Assembly (NCBI GenBank): GCA_003222205.1 | Contig: QHVC01000112.1 | Location: 1 to 36,369, forward strand | Length of the DNA: 36,369 bases | DNA from: Gemmatimonadota bacterium | GTDB taxonomy: Bacteria > Gemmatimonadota > Gemmatimonadetes > Gemmatimonadales > GWC2-71-9 | Direction of reading: 5' to 3' | Shown: positions 1 to 36,369 of the stretch, in pieces | Layout: each line of letters opens with the position of its first letter | How positions within the stretch are numbered: position 1 is the stretch's first letter | Program-made: the position numbers and the translations under genes | Notes under the pieces: model-generated | Told to the model about the DNA's origin: nothing | What the model saw: only the letters and a program-made list of their open reading frames with translations | Database searches by the model: none

Positions 1-1940
1 TTCGGGGCTCCGTTAAGGATCCAGGCTGCGATGATCTTGCGAGTCGCCGCCGAAAGTCCAGCGCTCGAGGGCATGTTGCCCCCGCATGGTGCCGCGCTGC
101 TCACGAGAGTCCCGCGCGTCTTCAGATAGATGAGACTCGCGGCAGTATCACTGGCGGTGACTAGCGTGTACCCGGAGCAGGCTGTGAACCCGGCAGGGTC
201 CTGGTCGGGTTGCCCGACGATGTTCGCGCGAGTCCAGCTGACGTAGTGGCAACCGTCGCAGCCACTACCCCCACCGATGATGGGCCCGACGTCGCCGCTG
301 TAAGTGTAAATCCCATAATCCGTCGCCGAGCCCGAAACCGATCCGGCCGTCACGGTTACGGCATTCGGCATCCGGCCGGTGGCGTCGAGACCTGCCGTTC
401 CCGCCATCGTCCAACTGGTGAGGGTCACCTGTCCGCTCGCGTTCGTCGTGTTGGGCCCCGTGAAGGCGCCGCTGTTCGAAGAGGAATACGAGACGCTGAA
501 GTTGGGCACGAGATTCGAGAACGGGTCGCGTACTGTATAGGTGGGCAGCGTGCCTACGCCGGTGCCGACCCGCGCGGAGAATCCCGAGTTCACCACGTTG
601 ACCGACGCCGGCGCCCCGGCGTTCACCGTCACGGGGGCGGTTTGCGAGATCGGCACATTCCCAGAGCCCCCATCGGCCGCGGCCGATATGGTCTTGGGCT
701 CGGCGGTGGTGGAGGTGAAGGTCGCCGTGAACGTGCCGCCCGCACTGGTCGTTCCCGACGCCGGGCTGAGCGTGTTGTTGGTTCCGGTCGATGACAACGT
801 CACGGCTGCGCTGCCGATCGGGTTGCTGAAGCCATCCCGTACCGTCACCGTGATCGTCGAGGCCGTCGATCCTGCTACGCAGCTGCTCGAGCAAGCCGTA
901 ATCGTCCCTGTCGCGGCCGCCACAGAAGATTGCGTCGGGCTCACGTCGGTCTGCGCCACCCCCGTGGCCGTGAAGGTCACCGGAGCCAGCCCGGTCGCCG
1001 ACGCCCTCAGCGTGTTGGTCCCAGCGCCGGTCCCGAGCGTCCAAGTCGTAACGCGGGCCCGGCCGCTGGCGTCCGTCGCGACCGGCGCGATGGGCGTGAT
1101 CGAGCCCCCGCCGCCCGTCACGGTGAACGTCACCGCCACACCGGGGATCGCGTTGCTGTACTGGTCCCGCACCAGGACGACCGGGGGCACCGCCACGGGC
1201 GTGTTGACCGTAGCCGCCTGGCCGTCGCCACTGTCCGCGGTCATCGTGCTGGGCGCACCCAGGGCGACGGCGAGCGTCACCTTGATCGTCTTGGGGCTGT
1301 TCGTGGCTTTGGACGCGGTGAGCGAAACAGTCGCCGAGTAGGTGCCGACGGGCAGGGCGGTGTTCAAGACGTCGAGCGCCAGCGTGTCGGGGGCGACGAG
1401 CCCGGACAAGCCAGTGTTGAGCCAACCGCTGGCGCCCGGGCCGTAGGTGACGGTGTTCACCACGGGCGCGAGGGTGCCCCCGCCACCGTTCGTGAGCACT
1501 ACCAACTGGGTCGACGGTGTAGGGCCGTTGGCAATCGTGTTGAACGGGACGCTGTCCCGCGAGGTCGCGAACGCCGGCTTGGGCTGCACCGTGATCACCG
1601 CGGTGGCGGTCTTGCTTCCAACGGTGGCGTGCACCGTCGCCGCTCCGGCGTTCAGCCCGATTGCGACACCGGTCGCTGACAGCGAGATTGCCGCATCGCT
1701 CGTCGCCCACCGCGCCCGCGCGTCGGCGAAGCGGCGACCGTTGCGGTCGATCCCGATCGCCCTGAGCCGCAGGGTGTCGTCCAGCACGATCACGGCGGTC
1801 GCGGGCTCGACGTAGAGAGAGTCCAGCGCGGCGTCGGGCCCGATGTTCGTATCGGTCTTGCAGGCGAACACGATTGTGCCTGCGATCGTCAGCGTCCCGA
1901 CGATCAACGACAACGGCGCGCGGAGCGAGTGCCGCGTCAC
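1..1940 (-). CDS. Ig-like repeat lipoprotein with C-terminal haem-c motif (partial, runs off left edge)
   Basis: The frame is open from a GTG at 1940 to the window edge (646 codons visible); the GTG overlaps the kinase stop by four bases (GTGA). The N-terminus is a lipoprotein signal: basic start, hydrophobic stretch, then VFAC with Cys27. It is followed by a Big_2-like domain (about 40-117), a beta-rich module (about 118-210) and three Big_1/invasin-like Ig repeats (about 215-545), each with the pattern V-RD-(Q/G/P)-(Y/F)-S-N. At 561-565 the sequence reads CDGCH, a CxxCH haem-c attachment motif, and a later NMPSS segment offers Met623 as possible sixth ligand. The visible end, AAWILNGAP, resembles the last helix of small cytochrome-c domains, so only a few residues are probably missing. 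Inferred role: surface- or periplasm-facing lipoprotein with a redox or haem-binding tip. The domain calls are by eye; the haem motif is directly visible. Confidence 0.8.
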   Translation of the reverse strand, partial: MTRHSLRAPLSLIVGTLTIAGTIVFACKTDTNIGPDAALDSLYVEPATAVIVLDDTLRLRAIGIDRNGRRFADARARWATSDAAISLSATGVAIGLNAGAATVHATVGSKTATAVITVQPKPAFATSRDSVPFNTIANGPTPSTQLVVLTNGGGGTLAPVVNTVTYGPGASGWLNTGLSGLVAPDTLALDVLNTALPVGTYSATVSLTASKATNSPKTIKVTLAVALGAPSTMTADSGDGQAATVNTPVAVPPVVLVRDQYSNAIPGVAVTFTVTGGGGSITPIAPVATDASGRARVTTWTLGTGAGTNTLRASATGLAPVTFTATGVAQTDVSPTQSSVAAATGTITACSSSCVAGSTASTITVTVRDGFSNPIGSAAVTLSSTGTNNTLSPASGTTSAGGTFTATFTSTTAEPKTISAAADGGSGNVPISQTAPVTVNAGAPASVNVVNSGFSARVGTGVGTLPTYTVRDPFSNLVPNFSVSYSSSNSGAFTGPNTTNASGQVTLTSWTMAGTAGLDATGRMPNAVTVTAGSVSGSATDYGIYTYSGDVGPIIGGGSGCDGCHYVSWTRANIVGQPDQDPAGFTACSGYTLVTASDTAASLIYLKTRGTLVSSAAPCGGNMPSSAGLSAATRKIIAAWILNGAP

Positions 1941-4201
1941 CGGATCGTCGCGATGCGCCACGCGCCGCTGCCGTGGTCGAGCGTCGCGTGGAAAGTGACC
2001 GGCTGGCGCTGCGGCCGCCGTCCCTGCACGTACTGACTGAACCCCTCCACTTGGGCTTCCGCGACATCGCCGGTGATCTGCAGCTGCTTGATCTCCAGGT
2101 CCACCTTGAGATCGCTCACCATGCCGAAGAAGTCCCGCCACACCTGCGCCTGCTGCGGGGTGAGGCCCGGATAGGCGCGGCGCACCTGGGCGACGTCGCG
2201 TGACTCGAGCGCCCTGGCGTAGTTCTGAATCGCCGTCTCGATCAGCGGGCGCGGATTCTCGGGCGCGGCCGGCGTCGGCGCTGCGGTGACCGGCGGGGGC
2301 GCCGCCGCCGGTGGCGCGGCGGCTTGCTGCGCTCGAGCGCGGGCCGTCTGCTCGGCGTTGCCCCACAGCGTCATCGCCTGGGTCAGGTGGCCGATCGCCT
2401 CGGCGAGGCGACCCTGGACTGCCAGATCCTCGGCGACGCGCCGCTCGGCGTCGCCGGGGGCCAGGTCGGCGGGCGTCGCGCCCGCAGTCACGGCGCGTTC
2501 GCGCGCCGCGCGCACGTTGGCGCGCAGGTCGCGCAGCACACTGTCGTTGCGCATCGCAGCGAGTCCCTGGCGGCGCTCCTCCCGCTGGGTGCGCCCGCCA
2601 CGTCGCGGCGCTGCCTTCGCTGATTCCACGACAACAGGCGCGGGAGGAACGCCGACCGTGGCCGTGCTGTCGGCGTGCTGCTCTTGCGTCGGAGGTGGTC
2701 CCGCCGCCTTTCGGTGCCACGGGCCGAGCTGCCACACGCCCAGCGCCAGCGCCGCGGCGCCGACGACGCTCCCAGTCCACAGGAGCGCCCGCGATCTGGC
2801 GTGCGCGGTCACGGTGACGAGCGCCGTTGCGCTCGCGCCCTCGCACGTGCAGGTGATCGTCGCGGCGCCGGGCCGAATCGCGGTGACCAGGCCGTCCTCG
2901 GTCACCGTGGCGACGTCGGTGTCGGTCGAAGCCCAGCGGATGGCGTGGCCCACCAGGGTGCCGCCTTTCGTGCCCTTGGGACGCGCCGTCAGCTGCACCG
3001 CCCCGCCCACGGCGACCGAGACCTGGGCCGGGCTGAGTGTGAGCCCGGTGACCGCCGTGGCGGGCTTGGGGGCGGCCCCAGTGCGCTGAGCCGGCCGGCC
3101 TGGCTGGCCGCGACCCATCGGCGTCGGGCTTGCGGGGGTGCTGAGCCGCGCCACGAGTTGCGACGTCCCGCCTTGCAGGGCGAGCGTCATCATCTTCGTG
3201 CGCACCGGATCATCCGGGTGAAGCGGGGCCGCGCCGAACGCGGCGACGGCCGCCTCGACGTTGGGCCAGCGGTTCTCGGGCTCCTTTTCGAGCATCCGCA
3301 TAACCGCGGTGGCGATCTCCGGGGGACAGTCGGCGCGCACGTTTTGGATCGGCGGGGGCGGCTCGTTGAAGTGGGCGTACATGATCGCCATGACCGACTC
3401 GGCGACGAACGGCAGGCGCCCGGACAGCATCTCGTAGGCGACGATGCCCAGCGAATACTGGTCGGACGCCGGCCCCAGCTCCTTCGTCGCGCCACACTGC
3501 TCCGGACTCATGTAGGACGGGGTGCCGACGGTCGCCCCCGTCATCGTGAGCCCCCGCTTGTCGGAGACCTTCGCGATGCCGAAGTCCGTGACCACCGCCC
3601 AGCCCTCCACGTCGAGCATGATGTTGGGCGGCTTGATGTCGCGGTGAATGATGCCGCGGCGATGTGCGTAGCCGAGCGCGGAGCCCACCTGTTGCATGAT
3701 GGGCTGAACCATCTGCAGCGGCAGCGGCCCGACTTCGCGGATGATGCCGTCGAGGGGACGGCCTTCGACGAACTTCATCACGAAGTACAACAGGTCGCCC
3801 GCCTCCTTCACGGCATAGATGGGAATAATGTGCGGGTGGCTGAGCGATCCGGCCGTGCGCGCCTCCCGCTTGAAGCGCTCGGCCATGCCTTCGCCACTGA
3901 TCAGGTGCGGACTCATCACCTTGATGGCGACCTTGCGGTCCAACGCGACGTCGTGGGCGAGGTACACCGTCGCCATCCCGCCTCTGCCGAGCAGGCCCAT
4001 CACCTCGTACTCGCCGAGCGTCGCCTGGCGCAACTGCTCGAGCACGGCCGAGTCGCTCTGGGTGAGGCGCGGCGCTTCCAGTTTGGCGGTGGCGAGACCA
4101 TTCTGCTGCCCGGAGAGGTCCGAGCCGCAGCTGGCGCAGAAGCGGGCGCCCGCGGAGATCGGTTGGCCGCACCGCGGGCAGTTCGTGGTCTGGGTTGTCA
4201 C
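1937..4201 (-). CDS. Zinc-ribbon Ser/Thr protein kinase with internal Ig-like domain, one membrane span and NTF2-like tail
   Basis: 754 residues from GTG 4201. Order: zinc ribbon (Cys8, 11, 22, 25); PknB-type kinase (about 65-325) with glycine loop GRGGMATVY at 72-80, Lys94 in VAIKV, catalytic HRD at 186-188, DFG at 206-208 and the GTPSYMSPEQ activation segment; Pro-rich linker; Big_2-type Ig-like domain (about 386-466); one hydrophobic helix (about 472-492); an Ala/Arg-rich, probably helical region (535-625); and an alpha+beta tail (about 650-754) resembling NTF2/SnoaL-like folds. All catalytic residues are present, so the kinase should be active. The kinase and the Ig domain are both N-terminal to the only membrane span, which would put the Ig domain in the cytoplasm, contrary to its usual location. 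The coupled downstream lipoprotein also has Ig domains and may be its partner. The kinase call is certain; the tail call is tentative. Confidence 0.93.
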   Translation of the reverse strand: MTTQTTNCPRCGQPISAGARFCASCGSDLSGQQNGLATAKLEAPRLTQSDSAVLEQLRQATLGEYEVMGLLGRGGMATVYLAHDVALDRKVAIKVMSPHLISGEGMAERFKREARTAGSLSHPHIIPIYAVKEAGDLLYFVMKFVEGRPLDGIIREVGPLPLQMVQPIMQQVGSALGYAHRRGIIHRDIKPPNIMLDVEGWAVVTDFGIAKVSDKRGLTMTGATVGTPSYMSPEQCGATKELGPASDQYSLGIVAYEMLSGRLPFVAESVMAIMYAHFNEPPPPIQNVRADCPPEIATAVMRMLEKEPENRWPNVEAAVAAFGAAPLHPDDPVRTKMMTLALQGGTSQLVARLSTPASPTPMGRGQPGRPAQRTGAAPKPATAVTGLTLSPAQVSVAVGGAVQLTARPKGTKGGTLVGHAIRWASTDTDVATVTEDGLVTAIRPGAATITCTCEGASATALVTVTAHARSRALLWTGSVVGAAALALGVWQLGPWHRKAAGPPPTQEQHADSTATVGVPPAPVVVESAKAAPRRGGRTQREERRQGLAAMRNDSVLRDLRANVRAARERAVTAGATPADLAPGDAERRVAEDLAVQGRLAEAIGHLTQAMTLWGNAEQTARARAQQAAAPPAAAPPPVTAAPTPAAPENPRPLIETAIQNYARALESRDVAQVRRAYPGLTPQQAQVWRDFFGMVSDLKVDLEIKQLQITGDVAEAQVEGFSQYVQGRRPQRQPVTFHATLDHGSGAWRIATIR

Positions 4202-4210
4202 AGGCGAGCT

Positions 4211-4239
4211 AATATACCGCCCGGTAAGCGTTTACGCAG
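4211..4239 (-). promoter_or_regulatory. Candidate kinase promoter with LacI/CcpA-like operator
   Basis: On the minus strand a TATATT (-10-like, 4216-4211) lies about 10 bases before the kinase GTG, so the mRNA would be nearly leaderless; no good Shine-Dalgarno is seen. The interrupted palindrome GTAAGCGTTTAC at 4224-4235 matches the GTAARCGYTTAC core of LacI/CcpA-type operators and would sit between -35 and -10. No LacI-family gene is in the window, so the assignment is by pattern only. Confidence 0.3.
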
Positions 4240-4321
4240 GGATGTCGGTCACGCTCGAATACGCCGCGTAGGCGTCCGCGACCTCGGCACGCGTTTCGCC
4301 GCGCCAGATGCGGGCAATCAT
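4232..4321 (-). pseudogene. Truncated ABM-type (antibiotic biosynthesis monooxygenase-like) gene fragment
   Basis: A 29-codon frame starts at ATG 4321, overlapping the eamA stop by four bases (ATGA), and stops at 4232. Its peptide begins MIARIWRGETRAEVADAY, which resembles the start of roughly 100-residue ABM-fold proteins of the type MIARIWxGxTxxxxADAYxxY. After AAYSSVTDIPA it ends, and no continuation is visible before the kinase promoter 30 bases on. I read it as a decayed gene whose 3' part was lost. It could also be a short coupled leader peptide. The family match is from memory of the N-terminal pattern only. Confidence 0.5.
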
Positions 4322-5289
4322 GAGGCGTCGGACAGTCGGACGGTCTGACTGTCTGACTGTAGACGCATTACGGTCCGACCGTCCGACGGTCCGACAGTCC
4401 GACGGAGGCGGTGGGAGAACTGAATCCAGACGACCGCGCCAAGAATCAGTCCCATCGCCGCGAACGTGCGGGCGCCGACGGGCTCCTTGAGGAGCAGCCA
4501 GCCGAGTAACACGGCGATCACCGGATTCACGTAGGCGTAGGTGCCGACGATGGTCGGGGAGGCATGGCGCAGCGCGTAGGCGTATGCGCTGTACCCGACG
4601 ATCGAGCCGAAGACCACGAGATACGCGATGGTGCCCGCGCCCCGAGCCGAGAGATGCCAGGCGCGCCACTCGCCCAGGACGGTGCCGAGCAGGGTGACCG
4701 CGACCCCCCCGGCGAGCATCTGCACCGCCGCTCCCATGTACGGGCTCGTCTCGGTGGGATGGCGTTTGGCGTACACCGAGCCCAGCGACCAGAACGCGCT
4801 GGCGCTCGTTAGGGCGATGGGCCCACGCAGGTCCGCGTGCAGGATGGCGCGCGGACTGGCGCCCACGAGCAGGGTCGTGCCGAGGAATCCCAGCGCCAGG
4901 CCCGTCACCACACGCCAGTTCAAGTCGCCCGAGCCGCCCGGGACGATCGCGTCGAAGAACGCCATCCACAACGCGACGGTAACGACGAAGATGCTCGCCA
5001 CGCCGGACGGCGTGTACTGCTCGGCCCACACCACAAACGCGTTGCCGCCCGCGAGGAGAAACAGCCCGACGATGACGAGCGTGCGCCAGTCGACCGCGCT
5101 TCGCGGCGCCCGGTCGCCGAACGCCAGCGCGCCGGCGAAGAGAATCACTCCGGCGATGAAGAACCGGAGTCCCGCGAACAAGAACGGCGGCAGCTCGCCG
5201 ACACCCACGCGGATGGCGAGATACGTGGATCCCCAGAAGACGCACACGAGCAGGTAGGCGACGAGCGCCTTGCCACGCAGGGCGGCCAT
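4318..5289 (-). CDS. EamA/DMT-family exporter
   Basis: 323 residues with about ten hydrophobic helices in two EamA repeats (about 8-145 and 158-290). The start MAALRGKALVAYLLVCVFWGS carries the FWGS motif typical of RhaT/YedA-like drug/metabolite transporters. The ATG at 5289 overlaps the stop of the Lrp gene by one base (TGATG), so the two are translationally coupled. Lrp/AsnC regulators commonly sit next to amino-acid exporters of this superfamily, so an amino acid or related metabolite is the likely substrate (inference). The protein should end near residue 293 (VVWIQFSHRLRR); the remaining tail of about 28 residues is low-complexity, rich in Ser, Asp, Arg and Thr, and is encoded by the octamer repeat. 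That tail is probably not part of the transporter fold. Confidence 0.9.
   Translation of the reverse strand: MAALRGKALVAYLLVCVFWGSTYLAIRVGVGELPPFLFAGLRFFIAGVILFAGALAFGDRAPRSAVDWRTLVIVGLFLLAGGNAFVVWAEQYTPSGVASIFVVTVALWMAFFDAIVPGGSGDLNWRVVTGLALGFLGTTLLVGASPRAILHADLRGPIALTSASAFWSLGSVYAKRHPTETSPYMGAAVQMLAGGVAVTLLGTVLGEWRAWHLSARGAGTIAYLVVFGSIVGYSAYAYALRHASPTIVGTYAYVNPVIAVLLGWLLLKEPVGARTFAAMGLILGAVVWIQFSHRLRRTVGPSDGRTVMRLQSDSQTVRLSDAS
4327..4405. repeat. Octamer tandem repeats in two inverted arms, coding the eamA tail
   Basis: Arm 1 (4327-4360) is built of GTCGGACN/GTCTGACN octamers and arm 2 (4371-4405) of their complement, GTCCGACN, with a 10-base loop (agacgcatta). The arms can fold into a long hairpin. 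The element is read through by eamA and encodes about its last 28 residues (from about 294). Octamers of the same GTCCGNCN pattern recur at 18033-18063. Confidence 0.85.
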
Positions 5290-5768
5290 CAGTCGGGCTC
5301 CGTGAGGACGAGGCCGGGCTTCTCGAACAGCGTGCCCAGGACGATGGTCGTGCGGGTGGTCATGTTCTTGTTGTTGCCCTTGAGGTCGCGCAGCACGTCC
5401 TGCAGGCTCTCGAGCGAAGGGGCCACGACTTTGAGAACGTAGCAGTCATCGCCTGCCACGTGGTGGCATTCGAGCACACCGGGGTGCTTGAGCATCTGGC
5501 GCATGCGCGGCTCGTCGCCGACGTAGTCGGTGCTCGCGTAGCGCACGGCGACAAACGCCGTGATCGGATACCCCACCTTGGCGCGGTCGACGTGCGCGAG
5601 GTAGCCGGTGACGACGCCGGCCTCCTCGAGCCGCTTGACACGTTCCATCACCGCGGGCCGCGACAATCCCACTTCGTCGGCGATCGCCTGGTAGCTCTGG
5701 CGACCGTCGGCGGTGAGCAGCCGCAGGATCTTGCGATCGACGGGGTCGAGGTCATGCTTGGCGGTCAT
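5289..5768 (-). CDS. Lrp/AsnC-family transcriptional regulator
   Basis: 159 residues from ATG 5768. An N-terminal AsnC-type helix-turn-helix (about 9-60: LDPVDRKILRLL, then SYQAIADEVGLSRPAV) is followed by an RAM/Lrp ligand-binding domain (about 68-150) with the VLECHHVAGDDCYVLKVVA strand-turn-strand that marks the family. The length is normal. A longer open frame reaches upstream, but this start gives the standard N-terminus and lies two bases after the stop of the 61-codon gene. It probably senses an amino acid and controls this small operon, including the coupled EamA exporter; autoregulation is common in the family but not shown here. Confidence 0.93.
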   Translation of the reverse strand: MTAKHDLDPVDRKILRLLTADGRQSYQAIADEVGLSRPAVMERVKRLEEAGVVTGYLAHVDRAKVGYPITAFVAVRYASTDYVGDEPRMRQMLKHPGVLECHHVAGDDCYVLKVVAPSLESLQDVLRDLKGNNKNMTTRTTIVLGTLFEKPGLVLTEPD

Positions 5769-5770
5769 GG

Positions 5771-5956
5771 TCACCACCAGCCGATGATCGCGGCGAAACG
5801 CGTCCCGACTGGGTACAGCGGAGTCTGGTCGCGGGGCCGGGAGTCGCACCCGCATTTCTCGAAGCGCCGCTCGATCACTCGCTCGGCGACCCCGGTTCTC
5901 CCCGACAGCGGCTGGAGGTTGCGGTCCACGGCGTCCACTTCAGGGTTGACCGTCAT
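5771..5956 (-). CDS. Small conserved-looking protein upstream of lrp
   Basis: 61 residues, starting MTVNPEVDAVDRNLQPLSG and ending FAAIIGWW. The start ATG 5956 has a clear Shine-Dalgarno (AGGAG, seven bases upstream). Third codon positions are strongly G/C, as in real genes here, and the stop is two bases before the lrp ATG, so it looks like the first gene of the lrp-eamA operon. It has a CGC cysteine pair near residues 35-37 and no membrane span or signal peptide. I do not recognise the family. It might be a metabolite-sensing or leader polypeptide, but nothing in the sequence shows that. Confidence 0.6.
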   Translation of the reverse strand: MTVNPEVDAVDRNLQPLSGRTGVAERVIERRFEKCGCDSRPRDQTPLYPVGTRFAAIIGWW

Positions 5957-6114
5957 TTCGCAGCTCCTGTGCATGTATTTCGGACGAATCGTCTACTGGC
6001 TATATAATCGAGGAACGCTTCATAACCATAGGGGGGTTCCTGCCGACACGATATCCGATTGCTGTGCCCGAACTGTCCTTTACCGAGGACAGCGTAAGTC
6101 ATTAGTATTTCGCC
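5957..6114. promoter_or_regulatory. Divergent control region between the lrp operon and larE
   Basis: This 158-base region is visibly AT-richer than its surroundings. On the plus strand a perfect TATAAT is at 6003-6008, with a weak TTCGGA-like -35 about 18 bases upstream. On the minus strand the same AT island gives TATATA-type -10 sequences facing the 61-codon gene. Nothing coding is seen. The larE leader would be about 100 bases long and contains the hairpin listed separately. Confidence 0.55.
6074..6093. promoter_or_regulatory. Perfect 7-bp dyad in the larE leader
   Basis: CTGTCCT, a 6-base loop (ttaccg) and AGGACAG form a perfect hairpin ending 21 bases before the larE ATG. It is not followed by a T-run, so it is not a standard terminator. 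It could be a protein-binding dyad or an RNA structure limiting larE translation; the sequence alone cannot decide. Confidence 0.35.
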
Positions 6115-6924
6115 ATGTCGGACTCCCTCGCTGCGTTGCGGGCGCTCGTCCAACGCTTCCCGTCGGCCCTGTTGGGCTATTCCGGCGGCGTGGATTCGGC
6201 CCTGCTCGCCGTCGTGCTGCGCCAAGAGCTGGGCCGGGACCGCATGGTCGCCGCCATCGGCAGGAGTGCCTCGTATCCGGAGGCGCAGTGGCGCGGCGCG
6301 CGCGACGTGGCCGAGCGCTTCGACGTCCCCCTCGTCGAAATCGCAACGTTCGAGCTGGACGACCCGCGCTATCTTGCCAACCCCACCAACCGCTGCTTCT
6401 TCTGCAAGACCGAGCTGTGGAGCCGCCTCGTCCCCGCGGCGCGCGCGCGCGGGCTCGCCGTGGTGTGCGACGGCACCAACGCCGACGACCTCCACGAGCA
6501 CCGGCCTGGCCGCGCGGCCGGCATTGCGGCGGGGATCCGCTCGCCGCTCGCCGAGGTGGGGATGACCAAGGCGCAGGTGCGCGAGGCGTCGCGCACGCTG
6601 GGGCTCCCCACGTGGGATGCCCCCGCCGCGCCATGCCTGTCGAGTCGCGTGCTGTACGGCTTGCCCATCACCCCGCGGCGGTTGCGGCAGGTGGAGCAAG
6701 GCGAGGCGTTCCTGCGCTCCCTCGGCGTGCGTGGCGATCTGCGCCTGCGCCACCTCGGCGACCGCGCGCGGATCGAGGTGGAGCCGGCGTGGATCGCCTT
6801 CGTGTCCGACCGTCTTCCCGAGGTTCGCACGCGGCTCGCCGAGCTTGGATTCGCCGGCGTGGAGATCGACCCGCGGGGCTACCGCCGCGGCAGCCTCCTT
6901 GGCGGGCGACCCGCCCAGCAGTGA
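6115..6924 (+). CDS. larE: LarE-type ATP-dependent sacrificial sulfur transferase
   Basis: 269 residues. The PP-loop SGGVDSALLA (23-32) binds and activates ATP; NRCFFCK (92-98) and PCLSSR (173-178, with Cys174) are family landmarks. Cys174 aligns with the cysteine that donates its sulfur in well-studied LarE enzymes. LarE adenylates and thiolates pyridinium-3,5-biscarboxylate mononucleotide in synthesis of the nickel-pincer cofactor of lactate racemase and related enzymes. The partners LarB and LarC are not in this window, so either they lie elsewhere or this is a LarE-like PP-loop enzyme with another substrate. The ATG at 6115 has no strong Shine-Dalgarno. The gene overlaps thpR by four bases (GTGA). 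Confidence 0.9.
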   Translation: MSDSLAALRALVQRFPSALLGYSGGVDSALLAVVLRQELGRDRMVAAIGRSASYPEAQWRGARDVAERFDVPLVEIATFELDDPRYLANPTNRCFFCKTELWSRLVPAARARGLAVVCDGTNADDLHEHRPGRAAGIAAGIRSPLAEVGMTKAQVREASRTLGLPTWDAPAAPCLSSRVLYGLPITPRRLRQVEQGEAFLRSLGVRGDLRLRHLGDRARIEVEPAWIAFVSDRLPEVRTRLAELGFAGVEIDPRGYRRGSLLGGRPAQQ

Positions 6925-7478
6925 GGCTGTTCGTCGCGCTCAACCTGCCGGATGTCGTCCGTCGCGCTCTGTGGGAGGCTGCGTCGGCGCTGCGCGACCG
7001 CGATTTCCCGATCAAGTGGGTCCGGCCCGAGGGTCTGCACCTGACGCTCAAGTTTCTCGGCGAAGTGGACGACGCCCGCGAGCGAGAGCTGCGGGATGCG
7101 CTCCAGCGCGCGGTCGCCGGCGGCAAGACCCTGCCACTCGTGCTCGGCGGCTTCGGTGTGTTCCCCGACTTCAGCCGGCCGCGGGTGGTGTGGGTCGGCG
7201 TCGCGCCGGACCCCGCGCTCGAACTCTTGCAGCACGGCGTGGAGCGGGAGTTCGGGCCCCTGGGGTTCCCCCCGGAGGGTCGTGCGTTCCGCCCTCATCT
7301 CACGCTGGGGCGAGCCGGCCGCGACGCCCGGGCGCGGGACTTCGAGGGGCTCGAGACCGCGCTGAGCGCGATGCGCTTCGAGGAGACGGTGGTGGTGGAG
7401 ACCCTCGATCTGATGCGCAGCACGCTCGAACGGGGCGGGGCGGTGTATCAGGTGCTACAACGTGAACGGCTGTCTTAA
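6921..7478 (+). CDS. thpR: RNA 2',3'-cyclic phosphodiesterase (LigT/2H family)
   Basis: 185 residues from GTG 6921, overlapping the larE stop. Both catalytic 2H motifs are intact: HLTL at 40-43 and HLTL at 126-129 (H-x-T/S-x), with typical spacing, plus the N-terminal RLFVALNLP strand. Enzymes of this family hydrolyse 2',3'-cyclic phosphate ends of RNA to 2'-phosphates. It is probably cytoplasmic. It is coupled to larE upstream and overlaps the next gene by 17 bases, so all are likely co-transcribed. No functional link to LarE is evident. Confidence 0.92.
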   Translation: MRLFVALNLPDVVRRALWEAASALRDRDFPIKWVRPEGLHLTLKFLGEVDDARERELRDALQRAVAGGKTLPLVLGGFGVFPDFSRPRVVWVGVAPDPALELLQHGVEREFGPLGFPPEGRAFRPHLTLGRAGRDARARDFEGLETALSAMRFEETVVVETLDLMRSTLERGGAVYQVLQRERLS

Positions 7479-8130
7479 GGGGCTGCTGAAGCTCGCCGGC
7501 CTGGCGCTCCTGGCGCTGGCCCTGCTCGCGGCGTGGTTCTACCGCGAGCCGATCCTGCGGACGGCCTCCCGGTGGCTCGGCCCGCACGGTACCGCATTGC
7601 CTCCGGTCGCCGACACGGCGGTGGGCGCGCCGACGCCGGCCGCGGTGGCGTCGGCCAAGGCCAAGCTGGCCTCCCTGGCCGGTTCCGGCGGCCCCGACTC
7701 GGTGGTGCTGTCGCCCAACGAGGTCGCGTCCCTGATCGGCGGTGGAGTGGACTGGACGGTGCGCAAGACGTTCGATTCGCTGCGCGTGGAGCTCCTGAAC
7801 GGGGCGATCGCGGTGCACGCCCGGCTCGACACCCGGCGGATGCCGCGGGAGGCATTGGGGGTCCTCGCCGGCGTGGTGCGGCCGGAAGAGCCGCTGCGCA
7901 TCGCCGGGCCGCTGGCCATCGCGCGGCCGGGGCTGGCGCGCTGGACCGTCCGCGAGCTCAGCGTTCGCGGCATTCCGGTTCCGGACGCCGTGATCAGACG
8001 CATCGCCCGGGACGTGGCGGGGGCGGACACCACGGGCGCGGTGCGGGTGGTGGTGGACCCGGCGGTCGCCGACGTGGCCGTCTCGCCGCTTGGTTTGGTG
8101 TGCTACCGCCGACGCCGGGGAACGTCGTGA
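7462..8130 (+). CDS. Membrane-anchored protein of unknown function
   Basis: 222 residues from GTG 7462, inside the end of thpR. One N-terminal hydrophobic helix (about 5-25, LKGLLKLAGLALLALALLAA) anchors it; the rest is probably periplasmic. A linker rich in Ala/Pro/Val (45-65) leads to a domain (about 75-210) containing LSPNEVASLIGGGV and VRELSVRGIPVPDAVI. The pattern of short strands, where an LSPNE-type segment precedes a ligand-like barrel, recalls lipid-binding-like families such as YpmS/DUF2140, but I cannot assign it. The stop overlaps the response-regulator GTG (GTGA), so it may be made in step with that regulator. Confidence 0.75.
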   Translation: MNGCLKGLLKLAGLALLALALLAAWFYREPILRTASRWLGPHGTALPPVADTAVGAPTPAAVASAKAKLASLAGSGGPDSVVLSPNEVASLIGGGVDWTVRKTFDSLRVELLNGAIAVHARLDTRRMPREALGVLAGVVRPEEPLRIAGPLAIARPGLARWTVRELSVRGIPVPDAVIRRIARDVAGADTTGAVRVVVDPAVADVAVSPLGLVCYRRRRGTS

Positions 8131-9518
8131 GCCGGCGCGTCCTGGTCGTCGACGACGAGAAGGGCATCCGCGAGGCCTTGAAGCAGGTCCTCGAGTTCGA
8201 GGGACTCGAGGTGCACACGTCGGCCTCCGGCTCCGAAGCCCTCAAGCTCTATCCCGAGATCCGCCCGCAGCTGGTGTTCCTCGACGTCAAGATGCAGGGG
8301 ATGGACGGGATCGAGACGCTGGCGCGGCTGCGCCAGCTCGACCCGCAGGCGGTCGTCGTCATGATCTCCGGCCACGGGACGATCCAGACCGCCGTGGAAG
8401 CCACGCAGCTCGGCGCCTACGACTTCCTCGAGAAGCCGCTCGACACCGACCGCATCCTGCTCACGCTGCGCAACTCGCTCCAGCACGTCGACCTCGCGAG
8501 CGAAAACGTGCGGCTCCGCGCCGAAGTGGAGGAGCAGTACGCGATCGTCGGGGCGAGCCGCGCGATCCGCGAGGTGATCGAGCGCATCGAGAAGGTGGCG
8601 CCCACTCCCGCGCGCGTGCTGATCACCGGGGAGAACGGCACGGGAAAGGAGCTGGTGGCGCGGGCGATCCACGCGCTGAGCCCGCGCGGGCGCGGCCCCT
8701 TTGTCGAGGTGAACTGCGCGGCGATCCCGGCGGAGCTGATCGAGAGCGAGCTCTTCGGGCACATGAAAGGCAGCTTTACCGGCGCCACGGCGGACCGCGC
8801 CGGCAAGTTCGAGCAGGCGGACGGCGGCACGCTGTTCCTCGACGAGATCGGGGACATGAGTCTCTCGGCCCAGGCCAAGGTACTGCGCGCGCTCCAGGAA
8901 GGGGTTGTGACGCGGGTCGGATCGGGGAAGGCGATCACGGTGGACGTGCGCGTCATCGCCGCGACCAATAAGAACCTCGACCAGGAAATCCGGGAGGGGC
9001 GGTTCCGCGAGGACCTGCTGTACCGCCTCAACGTCGTCCCGATCCACGTGCCGCCGCTGCGCGAGCGCGCCGGCGACGTTCCGGGGCTGGTGCAGCACTT
9101 TTGCGATCAGCTCACCCAGCGGGCGGGCCTGCCGCCGCGGAGCTTCGCGACCTCCGCCCTGAAGCGCCTCCAGACCCACGAGTGGCCCGGGAACATCCGC
9201 GAGCTCCGCAACGCGGTAGAGCGCCTGCTGATTCTGGCGGCGGGGCCGGAGGTGGGCGAGACGGATGTGCAGCGGCTCGTGGGGGCGGGTACGCTGGGCC
9301 GAGGACCCGGCGCCGGCGGCGGGGAGCTCCACGGCGACGCGGACTGGCTGCGGGTGGGAACCTTCGAAGAGTTCAAGCAAGCGGCCGAGCGGGCGTACCT
9401 GCTCGCCAAGCTCAAGGAGAACGACTGGAACGTCTCCGAAACGGCGCGCACATTGGAGATGCCGCGGAGCAACCTGTACAAGAAGATCGAGCGCTACCGG
9501 CTGGCGCGGGAGGCGTAG
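8127..9518 (+). CDS. NtrC-family sigma-54-dependent response regulator
   Basis: 463 residues from GTG 8127. The receiver domain (1-120) has the acidic pair Asp9/Asp10, phospho-acceptor Asp53, Ser81 and Lys103. The AAA+ domain (about 140-375) has Walker A GENGTGKE (168-175), Walker B LFLDE (236-240) and the sigma-54 contact loop as GSFTGA (215-220) instead of the usual GAFTGA. The C-terminal Fis-type helix-turn-helix covers about 425-460 (NVSETARTLEMPRSNLYKKI). It should be phosphorylated by a histidine kinase and open sigma-54 promoters. No histidine kinase or rpoN is in the window, so its partner lies elsewhere. It starts on the stop of the anchored protein and ends one base into the next gene. 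The longer frame upstream lacks the receiver start and is not used. Confidence 0.95.
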   Translation: MSRRVLVVDDEKGIREALKQVLEFEGLEVHTSASGSEALKLYPEIRPQLVFLDVKMQGMDGIETLARLRQLDPQAVVVMISGHGTIQTAVEATQLGAYDFLEKPLDTDRILLTLRNSLQHVDLASENVRLRAEVEEQYAIVGASRAIREVIERIEKVAPTPARVLITGENGTGKELVARAIHALSPRGRGPFVEVNCAAIPAELIESELFGHMKGSFTGATADRAGKFEQADGGTLFLDEIGDMSLSAQAKVLRALQEGVVTRVGSGKAITVDVRVIAATNKNLDQEIREGRFREDLLYRLNVVPIHVPPLRERAGDVPGLVQHFCDQLTQRAGLPPRSFATSALKRLQTHEWPGNIRELRNAVERLLILAAGPEVGETDVQRLVGAGTLGRGPGAGGGELHGDADWLRVGTFEEFKQAAERAYLLAKLKENDWNVSETARTLEMPRSNLYKKIERYRLAREA

Positions 9519-10003
9519 TGGCGGATAAGGAGAAGGAGCGGGACTGGGACAAGGAGATGAAAGAGGTGGACAAGCTGCTGGCGAAGCTGCCGGCCGCCGA
9601 TCCCTACCTCGGGAGCGCGCCCACCGTCCGCAGGCCCGCCGCGCACGCGCCCGTGGTCGCGCCCGGCGGCGCGCCCACCCGCGCGCACGAGAAGGTCGGC
9701 ACGTGGCTCCGCGTGGGGCTGGGCGTGCTGCTGGCGCTCGGCATGGCGGGGTGGCCCTATTCCCACCAGTGCGGGCTGCGGTTGATCTTCTATATGATCG
9801 GGGTGGGGACCGTGGTGGTGGCCGGGATGTGGAGCGCCCTGTCTTCTTGGAAGCGGCGGCTGGGCCTCGCCCACGTGGTGTCGCTCGTGGTTACGTTGTG
9901 GGGCCTCGCGCTCGCCGCGGGTGTCCTGCTGCCCCGGGTGGGCGTCACGACGCCGGCGGCCATTTGGCTCTGCCCCGAGCCGCCGGCGGCCCCGGGCCGC
10001 TGA
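9518..10003 (+). CDS. Small multi-pass membrane protein, unknown function
   Basis: 161 residues from GTG 9518, which shares one base with the regulator stop (TAGTG). The N-terminus is charged and helical (ADKEKERDWDKEMKEVDKLL), then Pro/Ala-rich to about residue 60. Three hydrophobic helices follow (about 66-82, 87-106, 115-138), and the C-terminus contains a lone Cys in WLCPEPP. No known family is recognised. The tight coupling to the sigma-54 regulator suggests co-expression, perhaps a small accessory membrane protein. The GC-rich third positions support it as a real gene. Confidence 0.75.
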   Translation: MADKEKERDWDKEMKEVDKLLAKLPAADPYLGSAPTVRRPAAHAPVVAPGGAPTRAHEKVGTWLRVGLGVLLALGMAGWPYSHQCGLRLIFYMIGVGTVVVAGMWSALSSWKRRLGLAHVVSLVVTLWGLALAAGVLLPRVGVTTPAAIWLCPEPPAAPGR

Positions 10004-10029
10004 CGCCTTCAACCGACGACCGACAATCG

Positions 10030-11517
10030 ATGCCCGAACACTTCAAGAACTTCATCGCCGGCGACTGGGCCGCCCCCACGAGCGGCGAATACTTCGAGAA
10101 CCGCAACCCGGCGGACCAGAACGATCTGATCGGGTTGTTCCCCCGCTCGGCGCCGACGGACATGCAGCGGGCGATCGCCTCGGCGCAGCGCGGGTTCGCG
10201 CGCTGGTCGAAGACGCCGGCGCCCGTCCGCGGCCAGGTGCTGCAGCGCGTCGGCCAGCTGCTGGTCGAGCGCAAGGAGCAGATCGCGCGGGCGATGACGC
10301 GGGAGATGGGGAAGGTGCTCGCCGAGACCCGCGGCGACGTGCAGGAGGGCATCGACACCGCCTTCTACGCCGCAACGGAGGGACGGCGGCTGTTCGGCCG
10401 CGTGGTGCCGTCCGAGCTGCGCCACAAGTGGGCGATGAGCTACCGCCGGCCGATCGGCGTCACGGGGCTGATCACGCCGTTCAACTTCCCGCTCGCGATT
10501 CCGACGTGGAAAATGTTTCCGGCGCTGCTGTGCGGGAACGCTGTGATCTTCAAGCCCGCCGAGGACGTCCCCCACACCGCCCATCTCCTGGTCGAGGTGC
10601 TGCTGGAGGCGGGCCTGCCACCGGAGGTGGTGCAGCTGGTACACGGGCAAGGGTCGGTCGTGGGACGCGCGATGGTCGAGCACGAGGGCGTTCCCGTCAT
10701 CTCGTTCACGGGCTCCACCGAAACCGGCGCGGTGCTCGGCGCGACCTGCGGCCGACTGCACAAGCGGCTGTCGCTGGAGATGGGGGGCAAGAACGCGATG
10801 ATCGTGATGGATGACGCCGACCTGGATCTCGCGCTCGACGGCGTGCTGTGGGGGGCGTTCGGGACCACCGGGCAGCGCTGTACCGCCACGAGCCGTCTGA
10901 TCCTTCACGAGAAGATCCACGACCGTTTCGTGACGATGCTGTGCGATCGCGCCGGCAAGCTGCGGCTCGGTCCGGGGCTGGACGACAAGACCGAGGTGGG
11001 ACCGCTGATCCACGAGGAGGCGCGCCAGAAGGTGGACGCCTACGTCGGGATCGCCAAGGAGGAGGGGGCGGCCGTCGTGCTCGGCGGCCGGACGCCGGGC
11101 GAGAAACGGCTCGAGTGCGGCTGGTTCTACGAGCCGACGGTGTTCGCGGGCGTGAAGCCGGGGATGCGCGTGGAGCAGGAGGAGATCTTCGGGCCCGCGC
11201 TCTCGGTGATCAAGGTGGGATCGCTGGACCAGGCGATCAAGGTCAACAACGGCGTGAAGTACGGCCTCTCCAGCTCGCTGTACACCCGCGACGTGAACGG
11301 GGCGTTTCGGGCGATGGAGGAGCTCGACAACGGGATCACCTACGTCAACGCTCCGACGATCGGCGCCGAGGCGCACTTGCCGTTCGGGGGGGTGAAGCAG
11401 ACCGGGAACGGCCACCGCGAGGGCGGCTGGGAGGTTTACGACTTCTACTCGGAGACCAAGGTGGTCTACGTCGACTACTCCGGGAGGCTGCAGCGGGCCC
11501 AGATCGACACGGAATAA
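10030..11517 (+). CDS. NAD(P)-dependent aldehyde dehydrogenase
   Basis: 495 residues from ATG 10030. It has all catalytic landmarks of the ALDH superfamily: Asn152 in TPFNFPLA, Glu250 in LEMGGKN and nucleophile Cys284 in GQRCTATSR, plus the FTGSTETG nucleotide-binding turn and a C-terminal GAEAHLPFGGVKQTGNGHRE signature close to semialdehyde-type members (alpha-aminoadipic or 2-ketoglutaric semialdehyde dehydrogenases). It oxidises an aldehyde to its acid in the cytoplasm; the exact substrate cannot be told from sequence. It begins 26 bases after the small membrane protein and is followed by the strongest terminator-like structure in the window. No clear Shine-Dalgarno precedes the ATG. Confidence 0.95.
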   Translation: MPEHFKNFIAGDWAAPTSGEYFENRNPADQNDLIGLFPRSAPTDMQRAIASAQRGFARWSKTPAPVRGQVLQRVGQLLVERKEQIARAMTREMGKVLAETRGDVQEGIDTAFYAATEGRRLFGRVVPSELRHKWAMSYRRPIGVTGLITPFNFPLAIPTWKMFPALLCGNAVIFKPAEDVPHTAHLLVEVLLEAGLPPEVVQLVHGQGSVVGRAMVEHEGVPVISFTGSTETGAVLGATCGRLHKRLSLEMGGKNAMIVMDDADLDLALDGVLWGAFGTTGQRCTATSRLILHEKIHDRFVTMLCDRAGKLRLGPGLDDKTEVGPLIHEEARQKVDAYVGIAKEEGAAVVLGGRTPGEKRLECGWFYEPTVFAGVKPGMRVEQEEIFGPALSVIKVGSLDQAIKVNNGVKYGLSSSLYTRDVNGAFRAMEELDNGITYVNAPTIGAEAHLPFGGVKQTGNGHREGGWEVYDFYSETKVVYVDYSGRLQRAQIDTE

Positions 11518-11520
11518 CAG

Positions 11521-11611
11521 AGACGGGCAGAGTCGGGCAGGGACGGGCAGGGACGGACGCGGTTGACGTCACCGGCCCGACTCCGTCCGACTCCGCCCGA
11601 CTGTTTTTTTT
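11521..11611 (+). terminator. Terminator-like inverted repeat made of decamer tandem repeats
   Basis: Arm 1 (11521-11558) consists of tandem decamers of the type GGACGGGCAG/AGTCGGGCAG. Arm 2 (11574-11603) carries the complement as CCGACTCCGC-type units. AGTCGGGC (11531-11538) pairs exactly with GCCCGACT (11595-11602), followed by eight T residues (11604-11611), which fits a rho-independent terminator for the aldehyde dehydrogenase run. The long loop of about 56 bases is unusual. It is structurally like the elements at 4327, 13600 and 21186. Confidence 0.7.
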
Positions 11612-11669
11612 GATCCCGCTCGCACGAATCCGGTGACACACCATACCTCCGGGGGCGCTACGGTCCCCC

Positions 11670-11915
11670 GTGCCCCACGAGTCCCTCCTCGTCGTCCTGA
11701 GCGCCGGCGGCTCGCCGCTCGACGCCGACTCCCTCAGCGAGCTCTCCGGGGTCGTCGTCACCTGGTTGCGGGAGGAGCGGGAGGCGGAGGCGGCGTGTCT
11801 CGCCGCCTGTGTCCGGCACGACGACCCGCCGGGCGAGTTCCGAGACCGGGTTAGGCGCTGGGGGCGTGCCCGGGGATGGGCGGTGACCGTTGCGCCGTAC
11901 CGCCACCGTTGCTAA
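11670..11915 (+). CDS. Small hypothetical protein before lepB
   Basis: 81 residues from GTG 11670 (PHESLLVVLSAGG to VAPYRHRC). Third codon positions are almost all G or C, as in genuine genes here, while the overlapping frames do not show this. There is no signal peptide or membrane span; a helical, Glu/Arg/Ala-rich stretch is central, and cysteines sit at about 43, 47 and 81. The start codon lies in the 3' arm of a small CGGGGG/CCCCCG hairpin (11650-11670), and no Shine-Dalgarno is seen, so the exact start is uncertain. It ends 10 bases before the lepB ATG. The family is not recognised. Confidence 0.5.
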   Translation: MPHESLLVVLSAGGSPLDADSLSELSGVVVTWLREEREAEAACLAACVRHDDPPGEFRDRVRRWGRARGWAVTVAPYRHRC

Positions 11916-11925
11916 CGTAAACTAC

Positions 11926-12696
11926 ATGCATGAGTTGGGGGCCACCCAGGCGGTTCCCGGCGCGCAGCACTTGCCGGCGGGCCCCACGACCCCCGAAAAA
12001 CGGCGCTCCACGCTCGCGCGCTGGTTCGATAGCTGGATGCGCATGCTGGGGATGGCGCTGGTCCTCTTCCTCCTCATCCACACCTTTCTCATCGAAGCGT
12101 TTCACATCCCCACCGGGAGCATGGAGCACACGCTGCTCCCCGGCGACTTCCTGTTCGTGAACAAGGCCATCTACGGCGCTCAGATCCCGGGGACGCACAC
12201 GCGGCTGCCAGCGTTCGGAACGCCGCGGCGGGGCGACGTCGTCGTATTCCCGTTTCCGCGCAACCCGGAGCAGACGTTCGTCAAGCGCGTGGTCGGCGTA
12301 CCGGGCGATACCGTGGCGATGCGCGACGGCCATATGGTCGTCAACGACACCGCGCTCGCCGAGCCGTACGTGCAACGCGTGGACTCCGCGCACGACGCCT
12401 GGGATCCGGAGTTCGGCTGGCAGCGCCCCTTCTTCGTCGGTCTGAACGACGATCCGCGACGCGCGCACCCGACCCGGGACAACTGGGGGCCGCTGCTGGT
12501 GCCGCCGGGGAAGTACTTCGTCTTGGGCGACAACCGCGACAAGTCGTTCGACTCGCGCTACTGGGGCTTCGTGGACGCGGCGGCCATCAAGGGGCGACCG
12601 CTCGTGGTGTATTTCAGTTACGATGGGACGGCGGGCGACCCGCTGCCCTGGCTGACCGACATCCGCTGGAGCCGCCTCGGCTCGGTGATCCGCTGA
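11926..12696 (+). CDS. lepB: Signal peptidase I
   Basis: 256 residues. After a short cytoplasmic N-terminus there is one hydrophobic helix (about 38-57) and then a periplasmic catalytic domain. The nucleophile is Ser65 in HIPTGSMEHTL, the general base Lys120 in FVKRVVGVPGD, and the GDNRDKSFDSR box E is present. It removes signal peptides of exported proteins. ATG 11926 was chosen because it gives the usual length; an upstream in-frame TTG at 11890 would add 12 residues. The upstream sequence (GCTAACGTAAACTAC) has no Shine-Dalgarno and may be leaderless. Sigma factor and lepB are adjacent but 43 bases apart. Confidence 0.95.
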   Translation: MHELGATQAVPGAQHLPAGPTTPEKRRSTLARWFDSWMRMLGMALVLFLLIHTFLIEAFHIPTGSMEHTLLPGDFLFVNKAIYGAQIPGTHTRLPAFGTPRRGDVVVFPFPRNPEQTFVKRVVGVPGDTVAMRDGHMVVNDTALAEPYVQRVDSAHDAWDPEFGWQRPFFVGLNDDPRRAHPTRDNWGPLLVPPGKYFVLGDNRDKSFDSRYWGFVDAAAIKGRPLVVYFSYDGTAGDPLPWLTDIRWSRLGSVIR

Positions 12697-12739
12697 TCCG
12701 GCTGGCAGAGGTCTCGCTTCCGAGGGGAGTGCTCACGCC

Positions 12740-13597
12740 ATGCGCCTGAACACGGCGAAACGCGCCTCGTTCGACGAAGGCTCGCTGGATCAGTACCTGC
12801 GGGAGATCAGCCAGTACCCTCTCATCACCCGCGAAGAGGAGGTCGCGCTCGCGCAACGCATCCGCACCGGCGAGGAGGAAGCGCTCGACAAACTGGTGCG
12901 GTCCAACCTCCGGTTCGTCGTGTCGGTGGCGAAAAAGTATCAGAACCAGGGCGTCGCGCTCTCGGACCTGATCAACGAGGGCAACCTCGGCCTGATCCGC
13001 GCCGCGCACAAGTTCGACGAGACCAAGGGCATCAAGTTCATCTCCTACGCCGTGTGGTGGATCCGTCAGGCGATTCTCCAGGCCCTCGCCGAGCAATCGC
13101 GCATCGTGCGCGTGCCCCTGAACCGCGCCGGCACGCTGCACCGGATCGGCAAGCGGTCCTCGGCGCTGCTCCAGGAGCTGGGGCGGGAACCCACGGTCGA
13201 AGAGATCGCCGAGGGGATGGACATCTCCCAAGAGGAAGTCGCCAAGACGCTCTCGATCTCGCAGGCGCATCTCTCCCTCGACGCCCCACTGACGCCCGGC
13301 GAGGACAACAAGCTGCTTGACTACCTCCCCGACACCACGAACCCCGGCCCCGACGACGAGATCTTCGAGCACGCCCTCACCGAGTCCATCGAGAAGGTGT
13401 TGGGGACGCTCAAGGACCGCGAGGCCAAAATCCTGCGCCTGTACTTCGGGTTGGAGGGCCAGGACCCGATGACCCTCGAGGAGATCGGCTCGCAGCTCGG
13501 CATCACGCGGGAACGGGTGCGCCAGATCAAGGAAAAGGCGCTGGCCCGCCTGCGGCACATTTCGCGGGCGCGGGCGCTCGACAGCTTCCTGACCTAA
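12740..13597 (+). CDS. rpoD: Primary-type sigma-70 factor (RpoD/SigA), short form without region 1.1
   Basis: 285 residues; the start ATG 12740 is preceded by a GAGGGGAG Shine-Dalgarno. Region 1.2 begins at about 14 (GSLDQYLREIS), region 2 at about 50-120 (LINEGNLGLIRA, then the -10-reading helix FISYAVWWIRQAILQAL), region 3 at about 125-200 and region 4.2 at about 245-275 (MTLEEIGSQLGITRERVRQIKEKAL). The absence of region 1.1 and of a non-conserved insert matches the roughly 287-residue primary sigma factors of Bacteroidetes and relatives, which supports an FCB-group origin. It could also be an alternative group-2 factor; the good region 2.4 favours the housekeeping role. Confidence 0.93.
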   Translation: MRLNTAKRASFDEGSLDQYLREISQYPLITREEEVALAQRIRTGEEEALDKLVRSNLRFVVSVAKKYQNQGVALSDLINEGNLGLIRAAHKFDETKGIKFISYAVWWIRQAILQALAEQSRIVRVPLNRAGTLHRIGKRSSALLQELGREPTVEEIAEGMDISQEEVAKTLSISQAHLSLDAPLTPGEDNKLLDYLPDTTNPGPDDEIFEHALTESIEKVLGTLKDREAKILRLYFGLEGQDPMTLEEIGSQLGITRERVRQIKEKALARLRHISRARALDSFLT

Positions 13598-13599
13598 CC

Positions 13600-13678
13600 G
13601 GGGACGGAGGGGAGTGGGGGCGTGGGCGTTTCGCACCGCAGCGCCCACGCCCCCCCACCCCCACGTCCCCGCGTCCCT
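13600..13678. repeat. G-rich/C-rich inverted repeat between the sigma gene and yajQ
   Basis: The left arm (13600-13628) is G-rich and the right arm (13642-13678) its near-complement. CGTGGGCG (13621-13628) pairs exactly with CGCCCACG (13642-13649) around a 13-base loop, and the stem continues with G-runs against C-runs. A short T-rich stretch follows only after 13680. It may act as terminator for the sigma gene. The repeated GGGGACG/GTGGGGG units make it comparable to the other inverted elements. Confidence 0.65.
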
Positions 13679-13692
13679 GTATCTTTCCCGCC

Positions 13693-14196
13693 ATGCCAGG
13701 CCTTGCTTCCTTCGACGTCTCCACCGGTGCCGACCTCCAGGAAGTCGACAACGCCGTGAACCAGGCCACGAAGGAAGTCGTCCAGCGCTACGACTTCAAA
13801 GGCTCCAAGGCGGCGATCGCGTTCGACCGGCCCAAGGCCACCCTGACCCTCGTCGCGGATGACGACTTCCGGATGAAGGCTTTGTTCGACGTCCTCCAGG
13901 GCAAACTCGTCAAGCGAGGCGTGTCGTTGAAGAACCTCGAGCTGGGCGAGGTCACGCCCGCGGCGGGCGACACGGTGCGTCGGGAGATCAAGCTCACGCA
14001 GGGCATCCCGCAGGAGAAGGCGAAAGCGATCGTCAAGGCGCTCAAGGACAGGAAGTTCAAGAAGGCCCAGGCCTCGATTCAGGGCGCGGAGATCCGCGTG
14101 CAGTCGCCGTCGAAGGACGAGCTGCAGGAGGTCATCGCGTTCCTGCGCGCCCAGGACTTCGGCATCGAGCTGAAGTTCGGCAACTACCGCGGATGA
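13693..14196 (+). CDS. yajQ: YajQ-family nucleotide/cyclic-di-GMP-binding protein
   Basis: 167 residues, the usual length. The start MPGLASFDVSTGADLQEVDNAV and the motif RYDFKGSKAAI are diagnostic, and the C-terminal FGIELKFGNYRG closes the second ferredoxin-like domain. Family members bind cyclic-di-GMP or RNA and act as regulatory effectors in several bacteria; the effect here is unknown. The stop overlaps the rimO ATG by four bases (ATGA), opening a long overlapping run that reaches 21187. Confidence 0.95.
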   Translation: MPGLASFDVSTGADLQEVDNAVNQATKEVVQRYDFKGSKAAIAFDRPKATLTLVADDDFRMKALFDVLQGKLVKRGVSLKNLELGEVTPAAGDTVRREIKLTQGIPQEKAKAIVKALKDRKFKKAQASIQGAEIRVQSPSKDELQEVIAFLRAQDFGIELKFGNYRG

Positions 14197-15509
14197 AACT
14201 GGGCGTCATCTCCCTCGGCTGCGATAAAGCCACCGTCGACTCCGAACGGCTGGTCGGCGAGCTGGTGGGGCATGGCGCCCGCCTCACCGACGACCTCCCC
14301 CAGGCCGACGTCATCCTCGTCAACACATGCGGGTTCATCGACGCGGCGAAGCGGGAGTCCATCGAAGCGATGCTGGAGGCGACGAAGTACAAAGCCGTAG
14401 GGGCGGTAAAGGCGGTCGTGGCGGTCGGGTGCTTGGTGGAGCGATACAAGACGGAGCTGGCCGCCGAGATTCCTGAAGTCGATCTCTTCCTGGGATTCTC
14501 CGATTTGCACAAGCTGGTCCCCGCGCTCGCTGAGCGGGGCCTGCTCGAGGATCCCGTCGCTACGCATCCCGGCGTCCGCCAGTTCCTGGGCGGCCCCCAC
14601 CACGTCCGCTACCTCAAGATCTCCGAGGGCTGCGATCACACCTGCGCGTTCTGCGCGATCCCGCTGATGCGCGGCAAGCACCGCTCCGAGCCGCTCGAGC
14701 GGCTGGTGCGCGAGGCGCAGACGCTGGAGGCCCAGGGGGCGAAGGAGATCAACCTCGTCGCGCAGGACCTGGGCCATTTCGGGCGCGACCTGGGGCGCGG
14801 CGGTCCGCAGCTCCCCGACCTGCTCGAAGCGCTGCTCCGTGAAACGACCGTCCCCTGGCTCCGGCTCCTCTACGTTTATTCCGCGGGTCTCACCGAGCGG
14901 CTGGTCGAGCTGGTGGCCCGCGAACCCCGGATCGTGCCGTATCTGGATATGCCGATCCAGCACGCCAGTGACCGCATGCTGGAACGCATGCGCCGGCCCG
15001 AGCGGCAGCGCACGCTGCGCGAAAAGCTCGAGTGGCTGCGCGGCGCCATTCCCGATCTCGCGATCCGCACCACCTGCCTCGTGGGGTTCCCCGGTGAGAC
15101 GGACGCCGACTTCCACGAGCTACTCGAGTTTCTCGAGGAGGCGCAGTTCGATCGATTGGGGGCGTTCGCCTTCTCGCCGCAGGAGGGGACCCGGGCGGCA
15201 CGGTATCCGGACGACGTCCCCGACCCGGTGAAGCGGGAGCGACTCGAGGAGCTGTTGGAAGTGCAGCGCGCGATCTCCGCCGAGCGGCTGGCGCGCTTCG
15301 TGGGCCGCGAGGCCGACGTGCTCGTGGACCGCGTGGCGGACCCGCAGGATGGCGGCGCCACTCACGTTGGCAGGGTGCAGTGGCAGGCGGATGACGTGGA
15401 TGGGGTGACCTACGTGGCACAGGGGGGATGGGCGGAGCCGGGGACCTTCCTCAAGGTACGCCTCGCCGACAGCGAGGACTACGATTTCCGGGGAGTCGCC
15501 GGCGCGTGA
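14193..15509 (+). CDS. rimO: Ribosomal protein S12 methylthiotransferase RimO
   Basis: 438 residues from ATG 14193. The N-terminal UPF0004 domain has Cys10, Cys46 and Cys80 for the auxiliary Fe-S cluster; the radical SAM domain has the CxxxCxxC motif at Cys147, 151 and 154; and the C-terminal TRAM domain covers about 375-435. It adds a methylthio group to an aspartate of ribosomal protein S12 (uS12). The first motif reads LGCDKATVDSE rather than the common LGCPKNLVDSE, but the cysteine is kept. RimO is favoured over MiaB by the VDSE context, the QHASDRMLERMRRP segment and the length. It overlaps hemL by four bases. Confidence 0.94.
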   Translation: MKLGVISLGCDKATVDSERLVGELVGHGARLTDDLPQADVILVNTCGFIDAAKRESIEAMLEATKYKAVGAVKAVVAVGCLVERYKTELAAEIPEVDLFLGFSDLHKLVPALAERGLLEDPVATHPGVRQFLGGPHHVRYLKISEGCDHTCAFCAIPLMRGKHRSEPLERLVREAQTLEAQGAKEINLVAQDLGHFGRDLGRGGPQLPDLLEALLRETTVPWLRLLYVYSAGLTERLVELVAREPRIVPYLDMPIQHASDRMLERMRRPERQRTLREKLEWLRGAIPDLAIRTTCLVGFPGETDADFHELLEFLEEAQFDRLGAFAFSPQEGTRAARYPDDVPDPVKRERLEELLEVQRAISAERLARFVGREADVLVDRVADPQDGGATHVGRVQWQADDVDGVTYVAQGGWAEPGTFLKVRLADSEDYDFRGVAGA

Positions 15510-16792
15510 GTCGCTCGGCCGCCCTGTTCGACCGAGCGCAGGCGGTACTGCCGGGAGGCGTCAATTCGCCGGTGCGGGCGTTCCGGGCGGTGGGCGGGAC
15601 GCCCTTTTTCGTGGCCAGCGCCGCGGGCGCGCGGCTCACCGACGTGGACGGGCGGACGTACGTGGACTACGTGTGCTCCTGGGGGCCGCTGATTCTGGGG
15701 CACGCGCCCCCGGCCGTGCTCGCGGCGATCCGGGACGCGGCGGCGCGGGGCTGGACGTACGGCGCCCCGTCCGGGGCCGAAGTGGAGCTGGCCGAGCTGG
15801 TGCGGCGGCGCATGCCCGCGGTCGAGATGGTCCGCTTCGTCAACAGCGGCACCGAGGCGACGATGGCCGCCGTGCGGGTGGCCCGCGCCGCGACGCGTCG
15901 CGACCTGATCCTCAAGTTCGACGGCTGCTACCACGGGCATGGTGACGGCTTTCTCGTGAAGGCCGGTTCCGGCGTCGCGACGCTGGGTCTCCCGGACAGC
16001 CCCGGCGTCCCGGCGGGCGTCGCGGGACTCACGCTGTCGGTCCCGTTCAACGACGTGGCGGCCGTCGAGGAGGTGTTTCAGCGGCGGGGCGCGGATCTCG
16101 CGGCCGTGATCGTGGAGCCGTTCGTCGGTAATGTCGGATTCATCCCACCCGAGCCGCAGTTCCACCCCACGCTGCGACGGCTGTGCGACCGGCACGGCGC
16201 CCTGTTGATCTTCGATGAAGTGATGACCGGCTTTCGGGTCGCGCCGGGCGGGGCCCAGGAACGGATCGGGATCCGGCCCGATTTGACGACGCTGGGCAAG
16301 ATCATCGGAGGTGGGATGCCGGTCGGCGCTTACGGCGGCCGGGGCGACCTGATGCGCCTCGTGGCACCGGCGGGGCCGGTGTACCAGGCGGGAACCCTGG
16401 CGGGGAATCCGGTGGCGATGGCCGCCGGCCTCGCAACGCTCGCGGCGACGGCGACGCCGGACTTCTACGAAGCCCTGGAGCGACGAACCGCGCGACTCGT
16501 CGCGGGTATAGCGGACGCGGCCCGCCGCCGGCAGGTCCCGATGACCGTGGGCCACGCGGGCTCGATGTGGGGCGTGTACCTGGCGCCGGGGCCGGTTCGC
16601 AACTACGCCGAGGCGAAGGCGACCGACACCACGCTGTTCGCGAGCTGGCACCGGGCCGCCCTGGCGCGCGGCGTGTTCCTGCCGCCGTCAGCGTTCGAGG
16701 CCGCCTTCGTCTCCAGCGCGCACACGGATGCGGACATCGACTTCACAATCGAGCAGCTCGACGCGGCGCTTGGCGAAGCGCGCGCTCGTTAG
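15506..16792 (+). CDS. hemL: Glutamate-1-semialdehyde 2,1-aminomutase
   Basis: 428 residues from GTG 15506 (GTGA overlap with rimO). It opens with the expected LFDRAQAVLPGGVNSPVRAF, has FVNSGTEATMAA for phosphate binding, FDEVMTGFR with the Asp that contacts the PLP ring, and Lys265 in TLGKIIGGG as Schiff-base lysine. It converts glutamate-1-semialdehyde to 5-aminolevulinate, the first dedicated step of haem and tetrapyrrole synthesis by the C5 route. Length and motifs are normal. Haem supply would also serve the haem-c lipoprotein at the left edge, although that link is only contextual. Confidence 0.96.
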   Translation: MSRSAALFDRAQAVLPGGVNSPVRAFRAVGGTPFFVASAAGARLTDVDGRTYVDYVCSWGPLILGHAPPAVLAAIRDAAARGWTYGAPSGAEVELAELVRRRMPAVEMVRFVNSGTEATMAAVRVARAATRRDLILKFDGCYHGHGDGFLVKAGSGVATLGLPDSPGVPAGVAGLTLSVPFNDVAAVEEVFQRRGADLAAVIVEPFVGNVGFIPPEPQFHPTLRRLCDRHGALLIFDEVMTGFRVAPGGAQERIGIRPDLTTLGKIIGGGMPVGAYGGRGDLMRLVAPAGPVYQAGTLAGNPVAMAAGLATLAATATPDFYEALERRTARLVAGIADAARRRQVPMTVGHAGSMWGVYLAPGPVRNYAEAKATDTTLFASWHRAALARGVFLPPSAFEAAFVSSAHTDADIDFTIEQLDAALGEARAR

Positions 16793-18008
16793 TCTCCTCG
16801 CCGCCCTGGCGGCGGGGTGCCACCGTCCGCCGGCGACCCTCCCGGGGGCGGAGCCCGAGATCCGGGTCGGGCTGGTGACGGGCGCCGCGACCGTGCGGCT
16901 CGGCGGAGACGGCGAGTTGTTCGTCACCGATGACGGCTCCGGCCAACCGGTGACCGCGATCCCCGCTGGAGAGACCTGGACGGCGGTGGCGGACAGCGCC
17001 GGGGCCGGCGTCCAGCTGGTGCGGCCGGACTCGACGCGGACGGAGTCGCACCGCGGCGTGTCGGTCGTCAACGTGACCGAGGACCGCTTCGCGATGGTGA
17101 ACGGCCGCCGCTACCGCGGGCGCGTGGGGATCTTCCGGACGCGCGGCGGCCTCACCACGGTGAATCGGTTGCCGGTCGATGCGTACGTCGCGGGCGTGCT
17201 GGGGTTGGAGCTGGGCGCGCGTCGCTCCGACGAGCTGGAGGCGCTGCTGGCGCAGGCGATCGTGTCGCGCACCTTCGCCTTGCGCAACCGGGGCCGCTGG
17301 GAATCGGACGGCTTCGACGCCACGGCCGACACGCGCGACCAGGTGTACTTCGGCGTCGTCGCCGAGACGCCGCAGGTGTGGGAGGCCGTGCGGGCGACGG
17401 CCGGCGAGGTGCTGATGTACCGCGGCGAGCTCGTCGACGCGTTTTTCCATTCCACGTGCGGCTACAGCACCGCGGGCGTGGAGGAGGCGTTCAAAGGGGC
17501 GCAGCCGCGGCCGTACTTGAAGCCCGTTTCGGATGCGCGCGGCGGCGGCCACTACTACTGCGATCTGTCACCGCGATTTCGCTGGCGCGAGCAGTGGGAT
17601 GCCCAACAGCTGCGCGCTATATTGTCGCGAACCTTGCCGGCGGTGATGAACGTGGGGGGGGATGGGCTGCAGCGCATCACCGACGTCGAGGTGACGCAGA
17701 CGACCCGCTCGGGGCGGGTCGGGGAGCTGCGCATCGTATTCGAGCGCGGCGACGTGCGCATTCCGGGCACCGATGTCCGCGCCGTGCTGCGGCCCGATGC
17801 CGGCAGCCTGCTCCAGAGCAGCGCCTTTCAGGTGACCGTCACCAAGAGCGACGGCGCGCTGAGCCGCCTCGTCGCCGCGGGTGCGGGCTCGGGCCACGGC
17901 GTGGGGTTCTGCCAGTGGGGGGCCATCGGCCGGGCCCGCGCCGGGCAGCGCCATCGGGAGATCCTCACCACCTATTTCCCGGGGACGAGCGTTGAGAAGC
18001 TCTATTAG
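16770..18008 (+). CDS. SpoIID/LytB-domain lipoprotein
   Basis: 412 residues from TTG 16770, inside the last 23 bases of hemL. This start gives a clean lipoprotein signal (AKRALVSLLAALAAGC, Cys17); an ATG at 16728 would add 14 polar residues and spoil it. The SpoIID domain covers about 110-400: a RGRVGIFRTRGGL beta segment, LPVDAYVAGVLGLE, the QAIVSRTFALRN helix with the QAxxxRT pattern, and a C-terminal GHGVGFCQWGA motif. SpoIID proteins are lytic transglycosylases that trim denuded glycan. In a non-sporulating cell it probably works in peptidoglycan remodelling or division. It overlaps the following gene by 17 bases. Confidence 0.88.
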   Translation: MAKRALVSLLAALAAGCHRPPATLPGAEPEIRVGLVTGAATVRLGGDGELFVTDDGSGQPVTAIPAGETWTAVADSAGAGVQLVRPDSTRTESHRGVSVVNVTEDRFAMVNGRRYRGRVGIFRTRGGLTTVNRLPVDAYVAGVLGLELGARRSDELEALLAQAIVSRTFALRNRGRWESDGFDATADTRDQVYFGVVAETPQVWEAVRATAGEVLMYRGELVDAFFHSTCGYSTAGVEEAFKGAQPRPYLKPVSDARGGGHYYCDLSPRFRWREQWDAQQLRAILSRTLPAVMNVGGDGLQRITDVEVTQTTRSGRVGELRIVFERGDVRIPGTDVRAVLRPDAGSLLQSSAFQVTVTKSDGALSRLVAAGAGSGHGVGFCQWGAIGRARAGQRHREILTTYFPGTSVEKLY

Positions 18009-18645
18009 AGCGGTCGTCTTAGTGGTGCTTGTGTCCGCCAGTCCGGCAGTCCGCCTGTCCGCGCAAGGCGTCTTGAGCCAGTTCTCCTACGACAGCCTCG
18101 GACTCTCAGGCGTCCAAGCCGACCTCGGCGTTCTCGGCGCGAGCCGCCTGCGCGGCACCGTGGTAGGGGGCGTGCGCCTCGATTTCGGGCGCGTCGCGCC
18201 GCGGGTGCGCGTGCTGCTCGGGCTGTCGTACTTCAAGGGGGAGTTCGACCAGCGGGCCACCGCCGAGCTCGCGCGGCGGCTCCGCGCGATCGTCAACGAC
18301 CCCGACTCCAACTTCTCCATCGACGTGGGCCGCATTCAGTGGTCTGATCTCACGGGGGACGTAGACCTCCAATACGTGCTCCCGCAGGGGCGGACGGTGA
18401 CGGCGTACCTCGGCGCGGGGTTGAGCGTTCACGTGATGAACGGCAGTGGGGCCGCCATCAACGGGACGTTCGTCGAGGACGCCCTGGATGGCGTGGCGGC
18501 GGGGCTGAACGGCACCCTCGGGTTCGAGATCGCCACCAGCCCCGCGTGGCGGTTCACGCTGGAAGCGCGCGGCGTGCTGTCCACCCAGTTGTCGACCGGC
18601 TCGCTGCGCGCCGGCCTGATGTACCGCCTCTCCGGCAAGCGATGA
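17992..18645 (+). CDS. Probable outer-membrane beta-barrel protein
   Basis: 217 residues from TTG 17992, within the end of the SpoIID gene. The signal peptide (about 1-25, RSSIRAVVLVVLVSA to RLSAQG) ends at a plausible AQ cleavage site. The mature part alternates polar and hydrophobic residues with Gly turns and ends in LRAGLMYRLSGKR, like a small eight-stranded barrel of the OmpA/OmpW type. There are no cysteines. TTG is the only start that keeps the basic n-region directly before the hydrophobic core. The signal peptide is partly encoded by an octamer repeat (18033-18063). The barrel call is from pattern, not homology. Confidence 0.7.
   Translation: MRSSIRAVVLVVLVSASPAVRLSAQGVLSQFSYDSLGLSGVQADLGVLGASRLRGTVVGGVRLDFGRVAPRVRVLLGLSYFKGEFDQRATAELARRLRAIVNDPDSNFSIDVGRIQWSDLTGDVDLQYVLPQGRTVTAYLGAGLSVHVMNGSGAAINGTFVEDALDGVAAGLNGTLGFEIATSPAWRFTLEARGVLSTQLSTGSLRAGLMYRLSGKR
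18033..18063 (+). repeat. Octamer array inside a signal-peptide coding region
   Basis: Four consecutive units GTCCGCCA, GTCCGGCA, GTCCGCCT and GTCCGCG(c). They follow the GTCCGNCN pattern of the right arm at 4371-4405. They encode the second half of the signal peptide (SASPAVRLSAQ), a region with low sequence constraint. No facing arm is seen here. Confidence 0.65.
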
Positions 18646-19649
18646 ACGAGCCCCTGCGCGTGGCGGTCGTCGGCGCAGGGGCCATCGCCCAGGTCGCGCA
18701 CCTCCCGGTGCTGCGCCGGCTGGCCGGCGTGGAAATCGCCTGCATCTGCGACAACGACCTTTCCAAGGCGCAGGCGCTGGCCGGGCGGTTCGACGTGAAG
18801 GAGACGTACGACGACATCGAAGAGGTGCTGAAATACGCCCGCGCCGACGCGGTCGTGATCTGCACGCCCAACCACCTCCACGAGACCCATGTCGTCACCG
18901 CCCTGGCGGCGGGCCTGCACGTGCTGTGCGAACGGCCGCTCGCGCTCTCGACGGGCGGCGTCGAGAACGTGCTGCGCGCCAGCGAGCGCTATGGCCGGCG
19001 CGTGCTCGTCGGAATGAATCACCGCTTCCGCCCCGACGTGCAGGTCGTGCGGGGCTTCTTGGCGGGCGGGGAGCTCGGCTCCCTCGAGGTGATCCGCGGC
19101 GGGTGGTACACCTTTCAGCCGAGCCGCCAGCAGCTGACGTGGCGGCTGCGGCGCCAGGAGGCCGGAGGCGGTGCGTTCCTGGACCTGGGGCTGCCGCTCC
19201 TCGACCTGGGGCTGTGGCTCGCCGGATGGCCGATCCCCAAGCGCGTCTCCGCGCACCTGCCGGGGCGCGGGGCCGACACGGTCGAGGACATGGGCTCGGC
19301 GCTGGTGGTGTGCGAGAACGGCGTGTCGGTGTCGGTGGACTCGAGCTGGCGCTACCTGGGCGAAGGCGAGCGCTTCTGGTTCGACGTGGTCGGCAAGAAA
19401 GGGGCGGCGACGATCGGTCCGCTGCGCGTGTTCCGGGAGGTCCATGGGACCCCGACCGATGTGACGCCCACGGGCGCGAGCGGTCGCGAGACCGCGTTCA
19501 CGCAGTCGTACCGGGCCGAATGGACGTATTTCCTGGCCGTGATGAAGGGTGACGTGAACGCCCCGCCTCCCAAGGATCAGCTCGCGCTGCAGCGCGTGGT
19601 CGACGCCGTCTACCGCTCCGCCGACGAAGGCCGCGACGTGATCCTGTGA
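18642..19649 (+). CDS. Gfo/Idh/MocA-like Rossmann protein lacking catalytic Lys and His
   Basis: 335 residues from ATG 18642 (ATGA overlap with the barrel gene). The N-terminal Rossmann fold starts RVAVVGAGAIAQVAHLP (6-22), with CTPNHLHETHV as expected, and the C-terminal Gfo/Idh/MocA alpha/beta domain covers about 125-330. The family's EKP motif, whose lysine is catalytic, reads ERP (Arg98), and the GxHxxD motif reads GLPLLDL, with Pro185 in place of the histidine. A normal sugar or inositol dehydrogenase reaction is therefore doubtful; NAD(P) binding may remain. It lies between an outer-membrane protein and lnt, so an envelope or glycan role is plausible but unproven. Confidence 0.88.
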   Translation: MNEPLRVAVVGAGAIAQVAHLPVLRRLAGVEIACICDNDLSKAQALAGRFDVKETYDDIEEVLKYARADAVVICTPNHLHETHVVTALAAGLHVLCERPLALSTGGVENVLRASERYGRRVLVGMNHRFRPDVQVVRGFLAGGELGSLEVIRGGWYTFQPSRQQLTWRLRRQEAGGGAFLDLGLPLLDLGLWLAGWPIPKRVSAHLPGRGADTVEDMGSALVVCENGVSVSVDSSWRYLGEGERFWFDVVGKKGAATIGPLRVFREVHGTPTDVTPTGASGRETAFTQSYRAEWTYFLAVMKGDVNAPPPKDQLALQRVVDAVYRSADEGRDVIL

Positions 19650-21187
19650 GCCGCGGCCGCGCGGCTGCCCTGACCGCCCTGGGCGCGCTCGCGCTCCTGG
19701 CGAGCTACGCGCCGTTCCGACTCCCGCCAATCAGCTTCGTCGCCGTCACCCCCGCTGTCCTGCTCATGCTCGACGCCATCTCCGCCGGGGACCCTCGCCG
19801 GGCGTTCCGCCGCGGCTTCTGGTACGGCGTGGCGTGCTTCGGGCTCGTGCTCTACTGGATGGTCGTGGCCCTGTGGCACTTCACGGCGTTCGCCGCGCTC
19901 GGCTACCTCGCGACCATCGCGATCCTCGGCGGGTTGACCGGCGCGTTGTTTTGGTTCGTCGTCCGCCTGCGGCTCGGGCTGCCGGCCGTGCCCCTCGCTC
20001 TCGTGTTTCCGATCGCGTGGACGTCGCTGGAGTGGATCGTCGGCCATCTGGGGGACATCCGATTCCCGTGGCTCGGCCTCGGGACGTCGCTGTCGGATGC
20101 GCCGGTCCTGGTGCAATGGGCCGACCTCGCGGGCGCGCGCGGGGTGACGTTGTGGCTCGCCTGGTGCAACGTGACGCTGGCAACCGCGTGGGGAGCGGGG
20201 AGTGGGACGCTGCGGTGGCGGCCGGTGGTCGCGGTGCTCGCGACGGTGGCGCTCGCAGGGGGGTACGGGGCGTGGCGGATGCGCACCCTCCCGACGCGGG
20301 AAGTCGGGCTCGTCGGCATGATCCAGCCGAACGAGGGGTACGACGAGAAGTGGTCGCGCCAACCGGACAGCGTCGTGGCGAAGCTGCTCGAGCTGACGCG
20401 GCGGGTGCGGGCGCAATACCGACCCGACGTCATCTTTTGGCCCGAGGCGGCGCTCCCCGGCTGGCTCGATCAGCAGCCCGCGTGGGACGATTCCATCGCG
20501 CGGCTCGCGCGGGAAAGCCACACGCCGATCCTGGTCGGCGGGTTGCATGTGGAGTGGCTGACGGGCGGCGCGTACCGCGGCTACAACGCGGCCTTCTTTT
20601 ATGACTCCACTGGCGCCCGGCGACCCTGGCCGATTTACGAGAAGCACTATCTGGTGCCCGTGGTCGAGCGCGTGCCGTTCGTCCCCGTGAGCTGGTTTCG
20701 CCGCGTGCCGGGGCTGGCGCGCTGGTCCGGCGGCTTTGCGCCCGGGCGGGATCTGCCGGTCTATGGGACGGGGATCGGCCGCTTCGGTGTGCTGATCTGC
20801 TACGAGTCGGCGTTCGAGGACCTGCCGCGCGGCTATCGCCGCGCCGGCGCCGATTTCCTGGTCAACATCACCAACGACGCCTGGTTCGGCCGCACGGCCG
20901 CGCCATACCAGCACGCCTCCCACCTCGTGCTCCGCGCCATCGAAACGCGCATGGGCGTGGCGCGCGCCGCCAACTCCGGGGTCAGCGAGCTGGTGGATCC
21001 GTTGGGGCGCGTCTCTGACGCCACGAGACTGGACCAGGAGGCGATCGTGGGCGCGCGGCTGCGCACCAGCGACGTGCGCACCCTCTACGTGCGGTTGGGG
21101 GACTGGGTGGGGACGTTGAGCCTGATCGGGACCGCCGGCTTGGCGCTCGGGCTGATCTGGCTGCGGTGGCGCCGGGAGAAATACTAA
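19646..21187 (+). CDS. lnt: Apolipoprotein N-acyltransferase
   Basis: 513 residues from GTG 19646 (GTGA overlap). About six N-terminal membrane helices (1-210) are followed by a periplasmic nitrilase-like domain and a last helix (about 490-508). The catalytic triad is intact: Glu267 in WPEAALP, Lys333 in YEKHYLVP and Cys385 in LICYESAF. It adds the third acyl chain to the N-terminal cysteine of lipoproteins, completing their maturation. Lipoproteins in the window (the Ig/haem protein and the SpoIID protein) are likely substrates. A short G-rich stretch (20189-20210, GGGGAGC and GGGGAGT) codes for a soluble loop and resembles the repeat family weakly. Confidence 0.95.
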   Translation: MSRGRAAALTALGALALLASYAPFRLPPISFVAVTPAVLLMLDAISAGDPRRAFRRGFWYGVACFGLVLYWMVVALWHFTAFAALGYLATIAILGGLTGALFWFVVRLRLGLPAVPLALVFPIAWTSLEWIVGHLGDIRFPWLGLGTSLSDAPVLVQWADLAGARGVTLWLAWCNVTLATAWGAGSGTLRWRPVVAVLATVALAGGYGAWRMRTLPTREVGLVGMIQPNEGYDEKWSRQPDSVVAKLLELTRRVRAQYRPDVIFWPEAALPGWLDQQPAWDDSIARLARESHTPILVGGLHVEWLTGGAYRGYNAAFFYDSTGARRPWPIYEKHYLVPVVERVPFVPVSWFRRVPGLARWSGGFAPGRDLPVYGTGIGRFGVLICYESAFEDLPRGYRRAGADFLVNITNDAWFGRTAAPYQHASHLVLRAIETRMGVARAANSGVSELVDPLGRVSDATRLDQEAIVGARLRTSDVRTLYVRLGDWVGTLSLIGTAGLALGLIWLRWRREKY

Positions 21188-21305
21188 TGCGGAGTGGGGA
21201 ATGCGGAATGCGGAGTTGATCGAGCGCTGGTCGTGCACGAGGGCTGGCGTTGAGGTGCGACCGCGGCGCGATCCATTCCGCATTCCGCATTCCGCAGTCC
21301 GCATT
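21186..21305. repeat. 31-bp inverted arms built of GGAATGC-type heptamers
   Basis: Between lnt and hyuA. The left arm (21186-21216) and the right arm (21275-21305) are complementary at 28 of 31 positions. Each is a run of heptamers of the AATGCGG/CCGCATT type, with small variants such as AGTGGGG on the left and AGTCCGC on the right. The spacer is about 58 bases and also has a weaker inner pairing (GATCGAGCGC with GCGCGATC). It may form a large hairpin in RNA or cruciform DNA. The lnt stop TAA touches the left arm. No T-run follows, so standard termination is not supported. Confidence 0.9.
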
Positions 21306-21319
21306 GTGGTGGGGGGACG

Positions 21320-23338
21320 GTGCGGTTAGGCGTCGACGTCGGCGGCACCTTCACCGATCTCGTCGCCCTGCACGACGACGGCCGCCTTGAGGTCCGCAAA
21401 GTCGCGAGCACGCCCGAGGATCCCTCCGTGGGATTGTTTCGCGCGGTGGACGGGTACCTGTCGCCGGTTGCTGGCGACCGGTCACCGGGAACGGGCAACG
21501 CCGTCGCAGCTCTCATCCACGGCACCACCATCGCCACCAACGCGCTGCTCGAGCGGCGGGGCGCGCGGATCGCCCTCGTCGCGACGGCCGGGTTCGAGGA
21601 TCTCCTGTGGCTGCGCCGCCAGGATCGCGCCGACCTCTACGATCTGTCACAGCACCACCCGGCGCCGTTGCTCGCGCGCGATCACGTCGTGGGCGTGCGT
21701 GCGCGCATGGGTCCGCAGGGCGTGCTCGTCGAGCTGACCGACGACGAGGTGCACCGCGTCGTCGCCGCGGTCCAGGCGTTGCGGCCCGACGCCGTGGCGA
21801 TCGCCTGCCTGTTCGCGTTCCGCTACCCGGAACACGAACGCCGACTCGCCGCGGCGCTGCGGACGGCGCTGGCCGGCGTGCCCGTCGCCGCGAGCTGTGA
21901 GGTCCTGCCGCTGTTCCGCGAGTACGAGCGCACCAGCACGACCACCGCTGAAGCGTATCTCCGGCCCAAGGTGTCGGCCTACGTGGCACGCGCCGCAGCC
22001 GACGCCGGGCGGCGCGGGATCGCGACGCTGCGCATCATGACCTCGAGCGGCGGCACGCTGCCGCCCGCCGCGGCCGCCGTGCACGCGGCCGCGCTGGCGC
22101 TCTCCGGGCCGGCCGGCGGCGTGGTGGGCGCCCGGCTCGCGGGGGAAGCGGTCGGGTGCCCTGACCTGCTCACGCTGGATATGGGTGGCACCAGCGCCGA
22201 CGCGAGCATCGTCCTCGGCGGCGCGGCGCTCTCGGAGGGAACGGGCGCGGTCGGCGGGGTCCCGCTCGCGTTGCCGGCCGTCCTCATCGAGACGGTGAGC
22301 GCGGGTGGCGGCAGCATCGCGTGGGTGGATGCCGGGGGAGCGCTCAAAGTCGGCCCGCAGAGCGCGGGCGCCGTGCCCGGTCCCGCCTGTTACCATCGGG
22401 GCGGGACCGCGGCGACCGTCACGGACGCCTGCCTCGTGCTGGGCTGGCTCGATCCGACCCAGCCGCTGGCGGACGACGTGCGGCTCGATCGCGAGCTGGC
22501 CGAGCGGTCCCTCGCTGCGCTCGGGATGTCCCTCGCTGCGCTCGGGAAGACCTCGAAACATGACGCGAGAGCCACAGCGTCCGGCATCGTCGCGGTTGCG
22601 ACGGCCGTGATGGCGCGGGCGCTGAAACGGGTGAGCGTCGCGCGCGGCGTCGACCCCCGGGGCATGACCCTGCTCCCGTTCGGCGGTGCGGGGCCGCTGT
22701 TCGGCTGCGCGCTGGCTGACGCTCTGGGCATGCAGACGATCGTCGTGCCGCCCCATCCGGGCGCGTTGAGCGCGCTGGGTCTCGCCGCCGCGGCCGAGCG
22801 CGTCGAGGCGGTCGGGTCCCTCCACCGCCGGCTGGACGACCTCGATGCCGCCGGGCTCGAGGCCGGGTTCGTCCCACTCGCCGAGCGGGCGGCCTCCGAG
22901 CTGCCGGAAGCCGTGATGCGGCGCGTCGCCGACTGCCGCTTCGTGGGGCAGGGCTATGAAGTCCCGGTGACCGTGCTCAGCAGCGAGCCGACGCTCGTCG
23001 CCCAGGTGTTCCGCGCCGCTCATCACGCCCGTTTCGGGTTCGCGGATGACGACGCGCCCGTCGAGGTGGTCAACCTGCGCGTGATCGCGGAGCGCGGCGC
23101 GCCGGCGCCGGACCTGCGGAGCGCGCCCGCCGTGCCGCCGTCTCCGCCGGGCCGCCGGGAGATCGTGCTGCGCGGCGAAGTGGTGACCGCCGAGGTGCGG
23201 TCGCTCGACGCGCTGCCGCCGGGCCTCTCGATCGCCGGGCCCGCCGTGCTCGCGGGCGGGGACGCGACGGCGCTGATCGAGCCTGGGTGGCGGGTCACGG
23301 TGCACGCGGCGGGCGCGCTGGTCGTGGAGCGGCGATGA
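21320..23338 (+). CDS. hyuA: Hydantoinase/oxoprolinase family, A subunit
   Basis: 672 residues from GTG 21320. The N-terminal hydantoinase/oxoprolinase domain begins [14 protein letters not shown], then [13 protein letters not shown]; the actin-like ATPase part has [11 protein letters not shown] and the [12 protein letters not shown] motif. The C-terminal domain covers about 490-670. Enzymes of this group use ATP to open cyclic amides or activate ketones (N-methylhydantoin, 5-oxoproline, acetone carboxylase beta). The substrate cannot be read from sequence. Two insertions stand out: residues 47-60 ([14 protein letters not shown]), coded by six heptamers, and residues 397-410 ([14 protein letters not shown]), coded by a 21-base direct repeat. 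Both fall in loop positions and keep the frame. It overlaps hyuB by four bases. Confidence 0.92.
21458..21499 (+). repeat. In-frame six-heptamer array in hyuA
   Basis: The units are CTGTCGC, CGGTTGC, TGGCGAC, CGGTCAC, CGGGAAC and GGGCAAC: 42 bases, 14 codons. It matches the prmC array (31419-31460) at 31 of 42 positions without gaps and in the same reading phase. Confidence 0.85.
22508..22547 (+). repeat. In-frame 21-base direct repeat in hyuA
   Basis: A 19-base unit, TCCCTCGCTGCGCTCGGGA, occurs at 22508-22526 and again at 22529-22547. The 21-base period keeps the frame and encodes SLAALGM then SLAALGK. Each unit is itself partly palindromic (CCC...GGG around CGCTGCG). Read on the other strand it encodes a PERSEG peptide, a repeat pattern I recall from many environmental genomes. 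Confidence 0.85.
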
Positions 23339-24906
23339 CCCTGGACGCCGTCGGGCTCGAGGTGATGGCCCACGCCTTCGCGTCGGTCGCCGAGGAGATG
23401 GGGCTCGTGCTCATCCACTCCGCGCTTTCCCCCAACATCCGCGAGCGGCGCGACTGCTCGGCGGCGCTGTTCGACGCCGACGGGCAGATGATCGCGCAGG
23501 CGGCGCACATCCCCGTGCACCTGGGGGCGATGACCGAAGCGGTGGCAGCCGTGCAGGTGGAGGGCCCGCGGCCGGGCGAGATCTTCCTCGTCAACGACCC
23601 CTACACGGGCGGGACGCACCTGCCGGACTTGACGCTCGTCGGCGCGATCGCGTTGGACCAACAGGTCGCCGGATACAGCGTCGTGCGGGCGCACCACTCC
23701 GACGTCGGTGGGATGCAGCCCGGGAGCATGCCGGCCGGCGCGCGCGAGCTGTTTGCCGAGGGGCTGGTGATTCCTCCGGTGCGGCTGACGGCGGAGGTCG
23801 AGCGCGTCGTACTCGCTAACGTCCGCACGCCGGCGATGCGCCGCGGCGATCTCGCCGCGCAGCGCGCGGCGGTGGAGCGCGGGGCGGACGGGCTGCGCGC
23901 CCTCGTCGCCCGCTATGGGTGGGCCGGCGTGCAGCGGGCGGCACGCGACCTCATGGACTACGCGGAGCGGCGCACGCGGGCCGCGCTGCGTCGCTTCCCC
24001 GTGGCCGGACTGGCCGCGACGGACTGGATGGAGGGCGACGGGGTAACCGACGCGGATCTCGCCATTACCGTGCGGGTCGACATTCGCGAGGGCGACTTCC
24101 ACGCGGACTTTACGGGCACGGCGCCGGCGGCGGCGGGCAATGTCAACTGCCCGCTGGCCGTCACCCGTTCGGCGGTGCTGTTCGTGGTGCGCATGCTGCT
24201 CGAGGCGGACGTACCGATGAACGGCGGCGTGCAGCGCGCGGTGCGGGTGACGGCACCGGAGGGCTGCTTGGTCAACGCCCGCTGGCCGAGCGCCGTCGCC
24301 GCCGGGAACGTGGAGACCTCGCAGCGCATCACGGACGCCGTGCTCCTCGCGCTCGCGGGCGGCGGCCTGCCCGTGCCCGCCCAGGGCCAGGGGACGATGA
24401 ATAACGTGACGTTCGGCGGGCAACGTGTGACGGGCAACATGCAACAGGGTGGCGAGGTGTTGGGTGGCTGGACCTACTACGAAACGCTGGGCGGGGGGCA
24501 GGGAGCCGGGCCCGCGGGGCCGGGACCATCCGGCGTCCACGTCGGGATGTCCAACACTCGCAACACGCCGATCGAGGTGGTCGAAATGGAGATTCCGGTT
24601 CGCATCCGCACGTACGCGTTGCGAGGGGGGAGCGGGGGGGTGGGGAAGTGGGCGGGAGGGGACGGCGTCGTGCGCGAGTACGAAGCGCTGGCGCCGATGG
24701 AGGCGGGCTTGCTCACCGAGCGGCGGCGGCACGGGCCGCGTGGGACCGCCGGGGGCGGGGACGGAGCGCCCGGCGCCAACCTGATCAACGGCCGGCCGTT
24801 GCGCGCCAAGACGGCCTGCGCGCTCGCGCCGGGGGACGTGCTGCGGATCGAGACCCCCGGTGGCGGCGGGTGGGGAGAACCGCAACGCAAGGGAGGGCGG
24901 TCATGA
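23335..24906 (+). CDS. hyuB: Hydantoinase/oxoprolinase family, B subunit
   Basis: 523 residues from ATG 23335 (ATGA overlap with hyuA). Family landmarks are all present: [43 protein letters not shown], the central [17 protein letters not shown], and the Gly-rich C-terminal [18 protein letters not shown]. It pairs with HyuA to form the ATP-dependent ring-opening enzyme; the B subunit probably carries the metal and substrate site. There is no signal peptide, so it should be cytoplasmic. The C-terminus [14 protein letters not shown] is typical. It overlaps the TSUP gene by four bases, suggesting transport and catalysis are co-produced. Confidence 0.94.
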
Positions 24907-25259
24907 ACTACGTTCTGGTGGCGGTGCTGGGCCTTGCCGCCGGCGTCCTGTCGGGCCTGTTCGGGATCGGCGGGGCGATCCTCATCGTGCCGGGTCTGGT
25001 GCTGCTGGCCAAGCTGCCGCAGCAGTCGGCGAGCGGGACCTCCTTGGCGGCGCTGCTCCTCCCGGTGGGCTTGCTGGGGTTCCTGCAGTACTACAAGCGG
25101 GGGCTGGTGAACCTCCCCTACGCGGCGATCATCGCGGTGGGGCTGTTTCTCGGGGCCTTGGTTGGGGCGAAGCTGGCCGTGTCGCTGCCCGATGCGACGC
25201 TGCGCCGGGCGTTCGGCGCGTTTCTGATGTTGGTGGCGGCGCGGCTGCTCTTCTTCTAG
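24903..25259 (+). CDS. Half-size TSUP (TauE/SafE, DUF81) membrane protein
   Basis: 118 residues from ATG 24903 (ATGA overlap with hyuB). Four hydrophobic helices are visible, with the family motif GVLSGLFGIGGAILIVPGLV (14-33) and the ASGTSLAAL segment. Full TSUP transporters are about 250 residues with two such repeats, so this is one repeat and would need to dimerise. TSUP proteins move organosulfonates, sulfite or small organic anions. Its link to hyuAB suggests it carries the substrate or product of that enzyme (inference). The stop TAG shares the palindrome CTAG with the stop of the opposing HD-GYP gene. Confidence 0.85.
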   Translation: MNYVLVAVLGLAAGVLSGLFGIGGAILIVPGLVLLAKLPQQSASGTSLAALLLPVGLLGFLQYYKRGLVNLPYAAIIAVGLFLGALVGAKLAVSLPDATLRRAFGAFLMLVAARLLFF

Positions 25260-27190
25260 GGCTCGACTTCGAACACTTTCGCGGCGACGAACAGCCGGAA
25301 CAGCTCGGTGTCGAGCTGGCCGATCTTGACCTCCTGGGTGAGGATGTCGAGGGCCCGCTCGCGCGGCACGGCCTTCTTGTAGGGACGGTCCTGGGCCGTC
25401 AACGCGTCGTAGATGTCGCTGATCGTCATCATCCGCGTCTGAATCGGGATCGCGTCTCCCGTCACGCGGCGCGGGTAGCCGTGGCCGTCCATCTTCTCGT
25501 GGTGGCCGTAGGCGATGAGCGGAATCTGCTGCAGCTCCCGCGTCCAAGGGATGCGTTGCAGGAAGTTGTACGTGTGGGTGACGTGGCTCTCGATCTCCTG
25601 GCGCTCCTGCTCGTCGAGACTCCCCTTGGGAATCGTGAGGTAGCGGACCTCTTCCTCGGAGAGCAGCGGCTGGAGCTCACCATCCTGGTCCGCGTAGGTG
25701 CGCCGGGCCAGCTCCTCGAGATTGTTGCGGCTCGCTTCCGGGAGCAGGCTGGGCTCGTTGGCTTCCAGCACCACGGTCAGGAAGCGGTCCAGGTCCTTGA
25801 GCTGCCGCTGCAGCTCCGCCTCGAGCTCACGGCGGTGGGCCTCGTACCCTTTCTTGCCGTGCGCCTCGAGGAATTCCGCGCGACCCCGCCAGAAATCTCG
25901 CTCGAAGGTGCGGTGCACGAACGCGTGGCGCTGTTTGATCAGCGCCAGCTGGTGCGGGTAGAGCTTTTTCGCCTTGACGAGGACCTGCTCGCGCACGCCG
26001 ACCTTGCCGAAGTCGTGGAGCAGGCCCGCATAGCGGATCTCCTTGAGCTGCTCCGGCGTGAACTTGATGAGGCGGTACGGCCCGTCGGGCGCGCGGTCCA
26101 CCACCTCGGCGAGGCGCACGGTGTAGTCGGCGACACGGCCGCTGTGGCCGAAGGTGGTCGGGTCGCGCTGCTCGATCGCCAGCACCGCCGCCTTGACGAA
26201 CCCCTCGAACAGCCGCTCGATGTCCTCGTACAGCCGGCTGTTCTCGATGGCCACCGCGGCCTGGCCGGCGAGCGCCGTCACCAGCTCGACGGTGCGCTTG
26301 GAGAACGGCACCACCTCGCGCTCGACGTCGCTGGGCGCCGCCAGCACCGCGTCGAAGGTGCGCTTGCGGTTGATGAGCTGCAGGACGCCGATCACCTCTT
26401 CTCTGTGGTCCTTCATCGGGATCACGAGCATCGACTTCGTCCGGTACCCGTGCCGCTCGTCGAAGGAGCGGTTGATCGAGTACTCGACGTCCGGCGGCAG
26501 GAAGTACGCGTCGTCGATGACGAGCGGCTCGCCGGTGACGGCCGCATACCCGGCGAGGCTGGTGCGGTCGACGGGAATCGTGAACTCGACGAACGGCGCC
26601 TCGGGCTTGGAGAAGGTCTGGGCGAGCCGGAAGCGCAGGCGCCTCGCGCCCTGCTCGGAGGTCTCGACGAGGTACAGGCTCCCGGCGTCGGACTGCGTAA
26701 TGCGGCGGGCCTGCGTGAGGATCAGGTCGAGCAGCGTCTTGAGGTCGCGCTCGGTGCCGAGGGCGACCCCGATCCGCGTCAGCTCCCCGATCTCGCGGCT
26801 GCGCAGCGCCGCCTCCGCGCGCGCGCGCCCCGTCTCCGCCCGGGCTGCCGCCTCGCGGAATCCGGCGCGGATGGCGACCAGGAGCTGTCGATCACCGGCG
26901 GGGTGGTTCACGAATGCCGAGAGCAGGTCCATCGGCAGCCCTTCGGCGACGTCGCGTTCGCCCTCCCGGCCGAGCGAGACGACGCTGCCGCCGGCGTCGA
27001 CGAACGCCCGCAGGGTCTCGGTCGGGAACGTGACCCGGCTCGCGGGGTCGAGCAGGAACACCGTCGGCCGCTCGTTGGGCATGAGCTCCCGCGGCAGGCG
27101 CACCGGGCGCGCCTCGACCTTGGCGGCGCGCAGCGCGTCCGCAACGGCCGCGGGGCTCCAGGTGCTGGCGTGCAGCAGCAGGTAGCTCAC
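25256..27190 (-). CDS. GAF-HD-GYP protein with large helical insertion
   Basis: 644 residues from GTG 27190. The N-terminal segment (1-105) is alpha/beta and resembles a degenerate receiver or flavodoxin-like fold. A GAF domain (about 135-320) is followed by HD-GYP: His392/Asp393 in LLHDFGKVGV, HHE at 563-565 and HGYP at 570-573. HD-GYP enzymes hydrolyse cyclic-di-GMP or related dinucleotides; the metal residues are kept. Between the HD (392) and the HHE there is an insertion of about 110 residues (about 410-525, charged and helical) that ordinary HD-GYP domains lack. The gene ends convergently on the TSUP gene. It is the last gene of the MBL-CsgG-HD-GYP run, so a role in second-messenger turnover tied to an envelope sensor is possible. 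Confidence 0.92.
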   Translation of the reverse strand: MSYLLLHASTWSPAAVADALRAAKVEARPVRLPRELMPNERPTVFLLDPASRVTFPTETLRAFVDAGGSVVSLGREGERDVAEGLPMDLLSAFVNHPAGDRQLLVAIRAGFREAAARAETGRARAEAALRSREIGELTRIGVALGTERDLKTLLDLILTQARRITQSDAGSLYLVETSEQGARRLRFRLAQTFSKPEAPFVEFTIPVDRTSLAGYAAVTGEPLVIDDAYFLPPDVEYSINRSFDERHGYRTKSMLVIPMKDHREEVIGVLQLINRKRTFDAVLAAPSDVEREVVPFSKRTVELVTALAGQAAVAIENSRLYEDIERLFEGFVKAAVLAIEQRDPTTFGHSGRVADYTVRLAEVVDRAPDGPYRLIKFTPEQLKEIRYAGLLHDFGKVGVREQVLVKAKKLYPHQLALIKQRHAFVHRTFERDFWRGRAEFLEAHGKKGYEAHRRELEAELQRQLKDLDRFLTVVLEANEPSLLPEASRNNLEELARRTYADQDGELQPLLSEEEVRYLTIPKGSLDEQERQEIESHVTHTYNFLQRIPWTRELQQIPLIAYGHHEKMDGHGYPRRVTGDAIPIQTRMMTISDIYDALTAQDRPYKKAVPRERALDILTQEVKIGQLDTELFRLFVAAKVFEVEP

Positions 27191-27282
27191 GGGTGGACCG
27201 AATCTCGCGGCGGGTCGGCGCGCTTGGCGGTGTCACGCGGCTCGCGCTGCGAGCTGCCGAGGCGACTGAGCGGATCGGTCAC
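27187..27282 (-). CDS. Possible 31-residue coupled mini-gene
   Basis: GTG 27282 to TGA 27189-27187, overlapping the HD-GYP GTG by four bases in the same GTGA style as neighbouring genes. The peptide (VTDPLSRLGSSQREPRDTAK to the end at SVHP) is polar and has no recognisable domain. It lies in the 99-base gap between the CsgG-like and HD-GYP genes. It may be chance; it is listed because translational coupling is the rule in this operon. Confidence 0.25.
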   Translation of the reverse strand: MTDPLSRLGSSQREPRDTAKRADPPRDSVHP

Positions 27283-27289
27283 CGTTGGG

Positions 27290-27991
27290 TCAACTCGTCG
27301 GCTCCCGCTGGAGGCCTTCCCTCGCCTCGGTGAAATCCGGGAAGGTGGCGATCGCCTGCTGGAACATCTCGCGGGCCCGGGCATGGTCGCCGCGGTCGTG
27401 ATAGAGGAGCGCCCGCGAGTAGTAGGTCAGGGCTTCGGTCGGGACCTGGCGGCTCATCCGCTGCTCGGAGGTTTGCCGGGGCAGGGCGGGGAGGCTCGCG
27501 TCCTTCATCAGGCGGGTCGCCACGGTGCGGATCAGGTCGAACAGGTGATCGCGCTGCATCTTATCCGCCTCGACCTTGACGATCTCGCTTGTCTCCACGT
27601 TGACCAGGCGCGCGTCGATGCGGAAGTCTCCGTAGAAATCGATGAATTGTCCGGTGATCACGTACCTGGCCCCGACCAGCTTGCCGATCCGGGCGGCGGT
27701 TTGCGCGTCGACCCGCCCGGACGCGCCCAGGTTCTGCTCCTCGATCAAGCGCTGCACCTGCTCCCGGTCGACCAGCCGGGCCTGGGGATTGGTCGAGAGC
27801 TCGGAGATGAGCATGGCTGCGAGACCCCGCTCTAGGGCCTCGAAGTTCTCCTTGTCCTGCCCGAAAGAGCCGCTGTTCACGAACGGGAACACGGCGATCC
27901 CCGGCCGGGTGTCCTGGCCCCGCGCCTGGCCGGCCGCCCCGCCCACCAGCCCCGCCACCGCCGCGCATACCGCTACGACTCGCCCACGCAT
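27290..27991 (-). CDS. CsgG/FlgO-like secreted protein with C-terminal TPR
   Basis: 233 residues from ATG 27991 (Shine-Dalgarno GAGGAG upstream). A signal peptide (about 1-25) is followed by a CsgG-like alpha/beta domain (about 30-160): GIAVFPFVNSGSF, the LISELSTNPQARLVDREQ helix, and ARYVITGQFIDFYGDFRIDARLVNVET, as in the curli-secretion/FlgO group. A helical TPR-like tail covers about 183-230 (YYSRALLYHDRGDHARAREMFQQAI). There is no lipobox, so it is probably a periplasmic protein and not the CsgG pore. The role is unknown. It begins 14 bases after the MBL-fold gene. Confidence 0.85.
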   Translation of the reverse strand: MRGRVVAVCAAVAGLVGGAAGQARGQDTRPGIAVFPFVNSGSFGQDKENFEALERGLAAMLISELSTNPQARLVDREQVQRLIEEQNLGASGRVDAQTAARIGKLVGARYVITGQFIDFYGDFRIDARLVNVETSEIVKVEADKMQRDHLFDLIRTVATRLMKDASLPALPRQTSEQRMSRQVPTEALTYYSRALLYHDRGDHARAREMFQQAIATFPDFTEAREGLQREPTS

Positions 27992-28004
27992 AATCGCTCC
28001 TCGG

Positions 28005-28889
28005 TCAGAGAGTCAGGTGCATGCCTTCCTGCGCCGCCAGCACCTCGGCGGGTCCGCCTCGCCGCTCCGCCTCCCGGCGCGCCGCCGCCAGCAGCTCATC
28101 GAGCGTCTGGTCGTCGTGCTCCGGCTCGTGGTGGAACAGCACCAGCCGCTTCACCTTCGCCTCCGCCGCCAGCCCCACCGCCTCCGCCCACGTCGAATGC
28201 CCCCAGCCGCGGTGCACCTCCAGCTCCTCGGGCGTGTACATCGCGTCGTGGATGAGCAGGTCCACCCCCTGCAGGAATTCGACGAACTGGCGGCGCCACA
28301 GCGGCGGGGTGCTGTAGTGGCCACCCTCGCCCAGCTCGTTGTCGGTCGCGTAGGCCATGCTCGGCCCGCCCTGGGCCGGCGTCAGCCGGAACGCCAGCGT
28401 CGTGCCGGGGTGGCGCAGCACCATCGAGCGCACCCGGAACGCTCCGATCGTGAACTCGCCGCCTCGCCCATCGACCTGCTCGACGTCCAGCTTGGCCGAC
28501 AGCGCATCCAGCGGCACGGGGAACACGGCCGGATCCATCTGCTGGCGGAGAATCGCCTCGAGCGACATGGTCCCTTGCCGGGCGCCCCAGATGCGCACGA
28601 CGTTGCCCGGAAAGAAGAACGGCTTGAAGTGTGGCAGTCCCTGAATGTGGTCCCAGTGTGCGTGCGAGAGCAGGATCTCCGCCTTCACCGCCCCGTTCCT
28701 ACGCTCGACCAGGTGCACGCCGAGGGCGCGGATGCCGGTGCCGGCATCGAGAATGACCAGGTGCCCCCCGGCGCCTTCAACGGCAACGCACGGCGTGTTG
28801 CCGCCGTAGCGCGCGGTGTGGGCCCCGGGGGTGGGGATCGAGCCCCGTGTCCCCCAAAAGGTCACCGTGTAGGCCATACGATCCGGCAC
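28005..28889 (-). CDS. Metallo-beta-lactamase-fold hydrolase
   Basis: 294 residues; GTG 28889 is chosen because a GAGGA ribosome site lies six bases upstream (an ATG at 28877 is the alternative). FWGTRGSIPTPG at the N-terminus and LLSHAHWDHIQG with His76, His78, Asp80 and His81 are the zinc motif of the MBL fold. The HHEPEHDD near the C-terminus and the DNE around 190 supply further ligands. The sequence is of the tRNase Z/PDE-like class (GSxPTPG start), so phosphodiester cleavage is possible, but the substrate is unknown. There is no signal peptide. It is first in the run with the CsgG-like and HD-GYP genes. Confidence 0.93.
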   Translation of the reverse strand: MPDRMAYTVTFWGTRGSIPTPGAHTARYGGNTPCVAVEGAGGHLVILDAGTGIRALGVHLVERRNGAVKAEILLSHAHWDHIQGLPHFKPFFFPGNVVRIWGARQGTMSLEAILRQQMDPAVFPVPLDALSAKLDVEQVDGRGGEFTIGAFRVRSMVLRHPGTTLAFRLTPAQGGPSMAYATDNELGEGGHYSTPPLWRRQFVEFLQGVDLLIHDAMYTPEELEVHRGWGHSTWAEAVGLAAEAKVKRLVLFHHEPEHDDQTLDELLAAARREAERRGGPAEVLAAQEGMHLTL

Positions 28890-28964
28890 GCCGATCCTCG
28901 CTAAGTTACTGGAAACACTTCAACTACAGCAACGCGCCCCCTCACTGCAGCGGCGTGACTCACC

Positions 28965-29636
28965 TCACGACCGGCCCGCCGCGCCCTCGAGCGAGGGGCG
29001 GTCGCGGATGGTGATGTCTTTGCGTGAGACCGCGATCCACCCCTTCTCGACGAGGTCGCGCATGGTGCGCGACACCGTCTCCCGGCTCGAGCCGATCATC
29101 TGCGCGATGGTGTGGTGCGTGAGCCGCCGGGTGATTTTCTCGCCGCCCTCCTCGTCGGCCATCTCGAGGATCAGCCGAGCGACGCGACCGTTCACGTCGA
29201 GGAGGACCAGGCTGCCGACCTTCTCGTCCACGCGCCGCAGCCGTCGCGACAGCTCCTTGAGGAGCGCCATGGCGATGGCCGGCGACTGGGTCATGAGGAT
29301 CTGAAAGTCCTCGCGCCGCAGCACGATCAGCGCCGAGTCCTCCATGGCGATGACGTGAGCCGAGCGCGGCTCGTCGTCGATCAGCGCCATCTCGCCGAAG
29401 AACTCCCCTTCGCCCAGGACCGAGAGGATTACTTCGCGGCCGTCCTCGCCGATCAGCACCACCTTGACCTGGCCCCCGGCAACGACGTACAGCGCGTCGC
29501 CGGGATCGTCCTCGAAGAGGATCACCGAGTTGCGGGGATAGGCGCGCTCGCGTGCGACGTCGACCACCCGTTGGAGGTCGGGGGGGGAGAGCTGGCTGAA
29601 GAGCGGCACTTTCTGCAGGATGGCGGCTGCCGACAC
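28965..29636 (-). CDS. Crp/Fnr-family transcriptional regulator
   Basis: 223 residues from GTG 29636, which has a strong GGGGGAGG Shine-Dalgarno; a longer upstream frame is not needed. The N-terminal cyclic-nucleotide-binding domain has the phosphate cassette FGEMALIDDEPRSAHV (80-95) with Arg91/Ser92, so cAMP-like binding is plausible. A long dimerisation helix follows, and the C-terminal winged helix-turn-helix contains GSSRETVSRTMRDL (about 182-195). No FNR-type cysteines are present. It lies divergent to rpmE and upstream of the MBL-CsgG-HD-GYP run, 75 bases before it, so it may regulate that run. Confidence 0.93.
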   Translation of the reverse strand: MSAAAILQKVPLFSQLSPPDLQRVVDVARERAYPRNSVILFEDDPGDALYVVAGGQVKVVLIGEDGREVILSVLGEGEFFGEMALIDDEPRSAHVIAMEDSALIVLRREDFQILMTQSPAIAMALLKELSRRLRRVDEKVGSLVLLDVNGRVARLILEMADEEGGEKITRRLTHHTIAQMIGSSRETVSRTMRDLVEKGWIAVSRKDITIRDRPSLEGAAGRS

Positions 29637-29803
29637 GCGAGGCCTCCCCCGAGGGCTGGGGGTGTTTGAGTGAGGGGCAAGCTTACGCCGAAGGGTAGCC
29701 GGTGTCAATTCAGATGACGCCCGCGCCTTGCCGCCAAGTTGCGGCGCCAATTATATTTCCGCGCTTCTACCGTTATAACCATCGTTCACAGGACAGGAAC
29801 AAC
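29637..29803. promoter_or_regulatory. Divergent promoter region between crp and rpmE
   Basis: This 167-base gap contains no gene. An AT-rich island at 29748-29780 (AATTATATTT, then GTTATAACC) stands out in GC-rich surroundings. TATAAC at 29774-29779 is a likely -10 for rpmE on the plus strand, about 25 bases upstream of its GTG; no good -35 is seen. The minus-strand crp gene probably uses the same island or a site nearer 29680. Confidence 0.5.
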
Positions 29804-30016
29804 GTGAAGCCCGGCATCCACCCGAATTATCAGCGCGCGACCGTTCAGTGCGCTTGCGGCAATACGTTCGTGACCCGGAGCACCCACCCGGTGATCCACG
29901 TGGAAATCTGCGCCCAGTGCCATCCCTTCTACACTGGGAAGCAGAAGCTCATGGATACGGCCGGCCGGGTCGAGCGGTTCCGCCAGAAGTACCGGACGGA
30001 CAAGGCCGCCGGCTGA
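29804..30016 (+). CDS. rpmE: 50S ribosomal protein L31 (zinc-binding form)
   Basis: 70 residues from GTG 29804, chosen because KPGIHPNYQ is the standard N-terminus and a GGACAGGAACA ribosome site precedes it; the longer upstream frame is not protein-like. The zinc ligands Cys16, Cys18, Cys36 and Cys39 are present (CACG and [13 protein letters not shown]). It sits three bases before prfA, as in many bacteria where rpmE, prfA and prmC are neighbours. Confidence 0.97.
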
Positions 30017-30019
30017 GCC

Positions 30020-31078
30020 ATGGACGCCCGACTCCGCCAGGCGCTCGCGCGGGCGGAGGAGGTCGCCCGGGAGCTGGCGGACCCCGCCACCGCGCGCAAC
30101 CCCGCCAAGCTCCGGCACCTGGGTCGCGAGTCCGCGCGGCTCGAGGCAATCCGGCAGCTGCACACCCGTCTCGAGCGCCTCCAGGGTGAGATGGCGCAGG
30201 CGCGTGAGGTGCTGCAGGAGAAGGACCCCGACCTCTCCCAGCTCGCCCGCGTCGACGTGGAGCGCCTGAAGCCCGAGATCGACACGGCCGAGCGGCGGCT
30301 CGCCGAGCTCCTCGCCCCCGCCGATCCTCTCGACGACCGCGACGCCATCGTGGAGATCCGCGCCGGCACGGGCGGCGATGAAGCCGCGCTGTTCGCGGCC
30401 GACCTGTTCCGGATGTACACGCGCTTCTGCGAGCGCCGCGGATGGCGGGTCGAGGTGCTCAGTCTCAGCGAGGGGTCGCTCGGCGGCCTCAAGGAAGCCG
30501 TGTTCGCGGTGCGGGGCTCCAAGGCGTACGGCACGCTCCGCTACGAGTCGGGGGTGCACCGCGTGCAGCGCGTGCCGGTCACGGAGACGCAGGGCCGCAT
30601 TCATACCTCGGCGGCCACTGTGGCCGTGCTGCCGGAGGCGGAGGAGATTGACGTGAAGATTGAGGACAAGGACCTGCGCATCGACGTTTTCCGCTCCGGG
30701 GGACCGGGCGGGCAGAGCGTCAATACCACGGACAGCGCCGTGCGCGTCACCCACCTCCCGACGGGTCTCGAGGTGAAGTGCCAGGACCAGAAGTCGCAGC
30801 TGCAGAACAAGATCAAGGCGCTCGAGATCCTGCGCTCGCGGCTCCTCGACCGCATGGTGGCCGAGCAGGAAGCGACGCGGGCCCGCGAGCGCCGGGCGAT
30901 GGTGGGCACGGGCGACCGGTCGGCCAAGATCCGTACTTATAACTTCCCGCAGAACCGGGTCACCGACCACCGCATTCACTTCACGGCGCACAATCTGACC
31001 GACGTGCTCGACGGCGATTTGGACGAGCTCGTCAGCGCGGTCAAGCAAGCGGGGGAAAAGGAACGCGCCAGTGCGTGA
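30020..31078 (+). CDS. prfA: Peptide chain release factor 1
   Basis: 352 residues from ATG 30020. The helical N-terminal domain (1-110) is followed by the codon-recognition region with [10 protein letters not shown], where PVT fits the PxT tripeptide of RF1 (UAA/UAG) and not the SPF of RF2. The GGQ loop is intact ([16 protein letters not shown]). It releases the finished polypeptide by hydrolysing peptidyl-tRNA; the glutamine is methylated by the product of the overlapping gene. It overlaps prmC by eight bases. Confidence 0.97.
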
Positions 31079-31982
31079 GCCGCGCGCTGATGCGACGATC
31101 GCCACGGCGCTGGAGGAGGCGGCGGCCGAGCTGGAGCAGGCGGGGATATTGAACGCCCGGCGGGAGGCGATGGCGATCTGGGCGGCGCTGGCCGGCACGC
31201 GCCTCGGAGACGTGTGGCTGCGGCGGGAAGACGAGGCGCCCACCGCGGTGGCGGAGCAATTCCAGAAGGCGCTGCAGCGTCGCGCGAGCGGAATCCCGTT
31301 CGCCTATGCCGTGGGCCGGACGGCCTTCCGGACCCTGGAGCTGAAGCTGGACGGGCGCGCCCTGATCCCGCGGCCTGAGACCGAAGGGCTGGTTGCGCTG
31401 GTGCTGGAATGGGCCAGGCGGTTCCCGGTTGCCGGTGACCGGTTGCCCGCACCCGGCAACGGGGTGGTGGCGGATATCGGGACGGGATGCGGATGCATTG
31501 CGTTGGCCTTGGCGGTGGAGGGAACGTTCGATCGTGTGATTGCCGTGGAGCGCTCGGGTGGGGCGGCGGCGTTGGCGCGGGAGAACGCGGAGCTCGTCGC
31601 CGCGCCGACGCCGGTCGAAGTGCGCGAGGGTGACCTACTGGCGCCCCTCACTGGGAGGGGCGAGCGCTATCGCGTGATTGTCGCGAACCCTCCGTATGTG
31701 ACCGCCGCGGAGTACGACGCGCTCGATCCGGCCGTGCGGCACTACGAGCCGCGCGAGGCGCTGGTGAGCGGGACGGATGGGCTGGACGCGACCCGACGTC
31801 TGCTGGCGGGCGCGGCACCGCTGCTCGCGCCCGGCGGTGCGCTGTTCCTGGAGATCGACGAGCGCCGGGCCGAAGCGGTGCGGGCCCTGGCGCAAGGGCA
31901 CGGCTGGCGCCGCATCGAGATCCACCAGGACTTGTTCGGCCGGCCGCGCTACGCGGTGGCGTTCCCCCAGGAGGGCGCGTGA
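31071..31982 (+). CDS. prmC: Release-factor glutamine methyltransferase
   Basis: 303 residues from GTG 31071, with a GGGGGAAAAGGA ribosome site inside the end of prfA. The N-terminal helical domain is followed by a methyltransferase domain with [16 protein letters not shown] for SAM and the catalytic NPPYVTAAE. It methylates the GGQ glutamine of release factors. Residues 117-130 ([14 protein letters not shown]) are an insert between the PRPETE helix and the SAM-binding strand; this stretch is coded by a six-heptamer array nearly identical in plan to that in hyuA. The overall length is somewhat long for the family because of it. It overlaps the YlbF-like gene by four bases. Confidence 0.95.
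31419..31460 (+). repeat. In-frame six-heptamer array in prmC
   Basis: The units are CGGTTCC, CGGTTGC, CGGTGAC, CGGTTGC, CCGCACC and CGGCAAC: 42 bases, 14 codons. GTTGCC (31443-31448) can pair with GGCAAC (31455-31460), so the array also carries a small inverted end. Confidence 0.85.
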
Positions 31983-32332
31983 TCGACGAGAAGGCGCAGG
32001 AGCTGGGGCGGCTGCTCGGCCAGAGCGACGAGTACAAGGCGTTGAAGCGCGCCAGCGAACGACTCCGAGAGGACGCCGAGTGCCGTACCAAGCTCGAGGA
32101 GCTGGAGCGTCTCGCCTCCGAGCTCGAGCGGGCGGGCGCCGGCGGCAAGGAGCCGACGCGCGAGCAGGTCGAGAAGTACGACCAGCTGCTCCAAAGCGTC
32201 CAAGCGAATCCGGTGTATCAGCAGATGGTCGCCGCCCAGGCCAACTTCGAGAAGATGATGGCCCGGGTGAATGAGCGCATCTACGACGGCATCAAGAAGG
32301 GGTCCGCGAGCCCCATCATCACGCTCGGGTAA
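31979..32332 (+). CDS. YlbF/YmcA (Com_YlbF) family protein
   Basis: 117 residues from GTG 31979 (GTGA overlap with prmC). It is almost entirely helical: an N-terminal helix [24 protein letters not shown], then a charged coiled-coil-like stretch and ANPVYQQMVAAQANFEKMMARVNERIYDGI at the end. Spacing and the F/Y at key helix positions fit the Com_YlbF family. In Firmicutes such proteins form a complex that modulates RNase Y. The role here is not known. A 21-base gap separates it from tmk. Confidence 0.75.
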   Translation: MIDEKAQELGRLLGQSDEYKALKRASERLREDAECRTKLEELERLASELERAGAGGKEPTREQVEKYDQLLQSVQANPVYQQMVAAQANFEKMMARVNERIYDGIKKGSASPIITLG

Positions 32333-32353
32333 GGGGCCGGGGAAGGGGGCAGG

Positions 32354-32980
32354 GTGTTCATCGTGGTCGAGGGCCCCGAGGGCGCGGGCAAGACGACGCT
32401 GGTGCGCTGGCTCGCGGCGCGGCTGCTGGCCGAGGGACGGCCGGTGGTGACGGTGCGCGAGCCCGGCGGGACGCCGGTCGCCGAAGCCGCGCGCAAGATC
32501 GCGCTCAAGTCGCAGCACGATCTGTCGCCGGCGGTGGAGCTGTTTCTCATCCTCGCGGCCCGCGCGGATCTCGTCGCCCGGGTGATCCGGCCGGCGCTGG
32601 CGGGCGGGCAGCTGGTGCTGGCGGACCGCTTTGAGCTTTCCACCCTGTGCTACCAGGTGGCGGGGCGCGGCCTCCCGGCGGACGCGGTGGACGCGGCGCT
32701 GCAGCTCGCGACCGGGGGGCTCGTGCCGGACCTGACGCTGGTGTTGGACGTCCCGGTGGACGTCGGGCGCGAGCGGCTGCGGCGGGCGCGCAAGGAGCCC
32801 GACCGGCTGGAGCGGCTCGATGATGCGTTTCACCGCCGCGTGCTCGAGGCGTACCGGCGGGCGGCCGGGGCCGGCGTCGTGCACATTGATGCGACGGGAT
32901 CCAAGACGGCGGTGCAAGACGCCGCGTGGCGCACGATCGGCGCCGCGGCGCTACAACTGAGAGTCGGGGGGGAGTCATGA
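32354..32980 (+). CDS. tmk: Thymidylate kinase
   Basis: 208 residues from GTG 32354. P-loop GPEGAGKTT (7-15), REPGGTP (35-41), and the DR(FE)LSTLCYQ segment are typical. It phosphorylates dTMP to dTDP using ATP. In the DR(Y/F) motif position the family usually has DRYxxSxxAYQ; here it is DRFELSTLCYQ, which keeps the Asp-Arg and Ser. The start fits a GGGGGCAGGG ribosome site. It overlaps ctpA by four bases (ATGA). Confidence 0.95.
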   Translation: MFIVVEGPEGAGKTTLVRWLAARLLAEGRPVVTVREPGGTPVAEAARKIALKSQHDLSPAVELFLILAARADLVARVIRPALAGGQLVLADRFELSTLCYQVAGRGLPADAVDAALQLATGGLVPDLTLVLDVPVDVGRERLRRARKEPDRLERLDDAFHRRVLEAYRRAAGAGVVHIDATGSKTAVQDAAWRTIGAAALQLRVGGES

Positions 32981-34593
32981 AGCGGAAGCAGATCGTGTTC
33001 GTGATCGTCACGGCGGTGCTGGCGCTGGCCACGGGCGGGTGGCTGTTGCAGCGCGGCGCGACGCCTTCGGGGTCGGTGTACCAATCGGCCCGACTGTTCG
33101 ACGACGTGCTCGCGCGCGTCGCGGACTTCTACGTGGACTCGATCGATGAGCGCCAGCTCTATCAGATGGCGATCGACGGCCTCCTCGACCAGCTCCACGA
33201 CCCCTACTCCGTGTACCTGAAGCCCGATGACTTCCACGCGCTCTCCGAGCAAACCACCGGCGAGTACAGCGGCCTGGGCATCCAGATCGACGTGCGCGAC
33301 GGCTGGATCACCGTCGTGGCGCCCCTGCCGGATACGCCCGCCGAGCGCGCCGGCGTGCTGACCGGGGACCGCATCGTCATGCTGGATGGGCGCTCGACCG
33401 AAGGGTGGAAGAACGACCAGGCAGTGCGCGAGCTGCGTGGCACGGCCGGCTCGAGCGTCGAGCTCAAGATCCGGCGCGTGGGCGTGGAGCAGCCGATCAC
33501 CTTCAAGATGGCGCGCGCGGTGATCCATATCCGCTCGGTGCAGGTCGCCATGCTGCTCGACGACAACGTCGGCTACATCTCGCTCAATCCCGTGAACCAG
33601 ACGTCCGGCCAGGAGCTGGCGACGGCGGTCGACAGCCTCGAGAAGCGCGGCATGAAGTCGCTGGTGCTCGACCTGCGATTCAATCCGGGCGGGTTGCTCG
33701 ATCAGGCCGTGTCGGTCAGCGACCTGTTCCTCGATCCGGGGCAGGAGGTGCTGGAGCAGCGCGGGCGGGCGCCGGGCGCGAGCCGCACGTACCGCGACCG
33801 CGATCCTCAGAAGTGGCCGAACCTGCCGATTGTCGTGCTTGTGAACGGCGGCACGGCGAGCGCGGCGGAGATCATCGCCGGCGCGCTGCAGGACCACGAT
33901 CGGGCCGTGCTGGTCGGGACGCCGACGTTCGGCAAGGGATTGGTGCAGTCGCTGTGGCAGTTGACGCCGGAGACGGCGCTGAAGCTCACGACGGCGCGGT
34001 GGTACACGCCCAGCGGGCGCACCATCCAGCGCAAGAGCCGCAACGAGGCCGATCAAGACGCCCAGGTCACCGCGTCCGAGCAGGGGAAGGACAGCACCGC
34101 GGTTCCGGATTCGCTCGTCTTCCACACCGACCGCGGGCGCCTGGTACGCGGTGGCGGCGGCATCCGGCCCGACGTGTTCGTGGCTCCCGACACCTACACC
34201 ACCGCCGAGCGCGCCTTCCTGCGCACCCTCGGCAGCAAGATCAGCGTGTACCGCGACGTCATCTCGAGCTACGCGCTGGAGCTCAAGGCTGGTGGCCGGC
34301 TCACGACACCGACCTTCCCCGTGACGCCGGCGATGGTGGACGAAGTCGCGCGTCGCCTGCAGGTCCGGGGAGTGAGCGTGCCGGACAGCGTCGTCGCCGG
34401 CGCGCGCTCGCTCATCTCCCAGGAGCTCGGCCTCGAAGCGGCCCGCTACGTCTTCGGCCGTCCGGCGGAGTTCCGCCGCCGTATGGGGGAGGACCCCCAG
34501 GTGCAGAACGCGCTCGCCCTCGCACGCCGGGCAAAATCACCGGCCGACCTGCTTGCCCGAGTGGCGGCCGCTTCGCCGGCGTTGCGCAACTAG
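32977..34593 (+). CDS. ctpA: S41-family C-terminal processing peptidase
   Basis: 538 residues from ATG 32977. An N-terminal anchor or signal (KRKQIVFVIVTAVLALATGG) is followed by an N-terminal helical part, a PDZ domain (about 98-180, YSGLGIQIDVRDG) and the S41 domain. Catalytic Ser295 in GGTASAAEI, Lys320 in TFGKGLVQS and Gln324 are present. It cleaves C-terminal tails of periplasmic or envelope proteins. The C-terminal region (about 400-538) is longer than in the shortest members and holds a helical extension. It is coupled to tmk and its stop directly precedes the next GTG. Confidence 0.95.
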   Translation: MKRKQIVFVIVTAVLALATGGWLLQRGATPSGSVYQSARLFDDVLARVADFYVDSIDERQLYQMAIDGLLDQLHDPYSVYLKPDDFHALSEQTTGEYSGLGIQIDVRDGWITVVAPLPDTPAERAGVLTGDRIVMLDGRSTEGWKNDQAVRELRGTAGSSVELKIRRVGVEQPITFKMARAVIHIRSVQVAMLLDDNVGYISLNPVNQTSGQELATAVDSLEKRGMKSLVLDLRFNPGGLLDQAVSVSDLFLDPGQEVLEQRGRAPGASRTYRDRDPQKWPNLPIVVLVNGGTASAAEIIAGALQDHDRAVLVGTPTFGKGLVQSLWQLTPETALKLTTARWYTPSGRTIQRKSRNEADQDAQVTASEQGKDSTAVPDSLVFHTDRGRLVRGGGGIRPDVFVAPDTYTTAERAFLRTLGSKISVYRDVISSYALELKAGGRLTTPTFPVTPAMVDEVARRLQVRGVSVPDSVVAGARSLISQELGLEAARYVFGRPAEFRRRMGEDPQVQNALALARRAKSPADLLARVAAASPALRN

Positions 34594-35484
34594 GTGGCCG
34601 ACCGGCCGCACCCCACCGTCGGCATCATCGGACCGGGCCGGGCGGGGATCGGCCTGGGGTTGGCGCTGGCTCGCGCTGGCTACCCGGTCCGCCTCCACGG
34701 GCGCCACAAGACGGCCCTTCCCGCGCCGCTCACCCTCACGGTGGGCCCCGACGATCGCCCGCCCCCCTGGATCGGGGAGGCGGGCGTTCTCGTGCTCGCC
34801 GTCCGCGACGACGCGCTCCGCGGGCTCGCCCTGATGTTGCAGCACAGCCAGACGGTGCGCGCCGAGCACGTGGTGTTGCACCTCTCGGGGGTGCAGGGCC
34901 AGGAGGCGCTGGGCCCGCTCGTCACCAGCCAGGCCGCGCTCGGCTCCCTGCACCCGCTGCAGACGATCAGCGATCCCGAGGGCGCGCCGGAGCGTCTCAA
35001 GGGAGCGTGGGCGGCCGTGGAGGGGATGCCGCGGGCGGTGGAGGTGGCCGAGCGCCTCGCGCGGGACGTGGGGCTCAAGCCGTTCCGCCTCGCGACCAAG
35101 CACAAGGCGGTGTACCACGCCGGCGCGGTGTTCGCGTCGAATTATTTCGTCGTAATCGAGGCCGTGGCCCAGCGCCTGCTGCGGCACGCCGGGCTCACGG
35201 ACGCGGAAGCGTGGCAGGCGCTGCGGCCGCTCGTCGAAGGGACGCTGGCGAACCTCTCGAAACAGCAGCCGCCCGAGGCGCTGACCGGTCCGGTGATGCG
35301 GGGTGACGCGGAGACGGTCGTGCGCCACCTCGAGTCGCTCACGATCGACGACCAGAACCTGTACCGGTTGCTGGGACGGGCGGCGCTGGAGCTGGCGCGC
35401 AAGCGGGGGATGGACGAGGCGCTCGCGGAGAAGATGGCCGCGGCGCTGGCGACTGATTTGCCGCCCGTCATCAAGGCGCGGTAG
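34594..35484 (+). CDS. Rossmann-fold/DUF2520 protein
   Basis: 296 residues from GTG 34594, adjoining the ctpA stop with no gap. The N-terminal NAD(P)-binding motif GIIGPGRAGIGLGLALARAGY (9-29) is followed by a beta/alpha domain with VLHLSGVQG and LGSLHPLQTI, then an all-helical domain (about 165-290) as in DUF2520 proteins and ProC/3-hydroxyisobutyrate-type enzymes (KHKAVYHAGAVFASNYF). It is probably an oxidoreductase or NADP-binding regulator; DUF2520 proteins often sit near pantothenate genes, but none is seen here. Its end overlaps the end of the opposing PH-SHOCT gene by 14 bases. Confidence 0.88.
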   Translation: MADRPHPTVGIIGPGRAGIGLGLALARAGYPVRLHGRHKTALPAPLTLTVGPDDRPPPWIGEAGVLVLAVRDDALRGLALMLQHSQTVRAEHVVLHLSGVQGQEALGPLVTSQAALGSLHPLQTISDPEGAPERLKGAWAAVEGMPRAVEVAERLARDVGLKPFRLATKHKAVYHAGAVFASNYFVVIEAVAQRLLRHAGLTDAEAWQALRPLVEGTLANLSKQQPPEALTGPVMRGDAETVVRHLESLTIDDQNLYRLLGRAALELARKRGMDEALAEKMAAALATDLPPVIKAR

Positions 35485-36070
35485 CTCTGGTGATGATTCT
35501 CTGCTTCATGGTCTCGTACTCCGCCCCACTGATACTCCCGTTGGCCTTCAGCGAAGCCAAGTCCTTTAACTCGTCCACATCGCTGCCTGACCGTGCTACC
35601 GCGGGCCGCTCCTGCCGCTTCCTGTACTGCTTCACCTTTTGGTTGATCAAGCCCGTCAACTCCCGAGGTCTGGCGAGGAAGGTCTCCGAGAGGCTGGACG
35701 TTGTCCCCTCGGTGCGCCGGATGGTGCAATGCCCGTAGTTGAGTAGCTTGGCCCAGAAGCCGATGCCGGAATAGGCCTCAAAAATCGTATCAATGGGCAG
35801 ATGGGACTGGTACTTCGTCCAGGGAAGCCAACCGCCGTTTAGGTCCACAGCCTCTGCCGTGACGACCCACGCGATACTGCGCAGGCGCATCCACATGAAC
35901 GCCGCTCTGAGGAGGACGATCGCCACGAGCGCCAAAATCCATTGTGAGTAAGGCCGAATGTCTCGGACCGTTCTCAGCACCAGCAACAAGGCAACCAAGA
36001 CCCCCGTGCGGACGAGAAGCTCGATGTAGACGATGCGGTGTTTCTTGCCGATGAGCTCGATGGATTCCAT
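35471..36070 (-). CDS. Membrane PH-domain (bPH_2-like) protein with SHOCT tail
   Basis: 199 residues from ATG 36070, with GAGGGAG six bases upstream. Two hydrophobic helices (about 20-36 and 44-60) are followed by a bacterial PH-like domain (about 60-150: AWVVTAEAVDLNGG to FLARPRELTGLINQKV). A C-terminal SHOCT module covers about 170-197 (ELKDLASLKANGSISGAEYETMKQRI). The architecture suggests a membrane-bound oligomerising or stress-related protein. Third codon positions include many A/T (AGA, TTG, CTT, ATT), unlike the neighbours, so the gene may be recently acquired. No partner gene is visible. Confidence 0.85.
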   Translation of the reverse strand: MESIELIGKKHRIVYIELLVRTGVLVALLLVLRTVRDIRPYSQWILALVAIVLLRAAFMWMRLRSIAWVVTAEAVDLNGGWLPWTKYQSHLPIDTIFEAYSGIGFWAKLLNYGHCTIRRTEGTTSSLSETFLARPRELTGLINQKVKQYRKRQERPAVARSGSDVDELKDLASLKANGSISGAEYETMKQRIITRATAP

Positions 36071-36102
36071 GGAAACTCCCTCGATGGTGGAGAGCAGTCG
36101 GC

Positions 36103-36147
36103 AAAAACCAAAAACCGGCTGTGTGGGTGGCCCCACTCAGCCGGTTT
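36103..36147 (-). terminator. Rho-independent terminator of the rightmost gene
   Basis: On the minus strand a stem AAACCGGCTG/CAGCCGGTTT (36147-36138 with 36121-36112), with further GTGGGG/CCCAC pairing inside, is followed by TTTTTGGTTTTT (36111-36103). It ends the gene that terminates at 36258 and lies before the PH-SHOCT start. It is the clearest simple terminator in the window. Confidence 0.8.
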
Positions 36148-36257
36148 CGCGATTTGCTCCCCGACGAGGCATTGGCGACCGCAGGACATCGCGCCTCGGG
36201 GTTCATAGCATCTGAGGTGCGTTCCAATATGCACGCGGGAGCGCAGCCCGCAAGGCG

Positions 36258-36369
36258 TTAATCCCGGGCGGAGTCGGCGTCGACCACCCGTACGCCGGCC
36301 GGCCGAGAAAACGTGACCTCTCGCTGCGGCACGCCGTCGTTGACCCGCACGTTCCGCAGGATCAGCACC
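36258..36369 (-). CDS. C-terminal fragment of an unidentified protein (partial)
   Basis: 37 codons are visible from the edge to TAA at 36260-36258 (VLILRNVRVNDGVPQREVTFSRPAG, then VRVVDADSARD). The pattern of a beta strand followed by V-N-G-V and F-P-AG-V-VVD resembles the end of LolA-like or DUF4292-type envelope proteins, but too little is present to name it. The frame is GC-rich in the third position. It is followed at 36103-36147 by a terminator; the sequence between (36148-36257) shows nothing. Confidence 0.45.
   Translation of the reverse strand, partial: VLILRNVRVNDGVPQREVTFSRPAGVRVVDADSARD

Follow-up and report, generated by a model that had tools for sequence, protein, structure and literature searches.

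The hydantoinase/oxoprolinase A-type subunit gene hyuA (21320-23338, forward strand, 672 aa) of a Gemmatimonadota bacterium carries the same short DNA sequence twice within its reading frame. Where does this repeat come from, and what has it done to the protein? We addressed these questions within the window, that is the whole stretch of 36,369 nucleotides that was analysed, in the 2.97 Mb genome from which it derives (217 contigs) and in genomes of the same phylum.

A 19-base unit is duplicated in frame in hyuA

The product of hyuA matches the Pfam families Hydant_A_N (E 6e-42) and Hydantoinase_A (E 6e-76), both above the cut-off, and the best sequence match in the PDB is the N-methylhydantoinase 7hk5. 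Within the gene the 19-mer TCCCTCGCTGCGCTCGGGA is found exactly at 22508-22526 and again at 22529-22547, both times in frame. With the two bases that follow each copy, the units form a 21-bp tandem duplication, 22508-22528 and 22529-22549, with a single difference between T22527 and A22548. The repeat is the top of the 51 TRF rows for the window (22507-22547, period 21, 100% matches, score 82), so that from TRF and the sequence together the duplication occupies 22507-22549. On the coding strand the in-frame reading is 14 residues, SLAALG(M) from the first copy and SLAALG(K) from the second.

An earlier note, made from the letters of this DNA, had described a 19-base unit that occurs twice at 21-base spacing without breaking the frame and that has partial dyad symmetry. 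The exact matches and TRF bear out the spacing and the frame, and the symmetry is also real, the 19-mer comprising 4 bp, a TC/TC mismatch, 2 bp and a 3-nt loop. PERSEG, which the note read on the other strand, is not a reading of hyuA; one frame of the strand opposite hyuA reads through the units as 15 residues, and the PERSEG frame is used by a copy in an NYN-domain protein. The note could not see the genome-wide hairpin family described below.

In shuffled windows 0.11 matches to TCCCTCGCTGCGCTCGGGA with three or fewer mismatches would be expected, and at least two matches were seen in 0 of 100 shuffles. It is also the only perfect 19-mer in the window repeated at a distance of 19-60, and no such repeat was present in any of 10 triplet-shuffled windows.

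The unit belongs to a dispersed hairpin family

Judged by its sequence, the hyuA unit is a member of a hairpin family dispersed in this genome, in which 27 places lie within 3 mismatches of the unit compared with 4 for a backward control. CCCTCGCTNCGCTCGGG is found exactly in 19 copies as opposed to 0 for its backward control, these own-genome copies having initially been found by their likeness to the hyuA unit. One further copy, in a MalK-like gene on contig C197, is identical to the hyuA unit over 19/19 bases. Among 395 genomes of the phylum the 17-mer of the element was present in 54 and absent in 341, the backward control giving 9 matches across all 395. The highest copy numbers were 152 (G080), 80 (G391), 70 (G245), 61 (G241) and 51 (G166).

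Structure of the element

In the orientation of the element, which in hyuA is TCCCGAGCGCAGCGAGGGA on the reverse strand, the sequence is a hairpin, NCCC-GA-GC-GNA-GC-GA-GGGN', and many copies in related genomes read GTCAT-CCC-GA-GC-GNA-GC-GA-GGG-ATCT. When folded it has a 3-base loop on 2 bp, then a 2x2 G.A/A.G mismatch and an outer stem of 5 bp. In single strands, GNA loops and tandem G.A pairs are known stable features. The hyuA unit as DNA is not unusually stable, with z of -0.1 to -0.7 for a single unit and -1.3 for both, and as RNA z is -1.1 to -1.7. A terminator or RNA-level role of the hyuA unit was set aside, given its position in the middle of the gene and the unremarkable fold.

The two bases of the outer stem pair, which the search left free, are complementary in 53 of the 57 distinct copies (TA 34, CG 17, GC 2) and not in the remainder (CA 3, CC 1), in a set that excludes loci L001-L020, L022, L048-L077 and L106. 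In the genome of the window they are complementary in 19/19 copies (CG 14, TA 4, GC 1). When the pair beside the G.A mismatches was searched with a pattern allowing C or T with G or A, it was T-A in 103 of 105 places and C-G in none, 104 of the 105 falling in two Thermomicrobiales genomes (76 copies in L166 and 28 in L153). The pattern was matched in 3 of the 40 genomes asked, with 0 for the controls, and 10/10 fetched copies of the TCATCCT form have a [CT]GTC tag, i.e. CGTC or TGTC.

For 48 chosen copies, made up of 38 of the 57 together with the 10 of the TCATCCT form, the covariation score was 0.239, compared with 0.124 when shuffled and at most 0.117 when slid. The 19 copies left out of this set include both hyuA copies and all 4 with a non-complementary outer pair, so 53/57 is the fair figure for the complementarity of that pair. 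In the chosen set pairs 5-23 and 8-20 vary at both positions and are paired in every cell; four pairs are invariant because the search patterns fixed their bases. Two of the five covariation measures were no higher than in the shuffles (3 vs 2.8 for pairs with changes at both positions, 5 vs 5.8 for further pair types), and of 41 distinct rows only 16 form the A-T pair 4-24, which precedes the outer pair. The picture is of a hairpin repeat that is abundant in some Gemmatimonadota and has a covarying version in Thermomicrobiales.

A tag stands beside many copies. At the tag place 19 of the 38 copies from related genomes have TGTC (11), CCTC (5) or CGTC (3), and the 19 copies in the genome of the window include GCCT 9 times, GGTC 6 times and TGTC once. 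The 3' side of the element in related genomes is mostly ATCT-like or ACCT-like. Neither hyuA copy has an intact tag: copy 1 abuts copy 2, and copy 2 is flanked on the right by AGACC (22548-22552; the tag would lie on the reverse strand) instead of TGACC, the complement of the GGTCA found on the element strand beside five copies in the same genome. With 4/5 bases shared, this flank is possibly a decayed tag, and it weakly suggests that a whole tagged element formerly stood at this site.

Copies inside other genes

Eight of the 19 copies lie in six Pfam-supported genes: hyuA (two), a MalK-like ABC ATPase, an AhpC/TSA redoxin (two, at its end), gpmI, a chemotaxis-type protein (at its end) and the NYN-domain protein. 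Two further copies are in uncertain genes, one a 371-aa reading frame with no Pfam match and the other near the start of an M8-peptidase-like frame; the training set of the codon score comprised two genes. The copies are read in several different frames, with PERSEG in the NYN protein, and the unit sequence is also present in places with no credible gene. The copy in gpmI (contig C107) reads EPAPSAARGQ and adds 7-8 aa relative to the PDB homologues 5vpu and 5kgn in one alignment gap, and the MalK-like copy sits in a loop of variable length. The redoxin copy stands at the 1st most element-like of 148 positions in 13 homologues and the MalK-like copy at the 54th of 360 positions in 11, though some of these homologues are perhaps paralogues. 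Several enzyme genes of a single genome thus carry a hairpin repeat within their reading frames.

Origin of the tandem pair in hyuA

The earlier note had proposed comparing the number of units in relatives. That number varies, since all 38 distinct hyuA orthologues lack the unit and 99 of the 99 orthologue loci scanned lack the element core. A protein-level repeat conserved in HyuA was rejected on the same absence. The linker in question is 24 aa in 29 of the 38 orthologues, 22 in five, 25 in two, 26 in one and 28 in one, and in the hyuA of the window it is 31 aa, or 24 + 7. With these linker lengths and no core in the orthologues, the simplest net gain is a single 21-bp unit. In the alignment this addition (7 aa) falls on copy 2, whose site has no native look-alike, the mean identity of the orthologues to the unit being 5.1/19 (rank 514 of 659 positions). 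The site of copy 1 does have one, with a mean identity of 9.8/19, a best of 14/19 and a rank of 6/659. Copy 1 would either have replaced native codons or have arisen from them; as the length before duplication would have been that of the ordinary 24-aa linker, insertion of copy 1 cannot be inferred from length. The closest relative found has 68% protein identity, in a search that may omit very near genomes, and the state before duplication is therefore unseen.

The repeat is probably explained by the dispersed REP-like hairpin in hyuA, followed by a 21-bp duplication that gave the tandem pair. One copy of the element, probably tagged with GGTCA, would have occupied codons of a helix in hyuA, where it was read as SLAALGMT. 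Copy 2 would have followed by tandem duplication of 21 bp, for which slippage of replication at the hairpin is the simplest mechanism, and the A at 22548 would have replaced the T on the tag side, changing M to K. We infer the slippage, the order of these events and the ancestral tag.

It is also conceivable, if unlikely, that the hairpin enters genes with no transposase, through gene conversion or template switching at helix codons with a prior likeness to it (A/S-L-x-x-L-G), the length of the gene being unchanged. The ranks of the hyuA copy 1 site and of the redoxin site, sixth and first, would fit such conversion, but that of the MalK-like gene is only 54th and gpmI instead gained length. 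If true, conversion would offer one explanation for the movement of CGTC-type REPs, which lack a transposase, a point that the 2013 description leaves unanswered in its available text (PMC3733652).

Slippage might instead have acted on native LAALG helix codons that had no connection with the element, the match to the dispersed hairpin being a coincidence. That copy 1 is at native length on native look-alike codons would suit such an origin, which we nevertheless regard as distinctly unlikely, because the full 19-mer with its complementary ends matches the family exactly whilst the backward controls give 0 in the same genome and 9 in the 395. The identical 19-mer recurs, moreover, in the MalK-like gene on C197, and the units use the alanine codon GCT, found in 9 of 200 Ala codons in hyuA and hyuB, two of the 9 being in the units.

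Inverted pairs and the Y1 transposase

Elsewhere in the phylum, inverted pairs whose starts are separated by 38-88 nt were seen among the listed places in G080, G241, G245, G119 and G133, and in the pairs on contig C21 of G080 and contig C10 of G241 the tags face outside. In the genome of the window none of the 19 copies was seen to form such a pair. At the G080 locus no exact core is present in the genus g13 sisters G012, G223, G096, G119 and G245, where the gap is 66, 42, 60, 152 and 129 bp respectively compared with 241-289 bp in G080; the gap in G245 holds a decayed-looking core, and G241 has one core there (G391 and G349 do not span the locus). At the G241 locus no core is present in the six spanning sisters (G223, G080, G012, G245, G096 and G349; G391 and G119 do not span it). 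Copies of the element therefore differ between sister species at both of these intergenic places.

The inverted pairs with outside tags resemble REPINs, and the genome of the window has three matches to PF01797, the Y1 transposase profile. A RAYT-type Y1 transposase could accordingly be imagined to move the element, with a tandem or paired element inserted in hyuA and a compensating deletion. The distribution of the profile makes this very unlikely. Of 16 genomes with at least 14 copies of the element 5 have PF01797, as do 11 of 16 genomes that lack the element, and the profile was not found in six high-copy genomes of the one genus g13 (G080, G391, G245, G241, G223 and G119, 152 to 15 copies). 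In the genome of the window the element core is absent from 6-kb regions surrounding the Y1 genes of C215 and C206, and beside the Y1 gene on C72 there is just one degenerate copy, 1.3 kb away. As PF01797 is commoner in the copy-free genomes, a Y1 transposase does not readily suggest itself as the agent of spread, and spread by RAYTs, judged by this profile only, is unsupported. A genus with 152 to 1 copies, in whose richest species no Y1 transposase was detected, would be a ready test bed for how the element spreads.

Effect on the HyuA protein

The structure model of HyuA has a pLDDT of 91.5, and VIA-align agrees with its fold. In the model, helix 391-407 (17 residues, codons at 22490-22540 on the forward strand) is followed by a loop and then by helix 416-438, while the model of the orthologue at locus L132 has helices of 9 residues (378-386) and 4 residues (389-392) ahead of helix 396-418. 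Between the starts of the first and the last of these helices there are 25 residues in HyuA and 18 in the orthologue, which places the 7 extra residues in this segment. The model accommodates them by lengthening a continuous helix. An addition of seven residues amounts to about two helix turns, which may explain why it is tolerated. On the preferred reading, that of the dispersed hairpin and its duplication, the pair would survive because 21 bp is seven codons and about two turns, preserving both the frame and the next helix. The consequence for hyuA itself appears modest, 7 aa within a predicted helix.

The longer continuous helix is predicted with good confidence, and it might be argued that the repeat was selected at the level of the protein, improving or altering HyuA. 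We consider this highly improbable, given that the linker varies from 22 to 28 aa among the orthologues, that their nearest invariant columns, D369 and A434, both lie outside it and that the unit sequence also occurs where there is no credible gene. An assembly error that created copy 2 is scarcely credible even for a draft in 217 contigs, since the 21-bp units differ at one base (T22527/A22548) and 42 bp is shorter than the usual sequencing read.

Comparison with known repeats

The closest likeness is to the CGTC-tagged REPs, in which, according to the accessible part of their description, inverted (HH) dimers predominate and no transposase is associated (Di Nocera, De Gregorio, Rocco 2013, PMC3733652). 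In partial likeness to these, some copies in related genomes have a CGTC, TGTC or CCTC tag beside a palindrome starting with AT, and inverted dimers with a spacer occur among the listed places of some of those genomes. Copy numbers are likewise patchy, copies lie in genes and, judged here by PF01797 only, a link to a Y1 transposase is not evident. The total length from AT to AT is 21, which equals 8+5+8. The stem, however, is 5 bp, a tandem G.A/A.G and 2 bp with a GNA loop, compared with 8-9 bp and a loop of 4-5 nt in the CGTC REPs, and the 3' side is ATCT-like where their tail is mostly CCA (PMC3733652). The copies in the genome of the window diverge further, with GCCT in 9/19 and GGTC in 6/19 at the tag place and a C-G outer pair in 14/19. 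Compared by description, with what the cited text gives, the element seems to work like a CGTC-tagged REP but is a variant outside the four published families, because it has neither a stem of 8-9 bp nor a CCA tail and in its own genome mostly lacks the tag.

REPINs and GTAG REPs with RAYTs share the inverted pair of short hairpins and the presence or absence between sister species (PMC3116915, PMC2817692, in the parts available). Unlike them, the element has no GTAG among the 7 tag kinds of the 19 own-genome copies or the 12 commonest of the 38 others, and no positive link to PF01797. The Rickettsia repeats RPE-4 and RPE-6 are also palindromic and inside genes, but are alphaproteobacterial, whereas here a 19-24 bp unit is duplicated at 21 bp in one gene (compared by description, as summarised in PMC3733652). 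Palindromic amphipathic repeat coding sequences are likewise in frame in proteins; as far as the consulted portion of that account goes they are intragenic tandem repeats of proteins, as opposed to a single duplication of an element that is also found outside genes (PMC2996958). The literature covered on REPs of Gemmatimonadota and Chloroflexi and on intragenic palindromic repeats, in which subscription papers mostly fell outside the scope, held no description of this family in Gemmatimonadota. The listed matches to the core words in full-text literature look unrelated by title, and the one in Mycobacterium rep-PCR is a primer in the text seen (PMC10117815).

Other short arrays and a copy among tRNA genes

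The earlier note's count of two repeat families in hyuA was fair, as the loop near aa 45-60 (21459-21499) holds a different, heptamer-type array. This loop varies in length among the orthologues, and those at L004, L125 and L130 have different short inverted arrays in different genomes; in L125 it contains GGGACGAGGGACGGGGGA with CCCGTCCCTCGTCCCC downstream, in frame. An array similar to that inside hyuA, of CGGTTGC/CGGTGAC heptamers, is found at 31413-31456. Inverted heptamer arrays (AATGCGG/CATTCCG) lie at 21186-21305, directly after the gene upstream of hyuA, and like arrays are found about 170 bp upstream of the hyuA orthologue of locus L127 (65% identical). The window also has octamer arrays at 4327-4405 and 18033-18062, GTCGGACT/GTCCGACA and GTCCGCCA, and octamers resembling these border REP-like copies at other places in the genome (L033, L034, L041). 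Finally, a one-mismatch copy of the unit on contig C78 (7849-7867; L024:1501-1519) lies within a tRNA cluster, between the genes for tRNA-Gly and tRNA-Thr and 3 bases ahead of the latter.
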